Part shown: positions 1 through 64,000 of the stretch, piece by piece
Layout of the letters: every line of letters starts with the position of its first letter
How positions within the stretch are numbered: the first letter of the stretch is position 1
Assembly: GCA_000381585.1 (NCBI GenBank)
Contig: KB906739.1
Coordinates: 372,001-436,000, forward strand
Length of the DNA: 64,000 nt
Direction: 5' to 3'
DNA from: Acidobacteriaceae bacterium KBS 83
GTDB taxonomy: Bacteria > Acidobacteriota > Terriglobia > Terriglobales > Acidobacteriaceae
Notes under the pieces: generated by a model
Told to the model about the DNA's origin: nothing
The model's input: only the letters and a program-made list of their open reading frames with translations
Database searches by the model: none
Made by a program: the position numbers and the translations under genes

Positions 1-1620
1 CCTGGTGCGCAGGAATACATCAATTCCGTTGTTGCACTTTTTGCATCATGGGGTGTGGACCTGATCAAGCTCGACGGAGTTGCCCCCGGATCTTACAGCG
101 ATAGTGTCGCAATAGATGACCGGCCGGACGTAGCAGCATGGTCCAAGGCGATCGCCGCGAGCGGGCGCCATATCTGGCTGACAATCTCCTGGGCCATCGA
201 TCAGGACTACCTTTCCGACTTTCGTCCCTACCAAAATGCGAGACGGATTGAAGATGACATCGAATGCGAAGGACGGTGCGGCACTCTGACCAACTGGCAG
301 CGTATTTATCAGCGCTTTCGGGACCTTCCCGGTTGGCAGAACGTTGCCAGCGCAACACAGGGATGGAATGATCTGGACTCGCTTGACATCGGCGATGGTT
401 CAGTCGACGGTTTGACCAATGATGAGAAACGCACGGCACTCTCTATTTGGGCATTGGCCAATGCACCGATCTATCTTGGCGGCGACCTTACCAAGCTCGA
501 TTCCTTCGCTCGGCAGTTACTTAGTAATGATGAAGTGATTGCAGTTGATCAATCCGGGCGGCCGGCGAAGCAGGTGCTCGGCGGCGAGCAACCCGTCTGG
601 GTGTCAAGTCTCGGACAGAATACCTACTACGTAGCGCTTTTTAACTTGAATGCCACCCCGGCAATCGTTCAGGTCCCATGGAACCTTATCGGCGTGGCAG
701 GCGTTACGCAAGTACACGACTTGTGGGCTCATCAGGATCTTATATCTTCTACGGGGATGTTCTCTACATTCTTGAAAGGGCACGACGTTCGCTTGCTGAA
801 GGTGCGCACCCACGGAAACGCAGCACCACCAACTTCTACCAGTTATGAAGCAGAAGGTGCGACGCTTGGCGGATCAGCTTCGATCGCTCAATGTGCGCAA
901 TGCTCCGGTGGAGAGAAGGTTGGTAACTTTGGGCTTGGTGCCAACAACACGGTTACGTTCAATAACGTGTGGGCTCCAAGAGCAGGAATCTATCTGATGC
1001 AGGTTGATTCGATGACCCAGGGGCTGCGCGCCTACCTGTATCGGGTGAACAACGGAATGTTTCAGACGCTGAACTCCGGCGGCGGAAGCTTCTTTATTCC
1101 GGCCAGCACAACGGTCCCGGTGCGCCTGCAGAAGGGTACAAATTCGATTCAATTCGGCAGTCCGGTCAGTTATCCATCGGATCTTGATCGCATCGTGATC
1201 AGCGGCCGCGGAGATTTTCCAGAACCGTCCTTCCAAGTGTATGAAGCAGAGGTTGCAACGCTGAGCGGCAACGCAATCGGTGGTTTCAGCAATTACTCCT
1301 CCGGACTCGCCAAGACAGGGAATATCGGGGGAGGCGCAGGAAACGCGGTGACGTTCGAAAATGTGACGGTGGCTCGCTCCGGTACTTACTTGCTGGAAGT
1401 GGACTATGCCACCAGTGGAACCCGTTCATTCTTTCTGAGCGTCAATAATGGCTCACCGACCGAACTAGATCTGACCGGAAGCACATTCGACGAGCCCACA
1501 TACACCGTGATTCGCGTAAACCTCAATAAGGGAACGAATACATTGCGGTTCGATAATGCATCAGGTTACGCACCCGATCTGGATCGGGTCGTCGTTGCAC
1601 CGGTTCTCCTCGATAATTGA
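1..1620 (+). CDS. GH27-type alpha-galactosidase with two C-terminal carbohydrate-binding modules (5' end outside window)
   Basis: The frame is open from base 1, so the N-terminal part of the barrel lies upstream; the GTG at 55 is internal. The motif GVDLIKLDG (about 52-78) matches the GH27 segment holding the catalytic nucleophile Asp. WNDLDSLDIGDG (about 364-399) matches the segment with the acid/base Asp, followed by the typical LTNDEKRTALSIWALANAPI. After the all-beta domain come two related modules (about 841-1203 and 1243-1605), each starting YEAE and ending DLDR(I/V)V, as in CBM35/CBM6-like modules. The family releases terminal alpha-galactose, or related sugars, from oligo- and polysaccharides. 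The protein is probably exported, but the signal peptide is not in view. The exact substrate (galactose, N-acetylgalactosamine or L-arabinopyranose) cannot be told. Confidence 0.88.
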   Translation, partial: PGAQEYINSVVALFASWGVDLIKLDGVAPGSYSDSVAIDDRPDVAAWSKAIAASGRHIWLTISWAIDQDYLSDFRPYQNARRIEDDIECEGRCGTLTNWQRIYQRFRDLPGWQNVASATQGWNDLDSLDIGDGSVDGLTNDEKRTALSIWALANAPIYLGGDLTKLDSFARQLLSNDEVIAVDQSGRPAKQVLGGEQPVWVSSLGQNTYYVALFNLNATPAIVQVPWNLIGVAGVTQVHDLWAHQDLISSTGMFSTFLKGHDVRLLKVRTHGNAAPPTSTSYEAEGATLGGSASIAQCAQCSGGEKVGNFGLGANNTVTFNNVWAPRAGIYLMQVDSMTQGLRAYLYRVNNGMFQTLNSGGGSFFIPASTTVPVRLQKGTNSIQFGSPVSYPSDLDRIVISGRGDFPEPSFQVYEAEVATLSGNAIGGFSNYSSGLAKTGNIGGGAGNAVTFENVTVARSGTYLLEVDYATSGTRSFFLSVNNGSPTELDLTGSTFDEPTYTVIRVNLNKGTNTLRFDNASGYAPDLDRVVVAPVLLDN

Positions 1621-2017
1621 TTGGGGAAGTATTTCATTGAGAGGGCAGGAGGTGGGTGAACCGTTTGTCCAAAGCACCTCCAGGCGAACTGGCCCTCACG
1701 ATCTTTGGTGGTTGCCAAGAGCCGTCAAGGCCTCCCTGCTGGTAACAGTAAACTCGGAGATAGAGAGAAAAAGCGGTCGTCTGGAACAGCCAGCCGGTTG
1801 CTTTCCTCGTCTTTGTCTGGCGATCCTGTACCCGCGTAGGGTGTGAGAAAGCCGTCGCATTTCGCTTTGAACGTTTTGTTCTTTATTCCGAGGGGGCCGA
1901 AAACAGCAAACAATCGGACTTTCTGCCTATTCAAGGCTCGTCAGTCTGCAAACACGGAAAGAGAATGGACCAACATTGAGCAGCCATGCATGGAGTCAAT
2001 AAGGGTTTCGCAGAGAT
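1621..2017. other. Intergenic region without recognisable gene
   Basis: About 400 bases between the end of the GH27 gene and the convergent end of the formylglycine-generating enzyme gene. Short open frames exist on both strands, but none has a good ribosome binding site or recognisable protein sequence. No clear terminator hairpin with a T-run was seen. Confidence 0.5.
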
Positions 2018-3040
2018 CTATGCTTTATCGCGTTTCACGCAGCGAAAGCCGATATGTGAGGTCGAAGTGTCGACTGGCTGAGGAAAACGTGCCGCTGGGC
2101 GATAGCGCTGACAGTAGTTCGGAGCGCATAAATGCGAGCCACCCTTCAAGACTTTACGTGGGATCTTCAGGTCTGCTTCACGGGGATCATAGCTACTTAG
2201 CTCCGAACCGCCGCGCGGATTTCGGGGTATACAGCATGCCTTTACTCTTACAGCATTATGTTTTGGCTGATACCAGTCCGAGGTCCATTCCCACACGTTT
2301 CCGATCATGTCGTGAATTCCATAGCCATTCGCGGGAAACGCGTCCACAGGAGAGGTGCCCTCAAAGCCATCGTTGCACAGATTATGCCAGGGAAATTCGC
2401 CTTGCCACGTATTCGCCATATGATGTCCGTCAGAAAGCAGTTCCTCCCCCCATGCATAGGCAGCCCGATCGCGTCCCCCACGCGCGGCAAACTCCCACTC
2501 AGCCTCGGTTGGCAAGTCTTTTCCAGCCCATTTCGAATAGGCCTCTGCGTCGGAATACGCAATGTGGACGACTGGATGCATTTCCAGTCCTTCAAGTGAG
2601 CTCATCGGACCGAGCGGATGTCGCCAGTCTGCGCCGTTTATGAAGTGCCACCAGTTGTAAAGATTCAGTTTTACCCGTCGTTTTGGCTTTATGAATACAG
2701 CCGACCCCGCGTGAAGCATCTCCGGCAATGCCCCCGGATAGCTGTCCGGGTTTGGCGGAAGTTCTGCGAAAGTGACATACCCCGTTTCCTTCACAAATTG
2801 AAAGAAATCGCGATTCGTAACGGGAAAGGGATCAATCCGGAAGGCATTTACTTGCACGTGATGCTGCGGAGCTTCTTCCGGATAGTGATGGTCTGAGCCC
2901 ATCCAATAGGTACCTCCGGAAACCCACACCATTTGCGAGGAACCTCTTACATCGTTCTCCTCTGAAGAGGCGGCGAGGTGCGTACCTATATCCTGCATAG
3001 GGCTATTTCTCTGTGTGGTTTGAGCTTGCTTGTCTGGCAC
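2018..3040 (-). CDS. Formylglycine-generating enzyme (SUMF1/FGE-sulfatase family)
   Basis: 340 residues, GTG start with GGAGAG about 6 bases upstream. The FGE-sulfatase fold is visible from MVWVSGGTYWMGSD (about residues 37-50), through WEFAARGG and IGNVWEWTSDWY, to a C-terminal GFRC. The segment GGSHLCAPNYCQRYR contains the C-x4-C pair that binds copper in true FGEs and oxidises the sulfatase active-site Cys (or Ser) to formylglycine. Many family members used for other reactions (EgtB, PvdO) lack this pair, so a sulfatase-activating role is favoured. No signal peptide is evident, consistent with a cytoplasmic enzyme acting on nascent sulfatases. No sulfatase gene lies within the window, so its client must be encoded elsewhere. 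Confidence 0.88.
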   Translation of the reverse strand: MPDKQAQTTQRNSPMQDIGTHLAASSEENDVRGSSQMVWVSGGTYWMGSDHHYPEEAPQHHVQVNAFRIDPFPVTNRDFFQFVKETGYVTFAELPPNPDSYPGALPEMLHAGSAVFIKPKRRVKLNLYNWWHFINGADWRHPLGPMSSLEGLEMHPVVHIAYSDAEAYSKWAGKDLPTEAEWEFAARGGRDRAAYAWGEELLSDGHHMANTWQGEFPWHNLCNDGFEGTSPVDAFPANGYGIHDMIGNVWEWTSDWYQPKHNAVRVKACCIPRNPRGGSELSSYDPREADLKIPRKVLKGGSHLCAPNYCQRYRPAARFPQPVDTSTSHIGFRCVKRDKA

Positions 3041-3461
3041 AAGGGACTCTCCATATGGAAAGAATTATTGCTTTGGAGCGCGCTGATGGGCAATCGGATT
3101 GGTCTTATCGTTGTAGTGGAAGATTTGGGTTGCAGATGTGGTTTGAGGCACCGATATCGACGACCTTGCGATAGGACCGAAGCCCGATTGCTTTCAGTGG
3201 CCTAGGCTGTGAAAATTGGCTTCGACAGAATCGTTGGGGCAACATGTACACGACAACTGCGTGTACTCCTATTCGTGTGGTGGGATACGCCAAATCGCCA
3301 ACCTGCAGGAGGGTATTTTGAGGGGAATGATGCACTGACTGTGTACAGAACCAATACCACCTCGTTTCCGCCACGGCGATTAGTTGGCCACCTTTTATCC
3401 GGGACGTGTGAAGGGGCCCAAGGCGACCAACATCGTAACGCAAGCGTCGTAAAGGTCGCCA
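3041..3461. other. Intergenic region, nothing recognised
   Basis: About 420 bases between the divergent FGE gene and the DUF1622 gene. It must hold the promoters of both. I found no convincing small gene, RNA or dyad matching the regulatory sites seen further right in the window. Confidence 0.4.
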
Positions 3462-3884
3462 ATGGAAGAGTTACTGAAATCGCTTTGGGGGATCGCCGCG
3501 ACAATAGTAGAGGGCGCAGCCGCTCTACTCATTGTCATTAGTGCGGCTGAGGCGTTTGCGATGTCTTTGCTGCGCTTCCGAGCCACCGCGCAGAAGATGG
3601 AGATCTGGATGCATTTTGCGACCTGGTTGTTGCTTGGCCTCGAATTCGAGCTTGCGGCCGACGTTATCCGTATGGCGATTGCTCCGTCATGGTCAGACAT
3701 CGGTCAACTGGCATCCATCGCCGCGATCCGCACGTTTCGAAGCTTCTTCCTGGATAAGGACATCGAAAAGGCATCCGACTCCGGAAAAAGTCCTGATCAG
3801 TTCATCGCGATCGGTGATGGTCCGGCTGTTCTTTCGGGATCCGACAATATGCCCCTTACAATGCCTTGGGCGACGGCTACGTGA
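3462..3884 (+). CDS. DUF1622 family membrane protein
   Basis: 140 residues. The first two thirds match DUF1622: an N-terminal membrane helix (IVEGAAALLIVISAAEAF), a basic linker, a second hydrophobic helix (MHFATWLLLGLEFELAADV), then IGQLASIAAIRTFRSFFLD. The family function is unknown; DUF1622 genes are often met near stress and ion-transport genes. The start has AAAGG 7-8 bases upstream. Family members usually stop soon after the RTFxxFFL helix. Here about 35 unrelated residues follow and overlap an out-of-frame fragment of another gene, so the original C-terminus was probably lost at a recombination junction near 3790-3815. Confidence 0.75.
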   Translation: MEELLKSLWGIAATIVEGAAALLIVISAAEAFAMSLLRFRATAQKMEIWMHFATWLLLGLEFELAADVIRMAIAPSWSDIGQLASIAAIRTFRSFFLDKDIEKASDSGKSPDQFIAIGDGPAVLSGSDNMPLTMPWATAT

Positions 3885-4102
3885 AGTTCGCCGGGAGAGT
3901 TTCAGCTGGCGGAATCTCCGGACGCATAGCCTACGAAGGTTATACGCAGAACGCTCCGTTTGGCGGCGTCATCGCGACCCCGGAGCTGCAACTTGGAATC
4001 AGTGTTCTCGACAACACGAGCGGGCAAATGATCATTTGCGACGGGATGCCCAGCCTCGGACCGCCTGAGACGATCGGCCGTTTCGTATGCACGTGGAAGT
4101 AA
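3818..4102 (+). pseudogene. C-terminal fragment of an unrecognised protein
   Basis: The frame is open only after a stop at 3815-3817 and has no plausible start; a TTG at 3866 has no good ribosome binding site. The roughly 90 readable residues are rich in Gly and aromatic residues and end GRFVCTWK. They look like the tail of a larger, perhaps exported, beta-rich protein. They overlap the last 65 bases of the DUF1622 gene in another frame. I do not recognise the family. Together with the next two entries it marks a stretch of fused gene ends. Confidence 0.35.
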
Positions 4103-4286
4103 GTCTAATGCTTCGGCTTTTATGAGGAGATGCATCAACTCGATATGAGGAGATTCTCGCTTCTTCGTCTCGGCCATGAGCGGGGGAATCCATTCCGAGT
4201 TAATCAAACTCCGAGCGGTGCACCGCCTGTACCGGTATATGACTGTGCCCCTGCCGTCTGCTGCATACAGGTGGGGAGGGTGCCAT

Positions 4287-4701
4287 TTGAACCCTATCAT
4301 CCTACGTTCCATCGAACGCATGTTGCCGGTTCTCATCGGTGGCGTACTCATTTACTCAGGCTTCCGCCTGTTTCTCGGAATGCCAGAGCGTACCGAGAGC
4401 GAAGGCGAGGTGCTCCTGCCGGGCGGGGATTGCGATCTACCTGGCCCGGATCGGCCCTAGGGCATTCTTCGCGCAATGCGGTGCTATCGTGGTTGCCACC
4501 TCATTCGATGAGGCGATCTTCTACAAGAAGGGTTCCAACCGGGCATTTACTCACATCGGGGAACAATCAGCCTCCAATCAGACGGCGTTCTCTCCGTGTG
4601 CTGGAACGCCTGTTCGTTCTGGCTGCAATATTGCAGCCAGTATTCGGCCAGCCGAGCAACGATCCACAGCAACTGCAAGAGAGTGGCATAGCCAAAATTG
4701 A
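4287..4701 (+). pseudogene. Frameshifted membrane-anchored hypothetical protein
   Basis: TTG start at 4287 with GGGGAGGG 6-8 bases upstream. The first frame gives a membrane helix (MLPVLIGGVLIYSGFRLFL), then PERTESEGEVLLPGG. The continuation IAIYLARIGPRAFFAQCGA with a second hydrophobic helix lies in the next frame. The shift occurs in or beside the G-rich run at about 4423-4432. A protein with two helices joined by an LPGG-(I)-xIYxxRxGP segment is, from memory, a recurring uncharacterised bacterial type. Similarity fades after about 4545, where the sequence merges with debris of the next gene. Function unknown. A single-base sequencing error could explain the frameshift, but not the lost C-terminus. 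Confidence 0.5.
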
Positions 4702-5044
4702 TGACTGGATGGACTACACCCGGCGCACCGGTGACGCCAAGAACGGGCAAATGCAGCACATCTCTGCGAAACGTCTGCGGCTCGTTGGACCGAAAGACGT
4801 GTACATTCGCTGGCGGACGAAGCTGCTTGATCAGTTTGCTGGCGGCATCATGATTGCCGTGGATGAGAGAGACGTTGATCCCGGCCTCTTTCAGCCGCGT
4901 CATCTGTCGGTTGAAGAACAACGCCGACCCAAAGCTCTTCAGGCCGACGTCGTAGAGGTCGCCAGCGATGATGACGAAGTCAACCTGATGGGCCAGAGTG
5001 GAATCCAGCAGCTTCTCGAAGGCGCGCCGCGAACTTAAGTCCAC
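4700..5044 (-). pseudogene. Fragment of an SbcD/YhaO-like metallophosphoesterase (DNA-repair exonuclease family)
   Basis: The minus-strand frame shows SRRAFEKLLDSTLAHQVDFV, then IIAGDLYD and IHGNHDAAS, the metal-binding GDxxD and GNHD motifs of SbcD/Mre11-like nucleases, followed by NVHVFRSNEPQTF. The first metal-binding motif (DxH near the N-terminus) is missing because a stop precedes residue 1, and everything after about residue 115 is lost. It cannot be a working nuclease. It lies tail-to-tail with the frameshifted gene at 4287, and the exact junction is blurred. Confidence 0.7.
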
Positions 5045-5270
5045 TCAGTGAAACAGACGCCCCGCGCCGACAAAGAATTGCACAATCGAGGCGAGCTGAG
5101 TGCAAATGACTGGGGGTCAATGCAGGTTTTCACTTCAGCGCCGAACATTTTCTGTTTCTGTCTAACGAAAACCGACATCGCGGCTGAGTGCAGGATAGGT
5201 CCTGAGGAACGCGCTCGTGGTCAGTCATTCCGTTAATCGGCTGTCTGAAGCCGCTCCATTGACTTGATGA

Positions 5271-8200
5271 CTAATCCTCATCGCCCTCCTCTGGAATATT
5301 GGCCGGGCGCTGGTTAGGCTGAATGGCGGGATGATGCTCGCGCTGGAGTTGGCGATTCATCTCCGGTATTTGAGTCTGTTTGAAACTTTCCCAGCCGGGT
5401 AGAACCGCCTTTCCCTCCTCTTGGACGTGCGCAGCCGCGGCGAGAAGTGCCACCGTGGGATTAACGTCGGCCTGTTCGAGCTCATTGTAGAGTTGAGCTG
5501 CTTCCCCTCTCACCTCGTCGATGCCCGGAAGCTGTTCGGCCGCGGCTTTGGCGCCGCCCTTGGTTCCATCGAGGATCGTCCCCAGCGCCGTATGGAAGGT
5601 CGCAAGCTGAGCGGCAAGGGCCTTGTCTTGAATAGCATTTATCTGCTCCATCACGGAATGCGCCTCGAGATCGGCCTTCGCGAGAACATCCAGCGAGGCC
5701 GCCATGGTTGTCTGAGCTGCATGCAACGCTTCAAGCTCGGCCTGCGACATGAAGACACGTGGATCCATCTTCACGGTGAGGGGAGCGGTCTCGCTCTTGC
5801 CATCGACTGTCAGCCTCACGGTGTAGAGACCTGGTACGACGAGCGGCCCCTGCGGAGCGAGAGGCGTGCGATGCGGGACTGCGGCAATAGGATAGTCATA
5901 GTGCGTGGCGGTGGGTGCGGCTGCGCGCAGATCCCAGACCCAGCGGTGCATGCCCGCTGTTTTCGGTAGGGGACCACGACGCAGCGGCCAATACGCCGGG
6001 ATGAGTTGAGTGCGTAGCTCCTTCGGCGCTGGCGCCACCCGATCATCGCTGGTGAATTTGCGCAGCAGGTTACCAGCGCTGTCGAGGATTTCTAGCGAGA
6101 CGCTGCCGTGTGCATCCTGCGGCAGATCATAATCGATGATGGCGCCGTCGGGAGGGTTCTCGCCTGCGGGCTCGTCGGCGGGCAATGGCGTGTCGGTATT
6201 GGTGTCGCGGCGCACGCGCCATGCTGCAGCGGGTGCAAACAAATTATCCTTTATGTCCCCTTGAGCTGCGGCCAATTGGCGCAGCGGGCTCACGTCATCC
6301 AACACCCAGAAAGAGCGGCCATGCGTTGCGACGATCAAGTCGTCCTCCTTAACAAGCAGATCGCGCATGGAGGTGGATGGCAAGTTGTATTGCAATGGAC
6401 GCCAGTGCACTCCGTCGTCGAACGAAGTCCACACGGCGTGCTCGGTCGCCGCATACAGGAGACCGGGCTGCGCCGGATCGGCGCGCACTGCATTCACCGG
6501 CGCATCGTCAGGAAGACCGGCGCTGATGGAAACCCAACTTTTGCCACCGTCGTGAGTGCGATAGATGTAAGGCCGCAGGTCATCGACCCGCATTCGGTTC
6601 ACCGCCACGTAGGCCGAGTTGTCATCGAAGCGGGATGCATCGATCTGCGCGATCTTGCTCCACGGCACAACACCGGGTGGCGTTATGTTGCTCCAGTTAG
6701 AGCCGCTATCCTTTGTGATCCAGACCAGTCCGTCATCCGTGCCCGCCCAGATCGTTTGCGTTGTCTTGAAGGACGCAGCGACCGAGTAGATGACACCGCG
6801 GCGTTCCTTCATCTCATCGGGCGTAAGAGCTGGCACCGTTGATAGTTGGCCAGTGGTTTCCCTGCTCAGGTCCGGGCTGATCGTCTTCCAGTTCGCGCCA
6901 CCATCGGCTGTTGCGAAGAGGTGGTTCGCAGCGTAGTACATGATGTGGGGATCGACCGGCGAGAACAGGATCGGCTCGGTGCGATCTGCACGGAATTCCT
7001 TCTTGCGCATGGGAAGAGGGGTTACATTCTGGACCTGGCCGGTCACCTTGTCGTAGCGGGAGACTTCCGTTCTACCCGCGCCGTAAATGATACCCGGATG
7101 GAGCGGATCGGGCGCTGCGTAGCCATATTCAATGATGCCAGCAGGATGCCACTCACGGAAGGTGATCTGGCCGTCATTGCCGCGCGTGGAGGTGCAGACC
7201 GAACCGCTTTCCTGCTGCCCCGCGCATACCTGATAGGGGAATCCATCGGTCGCTGCTACATGATAGAGCTGCGCGGTGGGTTGGTTGTACCAGGAACTCC
7301 AGGTTTCGCCGCCGTTCACGCTGACCACTGCTCCCTGGTCGCTGACAAGCAGCAGGATGCTTGGATTGTGTGGGTTGATCCATAGATTCTGGTAATCGTC
7401 GCCGCCCGGTGCGCCGCGGAGGCTGGTCCACGTCTGGCCGCCATCGGTGGACTTACACGTCACAATGCTTGTGCTATAGACGACGTCCGGATTCTGCGGA
7501 TCGACCCTCGGCACCGGCAGGTCCCCGCCACCTATCTTCATGGCTGGGCGTGAGTCGTCGGTAATCTTGCGCCAGCTCATCCCGGCATCATCGGAACGAT
7601 AGACGCCCAACCCTTTGCTGGATGCGTAGTCGCCCTCTTCTTTCGTAGACAGGGTTGCGTAAATGCGGCGGGGATCACTTGCTGCGATGGCTATGTTGAT
7701 CTGCACCAGATCCTTGGGCAGGCCATCAATCAGCTGCTTCCAGGTGCTGCCTCCATCGGTGGATTTGAAGAGGCCGCCGTTCGTTCCTTCGTAACTGTTC
7801 TTATCTTCCCATGGACCCAGCCGTGCATCCCATATCGCCGCATAGATGATTTGCGGATTCTTTGGATCAATGGCGATATCGGAGCCGCCAGTGTTCTCGT
7901 CTTTGTAGAGTACTTTTTCCCAAATCCTGCCGCCATCCTGCGAGCGGAAGATGCCGCGTTCGGCGTTCGGTCCATACGCATGGCCCAGGACAGCGGCGAA
8001 GAGCCGATTGGGATTGGACGGATCGACAGCAAGCGCAGGAATCTGCTGCCCATCGCGAAGACCGAGGTGCGTCCAGGTCCTGCCCGCATCGGCAGAGCGA
8101 TAAATGCCATCGCCAACAGACAGGTCAGGGCGATGTAGACCTTCTCCACTCGCAACGTAAATCACGTTGCTATCGGATGGTGCGACAGCGATGGCTCCGA

Positions 8201-8486
8201 TGGACTGAGTGTCCTGACCATCGAAAATCGGATTCCATGTGCGGCCGTAATCAGTGGATTTCCAGACGCCACCGTCAACCTGGCCTACGTAGAAAACATT
8301 GGGCTGATTGGGGACGCCGGCCGCTGCGCGCGTGCGCCCACCGCGAAAGGGTCCGATCATGCGCCAACGCATCTCTGGCATCGGCGCCGAGTTTTCCGTG
8401 GCGAAGCAAGCAGCTGGGGCCAGAACCGCCGCCGTTGAAAGGATTGCAGACCATATGAGCTTTGCAGCGGGGCTATTCTCGTTCAT
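5271..8486 (-). CDS. VPS10/sortilin-type beta-propeller protein ('glycosyl hydrolase' family of Acidobacteria)
   Basis: About 1,071 residues from an ATG at 8486, chosen because GAGGAGTAGGG lies just upstream; the frame is open a further 17 codons. A signal peptide follows (hydrophobic LIWSAILSTAAVLAPAACFA). Repeated Asp-box/BNR motifs such as GGVWKSTDYGRTW, GIYRSADAGRTW, GLFKSTDGGSTW and SFDDGVHW run through two thirds of the protein and build one or two large propellers. The C-terminal 300 residues contain a DLRAAAPT segment and an alpha-helical region. Related acidobacterial proteins are annotated as VPS10-domain or glycosyl hydrolase, but enzymatic activity is unproven; binding or degradation of extracellular polymers is an inference. 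The gene is monocistronic as far as visible, 262 bases downstream of the TonB receptor gene. Confidence 0.85.
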   Translation of the reverse strand: MNENSPAAKLIWSAILSTAAVLAPAACFATENSAPMPEMRWRMIGPFRGGRTRAAAGVPNQPNVFYVGQVDGGVWKSTDYGRTWNPIFDGQDTQSIGAIAVAPSDSNVIYVASGEGLHRPDLSVGDGIYRSADAGRTWTHLGLRDGQQIPALAVDPSNPNRLFAAVLGHAYGPNAERGIFRSQDGGRIWEKVLYKDENTGGSDIAIDPKNPQIIYAAIWDARLGPWEDKNSYEGTNGGLFKSTDGGSTWKQLIDGLPKDLVQINIAIAASDPRRIYATLSTKEEGDYASSKGLGVYRSDDAGMSWRKITDDSRPAMKIGGGDLPVPRVDPQNPDVVYSTSIVTCKSTDGGQTWTSLRGAPGGDDYQNLWINPHNPSILLLVSDQGAVVSVNGGETWSSWYNQPTAQLYHVAATDGFPYQVCAGQQESGSVCTSTRGNDGQITFREWHPAGIIEYGYAAPDPLHPGIIYGAGRTEVSRYDKVTGQVQNVTPLPMRKKEFRADRTEPILFSPVDPHIMYYAANHLFATADGGANWKTISPDLSRETTGQLSTVPALTPDEMKERRGVIYSVAASFKTTQTIWAGTDDGLVWITKDSGSNWSNITPPGVVPWSKIAQIDASRFDDNSAYVAVNRMRVDDLRPYIYRTHDGGKSWVSISAGLPDDAPVNAVRADPAQPGLLYAATEHAVWTSFDDGVHWRPLQYNLPSTSMRDLLVKEDDLIVATHGRSFWVLDDVSPLRQLAAAQGDIKDNLFAPAAAWRVRRDTNTDTPLPADEPAGENPPDGAIIDYDLPQDAHGSVSLEILDSAGNLLRKFTSDDRVAPAPKELRTQLIPAYWPLRRGPLPKTAGMHRWVWDLRAAAPTATHYDYPIAAVPHRTPLAPQGPLVVPGLYTVRLTVDGKSETAPLTVKMDPRVFMSQAELEALHAAQTTMAASLDVLAKADLEAHSVMEQINAIQDKALAAQLATFHTALGTILDGTKGGAKAAAEQLPGIDEVRGEAAQLYNELEQADVNPTVALLAAAAHVQEEGKAVLPGWESFKQTQIPEMNRQLQREHHPAIQPNQRPANIPEEGDED

Positions 8487-8747
8487 TCCGATCCCTACTC
8501 CTCTAAAGAGCGCCAACGGCTGAGAACAGCTATCCATGCCACACCCGACTCTCTGCCTCTCTAGCCAATGTCATTAAACTGGCTGCGTGATCATGAACAA
8601 GTCGCGGATAGCTTTCGCAGATTTCCTGAGATGACGCATTGCATTCATAATGCCAGATATGAACCCGACAAAAAGCCGCCTCGACGAGCGTGTTCGAGCT
8701 GCGTCTCAGAGTTCGCTGCTAATTCGTATTGATACTGGCTCAGGAAC

Positions 8748-11700
8748 CTAAAACGTAAATCGTACCCCTAATTGCGCTGCGAAAGGGATGCCGACCGTAG
8801 TGCCAGGTCCGAAGAAATCCCCGAGGCCGCCAGCTGGAACAGCTAACTGCTGAAGGTTGGTGAGCGGCAACGTCGCACTGCAGTCCTGGTTAGCGCAAAC
8901 GTCACTTATGTCTCCCGATTGCGCCTGTGCTGACGGCACGGGCAGTGACGCGACGTTAGTTATATAGTTTGCGCCCGGATTGTTGCGGTTAAAGAGATTG
9001 AAGAATTCCGCAAAGGGCATCAGGGTCCAACCTTCGCGAACTCGAATTGGGCGACTCACGCGAAGATCCGTTTGCAGGTATGGGGTGCCTCGGAACTCAT
9101 CCAGTGCCGTCGGAACACCGTTGACGGCAATGCGTCCGCCCTCATCTGCGGTCGTAATGGTGAACGGCCTTGCGCTCTCCTCCTGGGTGATCCCGCTTAC
9201 TTCAAAACCCGCTGGCGCCAGCCACGATCCAGCGAGGACAAATCGCTGACGCATATCTTCCCCTGAGGGGCCATAATCTCCTTTGCCAAAGGGAATCAGC
9301 GGATCGCAGACGCCGTTCACATAATCGAATAGTTCGCCGAGCACACAACCCCATGTCTGCGCCTGCGCCAAAGTGTAATTAGCGATAAAGTTAAGCCGGT
9401 TGCCGACGCTTCCCTGCAGATGCACCAGCAGTCCGTTGTAGCTGGACCGGTTGTCGGAGTGGAACACGTTTACGTCAGGGACATAGATGCTCTGACCCGG
9501 ATCTGAGACATCCAGCAACGGCGTGAAGAGGTTCGTCCCGCCCGTGAAGCTGTAAGCGCGGTACCCATGGTTTCCCTGCTCATGAATGTAGTCGGCGCCT
9601 ATCGACCATCGAGCATTGAATGCATGTTGAAAGCCTGCAGAAATATGGATGGCATAAGGCGTCTTGTAATTCGAGTCGATCAGATTTGCCACACCGCCGC
9701 TCGCGTCGCCTCCTACGCAACCCGCGTTCTGTGGTCCACCCGGATCTTGAACAGGATTAATGCAGGGTCCTGCTTGCTGGTTTGTTGCCTGCAACGCGGT
9801 TGCCCAACCGGTCTGTGCCAGATCGCTGAAATAGAGACCGAAGCCGCCGCGAATTACATTGTTCGTTTGTCTGCCCGGGGAATAGACGAAGCCAAGGCGA
9901 GGAGCGAGCTGCATGCGGTCATCGTGAGGCACCGATGGAACCAGGGATATATCCAGCGCTCGCAATGTGATATAGCCCGGATTGTCCACTTGCGTTCGTC
10001 CTGACCCTTTGAAGAGCCCGATACTCGTTGCATAGCGCAACCCGTAATTCAGTACCAAGTTCTCCCGTACACGCCACGAGTCTTGCGCATAGAATGCGAC
10101 GCGCTGAACGTTTTGAGAAAATGGTCCGCCCAGATTTGTGGTGGTGGCTCCGCTGTAAAAGTCCGCCCCAAATTGATCAGGATTGCTGACGTAATAAGAG
10201 GGATTCTCAGGCAATTGATAAAGGGTCTCAGTATTGCTCGGAAATGCTCCGCTCAGTACCGGCTCGTGGATGAAGTTCACGCCCCACTGCAACGCGTGAC
10301 CGCCGAAATCATCATTCATGTCATAGCGCGCCTGGTACTTTTCTTGATTCCGCAGCAGCGGGAAGAACGTGATCGGCGTCGCAAACTGATTGTCGCCGTA
10401 GGTTTCAAATCCTGAGACGGTGAGTGCCGTGGAACTAAACGGAAACGCAAGCGCGAAGCCCAGAGTCGAATTCCGTGACTGCGTGAGATGGAGGCCGCTG
10501 GCGTTCAGCACGAGATTTCCGAGCAGCCTGGAAGAGAACAGGAACTGATTGCCGATCACCAGGCTAAGGTAATTATTGTGCGTCAGAAGTCCGGTCGAGG
10601 GCAGTGTTCCCTGCTGAACGAGGTTGTTGTGGGTAGTGTAGTTGTCTATCGCCGCTCGCAGGAACCATTGAGATTTTGCGGATTGCGACCAATCGAGCCG
10701 AAATGATCCGAAGTAATCACGGAATGGTATAGGCACATTCGGTGGCGTGTCGATGGAATTGACACCAGGAATGAGACCCTCGGCAGCCAGGGTCGCCAGA
10801 GCTTGAAACTGCGTCATGCTTGCCGGACTGTAAGCGATGCTGGCATTTTCGTGAACGTATTCGAACGCCGCAAAGGCCCACAGCTTATGTTTAACGATGG
10901 GACCGCCAAGCGTGCCAACATAACTCTGCCGCGAGAACGGCTGTTTTGGATTGGGAGCTGGATTCTCGATGGGATAGCGCGCATTCAAGTCGGCCGCTCG
11001 TTCATAGAAAGTCGCAAGCCCGTGCCAGTCATCGGAGCCTCTTCTGGTGGTAATTACGATGGATCCCGCAGTGGTTCCTCCCGTATCAGCGTCCTCGAGA
11101 CCTGTTCGAACCGCAAATTGCTGAATCGAGTCAGGTGATACATTTTGCAGGAATCCCCCGATAAAATCATCCGTATCATCAGCGCCGTCTACAGAAAGTT
11201 CGTTGTTAAGTCCAGAGCTTCCGCCGGTAGACATTGCAGTGATACGCGCCTTAGTAGGATCTGAGGGTTCGACAGGTGCCGTTCCAGGAGCGAAATACGC
11301 GATGTTTGCGAATGTTCGGCCCGCAAGCGGAAGGGACTCGAGGTCGTTGCTGGTCACCACGCTCTGGAGGACGTTGCTTGTGTGATCTAGCGACTGTGCC
11401 GTAATCGAAGAGGCTTCACTCGTAACGCCAACCGTCTGGGGTACCCCGCCGGGTACAAGTGTGATCGCAACGTCCTCGGTCGCACCGAGCCGAACCACAA
11501 CGGAGGCAGTTGCACTTTGAAATCCGGTTGCCTGGGCGGCGATTTGCCAGCGTCCCGCCTCCATCCGGCCGGCGCGAAACTCTCCGCGAGCGTCCGACAC
11601 AAGATGTCGGCTCTGCTTGGAGTCCGGCGACTCTATGACCACGTCGGCGCCGCTTATGCGAGCTCTACCTGTATCGGTAATGACACCGCTCACGCTTCCA

Positions 11701-11837
11701 GTCGGATTTTGTGCGCTGGCAGCGCACAAATATAGGAGCAGAGACGTGATCGCGATGCAAAAGCCCCTGCACGTTTTACCATGTCGGGCTTGATGAAAGG
11801 CCAGATTTCGCGCAGCTGATGGCCAAGATAGTTTCAT
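8748..11837 (-). CDS. Oar-like TonB-dependent outer-membrane receptor with carboxypeptidase-regulatory-like domain
   Basis: About 1,029 residues from the ATG at 11837; the frame extends to a TTG at 11894, but neither start has a strong ribosome binding site. A long N-terminal region contains a signal sequence (IAITSLLLYLCAASA). An immunoglobulin-like carboxypeptidase-regulatory domain follows (GSVSGVITDTGRARISGADV), then a plug-like region (NELSVDGADDTDDFIGGF) and a long beta-barrel ending in an outer-membrane C-terminus (AAQLGVRFTF, terminal Phe). Such receptors import or bind large glycans and peptides in Acidobacteria and Bacteroidetes. It could feed substrates to the exported glycosidases in this window, but that link is inference from proximity only. 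Confidence 0.9.
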   Translation of the reverse strand: MKLSWPSAARNLAFHQARHGKTCRGFCIAITSLLLYLCAASAQNPTGSVSGVITDTGRARISGADVVIESPDSKQSRHLVSDARGEFRAGRMEAGRWQIAAQATGFQSATASVVVRLGATEDVAITLVPGGVPQTVGVTSEASSITAQSLDHTSNVLQSVVTSNDLESLPLAGRTFANIAYFAPGTAPVEPSDPTKARITAMSTGGSSGLNNELSVDGADDTDDFIGGFLQNVSPDSIQQFAVRTGLEDADTGGTTAGSIVITTRRGSDDWHGLATFYERAADLNARYPIENPAPNPKQPFSRQSYVGTLGGPIVKHKLWAFAAFEYVHENASIAYSPASMTQFQALATLAAEGLIPGVNSIDTPPNVPIPFRDYFGSFRLDWSQSAKSQWFLRAAIDNYTTHNNLVQQGTLPSTGLLTHNNYLSLVIGNQFLFSSRLLGNLVLNASGLHLTQSRNSTLGFALAFPFSSTALTVSGFETYGDNQFATPITFFPLLRNQEKYQARYDMNDDFGGHALQWGVNFIHEPVLSGAFPSNTETLYQLPENPSYYVSNPDQFGADFYSGATTTNLGGPFSQNVQRVAFYAQDSWRVRENLVLNYGLRYATSIGLFKGSGRTQVDNPGYITLRALDISLVPSVPHDDRMQLAPRLGFVYSPGRQTNNVIRGGFGLYFSDLAQTGWATALQATNQQAGPCINPVQDPGGPQNAGCVGGDASGGVANLIDSNYKTPYAIHISAGFQHAFNARWSIGADYIHEQGNHGYRAYSFTGGTNLFTPLLDVSDPGQSIYVPDVNVFHSDNRSSYNGLLVHLQGSVGNRLNFIANYTLAQAQTWGCVLGELFDYVNGVCDPLIPFGKGDYGPSGEDMRQRFVLAGSWLAPAGFEVSGITQEESARPFTITTADEGGRIAVNGVPTALDEFRGTPYLQTDLRVSRPIRVREGWTLMPFAEFFNLFNRNNPGANYITNVASLPVPSAQAQSGDISDVCANQDCSATLPLTNLQQLAVPAGGLGDFFGPGTTVGIPFAAQLGVRFTF

Positions 11838-12466
11838 AGAGAACCAAGAGCTCAGTTTGTGAGGGTGATGGCCGAGGCGTATAGCATGACGCAATCAAGA
11901 GCGAAGTTAAAGGCCAGATTTGTGCCTGACAACTATTCTGATCGTTCCCGGCAGGTAGCAACCTTTCGAGTCGTTGAAGGCTAGACGACACGGACTGGGC
12001 CCCTGCACGCCCGTTTACCACATTCTGGTCGTCACCGTGCTAATTACGGTCGCCCAACTAAATGTTGACAGGCCCCGCGCCATTGTGACACAGTTCTTGC
12101 CACTTGGAAGCGCCCTCACCGAGTCTTGTTTTGTAACAGTGCAGATAGGCTCTGAAGCCAGAAAATCTGCCAAGCGTCCTAAGCAAAACGATCGCAGGGC
12201 TCTCGTCGTTGGGCGATTACTCGCCGTTCGGAATTCAGTTATTTGCGGGCGTTTACCTCCGCTCTCATCGGTCAATTCAATCCGGATAATTCCGGGCCCT
12301 GCGGTGCTCCGTCGACTTTGGTCGCCGGATAGGTGTTACGCCTCAACTTTGCTGCGTCACATGGCAAAACTGAGGCGACTCACTGTTCTCCATCTTTTGA
12401 TCATGCAGTGATGGTCAATGAGCGTGACGAAGAGCCGGTTGAAATCAGAGAGGGCATGGTCTTGTA
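11838..12466. other. Intergenic region, promoters of two divergent transcripts
   Basis: About 630 bases between the start of the TonB receptor gene and the small gene at 12467. No convincing gene is seen; several open frames of 80-140 codons have no family features. It presumably carries the promoter of the 12467-16107 operon. I see no TGTGA-N6-TCACA dyad here. Confidence 0.4.
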
Positions 12467-12661
12467 ATGAAGTGCCCGGGTGACGAAGAACCAGAACCGC
12501 CAGGAGGCCGCGCCGCTGAAAGATTGAGGGAGTTCCTACGGGAGCGTCTTCCCGCCGAAACACCTTCGGAGAAGGCTCGGAATGAGAACGAATCCGGAGG
12601 TACGCCGGAAACGAAGGATTCCCCCAGCGACAAAGGCAAAGATCCGGAGCCGGGGAAATAA
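12467..12661 (+). CDS. Small charged, probably disordered protein
   Basis: 64 residues made almost entirely of Glu, Asp, Lys, Arg, Pro, Ser and Gly (for example EPEPPGGRAAERLREF and KDSPSDKGKDPEPGK), predicted to be disordered. AGAGAGGG lies about 13 bases upstream. It ends 55 bases before the GTG of the propeller gene and would be the first gene of that operon. No family is recognised. Such composition can also arise by chance in GC-rich DNA, so confidence is moderate. Confidence 0.42.
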   Translation: MKCPGDEEPEPPGGRAAERLREFLRERLPAETPSEKARNENESGGTPETKDSPSDKGKDPEPGK

Positions 12662-12716
12662 GTGGCGGCATAACAAGACATCGGCCTCGAATTAACAATC
12701 CAGACAGGAGGCAAAC

Positions 12717-15254
12717 GTGCGTGGCCCTCATGACGAACTGATCAAGGCCGCAGAACGCGCCGGCGAGCCAACAGAACTTGTCGCTCAGCCTATTCCCGGT
12801 GGCAAACCGTTGCTGCGTCTGTTACAGATGCTTGATTCCCGCGGACTCGCAGCGTCCGCCGCTCGCGTGGTTCAAGATGCAGTTCCCGAGGGGCTTAGGG
12901 CGTCCTTTCGTGCGCGCGCGCTAAAATTCAGCGCTTCGCCTCCGGGACGAGGTGCCGCGGCAAAATCAAAGAAGGCCGCCGCACCGGAGGAAGACTCCGG
13001 CCTGACAGACATTGCACGTGAACTACTGACGCCACCACCGGGGCCACCCTCTGGATCGGGGCCGCAGTGGAGTTCGCTCGGACCCTACACCATTCCCAAT
13101 GGCCAGACATATAACAGTTCGGTACGAGTCAATGTATCCGGGCGAATTTCTGCCATCGCCGTGGATCCTCGAAACCCCGCACACGTTCTTTGCGGCGCTG
13201 CGAACGGGGGCGTATGGGAGAGTTTCGATCGAGGCGGATCATGGGCGCCACGCACGGATTATCAGGCGACCACCACGGTAGGTGCGATCGCATTCGACTC
13301 GACTAATCCATCGATTGTTTATTGCGGAACCGGCGAAGGAAACTGGTGGGCGTGGCTCGGCGTCGGCGTCCTCCGCTCTTCTGATGGAGGCACGACCTGG
13401 AGCACGCTGTGCACCGCTCCCTTCGTCGGACAAGGCTTCTACGATCTGGCGGTTGGTCCGATACATCCGAACAACCTCCTTGCGGGGACGACCTCCGGCC
13501 TGTACGTATCAACGAACGGTGGCGTCACCTGGACGCAGCGGCGTTCAGCAAGAACCTGGTCAGTCGCCATTGGGTCCGGGGAATGGCTCGCTGCTTGCTC
13601 GGACGGAATCTGGCGGTCGACAAACGCCGGCACGACCTGGACGGCGGTTGCGTTGCCTGGAAGCCCCGGTGCCTTCGATCGAATTGCTGTCTGTATCGCT
13701 CCTTCGAATCCGACGGTTGCGTACGCGTGGGGCGCCAACGGAGCCGCCGCATATCTCTGGCGCCGCGCTGGAGGCGCGTGGACAGCAGCTTCATCGTTGC
13801 CTCCCGGTGTGAGTACAGGTCAGGCCTGGTACGACTGGTATGTCAAGGCTGCGCCTGACGTTGACACCGAAGTCTACATGGGCGCGATAGAAGCGTATCG
13901 TGGCGATCTTTCGGGGACCACTTGGACTTGGACCGTTATTTCGAATCACACCGGAGGGGCGATTCACCCCGATCAGCATGCGATCGCCTTTGAACCGGGA
14001 AATCCGAACATGGTCTACGCAGGGTGTGACGGCGGACTTTTCCGTAGCGCGGATCGCGGCAATAGCTGGGCCAGTTGCAACAACGGCCTCGTGATTTCAG
14101 AGTTTGAATATATCGCCCAGAACGTCGGTCAATCACGCTGGCTCATTGGTGGGACACAGGATAACGGGACGGATCGCTGGACGGGCTCTTCCTCATTTGA
14201 CCATGTTGCGGACGGTGATGGCGGCTACGTGGCAGTAAACCACGATAATCCGTCCACGGTATTTCACACCTACTACAACATGAGCCCTGAGGTCTCTAAC
14301 TCGAACGGCGATTGGGCAACGTGGTCCTATATACCGCCCTCGCTTGGAGCAGGGGAAGGCAACCTCTTTTACCCGCCCATGCGGTGCACGGATTCCAATG
14401 GCACGACCGTCGCGATCGGAGGTGGAGCACTCTATATATCGCGCACCAATGGCTCTCCCTGGACCCGGCTTGCTTTCCCGAGCGCCGCGGTAGCCAGTGC
14501 TATCTGCATACCGGATGCGGATCATGCGTACGTGGGTACAACAGGCGGTGCAGTGCTGGTCACCAGTTGGAACGGGAGTGCATGGAATGCAATCTCGGCA
14601 CTGACCAGTCCCCGAAGCGGCGCCAATGTAAGCGACATTCTTGTCAGTTCTTCAAATCTGAATCGCATTTGGGTCGCGTCCTCTACTCTCGGTGGTGGAC
14701 GTCTCTTCCGCTCCGATGACGCCGGGGCACACTGGACGGACTGCTCGGCAGGTCTTCCCAACCTTGCCGTAAATGCGATTGAGATCGACTCGCGCAATGC
14801 CAACCGGGTGTGGGTAGCGTTGGATCGGGGGATCTCTCAGAGTTGGGACGCCGGAGCAAGTTGGGCGGACTTTTCCAATGGCCTGCCGAACTGCTACGTC
14901 GGCGACCTCTGCTTCCACCCGCACGCGTGGGTCCTGCGCTGCGCGACGCGAAACCGTGGCATGTGGGAGATTCCGGTCGATGGCTGGATGACAGCACCAG
15001 CTTGCGGGCTACAGTTCGTCGGTACCCTCGCCGCCAATCAGACGCAGCGCTGGTTCACCTTCAACTGGCCGGCAACCTGGCACGTGGTATGGACTGTTAT
15101 GCCGACAACCTTTAACACCGTGGCACAGATTACGCTCTCGATGCAGGTACAACGCTCCAGCGCAGAATTTGTGACTTATTGGCTGACTGTACAGAACCTG
15201 ACAAATGTTCCCGTGAATTTCGAAGGCCGCTTCTGCGTGCTAAGTCGCTACTAA
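12717..15254 (+). CDS. BNR/Asp-box beta-propeller protein with a C-terminal 83-residue module
   Basis: 845 residues, GTG start with a strong CAGGAGG 7 bases upstream. Residues 1-100 are helical then Pro/Lys-rich with no Sec signal. From residue about 120 there are Asp-box motifs (GGVWESFDRGGSW, GVLRSSDGGTTW, GLYVSTNGGVTW, GIWRSTNAGTTW, GLFRSADRGNSW, GRLFRSDDAGAHW) that build a sialidase/YVTN-like propeller. The last 83 residues form a separate module beginning QFVGTLAANQTQRWFTFNW. This module is repeated as the whole of the next gene, about 60 percent identical by eye. The absence of a signal peptide separates it from the exported VPS10 protein at 5271. Role unknown; a binding or scaffold protein is likelier than an enzyme. 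Confidence 0.82.
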   Translation: MRGPHDELIKAAERAGEPTELVAQPIPGGKPLLRLLQMLDSRGLAASAARVVQDAVPEGLRASFRARALKFSASPPGRGAAAKSKKAAAPEEDSGLTDIARELLTPPPGPPSGSGPQWSSLGPYTIPNGQTYNSSVRVNVSGRISAIAVDPRNPAHVLCGAANGGVWESFDRGGSWAPRTDYQATTTVGAIAFDSTNPSIVYCGTGEGNWWAWLGVGVLRSSDGGTTWSTLCTAPFVGQGFYDLAVGPIHPNNLLAGTTSGLYVSTNGGVTWTQRRSARTWSVAIGSGEWLAACSDGIWRSTNAGTTWTAVALPGSPGAFDRIAVCIAPSNPTVAYAWGANGAAAYLWRRAGGAWTAASSLPPGVSTGQAWYDWYVKAAPDVDTEVYMGAIEAYRGDLSGTTWTWTVISNHTGGAIHPDQHAIAFEPGNPNMVYAGCDGGLFRSADRGNSWASCNNGLVISEFEYIAQNVGQSRWLIGGTQDNGTDRWTGSSSFDHVADGDGGYVAVNHDNPSTVFHTYYNMSPEVSNSNGDWATWSYIPPSLGAGEGNLFYPPMRCTDSNGTTVAIGGGALYISRTNGSPWTRLAFPSAAVASAICIPDADHAYVGTTGGAVLVTSWNGSAWNAISALTSPRSGANVSDILVSSSNLNRIWVASSTLGGGRLFRSDDAGAHWTDCSAGLPNLAVNAIEIDSRNANRVWVALDRGISQSWDAGASWADFSNGLPNCYVGDLCFHPHAWVLRCATRNRGMWEIPVDGWMTAPACGLQFVGTLAANQTQRWFTFNWPATWHVVWTVMPTTFNTVAQITLSMQVQRSSAEFVTYWLTVQNLTNVPVNFEGRFCVLSRY

Positions 15255-15266
15255 AGGAGAAAGACC

Positions 15267-15518
15267 ATGACAACTGGTGTTCAATTCATCGGTAGTCTCG
15301 CCGCAAATCAGACACAACGCTGGTTTACTTTCAACTGGCCTGCGGTATGGCACGTTGTCTGGTACATGGTTCCGACATCTCCGCAGACCGTGCCTGAAGT
15401 GAACTGGTCCGTCGCCGTGGAGAGGCAGGATGCGAACTATTGCACCTACTGGCTGACGGTGAGCAATCTTACCGGAACACCCGTTACGTTCGAGGGGCGA
15501 TACGCAATTCTGGCTTGA
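15267..15518 (+). CDS. Stand-alone copy of the propeller protein's C-terminal module
   Basis: 83 residues, ATG with AAAGGAGAAAG upstream, 12 bases after the propeller gene. The entire protein aligns with the last 83 residues of that protein. Shared stretches include LAANQTQRWFTFNWPA, WHVVW and TYWLTV-NLT. Alternating hydrophobic and polar residues with conserved Trp and Tyr suggest a small beta-sandwich. No catalytic motif and no signal peptide are seen. A free copy next to a fused copy suggests that the module self-associates or binds a common partner. I do not recognise a named family. Confidence 0.75.
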   Translation: MTTGVQFIGSLAANQTQRWFTFNWPAVWHVVWYMVPTSPQTVPEVNWSVAVERQDANYCTYWLTVSNLTGTPVTFEGRYAILA

Positions 15519-15529
15519 GGAGAATCGTT

Positions 15530-15847
15530 ATGAGAATCACCATAGATACCGATGCCTCGCCTGCTCAGGCGGCGCACCCGGCCGCTGGCGGCGCAGGTTC
15601 AACATCCGGGGCCGCGGACAGCATGCCAAGCGCGGCCACATCCTCTTCGACCTCTGATCTGATTACAAAAGCACTCTCCACAGGAGCGCAGAACGCTGGT
15701 CCTGCTCCTTCGTCGGCTAGCGCAGCCGGTGCTCGTGGGCCTATATCCGCTTCCATTGCCGGAGCATCGTCAGAAACTCCGGCAATGAGCTTCTCTGCCG
15801 GAGCTCCTCCCGCACACATCTTCGAACCACAGGGAGGCTGCAAGTGA
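15530..15847 (+). CDS. Ala/Ser/Gly-rich low-complexity protein
   Basis: 105 residues from ATG 15530 (TGAGGAG 7 bases upstream, 11 bases after the previous stop). The start MRITIDTDASPAQ is beta-like; the remainder is Ala, Ser, Gly and Pro-rich and probably disordered, ending HIFEPQGGCK. The stop overlaps the GTG of the next gene, so translation is probably coupled. No family is recognised. The operon position and good ribosome binding site support its reality; the composition alone would not. Confidence 0.6.
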   Translation: MRITIDTDASPAQAAHPAAGGAGSTSGAADSMPSAATSSSTSDLITKALSTGAQNAGPAPSSASAAGARGPISASIAGASSETPAMSFSAGAPPAHIFEPQGGCK

Positions 15848-16107
15848 GTTCCATAGAACTTTTGCCTGCTTCGATGGGTTTCGTGCTCGGAGCTCTTCTG
15901 ACCAGGGTTGGTTCACGGTATCGCTGGTGGATCGGCATAGCGCTGGTACTTGTGTTGGCCGCCTCAGCAACCGTGCTATCGGGAGAATTCCTGCTAAGTT
16001 GGGGATTTCTTCTAATTGACATTCCCTTGGTAGGCGTTGCGGCAGGTCTCGGCCTTATAGCCTTCAACAGGAGAAGATCGACGCGCTCTGTGCGCTCCGC
16101 TGATTGA
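15844..16107 (+). CDS. Small membrane protein with three predicted helices
   Basis: 87 residues, GTG start overlapping the previous stop (GTGA) with GGGAGG 6 bases upstream. Three hydrophobic segments are visible (about residues 5-20, 29-46, 50-73), followed by a basic tail RRRSTRSVRS that should face the cytoplasm. It is the last gene of the 12467-16107 operon. It could anchor the operon's soluble products to the inner membrane, but this is inference. No named family is recognised. Confidence 0.65.
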   Translation: MSSIELLPASMGFVLGALLTRVGSRYRWWIGIALVLVLAASATVLSGEFLLSWGFLLIDIPLVGVAAGLGLIAFNRRRSTRSVRSAD

Positions 16108-16264
16108 AATGCATGCTTAGGCCGGGGCGAACCAAATGCGTCGTCCAATTGCAACGTAGAGGCGTTTCATCATGGAACAACGCCCCCGGACCGGTATAGG
16201 CTGCGAAACATGACTACTTAACTACTGACAAGCACTCCATCGGCTACGGGCGATCTGTACGTAT

Positions 16265-16468
16265 TTGGGCAGTTTTCAGTTCCTCGTGCGCCAACTGCGG
16301 GGAACGTTCACTCCGAACAATTCCTTTCTGGTTCTTCGGGGAAGTCCTTATCAGACCGTCTTTACACCGAACTCCGATACCCCGTATGCCGGGGCCATCG
16401 TTGATCTCACTTCCGGTCCCTTTGTAGTGGCGCTGGACGGCGATGCTTCCACGCCTTCCACTGTCTGA
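16265..16468 (+). pseudogene. Fragment of a DUF1254 protein
   Basis: About 67 residues with the DUF1254 N-terminal signature: GSPYQTVFTPNSDTPYAGAI followed by VDLTSGPFVVAL. Intact DUF1254 proteins are several hundred residues long; here there is no proper start and the frame ends at 16468. The fragment lies antisense to the last 118 bases of the USP gene at 16351. That gene's unusual C-terminal tail is therefore translated from the reverse strand of this remnant. Confidence 0.6.
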
Positions 16469-17400
16469 CTCTTGCCACTGTAAGCCTCTGTATTGGCATC
16501 AAAGAGGTCTTTGCTGCGATGGAACGTCGGCAGAAAAAGCACGGGGCAGGGCGCTGCCATCAAGACAAATCGCCGCAACACGTCTGAGCGTTGCAGTTCT
16601 TGACCCTTCTCCTCCATGTCAAGCCCCATCACGATAAGCTCCGCCCCCTCCTGAGTCGCAAAGCGAGTGATGGTCTCACCGACAGGTCCGTATGCCACTT
16701 TGGCGGTTGTTGCTACGTCCTGTGCGCATGCCCAGTTCCCGAGCAGCTGGCATTCGCATTCGACACCCGAAAGGCTATCCGACTTGGAGAACTCGTGAGA
16801 TATGTCCTCCACATGGAGGATGGTCAAAGGCTTGCCCATAAGCTTTCCTAATTGGCCGGAAGCGTGAGCAATCTGATGACTTGATTCACGCATCGACACT
16901 GCGGCCACTATGAGTCCGGAATCCGCACTAATCGGTCTCTGAGAGGAAAATGGCCCGCAGGCGATCACCGGGCGCTGCGTTCTTCTGGCAACTTTGATTG
17001 AATTGGCGCGATACCAATCCGCATTCTCGATCGTTTCGCACTCTTTCATGACGATGAGATCAACGCTACGGCTCCGGTCTATGAGCAAGATCCTTTCCAT
17101 CTCAGACGGAATCGCCGGCTCGACATGGACCGTGAGGCCTTTATCCCGGAGAGCGTCGGCGGCAGGAAATCCCTTGGAGAGTCCCTCAAAACTCCTTGCG
17201 GTCTTGGTGGGCTGGCAGCATAAGGTCACTTCAGCATGGCTTGGAGTCGCGAGTCTGCTGACAAACTCCACCAGTTGACCAGCATCACCATCTGCATCAG
17301 AGACGAGAAGATGATTCAGACGCGATGGCAATAGGTGTTGCTCCCAACCATTCGACAATGGCATTTGCCTCATAATCTTCTCCACGTGTTCCGGGTTCAT
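16351..17400 (-). CDS. Divergent tandem universal stress protein with aberrant C-terminus
   Basis: 349 residues. Two USP-like halves are seen: about residues 25-150 (ending RTQRPVIACGP) and 160-290 (LTILHVEDI, then EGAELIVMGLDM and MAAPCPVLFLP). The usual nucleotide-binding G-x2-G-x9-G-S is not conserved in either half, so ATP binding is doubtful. The ATG directly abuts the stop of the upstream USP gene, giving a coupled three-gene operon (18356, 17401, 16351). The last roughly 50 residues have no USP counterpart. They run through the antisense strand of a DUF1254 remnant, so the original stop codon has probably been lost. Confidence 0.72.
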   Translation of the reverse strand: MNPEHVEKIMRQMPLSNGWEQHLLPSRLNHLLVSDADGDAGQLVEFVSRLATPSHAEVTLCCQPTKTARSFEGLSKGFPAADALRDKGLTVHVEPAIPSEMERILLIDRSRSVDLIVMKECETIENADWYRANSIKVARRTQRPVIACGPFSSQRPISADSGLIVAAVSMRESSHQIAHASGQLGKLMGKPLTILHVEDISHEFSKSDSLSGVECECQLLGNWACAQDVATTAKVAYGPVGETITRFATQEGAELIVMGLDMEEKGQELQRSDVLRRFVLMAAPCPVLFLPTFHRSKDLFDANTEAYSGKSQTVEGVEASPSSATTKGPEVRSTMAPAYGVSEFGVKTV

Positions 17401-18330
17401 TCACACGGGTATGAGTTCCAACTCTCCCACGCCAGCCGTAGCTTGTTCTCGTTTCGCGCTGAGGATGGTCAGGACAGGACATTTTGCGCCAGCTACCACG
17501 CGGAATACCGTTCCCGGCTTGCCGCGGGTGCCAAGACGACCCAATCCATGCGCGCCTAGCACAATCAGGTCGCATTTCTCTGCATCTGCCAGTTTCAGGA
17601 TCGCCTCTGTCGCCTTCCCTACCTCGACAACGCACCGAGGCTCGCACCAATCCTTTGCGGGTGGAGCCACTAATCTTTCCAGCTCATCTTGGAAAGACGC
17701 CTTAATCTCCGCCTCGTTGTTTCTGTTCTTGCCAACTTGCGCAACTACATGGCAGAGATAGACGCGCGCACTGAACTCCTGCGCCAAGGAAAGCGCGTAA
17801 ACGGCCGTGGAACGAAAGTTCGTACCGAAATCCGTCGCCAGCAGGATGCGTTGAAACCGAAGCGAAGGTGAATTGGGGAGTTTGAGACCGGCAGGCACGG
17901 TAAGAATCGGTGTCTCGATCGATCGAAGGACTCCTTCTGCTATCGATCCGACGACCGCACGTCGCAAATCCGTAATTCCTCTGGTCCCCTGGACGATCAG
18001 GTCAGGCTTGGTGGCTCGAATGTTTCTAAGAATAGTTTGCCGCGCCACTGTTCCACGACAGAGGCGTACCTGAACGCTGAGTCCGTCGGCTCGCAAGGAT
18101 CTGCCAATCGCCTCCAGTTGATCCCGAACGACCACAATACCGTGGTCATGGGTGGCGCTGAAACCATCAGTAGAAGGCACCGGTTTCTCCGCTGGTCGCA
18201 CATGCAGGATGATCAAGTGCGAGTTGTAGTACTCGGCTATCGCACGAGCGTAGCCGAGCGCCGCATGGGATTTCTCAGTCAGATCTGTCAACAACATGAC
18301 CCTGTCGTACTTGGTGGCGTAATCTCGCAT
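17401..18330 (-). CDS. Tandem-domain universal stress protein
   Basis: 309 residues, two USP domains. Domain 1 starts YDRVMLLTDLTEKSHAALGY and holds the nucleotide loop GTRGITDLRRAVVGSIAE (G-x2-G-x9-G-S intact). Domain 2 starts RFQRILLATDFG and ends CPVLTILS with a GAHGLGRLGTRGKPG segment. USPs are cytoplasmic proteins that bind ATP or other ligands and aid survival under starvation, oxidative or hypoxic stress. The closest relative in the window is the gene at 39137, which shares DDLRR/DDPRR-type loops and the GLLGTRGKPG motif. It lies 25 bases after the 18356 gene. Confidence 0.92.
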   Translation of the reverse strand: MRDYATKYDRVMLLTDLTEKSHAALGYARAIAEYYNSHLIILHVRPAEKPVPSTDGFSATHDHGIVVVRDQLEAIGRSLRADGLSVQVRLCRGTVARQTILRNIRATKPDLIVQGTRGITDLRRAVVGSIAEGVLRSIETPILTVPAGLKLPNSPSLRFQRILLATDFGTNFRSTAVYALSLAQEFSARVYLCHVVAQVGKNRNNEAEIKASFQDELERLVAPPAKDWCEPRCVVEVGKATEAILKLADAEKCDLIVLGAHGLGRLGTRGKPGTVFRVVAGAKCPVLTILSAKREQATAGVGELELIPV

Positions 18331-18355
18331 CTCGCGCCTCCTGATCTTTTCTCTG

Positions 18356-19228
18356 TCACTTCTTGTACGGGATCGCCAGCACGGGGCATTGAGCGGTGGT
18401 GAGAATATCTGCCAGAAGACCGCTTTTCAGGTGTGGCCATCCCAGCAGGCTGCTCCGTTGGTCGAAAATCATCAGATCGGCGTCCCGTGCGATTGCAAGT
18501 TCTGTGAGGCATTCCCCCGGAGGCCCTGGAAGGACAACCGGAGATATCTTGTCGGCTTCCTCTGCCGGCAGGAGTTCACGAAGCCGACGCTTGAAATTCA
18601 AGTACCCTTCAGCTTCCTGGCACTCGTCATAGAACGGCAGACAGACGGTCTGGGTCTTTGAACTCTGTTCATTCGCAAATTGACGAGAATAGACCGCCAC
18701 ATCTGCCCCATGTTGGTCCAACTGCACTGCGCAGAGCACGAAATGAAACAGCCATTTCCCAATCGGCGCCGGCTTCGCCTTTGGTCCGACAATCAGCACG
18801 GGCACATGCGCCGAACGCAAGACGCTTTCCGCATCCGAGCCGAATATCAGGCGGTTTAATCCCTTCCGGCAATGAGTGCCCGTCACAATTAGATCAACGC
18901 TACGTTCACCAGCCACGTGACCGATTTCATCCGCCACTTCGCCGAACGCACAGAATTCCTGTGCCTTGAACCCCTCTGATCGAAGACTGGCTCCGGCACT
19001 CTGAGTGGTCTCCACCTCTTTCGTAATTCGTGCCGGATCGTCGGCCCACCCTCCCTGCGGAATGGCGATGTGAGCGATCGGGTCTGCTACGTGAACTAGA
19101 AGAAGTTCCGATTCGAATGTACGTGCCAAACTCTTCGCATAGGCCAGCGCATTGTCGGATACATCCGAAAACTCGGTCGCGATGAGAACTTCCGAAAACT
19201 TGATGGCTGGCGCGGTGGCTGTTGTCAT
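18356..19228 (-). CDS. Tandem-domain universal stress protein, first gene of a USP operon
   Basis: 290 residues, ATG with GGGAGGTGAGCC upstream. Domain 1 begins KFSEVLIATEFSDVSDNALA; its loop is GTHCRKGLNRLIFGS, where the second Gly of G-x2-G is replaced by Cys. Domain 2 is more divergent (LMIFDQRSS, AQCPVLAIPYKK). The 5' neighbour is a perfect TGTGA-N6-TCACA dyad 69 bases upstream of the start, the predicted site of the Crp/Fnr protein encoded at 25244. The sequence is closest to the USP at 38228 (shared MTTA-APA-FSEVLIAT start), which has a dyad at nearly the same distance. Confidence 0.92.
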   Translation of the reverse strand: MTTATAPAIKFSEVLIATEFSDVSDNALAYAKSLARTFESELLLVHVADPIAHIAIPQGGWADDPARITKEVETTQSAGASLRSEGFKAQEFCAFGEVADEIGHVAGERSVDLIVTGTHCRKGLNRLIFGSDAESVLRSAHVPVLIVGPKAKPAPIGKWLFHFVLCAVQLDQHGADVAVYSRQFANEQSSKTQTVCLPFYDECQEAEGYLNFKRRLRELLPAEEADKISPVVLPGPPGECLTELAIARDADLMIFDQRSSLLGWPHLKSGLLADILTTAQCPVLAIPYKK

Positions 19229-19297
19229 GGCTCACCTCCCTCATTTAAAAGCTAGGCGGGTATGAGTTTTCGGTCTGTGATCTGATGGGTAGGTGAG

Positions 19298-19313
19298 TGT
19301 GATTTGAATCACA
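19298..19313. promoter_or_regulatory. CRP-type dyad upstream of the USP operon
   Basis: TGTGATTTGAATCACA, a full TGTGA-N6-TCACA match, 69 bases before the start of the USP gene at 19228. It is one of 13 such sites in the window and the likely operator of the Crp/Fnr regulator at 25244. Confidence 0.75.
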
Positions 19314-19467
19314 TTCGCTAAGAGTCCCCTCAACGACGCGGATATGCACCGATTCCGAGCAGCCAACGATGTAGAGGTACCCGATCGACGGCCACAATCC
19401 CCCCACCTGCAGTTCTTTCTGAAATGGCCGAGCTGAATCGTGGAACACAGCTCACGGCACGCAGCAC

Positions 19468-19483
19468 GGTGACGTGCATCACA
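19468..19483. promoter_or_regulatory. CRP-type dyad upstream of the phosphoketolase remnant
   Basis: GGTGACGTGCATCACA, 55 bases before the start of the phosphoketolase fragment. The site appears preserved although the gene is broken, so it may have belonged to the intact gene's promoter or may still serve the divergent USP operon. Confidence 0.6.
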
Positions 19484-19538
19484 TGCCGGCACTTGTGTCC
19501 ATGGGAAGCTAAGACCCGTGGGGCGGTAGCTATTCGTC

Positions 19539-19969
19539 GTGAGCATTTTTTTTGCCGATCTGAAGATCCGCTTCGTGAATGTTGTCGATCTCTACAGGCT
19601 ACGGCCAGATACGGAACACTCTCTCGGCCTATCGGACCGCGACTTCGATTCCTTGTTTACCGAAGACAAGCCGGTCATATTCAACTTTCATGGCTATCCC
19701 TGGGTGATTCATAAGTTCACATACCGGCGGACAAACACCCCAACATACACGTCCGCGGGTATAAGGAAAAAGGCATTATCAACACGCCGTTGGAGCTCGT
19801 GATACGCAATCAAGTGGACCGCTTCAACCTCGCAATCGACGTCATTGACCGGGTTCCGGCTTTGCAGTCCAGAGGTGCGCATGTCAAAGACGGGCTCAAA
19901 GGTCAGATTACCGACAGCATCGCCTATGCGTACCACGAAGGACTCGACAAGCCCGAGATTCACGATTGA
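19539..19969 (+). pseudogene. C-terminal remnant of phosphoketolase (XFP family)
   Basis: The first frame gives LKIRFVNVVDLYRLRP, LSDRDFDSLFTEDKPVIFNF and HGYPWVIHKFTYRRTN, the conserved C-terminal domain of xylulose-5-P/fructose-6-P phosphoketolases. At about 19735-19745 one base is missing. The next frame continues HVRGYKEKGIINTPLELV, DRFNLAIDVIDRVPAL and ends KPEIHD. Only about 145 of roughly 790 residues remain; the thiamine-diphosphate-binding part is absent. Intact enzymes split sugar phosphates into acetyl phosphate. The remnant is preceded by a CRP-type site and lies beside USP genes, so phosphoketolase may once have belonged to the same regulon. Confidence 0.85.
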
Positions 19970-20182
19970 AAATGGCCCCATTTCTTGTTCTTCAAGCAGA
20001 GCGCCGAATAACCGTGCCGTGCAGGGTGCGCGAGAGACTTCAGTGGCAGCCAACAATTCATCTCGATGGTTGCAGAGGGAGTGTTAGGGCTCTGTCGACC
20101 AAAACGCAAAAGAGGTCGTGCTAACACCTCCGCAGGAAACAATTCGTATTAATAGCTACCGGTCGAGGTACGCACCATCTGA

Positions 20183-20198
20183 TGTGACAACCATCACA
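20183..20198. promoter_or_regulatory. CRP-type dyad upstream of the SBBP gene
   Basis: TGTGACAACCATCACA, a full TGTGA-N6-TCACA match, 44 bases before the ATG at 20243 of the broken SBBP/DUF11 gene. Confidence 0.7.
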
Positions 20199-20242
20199 GA
20201 CTGCTGAGCCAGAAGTGAATGAATGTGCTCGTGGAGGCTACT

Positions 20243-21297
20243 ATGTTTCCACGACTTGTTGTACTCCTCTTCGCGGCGCTCTCTTGCTCTCAGGCCTTTG
20301 CGCAAAACCCGCCTTTGTTGCCAAACTCAGCCCCGATGGGCGGCGGTTGCTCTATTCCACGCTGTTGCGGGGCGCTAGCGGCACAGCCATCGGGGTGGAT
20401 TCAGCAGGTCAGGCCTTCGTTGCCGGTTCTGCCCGCAAGGGATTCGCAACGACCACCGGCGCTGTGCAGGTCTCATTTGGTGGTGGCAACTCGGATGCAT
20501 TTGTCACCAAACTCAACCCGGCTGGGAATGCGCTTCAATATTCAACATTTCTCGGCGGCAGCGGATCGGATGTCGCACGAGATCTCGTCCTCAACAATCT
20601 TGGAATAGCGTTTCTCACAGTTTCAACTTCCTCACCTAATTTCCCTCTCAGGCCCGGGGCGTTTCGAGTGACTCGTCAAGGTACAACATCATTTGTGACA
20701 GCTCTTCGAGCAGATGGACGCAGCCTCTACTACTCTTCGTATCTCGGGGGCGGTGCAAACTCCGTTGGCAGTGGCATCGCGATGGATCCAGCCTGGAATG
20801 CGTATGTCGTTGGCACGACTGGAAACGAAGATTTTCCCGTGACTGCGCACGCGTTTCAGCCAACCAGACTCGGATCTGCTGATGCCTTTTGGAGCAAGGT
20901 CGTCATTGCTGGGGATTTGCGAGCCTCATTGAAATCAAACGTCGTTTCTGTACCTCGCAATGGCGTTGTCACTTACAACGCGCAAATCACGAACCTCAGT
21001 CCGGACGGGAGCGACAATATCGTATTCACAAATCCGATTCCTAAAGGCATGTCTTATGCCGGTGTGCTCTCAGCGAATGGCAATGGATGTTCGCAGCCAT
21101 CGATGGGTGCTACGAACGGCGCGGTGTCCTGCCATAAGCTCCGTCTGGAAAAGGGGCAAACTTTCTACGTCAACGTATACCTGAGAGCCGTCGGCACCGC
21201 AGGTTCCACGGTAACGGACATCGTCAAAAGCTCGGCTCAAACCCAGGATCTCTTGCCATCGAACAACTCTGCCGCTATTTCTGTCCGGATTCGCTGA
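20243..21297 (+). pseudogene. Secreted SBBP-repeat/DUF11 protein with signal peptide out of frame
   Basis: ATG 20243, behind GTGGAGG, begins a clear signal peptide (MFPRLVVLLFAALSCSQAFA) that ends at about 20302. The mature protein is in a different frame from there on. It shows FVAKLSPDGRRLLYSTLLRG, then AIGVDSAGQAFVAGSA and further seven-bladed beta-propeller (SBBP) repeats, then a DUF11 domain (SVPRNGVVTYNAQITNLSPD, ending LLPSNNSAAISVRIR). The mature frame is open over 360 codons without stops but would lack a leader if started at 20215. The junction at about 20302-20310 joins the signal peptide directly to a mid-blade sequence, so a deletion with frame change is likelier than a one-base error. 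Confidence 0.65.
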
Positions 21298-21341
21298 TTG
21301 TTACTTCGGACTACGGGACTTCACAATTGAGGAGGGTAGCA

Positions 21342-21515
21342 ATGCCTGACACTGGAGAGAACCATGAGATACGTCAACGCGTCAATGCTCGGGAAGCAGA
21401 TATAGCGTCCGAAACAACAAAGCTGGTGCGAGAGGGAAAGGCCGAACTGAAAGATCTCTCGTCTCTGCCTCACCATAGCCCGACCCAGGAACGAACGCCC
21501 AAAGACGACCAATGA
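21342..21515 (+). CDS. Small hydrophilic protein of unknown function
   Basis: 57 residues, ATG with a strong GAGGAGGG 6 bases upstream. It is charged and probably helical (EIRQRVNAREADIASETTKL), with a disordered C-terminus (PTQERTPKDDQ) and no membrane segment. No family is recognised. It lies 44 bases after the SBBP gene and 79 bases before the histidine kinase. Confidence 0.6.
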   Translation: MPDTGENHEIRQRVNAREADIASETTKLVREGKAELKDLSSLPHHSPTQERTPKDDQ

Positions 21516-21594
21516 TCGTTGTTCTTCCGGTGCTCAGTCGTAGATCGTAGGGCCTGCACTAGAATAGGGGGCGAACGGAGAGCCAATTACATCC

Positions 21595-23208
21595 ATGAGC
21601 GACGAGAGGCCCGATTCCGCGGAAGCAATCGGAATGGATGCCGAGAGGTGGCTCGCGGCTATTGTCGAGTCGTCCGATGATGCGATATTGGGCGAATCAC
21701 TGAATGGCATCATCACCAGCTGGAATGCAGGTGCCACGCGCATTTTTGGCTATAGTGCGGAGGAGGCAATCGGCAAACCGATTCGCTGGTTCGCATGGCC
21801 TGGTGAGGAGGGTCGGATCGAAGAACTTCTTCGGCGCCTCAGGCTCGGTGAACGCGTCGACCACTTCGAGACGATTCGGAAGCACAAGACCGGAAGGAAA
21901 GTGATCGTTTCACTCAGCCTCTCTCCGATTCGAGACGCCGAAGGAACGATCATCGGCATTGCAAAGATTGCGCGTGATATTACTGAGCGAAAGGAGGCTA
22001 GAGAAGCCTTGGCTGACAGTGAACTCCGGATTCGTACGATGTCAGACCAGGAGGCGCTTGCTCGCGCCGATCTTATGGCGGAACGCAGATTCCGGGGACT
22101 GATAGAACATGCGCCGGACGCGATTCTGCAGGTCGATACTGCGGGCAAGGTTATCGTCGCGAACAGCGCAGCAGAATCTTTGTTTCGCTACACCCGGGAA
22201 GAGTTGCTGGGAAGCAGTGTCGACAGCCTAGTACCCGAAGCAAGCCGGGCTGCGCACTCAGAACATCGTAAAGCGTTTGCCGCAGCCGGGATCACCCGCC
22301 CGATGGGACAAGGACTGGATCTTTGTGCACGGCGCAAAGACGGAACTGAGGTTGCCGTCGAAATAAGCCTCAGCCCAGTCGAGACGGATCAGGGTGTTTA
22401 CATAACCGCGGCGATCCGAGACGTGACGGACCGCAAGCAGATAGAGGCGAAGGTTCGGCTGCTTCAGAAAGCGTACTTACAGGAGTTAGAAGCACGAAAA
22501 CAGGAAGCCGAACGTCTCAACCGCCTCAAGAGTGAGTTCCTCGCGAGCATCAGTCACGAACTGCGGACCCCTCTACATACCATTATTGGATTCTCCGAAC
22601 TTCTCGCCGAAGAAAGCGAAGGGCCGTTGAACGAGGAACAGAGACGGTTCCTCGAACATATTCATCGCGACTCAGAGCATCTCCTGGCGCTGATCAACGA
22701 CGTCCTGGATTTCAGCCAAATCGAGGCAGGCGGTCTCAACCTGCACCCGGAAGTGTTGCCGTTAGGAGAAGCAATCTCGGAAGCTGTGAATGCGATCAGA
22801 CCTAGTGGAGAAGCGAAGGGCATTTCCATGCTCGCGAACATGGATGCCAACATCTCTGTTTCGGCAGACCAGTTGCGGCTGCGGCAAATTCTCTACAATT
22901 TGCTCAGTAATGCTGTGAAGTTCACACCGGCCACTGGCACGATCTCCGTGAATGCCACGCCGGTGCCGAACGAGCGATCCGTTCGAATCACGGTATCGGA
23001 CACCGGGATCGGGATTGCTGAGGAGGAACGCGTCCACATTTTCGACAAGTTTTACCAGGTGGGCGTCACGACGGAGGGTGTGCGCGAGGGAACCGGCCTG
23101 GGACTGGCAATTTGTAAGCAGCTTGTAGAGATCCAGGGGGGAAGGATCTGGGTAGAGAGTGAATCCGGCCAGGGGAGCCAATTTCACTTCACTTTGAGGA
23201 CACCATAG
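21595..23208 (+). CDS. Soluble PAS-PAS sensor histidine kinase
   Basis: 537 residues with no membrane segment. PAS1 covers about residues 20-135 (GIITSWNAGATRIFGYSAEE, PIRDAEGTIIGIAKIARDIT). PAS2 covers about 160-285 (APDAILQVDTAGKVIVANSA, ending AAIRDVTDRK). A coiled linker leads to HisKA with the phospho-acceptor His in FLASISHELRTPLHTIIGFS. The HATPase_c domain shows N (LLSNAVKFTP), G1 (DTGIGI), F (FDKFYQ) and G2 (GTGLGLAI) boxes. It probably senses an intracellular ligand, redox state or light through PAS, but no Cys or His typical of haem or flavin PAS is obvious. The likely partner is the single-domain response regulator directly downstream. Confidence 0.93.
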   Translation: MSDERPDSAEAIGMDAERWLAAIVESSDDAILGESLNGIITSWNAGATRIFGYSAEEAIGKPIRWFAWPGEEGRIEELLRRLRLGERVDHFETIRKHKTGRKVIVSLSLSPIRDAEGTIIGIAKIARDITERKEAREALADSELRIRTMSDQEALARADLMAERRFRGLIEHAPDAILQVDTAGKVIVANSAAESLFRYTREELLGSSVDSLVPEASRAAHSEHRKAFAAAGITRPMGQGLDLCARRKDGTEVAVEISLSPVETDQGVYITAAIRDVTDRKQIEAKVRLLQKAYLQELEARKQEAERLNRLKSEFLASISHELRTPLHTIIGFSELLAEESEGPLNEEQRRFLEHIHRDSEHLLALINDVLDFSQIEAGGLNLHPEVLPLGEAISEAVNAIRPSGEAKGISMLANMDANISVSADQLRLRQILYNLLSNAVKFTPATGTISVNATPVPNERSVRITVSDTGIGIAEEERVHIFDKFYQVGVTTEGVREGTGLGLAICKQLVEIQGGRIWVESESGQGSQFHFTLRTP

Positions 23209-23210
23209 AG

Positions 23211-23226
23211 CGTGATTCGCGTCACA
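23211..23226. promoter_or_regulatory. CRP-type dyad upstream of the single-domain response regulator
   Basis: CGTGATTCGCGTCACA lies just behind the kinase stop and 44 bases before the TTG start of the response regulator. It suggests that the regulator gene has its own Crp/Fnr-controlled promoter. Confidence 0.6.
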
Positions 23227-23270
23227 TCAACCGCATCTAGTAACAGCTACTCTGGTGATGGTCGAGAACG

Positions 23271-23690
23271 TTGAATCCTTTGAGTGCTGCCCCCCAAAAT
23301 ACGCCGAAGCGCATTCTGATTGCCGACGACGCGGCAAGCGCCCGCGACCTTGTACGTTCCATTCTTGGGCGAAGTGGATATGAGATTTTCGAGGCAGAAG
23401 ATGGGGAGCAAGCCCTGGAACGCGCAACGAGCCTCCGGCCCGATCTGGTGATCCTTGACTTGCAGATGCCGAAGTTCGACGGCTGCGAAGTCGCGTCCAA
23501 GCTGCGTACTATGCCATTGTTTGAATGGACCCCGATACTGGCACTGAGCGCGGCAATATCACAGACAGAACATGCGAAATTGATTCAAGCGGGCTTTTCA
23601 AGATTTTTGGCAAAACCAATCAGCCCGGCAAGGCTACGATCGACGATCATCGACATGTTCGACGCTGTCCATACTCAAGAAGAAAGTTGA
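23271..23690 (+). CDS. Single-domain response regulator (CheY-like receiver)
   Basis: 139 residues. Receiver motifs: acidic pair in ILIADDAAS, phospho-acceptor Asp in LVILDLQMPKFDG, Ser/Thr in ALSAA, Lys in FLAKPI. There is no output domain, so it would act by phosphorelay or protein binding, or pass phosphate onward. TTG start (23271; another TTG at 23280) with a weak ribosome binding site. The last 16 bases overlap the convergent NtrC-type gene. Confidence 0.88.
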   Translation: MNPLSAAPQNTPKRILIADDAASARDLVRSILGRSGYEIFEAEDGEQALERATSLRPDLVILDLQMPKFDGCEVASKLRTMPLFEWTPILALSAAISQTEHAKLIQAGFSRFLAKPISPARLRSTIIDMFDAVHTQEES

Positions 23691-25030
23691 TGCTTTTTCA
23701 TCTTGTAACGCAGCGCATCACGTCCAATTCCAAGTCGTTTCGCAGCCTCTGATTGGTTCCCTCGCGCATCGGCCAGGGCGCGAACCACCAACTGCCGCTC
23801 TTGCTCAAATAAGACAGGCGATACTGAGGGTGAATCGGACTCGGGCTGCGCGGTCAACTCCATGAGATGAGAAGGCAAGTCACGCACATCGATCATGGGG
23901 GCCTCCGTCAACATGCAGGCTCGACCGACGACATGTTCGAGTTCTCGAACATTGCCTGGCCATCCATACCGCTCGAGGACAATCAAGGCCCGTGGTGTCA
24001 AACCCTCGATCTGCTTTCCATATTCGGAAGCAAACATCCGCACGAAATGGCGAGCCAACAAGGGGATATCCTCCGGTCGACCCCTGAGCGAGGGGACATT
24101 CACCTCAACCATCGCGAGCCGGTAATAGAGATCCTCACGAAATTTGCCGTTTGCGATAGCCGCTCGAAGATCACGATGGGTCGCAGCAACGAGGCGAACA
24201 TTCACCTTGCGAGACCGAAGCGATCCGACTGGCAAAACCTCCTGATTCTGCACCGCGCGTAGTAACTTCGCCTGCGTGGAGAGGGGCATATCGCCCACCT
24301 CATCCAGAAACAGAGTGCCGCCGTCTGCCGCTTCGAAAAGCCCAACCTTGTCGCGGTCGGCTCCGGTAAAGGCTCCTTTCACGTGGCCAAACAATTCGCT
24401 CTCGAAGAGTGTCTCGACAACAGCGGAACAGTTCAGCACGACGAATTTGCCCTTCACTCCGCTTCGGCGATGCAGCGCCCTTGCAACCAGGTCTTTGCCG
24501 ACGCCGGTTGGGCCTTGAATCAGCACGGAACGATAGTGGGGCGCGATTCTATGAAGCATTCCCAGCATTTCCCACATGATCGGACTCTTTGCGATGAGCC
24601 CTTCGAACTCGTAGATATCCGAACCTGAGTTTTCCGGCGAGCAGGCCTTCCGCCTTAACTCCGCGGACGCAATCAAGTCGGTCACGCGCGTTCGAAGAGT
24701 GGCTATCCTGACCGGCTTTTGCAGATAGTCGGCAGCTCCGCGACGAATGGCCTCGACTGCGGTCTCGGTGGTGTAGTGTGCCGTCATAAGCAACACATCG
24801 ATCGATGGATCGAAGCTCATCACCTGCTCGAGAACGTCGAGTCCGCTGAGTCCGGGCATCACCAGATCGGTTATGACCAAACGTGGACGCACTTGGCGCA
24901 CGAGCTTGATGCCTTCCGTGGGGTCGCACGCCGTATGGAGGGAGACGCCCGTCTGCCGTAAGGCTATAGAGAGCATCTCCACGCTTCCAGCGTTATCGTC
25001 GATGATCACCACGGGAACAGATTCGGCCAT
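23675..25030 (-). CDS. NtrC-family sigma-54-dependent response regulator
   Basis: About 451 residues from ATG 25030. The receiver has DD in VVIIDDNAGS, Asp in LVITDLVMPGLSG and Lys in YLQKPV. The AAA+ domain has Walker A GPTGVGKD, the sigma-54 contact loop GAFTGA, and Walker B GGTLFLDEVGDM. A Fis-type helix-turn-helix closes the protein (GNQSEAAKRLGIGRDALRYK). It should activate sigma-54 promoters when phosphorylated. It lies head-to-head with the Crp/Fnr gene, sharing an intergenic region that holds a perfect palindrome at 25097. Its kinase may be the PAS kinase at 21595, by proximity. Confidence 0.93.
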   Translation of the reverse strand: MAESVPVVIIDDNAGSVEMLSIALRQTGVSLHTACDPTEGIKLVRQVRPRLVITDLVMPGLSGLDVLEQVMSFDPSIDVLLMTAHYTTETAVEAIRRGAADYLQKPVRIATLRTRVTDLIASAELRRKACSPENSGSDIYEFEGLIAKSPIMWEMLGMLHRIAPHYRSVLIQGPTGVGKDLVARALHRRSGVKGKFVVLNCSAVVETLFESELFGHVKGAFTGADRDKVGLFEAADGGTLFLDEVGDMPLSTQAKLLRAVQNQEVLPVGSLRSRKVNVRLVAATHRDLRAAIANGKFREDLYYRLAMVEVNVPSLRGRPEDIPLLARHFVRMFASEYGKQIEGLTPRALIVLERYGWPGNVRELEHVVGRACMLTEAPMIDVRDLPSHLMELTAQPESDSPSVSPVLFEQERQLVVRALADARGNQSEAAKRLGIGRDALRYKMKKHQLSS

Positions 25031-25096
25031 TTTCACGTGTGCCTTGAGGGTTCGACCTGATCGTACCAAGCCGAGTAAGCGCAAGCGGGTTCTCTA

Positions 25097-25112
25097 TGCG
25101 CCATATGGCGCA
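25097..25112. promoter_or_regulatory. Perfect 16-bp palindrome between the NtrC-type and Crp/Fnr genes
   Basis: TGCGCCATATGGCGCA is fully self-complementary and lies 67 bases upstream of the NtrC-type start and 131 bases upstream of the Crp/Fnr start. It differs from the TGTGA dyads, so a different factor would bind it, if any. Confidence 0.4.
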
Positions 25113-25243
25113 GTTGGGTGATTCAACCCAGACTTTCCCGACCCCAGTACCCTGATCACCCGCTTAAGTGATTGGAAACACAAATTAATGAGTTTGGTAT
25201 GAAGCGTGCCTTCATCAGGACGAGATCAGTTTAGGAGAGTCCG

Positions 25244-25927
25244 ATGTCCAAGTGCCAGAATTGCCAAAGCGCCGGAAAACATGCCTTCTGCAGCCTCGGT
25301 GTCGATGCCCGCGACTTCTTGGAATCTGAGTCCGTCGGAGTGGAATACCCACGTGGCACCGTCCTCTTTCGCGAAGGCGATCAGTGCGACGCCATCTTCG
25401 TTGTCTGCTCCGGGAAGATAAAAGTCTCGGTGAGCTCCCGCGAAGGGCGAACCATGATTTTGCGCATTGCCGACGCTGGAGACGTTCTGGGAATGAGTGC
25501 CGCGCTCGGCAACGAGCCATTCGAAGTCACTGCGGAGTCCTTGGAGCCGAGCCGTGTTCGCGTATTGCACTTGAAGTCTTTGCAGCATCTGTTGCGTCGC
25601 TTCAGCGATGCGAGCATCTGCGCAGCGAAGGCACTGGCCGAGGATTACAAAGTCGCCTTCGATGAGGCACGACGCTTTGCGCTTCCCGAAACACCTGCAG
25701 GCCGCTTGGCGAGACTCCTCCTGGACTGGGCAGAGGAAGCGAAAGGCGCGACTCCCACCATAACGATGGCGTTGACCCACGAAGAGCTCGCCTCAATGAC
25801 GGCAACAACCAGAGAGACCATCACCCGTACCTTGAGCCGCTTCCGCAAGGAAAAGCTCATTTCCATCCGTGGGGTGGCGCTCACGCTTCTCCAGCCGGCG
25901 GCACTCGAGCAACTATCGGCCTGTTGA
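25244..25927 (+). CDS. Crp/Fnr-family regulator with N-terminal cysteine cluster
   Basis: 227 residues, ATG with TTAGGAGAG upstream. The N-terminus holds a cysteine cluster (MSKCQNCQSAGKHAFC: Cys 4, 7, 16), as in many FNR-like sensors, possibly for an Fe-S cluster or thiol redox. A cNMP-binding-like beta-roll follows (residues about 30-120: YPRGTVLFREGDQCDAIFVV), but the Arg-Ser pair of cAMP-binding CRP is not evident. The C-terminal winged helix has THEELASMTATTRETITRTL. Its R-E-x-x-x-R pattern matches the CRP recognition helix that reads GTGA half-sites, rather than the E-x-x-S-R of FNR. It is the best candidate to bind the 13 TGTGAY-N4-RTCACA dyads. No such dyad precedes its own gene. Confidence 0.92.
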   Translation: MSKCQNCQSAGKHAFCSLGVDARDFLESESVGVEYPRGTVLFREGDQCDAIFVVCSGKIKVSVSSREGRTMILRIADAGDVLGMSAALGNEPFEVTAESLEPSRVRVLHLKSLQHLLRRFSDASICAAKALAEDYKVAFDEARRFALPETPAGRLARLLLDWAEEAKGATPTITMALTHEELASMTATTRETITRTLSRFRKEKLISIRGVALTLLQPAALEQLSAC

Positions 25928-26663
25928 GGCCCGGCCAACGGGGGTGGTTCAAAGGTCCCATTCCGACAACCAAAATGAGAACTATAGGACTACTCTTTCT
26001 GCTGCTGTCTGGGAATGTGAATCGAATCTAGTCTACGTCTCTTATAGCCAGGCAAAAGTCAGCAGGATTGGAGGTGGAGTCGCTGAGGTATTCGACGGTC
26101 ACCGGATGGACCGGATCGTATTTGTGCTCAGCATCTCGGCCGGTTGGCTCACAAGAACGCAGCGGAGCGAATGTCTATATGGCGACGAGTCCCATCATCT
26201 TCGGCAGCCGTAAACGCACCAGAGAGAGCATCGCGGCGGTCCGGCATCACTGCCTCGATCTGGACAGCAGCCGAAGCATGCGTTCAAGCGGCATGATTCG
26301 ATAGACCATTGCAACCGGAGAGTTACGGCGAGGCAGGATCGCAATCGTCTCTCCCGAACCGAAGGAGCGGCTCAGAGATTCAGCGGCGACCTTCACGGCA
26401 ATCTGGCGTCTGTGCCTGGGCACGTTGCACCTCGAATAAGGGGCTCGATCAGGAAGCGCTTCTGAGTGTACCGGGGCATGCATTACGTTGTGGACCTGAG
26501 ACATTCGTTACAACGCCCTTGCAGTATCGGAAGCTCCAACCAATCTGCTGTTTTGACAATTGTTTTGAAATATCGATCCCGTCGTCATTTCCACCGCGAT
26601 TGCAAGGTCAGCCGAGTGAGGAAATTACTGCCGTGAGGTGCGTTTACCCGTACAAATCCGCCC
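25928..26663. other. 736-base region without a recognisable gene
   Basis: Open frames exist (a minus-strand one at 26247-26504 gives 85 residues), but none shows a family motif together with a ribosome binding site. A partial TGTGA-like half site occurs near 26016 without its mate. It may be decayed sequence or a long untranslated region. Confidence 0.45.
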
Positions 26664-27227
26664 TTAAGTGGGAAGCAATCCTGCTGTGCGGTAACTTTCG
26701 ATCAGGCTGTCGTAGAGGGCTATGTCCGCCCGACTCCTCGCCATGAGCTGAGCACCCATGATTCCAGAGTAGATAGCGCGTGCTCGCCTCTCGGCCTCCT
26801 TGGGACCAACAACTTTGGCGGCGATCAGCGTCTTCTTCAGCCAGGCAATATTGACGTCCGTAAAAGCTTGAACTTCCGTCTTTACTAAGTCGGGCAGATC
26901 ATCGAATTGCGCAGACATAAAGCTGCAAAGGCAAATGCGATTGTCGTTTTCCAGTGCCCAGCGAAAGGTCTCCGGATAGCGGCGCAGCGCGTCGAGCGGC
27001 TTCGATGAGTTTTGCAGCAGCGACTCAAGATAAGCTGCAGAATCCTCCCAGTAGCGCTTCGCGACCGCCGCAGCGAGGTCGGCTTTGCTCGGGAAATGAT
27101 AGTAGATACTCGCGGCTTTGATACCAACGTGCTGGGCTAAGTCACGGAAGTTCAACCCTGCATAACCATGAGCTTGCGCGACAAGCTTCGCGGCAGCCAG
27201 GATCTCTTCCCGAGCATTTGCACTCAT
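26664..27227 (-). CDS. TetR/AcrR-family repressor
   Basis: 187 residues from ATG 27227, chosen because GCGGAGG lies just upstream; the frame is open 27 codons further. The helix-turn-helix is typical: LNFRDLAQHVGIKAASIYYH followed by FPSKADL. The ligand-binding part contains CLCSFMSAQFDDLPD. It is divergent to an amidase gene, and the 116-base gap between them holds two dyads with repeated GGCAGGTAGA. It probably represses the amidase and itself until an inducer, perhaps an amide or nitrile compound, binds. Confidence 0.9.
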   Translation of the reverse strand: MSANAREEILAAAKLVAQAHGYAGLNFRDLAQHVGIKAASIYYHFPSKADLAAAVAKRYWEDSAAYLESLLQNSSKPLDALRRYPETFRWALENDNRICLCSFMSAQFDDLPDLVKTEVQAFTDVNIAWLKKTLIAAKVVGPKEAERRARAIYSGIMGAQLMARSRADIALYDSLIESYRTAGLLPT

Positions 27228-27276
27228 CACGCACCTCCGCACTTCCGTACGAGAAAAACTCTCTCGATTTCTGAAT

Positions 27277-27331
27277 CTACCATGTGGCAGGTAGAATCTC
27301 AACTTCATTGACCTGCCTGTTGGCAGGTAGA
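27277..27331. promoter_or_regulatory. Twin dyads, probable TetR operators
   Basis: Dyad 1 (27277-27294) has CTACC and GGTAG arms. Dyad 2 (27311-27328) is ACCTGCC-TGTT-GGCAGGT with perfect 7-base arms. Both end in the direct repeat TGGCAGGTAGA (27285-27295 and 27321-27331), 36 bases apart. They occupy the divergent TetR/amidase promoter region, the usual position of TetR-family operators. Confidence 0.65.
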
Positions 27332-27343
27332 TAGAGGTGAACC

Positions 27344-28753
27344 ATGAGCACAGAACTTATTTATTCCGACGCAACGAAGCTGGCTGAACTGATCAGCACA
27401 CGCGAGATCTCTCCGGTCGAAGTCATGAAGGCACACCTTGATCGCATCGAGGCCGTCAACCCCAGGGTGAATGCGATCGTTACGATTGCCGATAGCGCCC
27501 TGGAGTCCGCCAGGGCAGCAGAAGCGGCGGTACTGAGGGGAGATGAACTAGGCCCCCTGCACGGTGTGCCATTCACGGCGAAGGATTCAATCGACACGGC
27601 GAAGGTGCTAACCCAACGTGGATCGCCGATCTTCAAAGGACGCACGCCCGAGACAGATGCGACCAGCATTGCACGCATGAAAAAAGCAGGGGGAATTCTG
27701 CTTGCGAAGACCAACCTTCCTGAATTCTCCTACTGGATTGAAAGCGACAATCTGCTCACCGGTCGGACGAAGAACCCCTGGAACCTGGACCTGACGCCGG
27801 GCGGCTCAAGCGGTGGCGAGTCGGCGGCGATCGCGGCGGGCATGTCTCCGCTTGGCCTGGGTACCGACCTTGCGATCTCCGTTCGCGGTCCGGCTGCCCA
27901 TACCGGCATTGTCTCGCTCAAGGCAACGCACGGACGCGTGCCCATGACAGGCATCTGGCCGCGTGAACCGCGCCGTTTCTGGCATGTAGGTCCGATGGCT
28001 CGGAGCATTCGCGATCTATCGTTGGCCTTTTCGCAGCTCGCCGGACCCGATGGACAGGACGGCTACTCCAGCAGCGCCATCCCATTTGATGCCGGAGTTG
28101 GTAGTTCCAACGAGCGTCCGCTTCGTGTGGGCTGGCTGGTGGAGCCCGGCTTTGGACCGATTGACCGCGAGACTGCATCGACGGTGGAAGCTGCTGCTGA
28201 TGCGCTCAAGGATTTTGGGCACACCGTCGAGTCCGTGCACATCCCTGCACTTGAACGCGACTTTGCTCTCGATGTCTTCAGCCGTCTGCACGTCCTGGAG
28301 ATGAAGCCTGGATTTGTGAAGACTACGGCTGGCCGCAGTGAGAATGAAATCTCCTACATGGCCAAGTTCATGCTCTCGCTGCCCGATACGCCTGCCGCGG
28401 ACTACATCGATGCAGTGCAAGGAGCGGAGCGCCTGAAGGATGGTTATGCCGAGTACTTCCAGAAGTACGACGTATTGCTCACCCCGGTACTGCCTGTTCC
28501 ATCCTTCAAGCATGGCCAGGCAGAGTTGCTGATCAACGGCCAAACGGTCGGCGCCATGGGCATCATGTCCGTGACATCGCATTTAAGCGTTACCGGACTG
28601 CCGGGCGTTTCCATGCGGTTCGGCACGAGCAAGGAAGGAATGCCGATCGGTGTACAAATCGTCGGTAGCTGGCAAACCGAGTCCACGATTCTTCACACTG
28701 CTTCGCTTCTGGAGCAGGTTAGCTCTGTACGCGATCTACACCCGAATCTCTAA
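27344..28753 (+). CDS. Amidase-signature (AS) family amidohydrolase
   Basis: 469 residues. The catalytic triad is visible: Lys in GVPFTAKDSIDT (about residue 79), the cis-Ser in the Gly/Ser loop TPGGSSGGES (about 155), and the nucleophile Ser in DLAISVRGPAAH (about 178). The usual GGSIR at the nucleophile reads AISVR here, a small departure. AS enzymes hydrolyse amides, including aryl- or cyclic-dimer amides; the substrate cannot be deduced. There is no signal peptide, so it is cytoplasmic. The start has AGAGGTG 6 bases upstream. It is probably controlled by the divergent TetR repressor. Confidence 0.9.
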   Translation: MSTELIYSDATKLAELISTREISPVEVMKAHLDRIEAVNPRVNAIVTIADSALESARAAEAAVLRGDELGPLHGVPFTAKDSIDTAKVLTQRGSPIFKGRTPETDATSIARMKKAGGILLAKTNLPEFSYWIESDNLLTGRTKNPWNLDLTPGGSSGGESAAIAAGMSPLGLGTDLAISVRGPAAHTGIVSLKATHGRVPMTGIWPREPRRFWHVGPMARSIRDLSLAFSQLAGPDGQDGYSSSAIPFDAGVGSSNERPLRVGWLVEPGFGPIDRETASTVEAAADALKDFGHTVESVHIPALERDFALDVFSRLHVLEMKPGFVKTTAGRSENEISYMAKFMLSLPDTPAADYIDAVQGAERLKDGYAEYFQKYDVLLTPVLPVPSFKHGQAELLINGQTVGAMGIMSVTSHLSVTGLPGVSMRFGTSKEGMPIGVQIVGSWQTESTILHTASLLEQVSSVRDLHPNL

Positions 28754-28891
28754 ACCGCGGCAGTCATGAGGGAGCAAAAAGAAGCGATCGAGCCGCTCTT
28801 GTTTGCTCCTCTGCATGCGGAGCGAAACGTCGGCTTGTAGGAGGGAATGGGTCCGGCGCCGTTGAAATCTGCACAATGCCATATGAACGAA

Positions 28892-29365
28892 TTAGGTAGG
28901 AGGTTTGATCTTGATTGCCGGTTCACCCAAATCCGCAGCGCAATCTGCGAGTCGGTAGACATCGGCAAGGAGGGAGTTATAAGCCGCTTGGCCAAATCTA
29001 CTTATGAGCGTGCCTTGAACACTAGCCCACTTCTGATTCGCGCTATTCAGAATCCGACGCCCAGACTTTGTGAGCCTTGCCGTACGGAAACGACTTCCCA
29101 TTGCGCTCGGAGAAGCGACCCAACCGTCACGAACCATGGGGGTGAGCGCGCGGTAGAGTGAGGTTCGGTCCATCTCCAATTCTTCAGAAATTCGAACTAG
29201 CGGCTCCCCAGCCCGACGGGAGATGCAGCGTAAAACTGCGAGCTGGGTGATGTTTAGGCCAACTGAAGAGACCTTCGAATCATAGACACGGCCCAGTACC
29301 CGTGACAATTTCTTCACGGTGGTACAAGCACACTGAGCCTCACCTGGCCGCAACGATGTGTACAC
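28892..29365 (-). CDS. MarR-family transcriptional regulator
   Basis: 157 residues, GTG start at 29365. The winged helix shows NITQLAVLRCISRRAGEPLV, then ISEELEMDRTSLYRALTPMV and the wing GSRFRTARLTKSGRRIL. A perfect palindrome straddles the start codon and may be an autoregulatory site. It lies convergent to the amidase gene and divergent to the cupin gene at 29458, which may be its target. A Cys pair near the N-terminus (CAC, residues 12-14) could allow thiol sensing, but this is speculative. Confidence 0.82.
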   Translation of the reverse strand: MYTSLRPGEAQCACTTVKKLSRVLGRVYDSKVSSVGLNITQLAVLRCISRRAGEPLVRISEELEMDRTSLYRALTPMVRDGWVASPSAMGSRFRTARLTKSGRRILNSANQKWASVQGTLISRFGQAAYNSLLADVYRLADCAADLGEPAIKIKPPT

Positions 29366-29368
29366 ATC
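29355..29368. promoter_or_regulatory. Palindrome over the MarR start codon
   Basis: GATGTGTACACATC is fully self-complementary and covers the GTG start of the MarR gene. Binding here would block both transcription and start-codon access. It is a candidate autoregulatory operator; chance cannot be excluded for 14 bases. Confidence 0.4.
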
Positions 29369-29457
29369 TTAAATTTAAATCATGTCGCCTCGGCATAGCA
29401 GTCAAGTGCTGTCTTTTTTTTGATGTATATGCATCACTGAATCTCCTCAAATCATCC

Positions 29458-30009
29458 ATGCATGAGATTGGTTTGCCTGTGGTAGAGGCAATAACAGAAT
29501 GTCGTTCTGTCGTCATCATGTCTCCGACGAAGCGAACGAGGGCTATTGGCTTGATTCCTTATTTAGTTCGTGAGTTTTTTGCAGCAGTCCTGAAGCGCGC
29601 AGGCACCGCCGCTGCTGACCGCGGATGTGAAATATCAAATCCTTGCGTCGCTCAGGGGGCGGATATACCTTTCCAGCTTCAGACCAAGATCCTTATCCAA
29701 AGTACGTCCTCGTGGGATGGAACACCTTATGTTTCCTACCCTGCTGGACGACCCCAAATCACCATTCTCAAGATCACTATTGCTCCGCACACCACGATGA
29801 AGTGGCACTCCCATCCTCTGCCGAATGCGGGCTACATCCTATCCGGTGAACTCACGATCGAGCGGGAGGACGGGACGAAGGAACATTTCGTGGCGGGACA
29901 AGCTGTCACGGAGACAGTGAACAGCGTTCATCGTGGAGTTACAGGAGCAGAACGAACCGTGCTCATAGTGTTTTATCCGGGTACACCTGGACTGCCACTC
30001 TCCCACTAG
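29458..30009 (+). CDS. Cupin-domain protein
   Basis: The C-terminal 110 residues form a cupin: ITIAPHTTMKWHSHPLPNAG (metal ligands His-x-His), YILSGELTIEREDGTKEHF and NSVHRGVTG. The N-terminal 70 residues from the ATG at 29458 have no recognisable signal peptide or domain, and no good ribosome binding site precedes either candidate ATG (29458, 29518), so the start is uncertain and the N-terminus may be damaged. Cupins of this type occur as small stand-alone proteins with varied or unknown functions. It is divergent from the MarR gene. Confidence 0.65.
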   Translation: MHEIGLPVVEAITECRSVVIMSPTKRTRAIGLIPYLVREFFAAVLKRAGTAAADRGCEISNPCVAQGADIPFQLQTKILIQSTSSWDGTPYVSYPAGRPQITILKITIAPHTTMKWHSHPLPNAGYILSGELTIEREDGTKEHFVAGQAVTETVNSVHRGVTGAERTVLIVFYPGTPGLPLSH

Positions 30010-30175
30010 CGATTGTGGAGTGAAGTTCTAACTGGGCGGGTTTTGGCACACAGCAGTCAACACTTTCGCAGTTCCTTACGAAGCGATGGTTGAAGACGAA
30101 ACCCAGCGCGACTGTTTGGCGAAGAGATTTGGCAAAACTCTTCGAGAGTTCGACGAGTGGCGAAAAGGAGTGAGT

Positions 30176-31216
30176 ATGGAGTTTACGAGATTCGGCCGGA
30201 CAGGGTTGACGGTTTCCCGCGTATGCCTGGGCACAGGAACCTTTGGAAAGCAGACGGACGAAGTGGAAGCATTTCGAATATTCGATAAGGCGACTGAGGC
30301 AGGGGTGAACTTTATCGATACCGCGGACCTTTATCCACCGGGTGGAGCGCTTGGTAGTGGTAGCGCTGAAATCATCACTGGTCGCTGGCTCAGCAACAAA
30401 CGAGGTCATTTCATCCTCGGAACAAAAGGCGGCGGTCCGATGGGTGTCGCGTCGTGGGATAAGGGCAACTCGCGGAAGCATCTACTGGACGCGATTGAGG
30501 GGTCGCTGCGCCGCCTCAATACGGACTATGTTGACCTTTACTCACTGCACCTCGATGATCCTGAGACCCCGCTCGAAGAAACCGTTGAAGCTATGGACGC
30601 AATCGTGCGCTCAGGCAAGGCGCGTTATATCGGCGTATCGAATTTTCTGGCTTACCGGCTAGCAAGAGCACTTGGCCTTCAGGACGCACGGAAGCTGACG
30701 CGCTTCGTTTGCGCGCAACCCCGTTACAACCTGCTGTTCCGAGAAGTTGAACGTGAACTTTTCCGATTTGCGCAGGAAGAAACGATCGCTGTCACTCCAT
30801 ACAATCCACTCGCTGGTGGACTTCTGACCGGAAAATACAAACACAGCGTGTCACCTGAAAAAGGCCGCTTCTCGAATGAACTCGGTGGGGTTGGGAAAAA
30901 GTATTCGGGCTGGTACTGGGATGAACGGAAGTTCGAGACCGTAGAAAAGATTCAGGAGATCGCAGACCAGCGAAAAGTACCGATCACGACACTATGCACA
31001 GCGTGGTTGTTGTCAAACCGTGCTGTCACCTCGGTGATTGTAGGTCCCAGCCGGCCTGACCACCTGGCCGACTCGTTGGCCGCAGCAGAATTTAAACTCG
31101 ATGGCGCATTGGAGGCACAGCTCGATGACATCAGCGTCGACTACCGGAAAGGTGACTTGGAAAGTGAGCAACCGCAGTCTAGTGCGTCGGTAATGCCTAC
31201 ATCGGTAAAGCCGTAA
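30176..31216 (+). CDS. Aldo/keto reductase
   Basis: 346 residues from ATG 30176 (AAAGGAGTGAGT upstream); the longer frame from 30086 lacks a ribosome binding site. The catalytic tetrad is present: Asp and Tyr in FIDTADLYPP, Lys in FILGTKGGG, His in DLYSLHLDDP. The NADPH-binding end includes VTSVIVGPSRPDHLADSL. The sequence resembles the AKR group of 1-deoxyxylulose/YajO or YghZ type, with broad carbonyl substrates. It probably uses NADPH in the cytoplasm. There is no evident operon partner, as the next gene is a fragment. Confidence 0.9.
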   Translation: MEFTRFGRTGLTVSRVCLGTGTFGKQTDEVEAFRIFDKATEAGVNFIDTADLYPPGGALGSGSAEIITGRWLSNKRGHFILGTKGGGPMGVASWDKGNSRKHLLDAIEGSLRRLNTDYVDLYSLHLDDPETPLEETVEAMDAIVRSGKARYIGVSNFLAYRLARALGLQDARKLTRFVCAQPRYNLLFREVERELFRFAQEETIAVTPYNPLAGGLLTGKYKHSVSPEKGRFSNELGGVGKKYSGWYWDERKFETVEKIQEIADQRKVPITTLCTAWLLSNRAVTSVIVGPSRPDHLADSLAAAEFKLDGALEAQLDDISVDYRKGDLESEQPQSSASVMPTSVKP

Positions 31217-31301
31217 GTACTTCCATGCGAGTGAGTAGATCAAGCCGGGAGTCATTCCGCGTTTTAACTATGTAGTGGTTTCAGAAGCACAGAGATCTGA
31301 C

Positions 31302-31616
31302 ATGAAGGTATTTCTGGTATTCGCTCATATCGCCTCGATCGGCCAGGATCAAACAGCGACAGCCATCGACTCCAGTATCACCTGCATGCGTCCGGTACTC
31401 TCCGGCAGGTTGCGCGCCACGGCGCGAACGGTGAAGCAGGGGCGCACGCTGAGCTTCTACGAGTGCGATATCGCGGACGAGAGCGGTCGGCTCATGGCTC
31501 GTGTGTCCGCAACGACGATGACTCTCGACGAAGACCGCAGTCGCGGCCGCGGTGAACTCTACGGTGCCGACACAGTCAAGGCAGGTGAGGAAGCCTTGGC
31601 ACTGGATGTGGGATAG
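31302..31616 (+). pseudogene. Truncated hotdog-fold thioesterase (PaaI/DUF4442-like)
   Basis: From about residue 20 the sequence follows the C-terminal half of PaaI-type hotdog proteins: TATAIDSSITCMRPVLSGRL, RATARTVKQGRTLSFYECDI, DESGRLMARVSATTMTL. The N-terminal 50-60 residues, including the central helix with catalytic groups, are replaced by unrelated sequence. It is therefore probably non-functional. The stop overlaps the GTG of the following dehydrogenase gene, suggesting that the two were once an operon. Confidence 0.65.
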
Positions 31617-32566
31617 TGCGTATCCTTTTCTGCGGAAATACGTTCCCCGACGCGCCGGAATATCTGCGCGAACATCTCGATCCAGGCGCCAATGACGAGA
31701 TCATCGTCTGCCCAGACGCCGACATCGTGCCTCACCTTGCCGGCGTCGATGTCATCATCCCTAAGATGCAACGGATTGGAGCCGAGGCAATCCAGGCTGG
31801 AACATTTCGCCTGGTGCAGCAGTGGGGTGCCGGTCTAGAGGGAGTGGACATCGACGCTGCCAGACGAAAAGGAGTCTTCGTCGCGAATGTGCCAGCCACC
31901 GGCGGCAACGCCGAGTCGGTGGCCGAGCATGCGATGCTCCTCACCCTTGCACTGCTGCGCGATTTGCCGAAGGCTCAGACTCATGTACGCACAGGCGTCC
32001 TTGGAGCTCCATTGGGCAAGGTTTTGGCGGGCCGCACCGTGTGTCTCTACGGATTAGGAGCAATTGCGCTGCCCCTTTCGAAGCGGCTGCGTGCCTTTGA
32101 TGTGAACTTGATTGGAATCAGCCGTCAGGTAACCAGGGAGAAGATCGCGAAATTTCACCTCACCCGGTGCTTTTCCGTCGACGAACGGGACAAGGCTTTC
32201 GCCGTGACGAATGTTCTGGTGCTCTGCATGCGCTACACAGAGGAGATGCGCGGCATGCTCGGTGCCCGGGAGCTCGCTGCTCTGCGACCGGGTGCATACG
32301 TGATCAATGTCGCGCGTGGTGGAGTCGTAAACGGAGAAGCCCTGTACGCGCAACTACACTCGGGCCACCTAGCCGGTGCGGGGCTGGATGTGTTCTGGCA
32401 AGAGCCCTTGCCCACGGACGATCCCATCCTGACGCTTCCGAACGTAATTGCCACGCCGCATGTGGGAGGCGTCACGGAATCTTCGTTCGGCATGATCGCA
32501 GAGGTGGTTGCGGAAAACATCGAACGCTTGAGACGCGAAGAGTCGCTCTTACACCGAGCTGTGTAG
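31616..32566 (+). CDS. D-isomer-specific 2-hydroxyacid dehydrogenase
   Basis: 316 residues, GTG start overlapping the previous stop. The NAD-binding fold contains VCLYGLGAIALPLSKRL. The catalytic Arg is in INVARGGVVNGE, the Glu in VFWQEPLPTDDP and the His in ATPHVGGVTESS. Family members interconvert 2-oxo acids and D-2-hydroxy acids (glycerate, phosphoglycerate, lactate and others); the substrate is not deducible. Length and motifs are complete. Confidence 0.9.
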   Translation: MRILFCGNTFPDAPEYLREHLDPGANDEIIVCPDADIVPHLAGVDVIIPKMQRIGAEAIQAGTFRLVQQWGAGLEGVDIDAARRKGVFVANVPATGGNAESVAEHAMLLTLALLRDLPKAQTHVRTGVLGAPLGKVLAGRTVCLYGLGAIALPLSKRLRAFDVNLIGISRQVTREKIAKFHLTRCFSVDERDKAFAVTNVLVLCMRYTEEMRGMLGARELAALRPGAYVINVARGGVVNGEALYAQLHSGHLAGAGLDVFWQEPLPTDDPILTLPNVIATPHVGGVTESSFGMIAEVVAENIERLRREESLLHRAV

Positions 32567-32620
32567 CACGCTCAAAGGGCTAGCCCCTCGCGCACAATCC
32601 GTCATCCGGGCTTTCGTTCT

Positions 32621-32788
32621 ATGGCTGACCCATCCAATTCCGCGCAGGTCAGCGATATCCACTACGACGAATATGCCGAGCCATCGTTCGTACGCGAAGT
32701 GGTCCGCCGCGTCAATACGCTTCATCCCGATGTCGGCGTGTTCACCGGCGATTTTGTCACCGCCGGGGCTGCACTCCGTTTGTCCTGA
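32621..32788 (+). pseudogene. N-terminal fragment of a calcineurin-like metallophosphoesterase
   Basis: ATG 32621 leads into AQVSDIHYDEYAEPSFVREV and LHPDVGVFTGDFVTAG, the DxH and GDxx metal motifs of the family, then a stop at 32786. The GNHD and GHxH motifs are missing. About 55 of an expected 270 or more residues remain. Confidence 0.65.
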
Positions 32789-32940
32789 TTGTGTATGGAA
32801 CCGGCTTCGCGGCCGAAGATGGCCTAGTCTACTTTCTTCCCGACATTTATGTCGAAGATGGGGTGCTTTGGGAAGCGCTAAAGAGAGCAAACAATCGCCG
32901 CATGGAGGACGACCTGATCGATGCCGCGGCGCTCAGGTAG
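32770..32940 (+). pseudogene. C-terminal fragment, possibly of an L,D-transpeptidase (YcbB/LdtD type)
   Basis: In another frame from the preceding fragment, the sequence TPFVLIVYGTGFAAEDGLVY, FLPDIYVEDG, LWEALKRA resembles the extreme C-terminus of LdtD-type transpeptidases (TPV-xx-Y-xx-A-xx-DG-xV-xF-xxDIY-xxD). The catalytic Cys region is absent. The match is short and made from memory, so the family call is tentative. Confidence 0.4.
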
Positions 32941-32986
32941 ACCGGACGGCGGAAGAATGCACGAGTCCAACCTATCTACTTCTGCC

Positions 32987-33868
32987 TTAACCGCTGGACC
33001 CCAATTCCTCTAGTCGTCCGGTTGTACCGTCAACTTTCATCGACCAGCACTCGATGCGGCCGCGCCAGTAAATGAATTCGACACCGTCGAGTAGCCAGCC
33101 GACCTCCACTTGGACCGGGATGCGTCGGCTGCCGATTGTTCGATAGTCGCCGGCACGTCCGAACCATGGACAATTCGTCACCACGCGGCCGTTCTGCCGC
33201 GGCCGATCGTCTGCCTCTATCCTGACCACATCACCGGCGCCGTCGAGGATCAGACGAATTTCACACCGGCGTGTACCCTTCCCAGTCGCAACCGCCAGTG
33301 TGCGCGTATTGAGGACACGCCACTCAAGCTGCCGGTTCAGTAGCAGCGCATCGGGATTCCACATCAATTCGGCGAGATAGCGCATGGCTTCGCCGCGGAA
33401 CATGGTATCGCCGTCGGCCATATGTACAACTGGCAGGACACCGAACAGCCGGCCCTCAAGTCCGGCCTCATGCCCGACCACGTAGTCAATCACATTCATC
33501 GAAAGCCCGACGCTTATCGGCAACTGTGCGCGCCACAGAAAGGCGACTTCTGGGATGACGATGGTCTGCTGCGCCGTGAACGACAACGGTTTTGAACCGG
33601 GTTTGAGCCACATTTCGCCACTTTGGGTGAGCTGGACGATCCGACCGTTGCTGCCAGCCGGGACACCTAGTCTTAAAGCTAACGCGTGTACTTGCCACGG
33701 CAGATCCGTGCGCGGATCAGATGCCGTTCGGGTTTGCTCAACCGACCGCTGCAGACACTCGATGCGTTCAAGAAAGATGCGGCGTGCGACCGCGGCAAAC
33801 ACGACCGCGATTATCGCCACGCCGCTAAGTCCGACGGCCACAACCGTGAATGAGCCCCTATGCTTCAT
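32987..33868 (-). CDS. DUF6544/DUF6920-type membrane-anchored protein
   Basis: 293 residues from ATG 33868. The ATG overlaps the stop of the upstream FAD oxidoreductase gene (ATGA), so the two are translationally coupled. One N-terminal membrane helix (FTVVAVGLSGVAIIAVVFAA) is followed by a soluble domain with IVQLTQSGEMWLKPG, then LPISVGLSMNVIDYVVGHEA, LEGRLFGVLPVV, RYLAELMWNPDALL and a C-terminal beta-rich part. This pattern is characteristic of an uncharacterised family in which the domain lies outside the inner membrane. Its function is unknown; coupling suggests a shared pathway with the oxidoreductase. Confidence 0.7.
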   Translation of the reverse strand: MKHRGSFTVVAVGLSGVAIIAVVFAAVARRIFLERIECLQRSVEQTRTASDPRTDLPWQVHALALRLGVPAGSNGRIVQLTQSGEMWLKPGSKPLSFTAQQTIVIPEVAFLWRAQLPISVGLSMNVIDYVVGHEAGLEGRLFGVLPVVHMADGDTMFRGEAMRYLAELMWNPDALLLNRQLEWRVLNTRTLAVATGKGTRRCEIRLILDGAGDVVRIEADDRPRQNGRVVTNCPWFGRAGDYRTIGSRRIPVQVEVGWLLDGVEFIYWRGRIECWSMKVDGTTGRLEELGSSG

Positions 33869-35415
33869 CTCATCACCTGCTGTGATACCGCGAAAGGCCT
33901 CCGATCTTGCCGGCATACGGCCTGAATGGCGGACCGCGCCGTCATCAGGCCCGACGGCAGACCACCTCCCGGCATGACCCATTGGCCCACCATCAAGAAC
34001 TGACGCAAACCGGGCAAGGTATTCGGCAGTGCTCTGTACCCGCTGGTGGGCGTCAGGAGCCAACCTTCCATGCTTCCCTTCCAATTCCCCGTGTAGCGGA
34101 TAACAGTGGCAGGCGTCGAAACATCGATTACCTCAATCGCACGACGGAGATCCGGCACGTTCTTCTCCAGGATGGCAATGACAGCTTCAGCGACACGTTG
34201 TTTCTCCGCCTGATAGAGCGAAGGGGCGTCTTGCTGTAGACGCACCCAATACTCAAAATCGCGGGTTGGAAGAAAGCAAGTGACCGCGGTCTTGCCGGGC
34301 GGCGCAAATGTCGGATCGTAGTGAAAGAAGCGGAATGAGACTTGCCGAAGCTGGGCTCTTGGATCGACCTGGAGCGGCGTGTCGAGGAGTCGAGTTGCGA
34401 ATGGGGGCTGGTGGGACAAATCTCGCGCGACACCTAGGGAGACCTGCAGATAGGACGGGAAGGTCTCAAGTTCACCATAAATCTTCTCGGTGGCTTTATC
34501 CGTGTACTTGCCGCCAAGAAGATCGAAGACGGTCGCATGGCCATCGGCGGCAGAGATCACCCAATCTGCCGCCACGGTCTCCCCGTTAGTCAGCTGTATT
34601 CCGACGGCGGTATCGCGATCTACGAGGATGTTTTCGACTTTGGTCCCGAGCCGGAGCCGTCCACCCAGGCCTTCGAGCTTCTGCGCGATGCCTTGAATCA
34701 CAGCCTGTGAGCCACCGATCGGATAGCCCGCATCCCGCCCATTCATCCACGCGAGAGAAAAGAAGAGAGCGATGGCGGACAGCTGGCCCATTTCGCCGTC
34801 CCCGAAGAAACGCTTAATAAGTGGATCTGTGAACCTCTTGCCGTACTCCTCACCGCTCATGCTCGACAACTCGTGCAGTAACGGCAAGTAAGGGACGTCG
34901 CGCAGGTATGTTAGCCAGTTGCCAGCCCAGCCCTCGGTCGGGTCGGGCAGTTTGAACTTGGAGAGGCTTCGAATGGCCGACGCGAAATGGCGGATTTCCC
35001 CCGCGTCCTGCGGTGCCTGTCGCAGCATCTCCGTCTCCAGGCGGTCGACGTTGGAATAGATCCTGAGACATTCACCGTGTTCGGTTTCCAGGCGCACGAA
35101 CTCATCCGAATACAAGAACGTGAGCTTGTTGATGTCGAATATCTCCAGCCATCGCGAATACATTGACCTATTCGGATTCGTGCCGAGCAGCCAATGCAAA
35201 CAGGTCTCAAACGTGTAGTCTCCCCTGCGCCAACTCGTGGCCAATCCTCCGGCAGAGTCGTGCATTTCAAGGACCTCTGCTTGATAACCGCATCTTTGTG
35301 CATAAACTGCGGCGCAAAGGCCCGCAATGCCCCCGCCAATGATGATGATCTTCCCAGCATCTTTTTTCCTGTTTGCGACACTCCGTTCCGCCCGCTCGCT
35401 CTTGACAACGCTCAA
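33865..35415 (-). CDS. FAD-dependent NAD(P)/FAD oxidoreductase of the phytoene-desaturase type
   Basis: About 516 residues from TTG 35415, chosen because GGGAGGTGGACA precedes it. The Rossmann FAD motif lies near the N-terminus (KIIIIGGGIAGLCAAVYAQR), followed by the second FAD contact GGLATSWRRGDYTFE. The C-terminal FAD motif reads LMVGQWVMPGGGLPSGLMTA. Similar enzymes include carotenoid desaturases/isomerases and all-trans-retinol saturase-like proteins; no carotenoid genes are nearby. It is co-transcribed with the DUF6544 gene. Confidence 0.85.
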   Translation of the reverse strand: MSVVKSERAERSVANRKKDAGKIIIIGGGIAGLCAAVYAQRCGYQAEVLEMHDSAGGLATSWRRGDYTFETCLHWLLGTNPNRSMYSRWLEIFDINKLTFLYSDEFVRLETEHGECLRIYSNVDRLETEMLRQAPQDAGEIRHFASAIRSLSKFKLPDPTEGWAGNWLTYLRDVPYLPLLHELSSMSGEEYGKRFTDPLIKRFFGDGEMGQLSAIALFFSLAWMNGRDAGYPIGGSQAVIQGIAQKLEGLGGRLRLGTKVENILVDRDTAVGIQLTNGETVAADWVISAADGHATVFDLLGGKYTDKATEKIYGELETFPSYLQVSLGVARDLSHQPPFATRLLDTPLQVDPRAQLRQVSFRFFHYDPTFAPPGKTAVTCFLPTRDFEYWVRLQQDAPSLYQAEKQRVAEAVIAILEKNVPDLRRAIEVIDVSTPATVIRYTGNWKGSMEGWLLTPTSGYRALPNTLPGLRQFLMVGQWVMPGGGLPSGLMTARSAIQAVCRQDRRPFAVSQQVMR

Positions 35416-35481
35416 TGTCCACCTCCCATTTGGCCCAGACCGGGTCGAAGCACGCAATCAGATTTCGCCATTCTCGTCTGG

Positions 35482-44386: not shown

Positions 44387-45250
44387 ATGCAGACCCCGAA
44401 ACACGTCGTCCTCGCGACAGACCTGACGCTTGCGGCTGACCCGTGCGTGACTGTTTCTGCCCGATTCGCAAAGGCTCTTTACGCAGACATCAGCCTCTTC
44501 CATGTCTTTCAGTACGTGCCCGAGCATCGCTACCGCGTGCCGGTTAACTGGATGATTCATGAACTGCGTCAGAAGGCTGAGCTGAGGCTGGACCTAGTAC
44601 GGCAAAGGCTGGCGGACCTTGAAGTCGCGGCTCATGTCTCCGTTGTTGAGGGCTACGACCCTTGCCGGCAGATCCTCAGCTTCCTGTCCGGCATCGACAG
44701 CCCCTTGGCTGTGATGGGCACCCATGCCTCAGCGGGAATCGAACGCTTCATCCTTGGATCTACAGCAGAGGCCGTGCTGCGCCAAGCACGTTGCCCAGTT
44801 GTAACTATGGGCCCATTTGCAGAAACGAGTGAACTCGATCAGTTCCGACGCATTTTGATTGCGTCCCACCGGCCAGAAGATCTCGATGGGCTTGTAAGCA
44901 ATGCTCTTCCACTGCTTCACCCGATCTGCGGGGTCCTCGAGATCCTTCACGTTATCTCCTCGCCGGATGAACCGATGCCTTTTGAAGACCGTGAATCACT
45001 GGTCGCTACCCTGGAGCAGAAGGGTATCGGTCGGAAGCGAATCAAATTCCAAAAACTGCATGGGAAGAGCGTGGCGCAGGCTGTGGTCAACGAGGCGGAG
45101 CGCGATTCTACGGAACTGATTGTGCTCGGTGCACGCGGCTCCTCAGAGGCCGCAACACATAAAGCGCCTGGTATTGCCATTCAGATCGTTGCCGCAGCGC
45201 CATGTCCCGTCTTGACTCTTCGCCGCTCAAGCCGAAGTGAAGCGCCCTAA
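44387..45250 (+). CDS. Tandem-domain universal stress protein
   Basis: 287 residues from ATG 44387 (CGGAGTGACT upstream). Domain 1: PKHVVLATDLTLAADPCVTV and loop GTHASAGIERFILGS, where the second Gly is Ala. Domain 2: QFRRILIASHRPEDLDGLVS, LEILHVISSPDEP, STELIVLGARGSSEAATHKA, CPVLTLRRS. It is divergent from the metal ATPase gene across two CRP-type dyads. Domain 1 is shifted from the consensus, suggesting altered nucleotide binding. Confidence 0.9.
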   Translation: MQTPKHVVLATDLTLAADPCVTVSARFAKALYADISLFHVFQYVPEHRYRVPVNWMIHELRQKAELRLDLVRQRLADLEVAAHVSVVEGYDPCRQILSFLSGIDSPLAVMGTHASAGIERFILGSTAEAVLRQARCPVVTMGPFAETSELDQFRRILIASHRPEDLDGLVSNALPLLHPICGVLEILHVISSPDEPMPFEDRESLVATLEQKGIGRKRIKFQKLHGKSVAQAVVNEAERDSTELIVLGARGSSEAATHKAPGIAIQIVAAAPCPVLTLRRSSRSEAP

Positions 45251-45483
45251 AACCACAACGCAGTGGGAACCGCACGACCATCTCAGCATTCCTGTTCAGA
45301 TGTGTCTTCACTGAGACATGCGGGTAGCACGGTGGCGGTAGTCCGTCGCGCCTAAGATAAGACAATCGATCTGCGCTGTTACAGAATTAGAGCGACTCGC
45401 TCGACCACGGCGCGCGTGGCGCGATCCAACATGTGTTTCCCCGGGCACTCAGTCTTGCATCTGCGCACAAACTGTGGGCGCAT

Positions 45484-46201
45484 CTACATCGATGCAAGTG
45501 TGAGAACGGGACACGGTACAGAGGCGATTATAGAGGACGTTATTCCCATGGGGAAATGTGACGCAAATGCGCCGCTCTGCTGAATACCCGGTGTGATGAA
45601 TCGAGCGTTCCTGTCTAAAGCGACTCTGATTACTGAAGCAGAGACCGAGGGACCATACACGATATGGTAGTGTTCTGGTCTTAGGATCACGTCGTTGCGC
45701 CTGGCACGTCGGCAAGTGAACCGCCTTTGGGCCAAGTATTAAACTCGGACACTTTAATCTTCGAAAGATCGCTTCAGTCGCGCATCCCTTCAGAAGTCGC
45801 CGCTCATTGTCTTGGCTCTCCATCGTGAGAACCACCAAGTCAAATCCGTATTCTTGCGTGATCTCGTCGATCGAAGCGGCATCAAGTGAGCGCCTTCGAA
45901 TCTCCAATATGTCGATCTTATTCGTCCGCGTCAACCAATCAGGCAGTTCGGCAACGTTAAGAGTCTGTCGATTCTCTGAAGCAGATTTCAAGATTACGAT
46001 CTCGCCCGTGGCTTGATCGACCAGGTTATGCGCTGCATCGAATGCGTCCGAGAGCTGACTATTATTCTCGACTATAAGCAGTGCCCGACGAAAAGCCTGA
46101 ACGCGAAGGTGCTCATGCGGGCGTGACGGCAGAGTGACCCCACTATCCTGACTGACTGCGCCGACAGGCGCTTCGTTGCGCTCCAATCCATTGATCCGCA
46201 T
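45484..46201 (-). pseudogene. Decayed universal stress protein gene with frameshift
   Basis: The first frame (from 46201) shows a weak USP pattern: RRALLIVENNSQLSDAFDAA, YGFDLVVLTMESQDNERRLL and ATEAIFRRLKCPSLILGPKA. After about 45715 the USP C-terminus continues in another frame: FITPGIQQSGAFASHFPMG, then ITSSIIASVPCPVLTLASM. A frameshift near 45700 separates them. The G-x2-G-x9-G-S loop is lost. The uncorrected frame runs on to 45449 as unrelated sequence. Confidence 0.65.
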
Positions 46202-46482
46202 GCGTAGATCCTTGAGCCGCTTTCCCGGTTTGGAGAGTCGGCTAGTCGAAATACAAGCCTAAGATCTGCCCCAGGGCTTATCGCGTGGGCTTCGGTAGCG
46301 AGCCTACTGACCACGAGCACTTCTCCAGTGCGGTCGAGTCGAAGGGTATTTCCTTTCGCGCACTCATCACAGAGCCAATAGTGGCGAGTGCGATCCTCGG
46401 CCGTCCGCAGAGCATAAATCTCGCCGAGGGCGGCCAGGCCGCGTGACGGTGCAGCTTGGCATCCGCTACCACGATCAATCAT
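46072..46482 (-). CDS. Small protein with a possible zinc-ribbon segment
   Basis: The ATG at 46482 begins a frame whose residues 17-58 look like a genuine conserved piece (AALGEIYALRTAEDRTRHYW, then LCDECAKGNTLRLDRTGEV). A single C-x2-C could bind metal in a dimer. The later part overlaps the decayed USP gene and is probably not native, so the real stop may have been lost. I recall similar short Cys-containing hypothetical proteins from Acidobacteria but no named family. Confidence 0.35.
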   Translation of the reverse strand: MIDRGSGCQAAPSRGLAALGEIYALRTAEDRTRHYWLCDECAKGNTLRLDRTGEVLVVSRLATEAHAISPGADLRLVFRLADSPNRESGSRIYACGSMDWSATKRLSAQSVRIVGSLCRHARMSTFAFRLFVGHCL

Positions 46483-46555
46483 TTACTAACCTCAATCGAA
46501 GGCGACGAACTCGCTTCCCTTCCTTGCCAGTTGACCTCCCGTCGAATGTTGCCAC

Positions 46556-46571
46556 TGTGATTGCCGTCACG
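46556..46571. promoter_or_regulatory. CRP-type dyad upstream of the HdeD-like gene
   Basis: TGTGATTGCCGTCACG, 71 bases before the ATG at 46643, matching the 66-69 base spacing seen at three USP genes. Confidence 0.68.
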
Positions 46572-46642
46572 CCCTACTGTATCCAGGATTACGTACTTCC
46601 CCGGATTCCTGGTCCATCCTGCACATAGACAGGAGCTTCCCA

Positions 46643-47290
46643 ATGCACACTTATGACAAGTATTGGCTCACGAACCTAGGGCGGGGAGTACTTGCGTTGC
46701 TCGCGAGCGTTGGCGCCGGCCTTCTTCCATCGGTTGTCTCCTCTACCATAAATAGTGTGCTCTTCCTACCAATTGCGGTGGCTATCTCAATGCTGTGTCT
46801 TTCCCTGTACGGCATCTTGGACAGCTCTCTTCTCGTCGTTACCGGCTGTATCCTTCCGAAGAACCGGAAGGTCCATTGGCTCGTCATTCTGCAGGGCTTA
46901 ACAGGACTGGTCTTGCTTGTTGCTTTGACAGTCCTCTCCGGTGACGGTCTCAATCTGCTGTTTTTCGTACTCTTCGCCGGGCTGCAAGCGCTCTTCACGG
47001 CCCTAGCGGAAATGACTATAGCCATCCGGGCAAAACACCATCAAGGTACTGCTTGGCTGCTGATGTGCGCGGGGATCTCCCTCACATGCAGTATTGCGTT
47101 GTTGCTAGGTCGAAATCTTTCAGCTTTCGAGCAAGCCGCGTTGATCTTTTTCTATCTCTTGCTTTTAGGCGCCAGTCTCACGGTACTTTCCCTGAGGATG
47201 CTCTATATCGAGGAGTCTCCGTCGCATCGGTTCGGCCTTTGGAATGCGGTAACTGGTGGCGCCAAGGCTAGACGGGGAGCAACCGCCTGA
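46643..47290 (+). CDS. HdeD/DUF308-like integral membrane protein
   Basis: 215 residues, CAGGAGCTTCCCA before the ATG. Six hydrophobic helices arranged in three pairs (for example GVLALLASVGAGLLPSVVSS, WLVILQGLTGLVLLVALTVL, AALIFFYLLLLGASLTVLSL), as in HdeD/DUF308 proteins, some of which support acid resistance in enterobacteria. The C-terminal tail is basic. It is preceded by a CRP-type dyad at the typical distance. Confidence 0.68.
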   Translation: MHTYDKYWLTNLGRGVLALLASVGAGLLPSVVSSTINSVLFLPIAVAISMLCLSLYGILDSSLLVVTGCILPKNRKVHWLVILQGLTGLVLLVALTVLSGDGLNLLFFVLFAGLQALFTALAEMTIAIRAKHHQGTAWLLMCAGISLTCSIALLLGRNLSAFEQAALIFFYLLLLGASLTVLSLRMLYIEESPSHRFGLWNAVTGGAKARRGATA

Positions 47291-47366
47291 CGGTTGCCCG
47301 GAAGCTTCTAGCTCTAGTCCGGTCAGCTAGGCGGCTCGGACGGTTAACAGATTGGAGTAGCTGAAT

Positions 47367-47549
47367 ATGCATACCGTTACGATCGACAACCCGTCGGCCT
47401 TCGCGACTGGTGCTCGAAGGTCGTCGCAAATGCGATTGCATTCTCTGCGGCGGCGGCTCGTGACCATTCGGGCAGCAGCTTTACGGGCACTGTTCGAGGT
47501 TGGCGCCATTGTCATCCTCGTCTTGATTCCTTGGAATACCGCCAGCTAA
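47367..47549 (+). CDS. Possible small single-helix membrane protein
   Basis: 60 residues. A basic first half (RRSSQMRLHSLRRRLVT) is followed by one hydrophobic helix (LFEVGAIVILVLIPW). TTGGAG lies 11 bases upstream of the ATG. No family is recognised. It sits between the HdeD-like gene and two CRP-type dyads. Confidence 0.38.
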   Translation: MHTVTIDNPSAFATGARRSSQMRLHSLRRRLVTIRAAALRALFEVGAIVILVLIPWNTAS

Positions 47550-47613
47550 CAGGGCTACGATCCGTTTTCATTGGAAACACTGGTGCTTGCACCGACGCTC
47601 ACCTTACGGTGCA

Positions 47614-47629
47614 CGTGATAACAGTCACT
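47614..47629. promoter_or_regulatory. CRP-type dyad, distal site of the secreted propeller gene
   Basis: CGTGATAACAGTCACT, 193 bases before the ATG at 47823 and 99 bases from the proximal dyad. Confidence 0.55.
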
Positions 47630-47728
47630 GCAAGTGGCAAAAACGAACGAAAATCCACCCACCATGCGCAAATAGTTCGATCGCCAAAACCCACGGTCTC
47701 GAACGGATGCGTGGATACCTGAATTTGA

Positions 47729-47744
47729 TGTGACGCTAATCACT
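47729..47744. promoter_or_regulatory. CRP-type dyad, proximal site of the secreted propeller gene
   Basis: TGTGACGCTAATCACT, 78 bases before the ATG at 47823. Confidence 0.68.
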
Positions 47745-47822
47745 GCATGTAAGGCCCTTTGGGTAGTACGAATAGGCGAAATCATTCGCTGCGATTGCAG
47801 TAGATACGGGAGGACTCCCAGA

Positions 47823-49022
47823 ATGACACACCCAGTCACGCCTATCCTCACCCTTGTGCTTGCCGTCACCTTTTCCATAGCAGCCGGCGGAACCCAAGCC
47901 CTCCCGAACCAGTCGGCCGCTGCCACCACACCCGCCAACGTCGCTCGTGTTTACGTTCAGACCGCAAAAGGGGTGAACGTTTACACCACTTCGTCAACCG
48001 GCATGCTGACCCTGGTGTCGGGCTCGCCCTTCAAGAACACCGTAGGCCTGATGATCGGCACCGCCGGAAGTCACTTGATCACGGTAGGCACCCACTACAT
48101 TCATTCGTACGCGATCAAATCCACCGGCGGGATCGGGGCGCAGGCGGCGCAGACCAACTCGGCACTCTACGCGTCCGGGGAGTGCGGCACTACCTTGGGG
48201 GGCACGATCGATCGCACTGGCACCGAGGCCTATATCCAACAAGGAACGTTTGACTACGCCTGCAATGGCTTGCAGTCCTTTGAGATCGATGCGACCACCG
48301 GCGCATTCACGTTTGGCGGGGTCGCGTGGAGCTTCTGCGGCACTGGCGGCTGTGCCATCCGGAGCCCCTTTGTCGTTGCCGGGAATAACGGCCACGGCTA
48401 TACCTTCTCGGAGGCTTATTGTGACAACAGCTTCGCGGCCTTTTACCGCGACAGATTTGGGGTAATGAACCTCGACTACCCCAACATCACGTTCCCGCCC
48501 CCCGGCGGGGGAATGGGGCCTTATTATTCCCCGGTCTCGATGGCCTCCGACAACCAGAACGTGCCCATGGGCCACATGGCGGTAGCCCTTCAGAAGAACT
48601 ACGAATACCCCTGCGGCCCCTCTTTGCCGCCCGTACTTGCCTCTTACACCAACGACTACTACGGCAACCTTTTCTACAACGGCGCTACGCTCAAACCCGC
48701 GATCTACCCGGCGTCGATGGCGATCAACCCTCAGGGCAATCTCCTGGCGGTGAGCGGGCCCGGCTCCGCGGGCATGAAGGAAGGACCGGGTCTTCAGGTC
48801 TTCCACTTCAACGGAGCCAAGCCCATCACCGGGTACTCCAATATCCTCACCACGGACCCCATCAACAGCGTCGCCTGGGACAAGAGCAATCACCTCTACG
48901 CCACCAGCCGTGCCACCAACAAGCTGTATGTCTTCACCATCACGCCGACCTCCATCAAGCCGGTCGCTGGATCACCATTCACGCTCAGTGGCCCCAGCGC
49001 TCTTGTGGTTCGACCGATGTAG
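47823..49022 (+). CDS. Exported beta-propeller (lactonase/YVTN-like) protein
   Basis: 399 residues from ATG 47823, behind CGGGAGG; the frame extends 31 codons upstream but overlaps the proximal dyad. Signal peptide: PVTPILTLVLAVTFSIAAGG. Blade-like segments follow (RVYVQTAKGVNVYTTSSTGM, LTLVSGSPFKN, LQVFHFNGAKPITGYSNIL, LYVFTITPTSIKPVAGSPF), typical of 6-phosphogluconolactonase-like and YVTN propellers. Six or more Cys residues suggest disulfides and a periplasmic or extracellular location. The function is unknown. Its two upstream dyads make it a probable regulon member. Confidence 0.75.
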   Translation: MTHPVTPILTLVLAVTFSIAAGGTQALPNQSAAATTPANVARVYVQTAKGVNVYTTSSTGMLTLVSGSPFKNTVGLMIGTAGSHLITVGTHYIHSYAIKSTGGIGAQAAQTNSALYASGECGTTLGGTIDRTGTEAYIQQGTFDYACNGLQSFEIDATTGAFTFGGVAWSFCGTGGCAIRSPFVVAGNNGHGYTFSEAYCDNSFAAFYRDRFGVMNLDYPNITFPPPGGGMGPYYSPVSMASDNQNVPMGHMAVALQKNYEYPCGPSLPPVLASYTNDYYGNLFYNGATLKPAIYPASMAINPQGNLLAVSGPGSAGMKEGPGLQVFHFNGAKPITGYSNILTTDPINSVAWDKSNHLYATSRATNKLYVFTITPTSIKPVAGSPFTLSGPSALVVRPM

Positions 49023-49087
49023 CCAAGCGATGGGGAGAGCTGAGACGCCATCCCCATCGCCCCATGCCTACCCCGACTTGACCAGAG

Positions 49088-49327
49088 TTGGAATGTGCCC
49101 CGCAAACATTTCAACCGATCGTTCGGCTGAACCGTGACACCGGGGAGCGCGAGATTGTCCTGTTGCGTTGGGGACTAGTTCCCTCGTTAAGCGAAAGACC
49201 CGAGCATTGGTCTGCGCACGATCAACGCGAACGCAGAAACGATCACAACAGCGCCTGCATTCAGGAAGGCACCCTTTCAAACAACTGGTCAGAGAAGCTC
49301 GTTCTCGTCGCAGATCCGGGCCGCTGA
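49088..49327 (+). pseudogene. Fragment of a SRAP (HMCES/YedK) family protein
   Basis: The sequence starts inside the family's conserved core: PQTFQPIVRLNRDTGEREIV, LLRWGLVPSLS. It then shifts frame at about 49180 and continues AKDPSIGLRTINANAETITT, APAFRKAPF. The catalytic N-terminal Cys2 region and the C-terminal half are absent. SRAP proteins cross-link to abasic sites in single-stranded DNA; this copy cannot function. Confidence 0.75.
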
Positions 49328-49599
49328 TGCCGCGTTGTTCCAGATACCGCCAGCACGCCTTTTTTCCCGTTACCACTGATGCGCATCAGTTCCGCACACA
49401 GGGCTGCTGGATTCGCCTTCCGTTCCGCGATGAGAGCCGCCTCCGCAAGCCACTTCGTGCGGTTTCTTCGTCGATTCGGCGGCCGGCCTACACCGCACCC
49501 CTTCAGGAAACGCCAACAGTCCTGCTTCTCATATCCTGGAATTCGAGCCAGTTCAGCGCATTTCTCAATGGGTGTTGCTTCTCCCTGGGCGATTACCAC
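49261..49599 (-). pseudogene. Remnant with tandem helix-turn-helix-like repeats
   Basis: Two similar blocks are visible: KCAELARIPGYEKQDCWRFL with KGCGVGRPPNRRRNR, and LCAELMRISGNGKK. The second block continues, after a one-base shift near 49370, as ACWRYLEQRGISGPDLRRER. Each block looks like a small DNA-binding helix-turn-helix, ending in a basic tail. The 3' part is antisense to the SRAP fragment and the start is unclear, so this is probably a broken gene. The family is not recognised. Confidence 0.35.
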
Positions 49600-50329
49600 G
49601 GTCTCCGGAGGCCAGTAGAATCGGCCGCTTACAGCCGAATGCTAAACCCCGGAGTGCACATGTTTTCAACGGAGTAGACAGGGAGCGGAGAGAACAATTT
49701 GGAACCGTTTCGGCGCGCAATTCGGCGAAGCTTTCTAAACTAATAATCGGCCAATGAACCCCGAAATCCAGTAATAGCTGCTTCTTTGCTGAAGTTCTTG
49801 TGGTTGCTATGGAGAGTGCTCCCTGAGCCTTCACAACCTGTATGGCTGCGAGCCCGACTGAAGAGCTTGCGGCCGTGAGCAGCACCGTATCGCCTGGACC
49901 TACTTTGGCAAACTCTACGAGAGCGCCGTATGCAGTCGCGTACTGCATCCAGACGGCCGCTCCTTCGACGGATGGCAGCGATAGGGGCAGTTCCGCGACG
50001 TCGTACGCTGGCACAACGGCTCTTTCTCCTAGCACAGGGTACCGGTTCATGGAATAGCCAGGGATCGTTCCGATCCGTTTGCCTATGAGTGAGGAATCTA
50101 CCCCTTCCCCGACTGCCGTAACTGTTCCGACTACCTCATAGCCAAGGCCGGAGGGAAATTCAGGCTGCTGGGAGTAGTTCCCACGGTAGTACATGCTTTC
50201 AGCCCGATTCAGGCCGACTGCTGCGACATCGATGGCGACCTCGCCCGCCTCAGGATGCCTTACCTGCACTTCCTCAATCTGTAAGACTTCGGGACCGCCG
50301 AGCTTGTGGAACCTTACTGCTTTTGGCAT
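49565..50329 (-). pseudogene. Truncated zinc-independent quinone oxidoreductase/alcohol dehydrogenase (MDR family)
   Basis: ATG 50329 with CAGGAGG 8 bases upstream. The N-terminal GroES-like domain is complete (MPKAVRFHKLGGPEVLQIEE, VGLNRAESMYYRGNYSQQPE, SGLGYEVVGTVTAVGEG). The first half of the NAD(P) fold is present (GDTVLLTAASSSVGLAAIQV). After about residue 195 the family sequence stops and about 60 unrelated residues follow. Roughly 100 residues including the rest of the nucleotide-binding domain are missing, so activity is unlikely. Confidence 0.72.
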
Positions 50330-50624
50330 ACATCTGCCTCCTGAGTGCAAAATAGAGGCTGCCGCCCCGGTAAAAGATTAGGCCGCGAACAGGACTTGCC
50401 TCCTCCAGTCGAACTGGCGAAGCGTTCCTTGAGTTCGGATGACGAGCTAGATGTTCCTTCGCAAACGGGCACACGATGCGGAGCCGGGACGAATCACGCG
50501 AGGCCAATTGGATTCTACGAGCTTTCCTCCAATGCCCATAGAGCGGGCGCCGCCTGGCGATTCCGGCAGACGGCTACCGATTTTGATCACGGGCTCGTGA
50601 AAATACCACTCCTACGACGAGCTG

Positions 50625-50984
50625 TTAAGCCAATTTAAAATCATCGAGAACAGATGGATAGCTGAACGTGACTAGGACGGAACATCCTGTCTTCGTCGTA
50701 TGGGGACCGTGAATGGTATTTGGCTTGATATTGAATATCGTGCCCTTCGGATACGAGATGCCTTCGCTTATGAAGTCACCGTCAAGGACGTACGACATTT
50801 CGGTGGTTCGCTCGTGTAGGTGTCTTGGGATTTCGCTCCCCGGCTCCATTATCAGTAAGGCCACTGCTGGACCCAAGGACGGTTCACTATTTAAGACTTT
50901 GAGGGTAGCATCCCCTTTGGTCTTTGGAAATGGTGCTGGTATAGCCTCGATCTTCGAGGCTTCGACAGTTTGTGTAACACTCAT
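50625..50984 (-). CDS. Small cupin-domain protein
   Basis: 119 residues, AAGGAGAATGTT before the ATG. Single cupin: IMEPGSEIPRHLHERTTEMS (His-x-His and Glu ligands), YVLDGDFISEGISYPKGTIF, NIKPNTIHGPHTTKTG. Likely a cytoplasmic metal-dependent dioxygenase-like or sensor protein; the substrate is unknown. Confidence 0.82.
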   Translation of the reverse strand: MSVTQTVEASKIEAIPAPFPKTKGDATLKVLNSEPSLGPAVALLIMEPGSEIPRHLHERTTEMSYVLDGDFISEGISYPKGTIFNIKPNTIHGPHTTKTGCSVLVTFSYPSVLDDFKLA

Positions 50985-51141
50985 AACATTCTCCTTCTTT
51001 TTGTCTCCCGTACTCCAATCGCTAACGCAAAAGGTCGAGAGCGCGGAATACTTGTAGGCTAATCATCAAATCGGACAAGTTGGCTGACCTTCAGAACAGC
51101 CGGAGGCCTGACGTTTTCTATAGGAGCGTTGTTCTGCTGTC

Positions 51142-51775
51142 TTATTCGAGTTCCAAGAGGCCACGTCGAAAGCCGATGGTCACGGCGTGGGTCCGGTCAT
51201 TTGCCTGGAGCTTGTCGACAATGTTCCTGATATGGAAATTGACCGTCGTTTCGCAAATTCCTAAGTGATGGGCGATCTGTTTTGTTCTTATAGCCATCTC
51301 GGATCAGCCTCAGAACTGAGATCTCTCGTGGAGAAGACTCCTCCTGTCCTAGATGTTCTGTGATCGTGCTCGCTACCTCGGAAGGGATGTGTCTACGACC
51401 CTCAGAGACCCAACGGATCACGCCCAGCATCTCCGCTTTTGGGGTGTTCTTCAGAACATAGGCGGCAGCCCCCGCATTGAGCGCACGGCGTACGACCATA
51501 TCTTGTTTCGAAGTGGTCACCATCATCACGTTCGCTCGAGGGCTTTCCTTCCGAATGGCAATCAGCGCATCGGTACCGCTAGCGCCCGGAAGTCTCTGAC
51601 CCATAATCGTCACGTCTGGGCGGAGGCGACGAAACTGAGAAAGAGCATCCTCCGCGTTCTCCGCCTGACCGACAAGGAGCAAATCAGGCTGCAATTGGAT
51701 GAGCATACTCAACCCTTCGCGAAAAATCGGTTGGTCATCGACCAACAATATCCGTATGGGTTTCGGTGGTGGCAT
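51142..51775 (-). pseudogene. NarL/LuxR-type response regulator with frameshift and altered receiver
   Basis: ATG 51775 (TGGAAG upstream). The receiver has DD in IRILLVDDQPIF and Lys in YVLKNTPK. The phospho-acceptor position, normally Asp in a LMD-x-R motif, reads IMGQRLPGASG (Gly). The LuxR helix-turn-helix begins REISVLRLIRDGYKNK. After a run of four T (51280-51283, plus strand) it continues in the next frame as QIAHHLGICETTVNFHIRNI, VDKLQANDRT, ending LLELE at 51142. One extra base therefore splits the DNA-binding domain. Confidence 0.75.
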
Positions 51776-51992
51776 ATCGCACTTCCAATCAAAGCTATAT
51801 ATATCTCTCAATCGAACGACGGTAAAACGGCTCTACCGCACACTGGACTATCGTCGCGATGGCATCTGGTTACATCATGGACAGCAAACGGCTCTCCTGG
51901 AGTTCGAGCTCTCGCCGCTTGAATTCCCTGTTTCTATTACGCGGAGCGTTCCCGCTATCGAAGTTAGTGTTGTTCGTGATCGGATCTCCGGC

Positions 51993-52508
51993 TCAGTTTC
52001 GTAATCGATTCAGGAGCTTGTCCAACGTGAATCGGTCAGGCTCCCAGAACGGCAGTAAGAATGCCGCAGCGGCCGCCGAGAAGACCGAATAGTCGAATGG
52101 CGTCTTAATGCCAAGACCTGTGGCCATACCCATAGCAAATGACAAAAGGAGAAGACCGGAGAGGACGGAGGTCATCTGTGTTTTGAAGCCTGCGATGAGC
52201 AATATCCCAAAGAGTGTCTCCGCGACGGTAGCTGCCCATGCAAAAGACACCGTCAATGAACGGGGGAAGAGAGACATCACCGCGCCCGTGTATTCCACGA
52301 AATGAGCAAAATCTCCCCAGGATACGTTCTTTGCTCCATATGGCCCCAGTAGGCCAAAACGATCAGCCACAGCGGATAGAAAGGAAGCTCCCAGCGCAAA
52401 CCGTACGAACAGACGGACAATCTCTGTCCAAGTCTCGGTGGACTGCGCGCCTTTGAATTCATACGTGCCTCCACGTAAGGAATATTGTTTTATGAAAAAT
52501 GGGTTCAT
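51993..52508 (-). CDS. DoxX-family membrane protein
   Basis: 171 residues. Four hydrophobic helices (for example FVRFALGASFLSAVADRFGL, VAETLFGILLIAGFKTQMTS, VLSGLLLLSFAMGMATGLGI, YSVFSAAAAAFLLPFW) preceded by a 25-residue polar N-terminus. DoxX/DoxD-like proteins link to quinones, thiol and oxidative stress responses, but most are uncharacterised. 28 bases separate it from the upstream exported cupin gene, suggesting an operon. Confidence 0.8.
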   Translation of the reverse strand: MNPFFIKQYSLRGGTYEFKGAQSTETWTEIVRLFVRFALGASFLSAVADRFGLLGPYGAKNVSWGDFAHFVEYTGAVMSLFPRSLTVSFAWAATVAETLFGILLIAGFKTQMTSVLSGLLLLSFAMGMATGLGIKTPFDYSVFSAAAAAFLLPFWEPDRFTLDKLLNRLRN

Positions 52509-52536
52509 CAGATAAATTCAATGCTCGCGTCCGAAG

Positions 52537-52932
52537 CTAGGGAACGGGAGTGAGAACCGGTGCTCCTTCATTTTTGATAAAAAATACGACGAACTTCGCT
52601 GGTTTCGTCTTACTCGCGTTACGGCTTACGGTATGAACGTCTTCAGGTGATTCGTAAAATACCTGCCCGGGACCAAGCCGCCGAAGGGCGCCTCCGCGAA
52701 CTTGCATCTCAACTTCCCCGTCGAGAACATAGACAACCGCGTGCGCATCATGTCGGTGGATCGCATCGACGGCTCCTGGGGCGTAACTGACAGTAATGAC
52801 TTCAATCTCTTTACCCGGTGCTTCCGGAAGCCGTTTCGTAAGGAGCGTATTCACTTGCTGGGCATGCGTTGCCGTGGCAAATCCGAAGGTAAAGATAAAT
52901 ACAGAGATGATGAGCTTCTTCATGTCATGCAT
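52537..52932 (-). CDS. Exported cupin-domain protein
   Basis: 131 residues with a signal peptide (MKKLIISVFIFTFGFATATHA; the second ATG at 52923 may be the start). The cupin contains YAPGAVDAIHRHDAHAVVYV, LDGEVEMQVRGGALRRLGPG and SPEDVHTVSRNAS with His ligands. It is predicted to be periplasmic. It lies directly upstream of the DoxX gene in the same direction. Confidence 0.85.
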   Translation of the reverse strand: MHDMKKLIISVFIFTFGFATATHAQQVNTLLTKRLPEAPGKEIEVITVSYAPGAVDAIHRHDAHAVVYVLDGEVEMQVRGGALRRLGPGQVFYESPEDVHTVSRNASKTKPAKFVVFFIKNEGAPVLTPVP

Positions 52933-52970
52933 CGCTTCTGTCCTTACGGTGATGTGCTGCGATAACCGGC

Positions 52971-53108
52971 TTAACCGATCTTGTGTGGCTGATACTCACC
53001 TGCAAGCTTGCGGAAACCAATCGCAAATCGATTCCAACCGTTGATCGTGATCTTGCGGCCAGTGTTCCCGAGTCGATCGTGCGAGCTAAGCACCATCAAG
53101 ATCTTCAT
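52971..53108 (-). pseudogene. N-terminal fragment of a DJ-1/PfpI-family protein
   Basis: ATG 53108, or 53114, behind AGAAGGAG, gives MKILMVLSSHDRLGNTGRKI, the start of the PfpI/glyoxalase III-like family, then unrelated residues and a stop at 52971. The catalytic Cys region is missing. Only about 20 residues are family-like. Confidence 0.5.
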
Positions 53109-53808
53109 TCCCATCTCCTTCTTCTCGTTCTGCGGATTTCGAATGAATCTGACTCACGGCAACATGGAAGCAGGAGATGTAGGAAGGAACAATTGGACGA
53201 TGGTATCGCCTATACCTTGGTATCAGTTGATCGTGGAGCCCGTTGGAGGTAATAAGGCCAAATCAAGCTAATGAAGCCCGCGCAGCTGCTTCTTTAGCCA
53301 CATTAGCCGTCGATGCCACCACGCCAGCTATTCTTGATCCAGCCGTCGCCATGCTCAAGCCATCACGGCACTTAGAGGGAGTTGATCTTGCACCATCCAC
53401 GGGTTGCTTTTGATACGGAGTGGCTTGTCTCGGAGACGACATTTCGCCAAGATTCACCGGAGCCCGAGAGGTTACACTTGGCGCCGGATATTTGCCAGGT
53501 GGCGGGCTTCCGACACCATAATCTGGCAGAAACGTCTATCTTTCGCTGCGTTTGGGCCGGCAAATGCTCGGTCGGTGGAGTGCACGGCACTCTGCTCGCT
53601 GGCGAATCTTGGCCTCAGACTCTTCTGGGAAACGCCGCGGCCCGCTGGCGGAAGGTTGAAGCAAACGCGAACATACCGGGAAAGTAGTGCATGGAAGGCA
53701 CTCATTCGCTAGCTGTTGCTGCGACGAACGTCCCCAGCAGGCGCAGTTTATTTTGATTATTGCCAAGCTCCTGAGCCGCTCCCGGGCAGCAAGGCCGACG
53801 GAGGAACT
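53109..53808. other. 700-base region without a recognisable gene
   Basis: Several overlapping frames of 60-140 codons exist on both strands, but none has family motifs or a convincing start. It probably contains decayed coding DNA plus the promoter of the lactonase-SDR-dehydratase cluster. Confidence 0.4.
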
Positions 53809-54707
53809 ATGCCGCAAAAGCTGTCGCTCAATGGAACATTGCAGCAGCCGCAACTCATCGCAGACTACGCCTGCGAAATCGCCGAGAATCCTGTATGGCA
53901 CCCAATTGAGCAGCGCCTCTACTGGTGTGACATTCCCATGGGCCGGCTTTTTCGTTACGACCCTGCCATCGGCGCGCATGAGCAGTGTTACGAGGGTAGG
54001 ATGATTGGCGGATTCACTATTCAGGCGGACAACTCGTTTCTTCTATTTATGGATAAAGGCGACGTCGCCATTTGGCGCGACGGCGCACCCATCAAGGTCA
54101 TCGCTCAGGTAGCGAGTGAGTGCGGGTAGCGTTTCAAGGACGTCATCGCCGACCCCCGCCGCCGTGTCTTTTGCGGTACCATGTCCACCGAGCAGGGCAA
54201 GGGGAGCCTCTACCTGGATGGCTCTTTAATCGCCTTCTGCCGGCTATCAGCTGCTCCAACGGGATGGCTTTCACGCCCGATCGAAAAGGCTTTTACTACA
54301 CCGACTCGTTCGCGCGTGAAATCTATCTCTTCGACTACAACGCCGAAGATGGATCTCTCAGCAACCAGCGTGACTTTGCCCGCTTCAATGAGTCCGATGG
54401 GCTTCCCGATGGAGCCACGCCGGACGCAGAGGGCCGGCTATGGTCCGCGATCTGGGACGGTTCATGCGTCGTGCGCCTTCTTCCCGACGGTGGCATCGAC
54501 GAAAGGATTCTATTACCCACACGCAAGGCCTCAAGTCTGACCTTTGGGGGCAACGACCATACGGACATCTACATCACCACCGCGGCTGGCAATACAAGAG
54601 AAGCAGACGGAGATCTCGCAGGATCGCTTTTTCGCGTCAGAGCCACACGCCCCGGAGTGCCTGAATTCTTCTCGCGCATTCTTCTCCCGAACAGCAATCC
54701 TGGGTGA
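53809..54707 (+). pseudogene. SMP-30/gluconolactonase-like lactonase with two frameshifts
   Basis: ATG 53809. Frame 1 covers the N-terminal third: ACEIAENPVWHPIEQRLYWC (metal-ligand Glu), DIPMGRLFRYDP. At about 54115-54130 the sequence RFKDVIADPRRRVFCGTMST is in another frame. At about 54215-54230 it shifts again to LLPAISCSNGMAFTPDRKGF (metal-ligand Asn), YYTDSFAREIYLFDY and FGGNDHTDIYITTA. All conserved motifs survive, but across three frames. SMP-30 enzymes hydrolyse sugar lactones. The place before an SDR and a sugar-acid dehydratase fits oxidation of a sugar to its acid. Confidence 0.75.
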
Positions 54708-54834
54708 ATAGGATCAATTTGCTGCCATCTGCGCTGCAAATCGAGTACATCTCCCCGTCAATTCCTATCAAGACACCGCTGCGGGACGTCAAATAAGCTG
54801 TAGCGGCGGAAACTTTGGCCGTATAGAGGTGCCA

Positions 54835-55611
54835 GTGAAATTGCAAGGCAAGACAGCGATCGTGACAGGAGCCAGTGGCGGCCTCGGCCATGGCATCGCG
54901 CTGGCCCTCGCAGAGGCCGGCTGCAATGTCGCGGTCAACTACCTCGATGAACAAACGGGAGCGGAAAGTTTAGTTGAGCAATTGAGGGCAATCGGTGTCT
55001 CCGCGTTCTCCGTTCAGGCGGATATTTCCGCCTCGGGGGACGTGCAAAAGATGTTCGCTGCCGTGCTCGAGCGCACTGTCCGCATCGACATTCTCGTCAA
55101 CAACGCAGGCGTTCAGGCATGGGCACCGCTTCTGGACATCACGGAGCAGGACTGGGATTGGGTGATGCAGACCAATCTCAAGGGCTGTTTCCTCTGCACG
55201 CAGCATGCAGCGCGGCATATGCGCGAGCACTCCCAGGGAGTCATCGTCAATATCGGCTCCGGAAGCAACAAGGTGCCCTTCCCGAATCTCGCAGCCTATA
55301 CCGCCAGCAAGGGCGCCGTCGAGATGTTTACGAAAGCGGCGGCGGTTGAACTTGGGCGCTACGGCATCCGCGTGAATTGCGTCGCTCCCGGCGCGATTGA
55401 GGTCGAGCGCACTAAACGCGAAGCGCCCCACTTCAGTGAATCCTGGGCACACATCACGCCGCTGGGCCGCATCGGTCTTCCTAGAGACGTAGGCAACGCC
55501 GTCGTCTTCCTCGCCACCAATGAGGCTGCGTTTATCTCCGGCCAAACGCTCTGGGTGGATGGCGCTGCCTTCACCCAGCCTCGTTGGCCACATAATAGTT
55601 ATGCGGATTAG
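54835..55611 (+). CDS. Short-chain dehydrogenase/reductase
   Basis: 258 residues from GTG 54835, chosen because AGAGG lies 6 bases upstream and the start then reads as the usual MKLQGKTAIVTGAS; a GTG two codons earlier is possible. Motifs: cofactor loop TGASGGLGHG, structural NNAG, catalytic Ser in VNIGSGS, and the YTASK pair (Tyr-x3-Lys). Classical SDR of the glucose/sugar dehydrogenase type. Together with the lactonase and dehydratase it probably oxidises an aldose to a lactone. Confidence 0.9.
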   Translation: MKLQGKTAIVTGASGGLGHGIALALAEAGCNVAVNYLDEQTGAESLVEQLRAIGVSAFSVQADISASGDVQKMFAAVLERTVRIDILVNNAGVQAWAPLLDITEQDWDWVMQTNLKGCFLCTQHAARHMREHSQGVIVNIGSGSNKVPFPNLAAYTASKGAVEMFTKAAAVELGRYGIRVNCVAPGAIEVERTKREAPHFSESWAHITPLGRIGLPRDVGNAVVFLATNEAAFISGQTLWVDGAAFTQPRWPHNSYAD

Positions 55612-55654
55612 TACGTGTCACATCGGAACGTGACCTCATCTCGCAGGTGCTCAG

Positions 55655-57625
55655 TTGACAGAGCCTTCTCTCGCTTCCGTGCTTGAAACGCAGGACGCTG
55701 CGCTGCTGCAGTCCGTAACCACGCACGCGCGCGGTCCCGCCGGCAGCCTCCCCACGACTCCGGAAATGCTGATGCAATGGCCGTCCGGAAACCTCTTTGG
55801 CCTGAGCCAGAACGTAGGCATGGGGTGGGAGCCCGATGCCCTGCTCGGGCCCGAGGTTCTGCTGCTCAGCACGCACGGAGGTGTTCGCGCCGACGACGGC
55901 GAACCCATCGCTCTCGGTTTTCACACCGGCCATTGGGAGGTCGGCCTGCTGGTCAACGAAGCAGCGCGCACTCTGAAGTCTGAAGGCGCTGTCCCCTTCG
56001 CTGCCTACTGCACCGATCCATGCGACGGGCGCACGCAGGGAACTGCCGGCATGTTGGATTCGCTCCCCTTTCGCAACGATGCGGCGACCGTGTTCCGCCG
56101 CCTAATGCGCTCATTGCCCACGCGCAGCGGCGTCATCGGCGTAGCCACATGCGACAAGGGCCTTCCCGCAATGATGATGGCTCTCGCCTCCGCACACGAA
56201 ATCCCCACCATCCTTGTGCCCGGCGGCGTCACCTTGTTGCCCGAGAACGGTGAAGATGCAGGACTCGTGCAGACTATCGGCGCGCGTTTCGCGCATGGCA
56301 GAATCACAGCCGAATACGCTGCTGAAGTTGGATGCCGCGCCTGCGCAACACCCGGAGGCGGTTGCCAGTTCCTCGGCACCGCAGCAACAGCGCAGGTCGT
56401 CTCCGAAGCGCTCGGGCTCTCCCTGCCACATACCGCGCTGGCGCCTTCCGGTCATCCAATCTGGCTCGACGCGGCGCGAAGGTCCGCTTTCGCGATGCTG
56501 CGGTTGCGTGCGCTTCGCCGCAGCACGGCAGATTATCTGACGCAAGGCTCTCTACAGAACGCCATGGCCCTCCATGCAGCATTCGGCGGCTCCACCAACC
56601 TGCTGCTGCACCTGCCTGCTGTGGCCTACCACGCCGGGCTCAAGCGTCCATCCGTGCAGGACTGGGAGCACATCAACCGCAGCGTGCCGCGGCTCGTGGA
56701 TGCGCTGCCCAACGGTCCGGAAAATTACGCCACCGTACAGGTTTTTCTAGCGGGTGGAGTTCCCGAGGTCATGCTGCACTTGCGCCGTGCCGGATTGCTC
56801 GATGTGAACGTTACGACCGTGGCTGGCGCAACGCTCGATGCCTGCCTCGACTGGTGGGAGGCGAGCGAGCGCCGTTCTGTGCTCAGAGAGCGGCTCGTGT
56901 CATTGGATGGCGTGTCGGCAGAAAACGTCATCATGGATCCGGATCGCGCGAAGGCGCGCGGCTTGCGCTCCACGCTCTGTTTTCCAGTCGGCAACATTGC
57001 GCCCGAGGGAGCAGTGATCAAGAGCACCGCCATCGACCCTTCGATCGTCGATGAATCAGGTTGCTATTGGAAAATTGGACGAGCCAAGGTGTATGTCTCG
57101 GAATCATCCGCCATCGAGGCGATCAAGCAGGGAGATGTCATCGCAGGCGACATTGTCGTCGTGATTTGCGGCGGCCCATTGGGCTCCGGCATGCAGGAGA
57201 TCTATCAGGTCACCTCTGCCTTGAAGCATCTGCCCTTCGGTAAGCACGTCGCGGTCATAACCGATGCTCGCTTCAGCGGCGTCTCTACCGGAGCATGCAT
57301 CGGGCACGTATCGCCGGAAGCGCTCGCCGGCGGCGCCATCGGCAAGCTGAAAGACGGCGACCTCATTGAGATCGTGATCCGCCAGCAGACGCTGCACGCA
57401 ACCGTGAACTTCATCGGCGAAGATGAGGACCGATTCGATCCCGCAGAAGGAGCCCGTCGCCTTTCTCGCCGCGCGATGAGAACAGATCTCGCTCCCGATC
57501 CGCACCTGCCCCATGACACAAAGCTGTGGGCCGCGCTCGTGCACGCGAGCGGAGGCATCTGGAGCGGTTGCGTCTACGACACAGAAACAATCATCGCCCG
57601 CCTCTCTCGCACCACCAAGGCATAG
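55655..57625 (+). CDS. yjhG: Sugar-acid dehydratase of the IlvD/Edd family, YjhG/YagF type (D-xylonate dehydratase-like)
   Basis: 656 residues, essentially the length of YjhG. The start is a TTG with GCAGGTG upstream. Conserved segments: [36 protein letters not shown], the Fe-S ligand Cys in [40 protein letters not shown], and the C-terminal [20 protein letters not shown]. YjhG dehydrates D-xylonate (or related sugar acids) to a 2-keto-3-deoxy acid using an Fe-S cluster and a divalent metal. 43 bases after the SDR gene, so one operon. The sugar in this organism could be xylose, arabinose, fucose or galactose. Confidence 0.92.
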
Positions 57626-57680
57626 AAACGAGGGCATGCTCCGAACCATGAGCCGTCCGAGCATACGTTCGCAATAGGCT

Positions 57681-57756
57681 CTAGAACGTCAGCCGGGCAG
57701 CAAGCTGGATCTGACGATTCGTGGAGAGCTTCACGCTGGTGAGCTTGCCGAACGGG
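57681..57756 (-). pseudogene. C-terminal remnant of a TonB-dependent receptor
   Basis: The minus strand reads PFGKLTSVKLSTNRQIQLAA then RLTF and stop, the typical last strand (Q-I-Q-L-A-x-R-x-T-F) of Oar-like receptors. Only about 25 residues remain, directly downstream of the TolB-like gene. It suggests that a whole receptor gene was deleted here. Confidence 0.5.
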
Positions 57757-57757
57757 G

Positions 57758-58765
57758 TTAGGGCAGAGCTTCATAGGTGACATACGCGAAACGCATCGAG
57801 TCGGGAGCCCAGGAGTTGACGTTCATGGTTCCCTGGCCGCCGGTTGCCTCTATCAGAGTCTTCTCGCCGGCGCCAACTCTGCGATCGTTTATCGCGACCA
57901 ACTTGATCTTGATTGCGACGTTGCGCGGATCGTGAGTAGGCGTGCCGGCGGGATAACCGATATACACCATCTTCTTTCCATCCGGTGAGATGTGGGGAAA
58001 CCAGTCTTCCCATTCATCGTTCACGACCCTCACTGCCTTCTGATCGTTGAGACCCGCGCCGTCCGCAGGAAAGCGCCAGATGGCCTCCTTTCCGGATCGA
58101 TCGGAGTTGATGTAGATCCACTTCCCGTCTGGTGAGTAGTCAGGGCCGTCATCGTGGTGAATGTTGGAGGTGAGCTGTTGCTCTGTCCCACCGGCGGCGG
58201 GCAGACGATAGATATCGAATTGATTGGTTCCGTTCCGCTGGGCCACGAAGGCAAGCATCTTGTTGTCCGGCGACCAGCCATGGAAGTAGCTTGGCGTCTC
58301 AGACACCATGAGCTTGATATTGCCGCCATCCGCGTCTGCCAGAAAGACCTGCGATCCGTCGCTGCCGGTAGTCGTCGCGGAGAAAGCGAGCTTCCTCCCG
58401 TCCGGAGAGATGGCCTTATCGTTATTGCAGTCAAGCTTGGAGGGGATGGCCAGCTCTTTCGGCTCCGCAGTTCCATCCTTTGCGAGCGTGAACCTGTAAA
58501 TATGTCCGCCGGAGTTGGAAAGCAGATACGTTCCATCAGGAGACCAATTGGGTGCCTCCCAGATCGAGTCCTCTGTGTACACCAGGTGCGAGGAGCCGTC
58601 GTGCAGATCGTAGATGAACAATCGGCTACGCAGATGCTCGGCGGATTCCGTAGAGGGCGCGGTCGCCGGAGCCTTAACAGCCTGCGCATGCAGCGCGGGC
58701 GCGAGAAGATAAAAGGCAACACCAGCCAGCCCAAAGTATGGTCGATGTATCGAGAGAGGCTTCAT
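57758..58765 (-). CDS. Exported TolB-like beta-propeller (PD40 repeat) protein
   Basis: 335 residues from ATG 58765 (AGGAG upstream; the frame is open 17 codons further). Signal peptide: YFGLAGVAFYLLAPALHA. WD40-like PD40 repeats: APNWSPDGTYLLSNSGG, KAISPDGRKLAFSA, GWSPDNKMLAFVAQRNGTNQ, PDYSPDGKWIYINSDRSG, PHISPDGKKMVYIGYPAGTP. It forms a six-bladed propeller related to the TolB C-terminal domain, but without the TolB N-terminal domain. Probably periplasmic; binding partner unknown. It forms a pair with the gene at 58831. Confidence 0.85.
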   Translation of the reverse strand: MKPLSIHRPYFGLAGVAFYLLAPALHAQAVKAPATAPSTESAEHLRSRLFIYDLHDGSSHLVYTEDSIWEAPNWSPDGTYLLSNSGGHIYRFTLAKDGTAEPKELAIPSKLDCNNDKAISPDGRKLAFSATTTGSDGSQVFLADADGGNIKLMVSETPSYFHGWSPDNKMLAFVAQRNGTNQFDIYRLPAAGGTEQQLTSNIHHDDGPDYSPDGKWIYINSDRSGKEAIWRFPADGAGLNDQKAVRVVNDEWEDWFPHISPDGKKMVYIGYPAGTPTHDPRNVAIKIKLVAINDRRVGAGEKTLIEATGGQGTMNVNSWAPDSMRFAYVTYEALP

Positions 58766-58830
58766 GGATGTTGTGCTCCTGTTTGGGGCGATCTCACGGC
58801 TGCTGCGTTGCTTCAAAAGCGCTGTTCCAA

Positions 58831-59649
58831 CTACTGCACCTTACCAGCCGAGGTCTCGAGAACAACGTTTGAGAAAACAGCGCTGTCCGGCGTGATAGGC
58901 AGGTGCGAGCAGAAACCCAGGCCGATATAGAAGGGACCGTCAAAGTGCAGGTGGACCGGCGGACCCAACTGGTGCATCGGCTCACCCTTAAGGCTGGCGA
59001 AGATCGCTATGGAATCTCCGTGCTTCTCAATGCCGATCCGCTCGGCCAGCACGCCCTCCAGAGTGCCTCCGAACCGGTACTGCATATCAGTCATCATGGC
59101 GCCTCTCTTCGGACGCTGCGCGAGGTGGATCATGCCGCTGCCGTGCTCGCCGATCATTGCCTCCTCGGAGTCGTCATCCAGATTCTGTCGAATAATCAGG
59201 ACCACCTTTCGGTCGTCATAGCCCTTCGAATCTGGAAATGTAGCATCGGCCGCAAGCGAGGCATCTCCGTTGATCCTTTTCCAGATGTAGCGGAACTCAT
59301 CGCGGGAGTACCAGATGTTGTATCCGGCGGAGCGGATGGTGTATCGCTTGGCGCCGGGGTCATACGTGCCGCTACCCGGCACCAAGGCCGCTCCAATATC
59401 CGATTGGCCATCGAATGCGCCGGTTGGGATATCGAAGTTTTTGCTGGGGCGATGAAAGTCCGCCGGCGGCGGCACCTGTTCATGCGTTGGAGAACCTGGT
59501 TGCGCCCATGCGGGAACGACCAATTCTGGCTTTGTCGGGGCTTGCGTCACCTGGGAATCCAAACGACGCGGCGCGACGCACAGAAACAGGACAATCAGTG
59601 AGAGGAGCAGCGCGTGTTTCGCGGAGGAGGGGCGGAGGGAGAGTGCCAT
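58831..59649 (-). CDS. Exported hypothetical protein paired with a TolB-like protein
   Basis: 272 residues from ATG 59649 (AAAGG upstream; ATG 59667 is also possible). Signal segment: HALLLSLIVLFLCVAPRRL. The mature part has a lectin-like, concanavalin-A-like look: IGAALVPGSGTYDPGAKRYT, FRYIWKRINGDASLAADATF, KVVLIIRQNLDDDSEEAMIG and FYIGLGFCSHLPITPDSAVF. This pattern recalls DUF1349-like domains. The gene is 65 bases upstream of the TolB-like gene in the same direction. Together they may bind or process an external carbohydrate; the function is unknown. Confidence 0.72.
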   Translation of the reverse strand: MALSLRPSSAKHALLLSLIVLFLCVAPRRLDSQVTQAPTKPELVVPAWAQPGSPTHEQVPPPADFHRPSKNFDIPTGAFDGQSDIGAALVPGSGTYDPGAKRYTIRSAGYNIWYSRDEFRYIWKRINGDASLAADATFPDSKGYDDRKVVLIIRQNLDDDSEEAMIGEHGSGMIHLAQRPKRGAMMTDMQYRFGGTLEGVLAERIGIEKHGDSIAIFASLKGEPMHQLGPPVHLHFDGPFYIGLGFCSHLPITPDSAVFSNVVLETSAGKVQ

Positions 59650-60657
<1,008 letters not shown>

Positions 60658-61113
60658 ATTGCTGAAGATTCCCGTAGTCATTCTGGTCGAGAATCTTCTG
60701 CAGGTAGATCGGAGCAACAGGAGAGCTGTCGGACCGCTTTCAAATGCACTTGGGTCAGTCGTGACCAGCTGTCCCATCGAATCTTTGAAATTCGCGGCTT
60801 GATTTGACCAAGCTAGTTTCAAAATTCCGGCCAATTCGTCGTCTGGGAAGTGCAGGGAGAACGCCGGATCGACCGAACAGTCGAATACCGAGGATCCTTG
60901 ATGGTACTCGAAGGACGTTGCCCGAAACTCTTGCCGATGTTGGGTTCCGTTCAATCCGCTGGCCTGCCCGCCATTATGTGGTTGAGCACCATCCTCTCAG
61001 TCATTGATCCGCCGAGTATCAAATCCACGTCGAAGTTGCCCAGGTTAGCCAACGACTCAGTAGATCTCTGCATCATCCTTTCGATGTGTCGACTCACCAC
61101 GAGAGCTTACAGA
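60658..61113. other. Region with only a doubtful minus-strand open frame
   Basis: A minus-strand frame (60652-60954, about 100 codons) contains FPDDELAGILKLAWSNQAAN and ends TRMTTGIFSNL. It looks protein-like, but it overlaps the end of the isomerase gene and has no recognised family. It could be the tail of a lost gene. The remainder shows nothing. Confidence 0.3.
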
Positions 61114-61860
61114 TTAACGGAGCTGAAACTCCGCGAGCAGCGGTAGGTGATCCGAGGCCACCAGTGCTGTTTTGCTTCTCCAGAGAGCAGTCGTTACTAG
61201 CTCCAGTGGTGCTTCGTAGTAGCAGTGATCGAGCGTGGTGAACGGCAGGATACCTGGAAAGGTCCTTGGGAAGCGCAAAGCGTGTCTCGGCTGGATGGTC
61301 TCGAAGGTGTCGCGCAGAAGCTTCGTCGTAAGCCCGCTCACCCACTCGTTGAAATCTCCGAGCACGAGCCGCAGACCTCGCAACCCAGGCTGCGCAAGTA
61401 CGTCTTCGCTCATCAGGCGTGCCGCCTGGTACCTGCGCTCCATAAATCCGGTACCCAGGTGCACATTGAAGACATGCAATGTCTCGTTCGCTCCAAGAGA
61501 CAGATCTGTCATCAAGACTCCGCGCGGCTCACGCCTCTGCGTGATCTCGATGTTTTTCCATGCAAGCATCGGCAATCTGCTGAGTGTCAGGCTGCCGTAG
61601 GTGCCGCCCCGCAGCGGGCGGTTTGCCCCGAAGCATGCTGTGTACTCCGGAAGCGCTCGCGCGATTTCCCCAGCCTGATCGAACAGCGGAGCCTGAGCGG
61701 GAGCATTGACCACCTCCTGCAGACACAGCAGGTCAGCGTCCAACTCCCGCAAGACTGAAATGGTCCGCTCCGGCACCGTACGGCGATCCAGGCCGCGGCA
61801 TTTGTGGATGTTGTAGGTGGCTACCCGCAAATGGTCGGTCTGTGCATCATGCTCCATCAC
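61114..61860 (-). CDS. Endonuclease/exonuclease/phosphatase (EEP) family hydrolase
   Basis: 248 residues. Motifs in order: RVATYNIHKCRGLDRR (metal-ligand Asn), LLCLQEVVNAP (Glu), HVFNVHLGTGFMERR (His), LVLGDFNEWVSG (Asp, Asn), and a C-terminal LVASDHLPLLAEFQL (Asp-His). All EEP catalytic positions are present. Family members act on nucleic acids or phospholipid-like phosphodiesters. EEP genes often sit beside cardiolipin-synthase/PLD genes, as here (29 bases downstream of the broken cls-like gene). Confidence 0.88.
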   Translation of the reverse strand: MMEHDAQTDHLRVATYNIHKCRGLDRRTVPERTISVLRELDADLLCLQEVVNAPAQAPLFDQAGEIARALPEYTACFGANRPLRGGTYGSLTLSRLPMLAWKNIEITQRREPRGVLMTDLSLGANETLHVFNVHLGTGFMERRYQAARLMSEDVLAQPGLRGLRLVLGDFNEWVSGLTTKLLRDTFETIQPRHALRFPRTFPGILPFTTLDHCYYEAPLELVTTALWRSKTALVASDHLPLLAEFQLR

Positions 61861-61889
61861 TGCTGGCGTTCAAAGATCCAACCGAGAAG

Positions 61890-63304
61890 TTACGGCGCAC
61901 GTTCAGTAACAGGCCGATGTTCCCACTCCTCGAGCGAAACCCGCCGGCTTTGCGTTAGATCATGGGCCATGTCGCGCTCCAGCCGGGCCGCTATAGCCTG
62001 ATCACACGCAGCGAGATTTACCTCATCATTGATTCCGAACGAACGATTGTCGAAGTTCGTTGAACCGACAACTGCCCATAGTTCGTCCACCACCAGCACC
62101 TTGGCATGGATCATCGAGGACTGATATTCGTAGACCTCTGCTCCTGCCCGCAATAGTGGGCCATAGGCGCCGCGGCTGGTGCTTCGGGTCAACATGTGAT
62201 CCGAAGCCCGGCCCGGCACCAGGATCCTGATTTTGACTCCCCGTTCGACAGCACGACAGAGCTCGCGCACCAATCCTTTGTCGGGCAAAAAGTAAGGCGT
62301 GGTGATGGAGATGGTTCGCTCCGCGGATGCCAGCAACATCTGGAACAGCACCCGCGCACGCGTCGAGCCTCCCGGCGTTGGTGTGCTGTTGATCACCATT
62401 GCCACTGTCTTTTCGGGGCAGTGAATGGTCGGGAAGTAGCGCGGCCCCGCGAGTCATTCGCCGTGGCTGGTAAGCCCGTTCTCTGCAAAAGTCGCCAGCA
62501 GACTTGGCACCGCGTCGCCTTCGACGCGAACCATGGTGTCGCGCCAGCGTGGGTTCTTCTCGGAGCCTTTAAACCACTGTTCGGCGACACCGGCGCCCCT
62601 ATGAAACCGACGCGCCCATCGACGATCAGCAGTTCTCGATGTGTTCGCTTATCCACCCGGGCGAGGCTGTACCACCTTGGCTTGTTGTACAACTCCATCC
62701 TGCCACCGGCATCCAGCAGCGGCTTGAAGAACGCCTTATTCGCACCCATGCTTCCAAAGGCATCCAGCACCACATTCACCTGCACTCCGGCTCGGGCACG
62801 CTCCGTCATCACCTCTAGATAGAGCCGCCCAATCTCACTCCGCTGGAAAATATAGGCCTCATGGCAGATGCTTTGCTGAGCCGAACGCATCGCGTCAAGT
62901 GCGGCCGGGTAGAAGCACGGCCCATTCGTCAGCACCTCGAGTGTTCCCGCCCGGTTTATCTTGGCATCCGTCAGCGACTCGAGGACATTCAGGAACATCT
63001 CGGAATCGTTGTCAGAGATATCGACCCGGCTCGAGATGGTGTACTGGGGCATCGGTCCGAACACGCCCGCAAGGAGAAAAAGCAGAACGAATACGAAAGA
63101 CAATCCGCCAACGACGGCCCAGCCCGTGGCTACTGTGATGCTCATCAGCAAAACTGCCATGCGCCACGGCTCCTCTCCTTCGGACAAGTGCTCGCTGAGC
63201 GCGCCCCATTCAGCGCCCGCGGAAGTCCCAATCAGCTCGTTGGATGCGATTAACGGACCTGATGACTTCATTGTTGCGCAGACAACGAGGCCGCCGTTCC
63301 TCAC
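61890..63304 (-). pseudogene. Cardiolipin synthase/PLD-family gene with frameshift and nonsense codon
   Basis: The N-terminal part has two hydrophobic stretches (ITVATGWAVVGGLSFVFVLL) then PLD domain 1, ending KRTHRELLIVDGRVGFIG. Here the HxKxxxxD motif has Glu instead of Lys. At about 62590-62600 the frame shifts; the other frame continues GVAEQWFKGSEKNPRWRDTM, VRVEGDAVPSLLATFAENGL, then meets a TGA (62454-62456). Beyond it LAGPRYFPTIHCPEKTVAMV leads into PLD domain 2 with an intact MIHAKVLVVD and GSTNFDNRSF. Intact enzymes make cardiolipin at the inner membrane. Three separate lesions indicate real decay. Confidence 0.85.
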
Positions 63305-63329
63305 CTAACGAGGGCAGCTACGCTCCAGC

Positions 63330-64000
63330 TTATAGAGAAAGTCGCAGGTGGAATGACTTAGGTTGCGTGAGCGAGGCATATCCGCGCCGAGAGAGGCTAC
63401 ACCCATGCCCAGAATCCTTAATACCAGTCCATGGGAGTGCAGGATCAACATAATCACAGCGGTTCATGAACCAAGTGCCGCTTTCTATGCGACTTCCAAT
63501 TTGTACGGAGGCGTCAACGTCCGAGGTCCAAACCGAAGCAGTGAGCCCATAACGACTATCATTCATAAGGGCCACGGCCTCCGCATCGTCCTTCACCCGC
63601 ATCAACGGCGCCACTGGTCCAAATGTTTCTTCTGTCATCACTCGCATTCCATGGTCAACATTCGCAAGCACCTGGGGCGCCAGATAAGGAGTGCCTCGCC
63701 TACTATTGGGGAAGAACGAAGTATCCACCAAAGGCCGCGCTCCCTTGCGAATTGCCTCTTCCACCTTTATACGAACGGAGGTCGCAGCCCGCTCGTTGAT
63801 CACAGGGCCTAGAGTGGTAGAAGGATCCAAAGGATTGTCCAGCACATACTTCTTCGTGAGCTCGACAAACCCATCGAGAAACTTCTCCCAAACGTCCTGA
63901 TGAACATAGATCCTTTCGACCGCACAACAGGATTGCCCCGAATTGAAGAACACACCGTCCACCAGGTTCTCGATGGTTTGCTCCAGGAAAGCGTCCGCGC
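63330..64000 (-). CDS. NAD(P)-dependent aldehyde dehydrogenase (5' end outside window)
   Basis: The frame is open through the window edge; the GTG at 63962 is internal because ADAFLEQTIENLVDG precedes it in frame. Catalytic Cys in FFNSGQSCCAVERIYVH; Glu-containing MTEETFGPVAPLMRV; C-terminal DSRYGLTASVWTSD and WTGIKDSGHGCSLSRRGY. The missing N-terminal part holds most of the NAD fold. It would oxidise an aldehyde to an acid, for example the 2-oxoglutarate semialdehyde or glycolaldehyde/lactaldehyde formed in non-phosphorylative sugar-acid pathways, which suits the YjhG and lyxose isomerase genes nearby. Confidence 0.9.
   Translation of the reverse strand, partial: ADAFLEQTIENLVDGVFFNSGQSCCAVERIYVHQDVWEKFLDGFVELTKKYVLDNPLDPSTTLGPVINERAATSVRIKVEEAIRKGARPLVDTSFFPNSRRGTPYLAPQVLANVDHGMRVMTEETFGPVAPLMRVKDDAEAVALMNDSRYGLTASVWTSDVDASVQIGSRIESGTWFMNRCDYVDPALPWTGIKDSGHGCSLSRRGYASLTQPKSFHLRLSL

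Follow-up and report, generated by a model that had tools for sequence, protein, structure and literature searches.

The window, a 64,000-nucleotide stretch of DNA from Acidobacteriaceae bacterium KBS 83, contains an apparently undescribed gene set. Its conserved core consists of an enzyme with a C-terminal module, a free copy of that module, and a third gene, here called C; two further genes, E and D, are seen only in the subtype whose enzyme is a propeller. The best explanation, to which we give a probability of roughly 0.4, is that the set encodes a modular docking or scaffold system, horizontally spread, for hydrolases without an export signal. We call the operon undescribed because of the family libraries and of a literature search at the level of titles and abstract openings, in which no recognisable description of it appeared.

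Organization of the locus

The five genes of the window all lie on the forward strand, with gaps of 55, 12 and 11 bases and then a 4-base overlap, as the original prediction had it. Gene E (12467–12661) encodes an acidic, disordered protein of 64 amino acids. Gene A (12717–15254; GTG start, 845 amino acids) encodes an N-terminal helix (PGGKPLLRLLQMLDSRGL, 12795–12848, placed by alignment of A N-termini), then a GH74/sortilin-like propeller, and finally the fused copy of the module (14997–15251). Gene B (15267–15518; 83 amino acids) is the free copy, gene C (15530–15847; 105 amino acids) encodes a disordered protein with a conserved N-terminus and motifs, and gene D (15844–16107; GTG start, 87 amino acids) encodes a small membrane protein with the pattern SGEF..SW.FLL.DIPLV. 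Three hydrophobic stretches can be seen by eye in D, in keeping with the three membrane helices expected of it, and a crude threshold counted two.

Fused and free copies of the module

Within the window, the fused and free modules are 61% identical over residues 3–82 in a search (E 1.8e-32) and 59% identical in an alignment, matching the earlier estimate of about 60 percent between the last 83 residues of A and the next protein. This likeness is far above chance; the E value and the recurrence across loci and genomes rule out chance similarity or artefact as its source. The window's genome holds the module exactly twice, both copies at this locus. More widely, the gene set occurs in scattered bacteria and one archaeon, is rare, patchy and mostly single, and keeps its gene order. 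The two forms nearly always co-occur: the fused and free pair is present at 35 of 38 loci, which are spread over ten bacterial phyla and a Haloferax plasmid, normally once per genome, and of 39 whole genomes or records, 35 have two adjacent module copies. L033 was dropped as a duplicate of L065, and alignment A3 was made without L055, L058, the partial fused copy of L067 and the double module of L035. The free copy was not found at L066, L075 or L076, nor at L136, a locus from the phylum sample; L076 ends at a contig end, beyond which a free copy could lie.

In a tree built from the modules, fused and free copies form separate lineages, with 3 label changes as against about 25 in 500 shuffles. 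This speaks against recent tandem duplication inside each genome, the exception being Haloferax, whose two copies group together.

The AlphaFold model of gene B is a six-strand beta-sandwich (pLDDT 96.8). Nothing in Pfam, NCBIfam, PHROGs, PADLOC or the PDB sequences matches the module convincingly, and Foldseek with the model returned nothing at E 0.001 or below; it is thus absent from the catalogues in the libraries searched, as would be expected if it is no well-known domain. A phage origin of the module was considered and rejected, no relative having been found in the viral contigs and phage records scanned.

An exchangeable enzyme half

The part of A that precedes the module varies between loci and may be a subtilase, a GH74/sortilin-like propeller, an M64 or astacin peptidase, or an HExxE type. 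The window's protein matches the Pfam family Sortilin-Vps10 at 66.1 bits against a cut-off of 33, as do 13 of 39 fused proteins at E 0.001, and it is 47–65% identical to 12 relatives. Its profile matches xyloglucanases, and alignment to the GH74 catalytic aspartates gives repeat-level matches only; its enzymatic activity is putative. Although A shares BNR/Asp-box propeller repeats with GH74 xyloglucanases and sortilin Vps10, it differs from them in its added helix and module and in having no visible signal peptide. Among the S8-type proteins, the His and Ser motifs of the triad, HGT and GTS[SA]A[SA]P, are found in 15 of 19; the serine pattern fails in L066, L069, L072 and L078.

Hydropathy, used here rather than a trained signal-peptide predictor, shows no hydrophobic segment within the first 60 residues in any of 43 frames, of which a few are partial, and by this measure the propeller protein indeed has no visible signal peptide. 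Because no component shows an export signal, the suggestion of display on the outside is not supported.

Gene C as a conserved partner

The fourth gene had been taken for a low-complexity, disordered protein. Its composition is indeed that of a disordered chain, but it contains conserved parts, and judging from its sequence it is a conserved partner gene. In the window, C starts MRITIDTD and carries the motifs NAGPAP (about 15692–15709) and SAGAPP (about 15794–15811); across the family the start is MRIxIExD and the repeated motif is [DNS][AG]Gx[AP]P, its copies standing a median of 30 residues apart. The proteins that served to define the motif are also those in which it was counted; its strict form occurs 61 times in 37 proteins (0.85 times on average and at most 4 times in 300 rounds of shuffling) and its relaxed form 82 times in 3,858 amino acids of C versus 5 times in 25,392 amino acids of fused proteins. 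A C gene is present at 38 of 38 loci, that of L044 holding some N and that of L076 being cut by the contig end, and these include the three loci in which no free copy was found; L136 has one as well. Two C-like genes do not match the motif, those of L078 and of L075 (a locus where B is missing), and L065 is without the strict form. L034 and L035 carry fused modules, and the first frames downstream of them hold nothing recognisable as C.

Gene C adjoins unrelated enzyme types. Because it persists both beside these and where the free copy is absent, and because the module is the only part common to the A proteins, the module is the likeliest partner of C, and the C motif probably binds it. Single-chain prediction did not place gene C on the modules: an AlphaFold read-through chain of the A module, B and C of L057 (one run, 26 rows, without PAE) gave two good modules, a C whose block means of pLDDT were 33–66 and no confident docking, from an alignment in which a few residues of the C rows lie in module columns.

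Additional genes of the propeller subtype

Gene E contains the helix motif PGGRAAERLREFLRER at about 12500–12547, which the N-terminal helix of A resembles by eye. This motif is found in an upstream frame at 10 of 12 propeller loci tested, the window's included, as against 0.01 of 12 in shuffled DNA, and in 0 of 26 other rows scanned, among them the truncated propeller locus L049. Likewise, tblastn detected E relatives upstream of A at L045, L042, L048, L052 and L056 (E 5e-7 to 3e-4). As far as sequence comparison goes, the enzyme's N-terminal helix also exists free, as gene E, in propeller loci. Relatives of D were found by tblastn (E 2e-14 to 1.5e-5) at six other propeller loci (L042, L044, L045, L047, L048 and L064) and by eye at L043 and L070. 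The S8 loci showed neither a gene E nor, within 150 bases of C, a membrane gene. Hence the prediction that the five genes adjoin each other in related genomes is borne out, with gene E and the membrane gene only in the propeller subtype.

Discussion

In the docking system that we propose, A would be an exchangeable hydrolase, located in the cytosol, that bears a C-terminal beta-sandwich docking module, and C would be a disordered scaffold whose one to five motif copies (mostly two or three), about 30 residues apart, bind the module. The free module B, of a distinct lineage, would occupy the remaining sites or pair with the fused copy, thereby setting the stoichiometry. A second docking element may operate in the propeller subtype, namely the N-terminal helix of A, of which E is the free form; together with the membrane protein D it would tether the assembly to the membrane. 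The multi-part complex of core, free subunit, linker and anchor originally envisaged thus stands in part: C looks like a multivalent linker and the core is A, B and C, often with another type of enzyme, but D and E were seen only in the propeller subtype. A bolder version, which we consider rather doubtful, is that this is an unrecognised, horizontally spreading chassis common to Bacteria and Archaea that can incorporate a hydrolase of any of at least five kinds, all lacking an export signal, in a multi-subunit particle. In it, motifs placed at regular intervals along a disordered scaffold would hold both the fused module and its dedicated free paralogue, and the propeller subtype would have free-standing partners for both enzyme ends and a membrane protein to complete the particle. 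If true, cells might have here a novel means to store, immobilise or export enzymes.

It is worth considering other roles for the same genes. The free module, and C with it, might restrain a cytosolic hydrolase that would otherwise do harm, by keeping it inactive or titrating it in the manner of immunity or toxin–antitoxin systems, until a signal or lysis frees the enzyme. The enzymes belong to normally secreted families yet have no visible signal, the rare, patchy and mostly single sets are what a conflict system would lead one to expect, and C lies beside A at every locus and B at nearly all. Signal-less effectors of bacterial conflict systems are known for exchangeable hydrolase domains and a patchy, rare distribution, both of which recur here; unlike them, the present set is without an NTPase or sensor, and what accompanies its enzyme is a disordered protein together with a free version of the fused module. 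We regard such regulation as unlikely, given that the free copy is absent at L066, L075, L136 and, within its contig, L076, and that the propeller type is not obviously toxic. Moreover, among nine proteins scanned with PADLOC, the only matches, both to a generic 'subtilase' model, were L078 (6.2e-12) and L066 (7.4e-8), and no model matched the window's A, B, C or D, nor P0006, L065 or L077. Slightly less likely still is that module and C label A for transport by a machine whose genes lie elsewhere, such as a contractile injection particle, or for release by lysis, which D would aid. The lack of a visible export signal and the constant tail on exchangeable enzymes would suit such delivery, and 12 of 39 genomes, that of the window among them, have a match above cut-off to the phage-sheath family PF04984, a raw count; the other 27 are without one. 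Module relatives are also missing from the viral and phage sequences scanned, and of the 25 Pfam families listed, out of 99, none exceeds 2 of the 98 flanking frames considered (those of at least 120 amino acids, out of 130), although HlyD-type secretion domains occur in 2. The unit therefore looks self-contained.

That same flanking result weighs against C being a substrate or precursor peptide that A processes by means of the motif, which would serve for recognition or cleavage. The fairly regular repeat spacing, the leader-like conserved N-terminus of C and the predominance of peptidases among the A types fit this role, but the motif persists where A is a propeller, and we judge it improbable. 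We consider it more improbable again that the module represents a diverged form of the pre-peptidase C-terminal (PPC, PF04151) domain and serves only as a folding aid, the free copy being a by-product and C unrelated filler. The resemblance is that of a beta-sandwich of about 80 residues C-terminal to subtilases and metallopeptidases, as in the Tk-SP C-terminal jelly roll, and the structural neighbours of the module include the Tk-SP subtilisin C-terminal domain (Z 7.5–7.7) and collagenase CBD/PPC domains (Z 6.1–6.7). Unrelated folds score alike (GOLD, Z 8.0; PliG inhibitors, Z 6.0–6.6), and Z below 8 is near background according to the tool's note; L041 was omitted from the structure alignments. 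The hhalign match to 16 PPC rows is collinear but weak (2.2% probability, P 0.021), and there is no Pfam match to PPC in the window proteins or among the families listed for 75 modules, nor a PPC match in the window's own genome. PPC proteins are secreted, and PPC domains are not known to have a free partner or motif protein. B and C are kept across phyla.

The proposed docking system can be compared with the cellulosome (cohesin–dockerin) and other scaffolded enzyme systems, in which exchangeable catalytic domains with one docking module are gathered by a repetitive scaffold. The proposed likeness lies in the use of one docking module by exchangeable enzymes on a repetitive scaffold. In contrast to the cellulosome, the window proteins, fused proteins and modules have no Pfam match to cohesin or dockerin, the scaffold is a disordered chain whose repeats are motifs of 6 residues, the docking module occurs unfused as well, signal peptides are not visible, and most genomes searched have one enzyme of this kind. 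From Acidobacteriota to a haloarchaeon, the three-gene core joins a small domain missing from the libraries searched to a dedicated free paralogue and a motif-repeat partner, and it yields concrete predictions that three small proteins would suffice to test. Should the docking model hold, the core would offer a small set of parts for assembling enzymes, and it would explain in a new way how proteins from families that are typically secreted can work without signal peptides.

The two lineages of the module also differ in charge. At module positions 46 and 48, the free copies are acidic (mean −0.83 and −0.69) and the fused copies slightly basic (+0.21 and +0.31). The signs are opposite in 22 of 34 loci, the contrast is missing in the window's own pair (0/0), and the difference may simply mark the two lineages.

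The operon and its distribution

The five-gene layout originally predicted is borne out: a small helix-motif gene (E, 12467-12661), an enzyme gene with a C-terminal module (A, 12717-15254), the free module (B, 15267-15518), a motif-repeat gene (C, 15530-15847) and a membrane gene (D, 15844-16107) follow one another, the first four separated by 55, 12 and 11 bases and the last two overlapping by 4. The A protein matches the BNR/Sortilin-Vps10 propeller family and, as had been proposed, appears to lack a signal, with hydropathy giving no hydrophobic segment near its N-terminus. Its last 83 residues are 59–61% identical to the entire B protein, confirming that one module exists both fused and free, and no third copy was seen in the window's own genome. 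On the minus strand near the operon (5271-8537) lies a second propeller-like protein, recognised by eye: 1088 aa long, it has a signal-like N-terminus and lacks the module. Directly after the operon, also on the minus strand (16351-19228), are three universal-stress-like proteins in a row, likewise named by eye.

Among 300 genomes searched, the window's own included, matches better than 1e-4 occurred in three others, one of them (G272) the Bryobacterales genome of locus L065, which is listed in the window's class and so places the window in Acidobacteriota; the strongest other match in a phylum sample of 396 genomes reached 0.0029, short of 0.001. Scanning 84,980 species genomes with sequence patterns yielded 38 loci, many in metagenome bins, from Pseudomonadota, Bacteroidota, Actinomycetota, Cyanobacteriota, Thermodesulfobacteriota, Chloroflexota, Thermomicrobiota, Armatimonadota, Acidobacteriota and Verrucomicrobiota, and a plasmid search showed that Haloferax mediterranei pHME505 carries the set too. 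That scan required almost exact peptide matches and so is biased towards close relatives. In samples with less of this bias, the module was present in 3/294 genomes from the family of L051 (two of them known before), in 4/376 from the phylum of L060 (one known before) and in 1/375 from the phylum of L053 (L053 itself). Given this rarity, the set is an accessory, patchy unit that has probably moved horizontally. The operon is real and conserved, and apparently undescribed; the titles and abstract openings consulted contained no account of it.

A module found fused and free

No convincing relative was found for B in Pfam, NCBIfam, PHROG, PADLOC or PDB sequences, or for the 75-row module set and its profile in Pfam and PDB. 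Judged by sequence, the module is an uncatalogued domain in the libraries searched, in keeping with the expectation that it is not a well-known one. AlphaFold2, given 73 aligned copies, predicts a six-strand beta-sandwich (mean pLDDT 96.8, pTM 0.83), for which Foldseek returned no PDB match at E ≤0.001. Comparisons with VIA-align gave Z 8.0 for a GOLD domain (near background by the tool's own warning) and, likewise near background, 7.5–7.7 for the C-terminal domain of Tk-SP subtilisin, 7.2 for a small beta-sandwich mitogen and 6.1–6.7 for collagenase CBD/pre-peptidase C-terminal (PPC) domains. Set directly against a profile of 16 PPC rows, the module gives a weak match (2.2%, P 0.021), and lysozyme inhibitors score in the same near-background range (Z 6.0–6.6). 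A beta-sandwich is a safe prediction for the fold; PPC membership is not a safe one.

Fused and free copies do co-occur: they are adjacent, in that order, in 35 of the 38 loci, no free copy being seen in L066, L075 and L076 (where the contig ends ~310 bases after A). Across whole genomes, 35 of the 39 genomes or records searched have exactly two copies, three have one, and L079 has three; the fused copy of L067 is cut by a contig end. The L060 phylum sample added G1040 with an adjacent pair and G1283 and G1302 with one fused copy each. A maximum-likelihood tree was built from a short alignment of 39 fused with 36 free copies, and 33/72 of its inner branches are open; on it the fused/free label changes 3 times (3–5 over bootstraps), as against ~25 in 500 shuffles. 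This marks the copies as two paralogous lineages that travel together, with Haloferax as an exception to the split. At module position 33, 26/36 free copies have Y or N and 28/39 fused copies have T; positions 46 and 48 carry acidic residues in the free lineage and neutral to basic ones in the fused lineage, with charges of opposite sign in 22/34 pairs (0/0 in the window's own).

Two further arrangements were observed. At L035:7434-7916 (G266) two modules stand in tandem in a gene of their own; immediately downstream comes an M64 peptidase ending in the module, and no C gene was recognised among the frames listed there. At L137 (G1302) a very long propeller-containing frame has a divergent module close to its C-terminus, and a protein kinase-like gene comes next (by eye).

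Gene C, the constant partner

The gene described as "low-complexity" is the constant partner. Short, following B and rich in Ala, Gly and Pro, C is present in 38/38 loci (35 listed, plus L079, L044, whose sequence holds some N, and L076, which a contig end cuts short), and its N-terminus is mostly MRIxIExD (R2 27/36, I5 26/36, E6 22/36, D8 20/36). Across 37 C proteins (from 35 loci, Haloferax and the window) there are 61 copies of the motif [DNS][AG]Gx[AP]P, with at least one in 34 proteins and at least two in 22; those of L065, L075 and L078 lack it. Shuffled C sequences gave a mean of 0.85 and a maximum of 4 in 300 rounds. The motif was chosen after the sequences had been seen, and the fused proteins serve as a natural control: a relaxed form occurs 82 times in 3,858 residues of C and only 5 times in 25,392 residues of fused proteins. 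Its spacing in C is 18–54 residues (median 30), and the final copy lies ≤16 residues from the C-terminus in 26/35. A C-like gene is kept at loci without a free copy, including L136 from a phylum sample, where DGGAAP stands near the end and the usual N-terminus is missing. At L079:4822-5605, a rearranged version of the operon, the C-like gene lies between two free modules.

Variable parts of the operon

The enzyme part of A is exchangeable. By Pfam, the 39 fused proteins comprise Peptidase_S8 (19, with His and Ser motifs intact in 15), Sortilin-Vps10 (13), Peptidase_M64 (2) and astacin (1). Since the output gave counts, we infer that the four without a family are L059, L061, L065 and L079, which share HE[LV]VES.[ST]DP; the L065 protein scanned alone had no Pfam match. 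Over their first 60 residues, the 43 frames examined (a few partial) show no hydrophobic segment. Directly after the astacin-module gene lies a PF09619 (YscW-like) protein (L005:1743-2099).

The window's propeller is 47–65% identical to twelve others, and together they span five phyla. A small frame upstream of A carries the helix motif [AV]x[EQKR]R[LI]xx[FLM]xxxR in 10/12 propeller loci, window included, compared with 0.01 of 12 in base-shuffled DNA. L048 has a variant by eye (tblastn 1.9e-6), and the L044 copy is doubtful; the motif was found in 0/26 other rows, the truncated propeller locus L049 among them, and no clear copy was seen upstream in the later-added G1040 propeller locus. A itself opens with a like helix, GGKAxLRLLxxLExxGL, so that both of its ends would seem, from sequence, to exist as free proteins.

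A membrane gene follows C in the window, in the 13 propeller loci of the 84,980-genome scan and in L134. Nine of these propeller loci have a 3-TM protein like D, L049, L052 and L068 a 2-TM protein, and L050, L056 and L134 (G1040; named by eye) a TauE/SafE-like transporter frame in its place. L049 and L070 fell below the threshold of at least two segments, and the scan was without L044; these three were called by eye. With the same imperfect threshold, no membrane frame lies ≤150 bases from C in subtilase (S8) loci. At L049:7830-8252, in Arthrobacter, only the last propeller stretch and the module are still in frame, with intact B and C genes next to them; this A looks truncated.

Possible docking and partners

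The A proteins share nothing but the module, and nearly all loci have the C motif; on the simplest reading, C would therefore bind the module. When the stops of L057 were read through and the A-module, B and C modelled as a single chain (26 rows), both modules folded (block means 80–96 outside linkers) and C reached 33–66, with helices after motifs 1 and 2 in blocks of 50–66; the model shows no docking of C on the modules. This counts against docking, but weakly, as the C alignment is shallow and the linkers are short. The original prediction of a multi-part structure or display complex is right in outline, and its "display" element is unsupported.

No flanking Pfam family recurs in more than 2/98 frames. 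Sheath proteins score above cut-off in 12 of the 39 genomes carrying the set, so a sheath-type injection machine is unlikely to be a general partner. The window's genome has a phage-sheath family match (PF04984) above cut-off away from the operon, at G000:C5:220329-220823.
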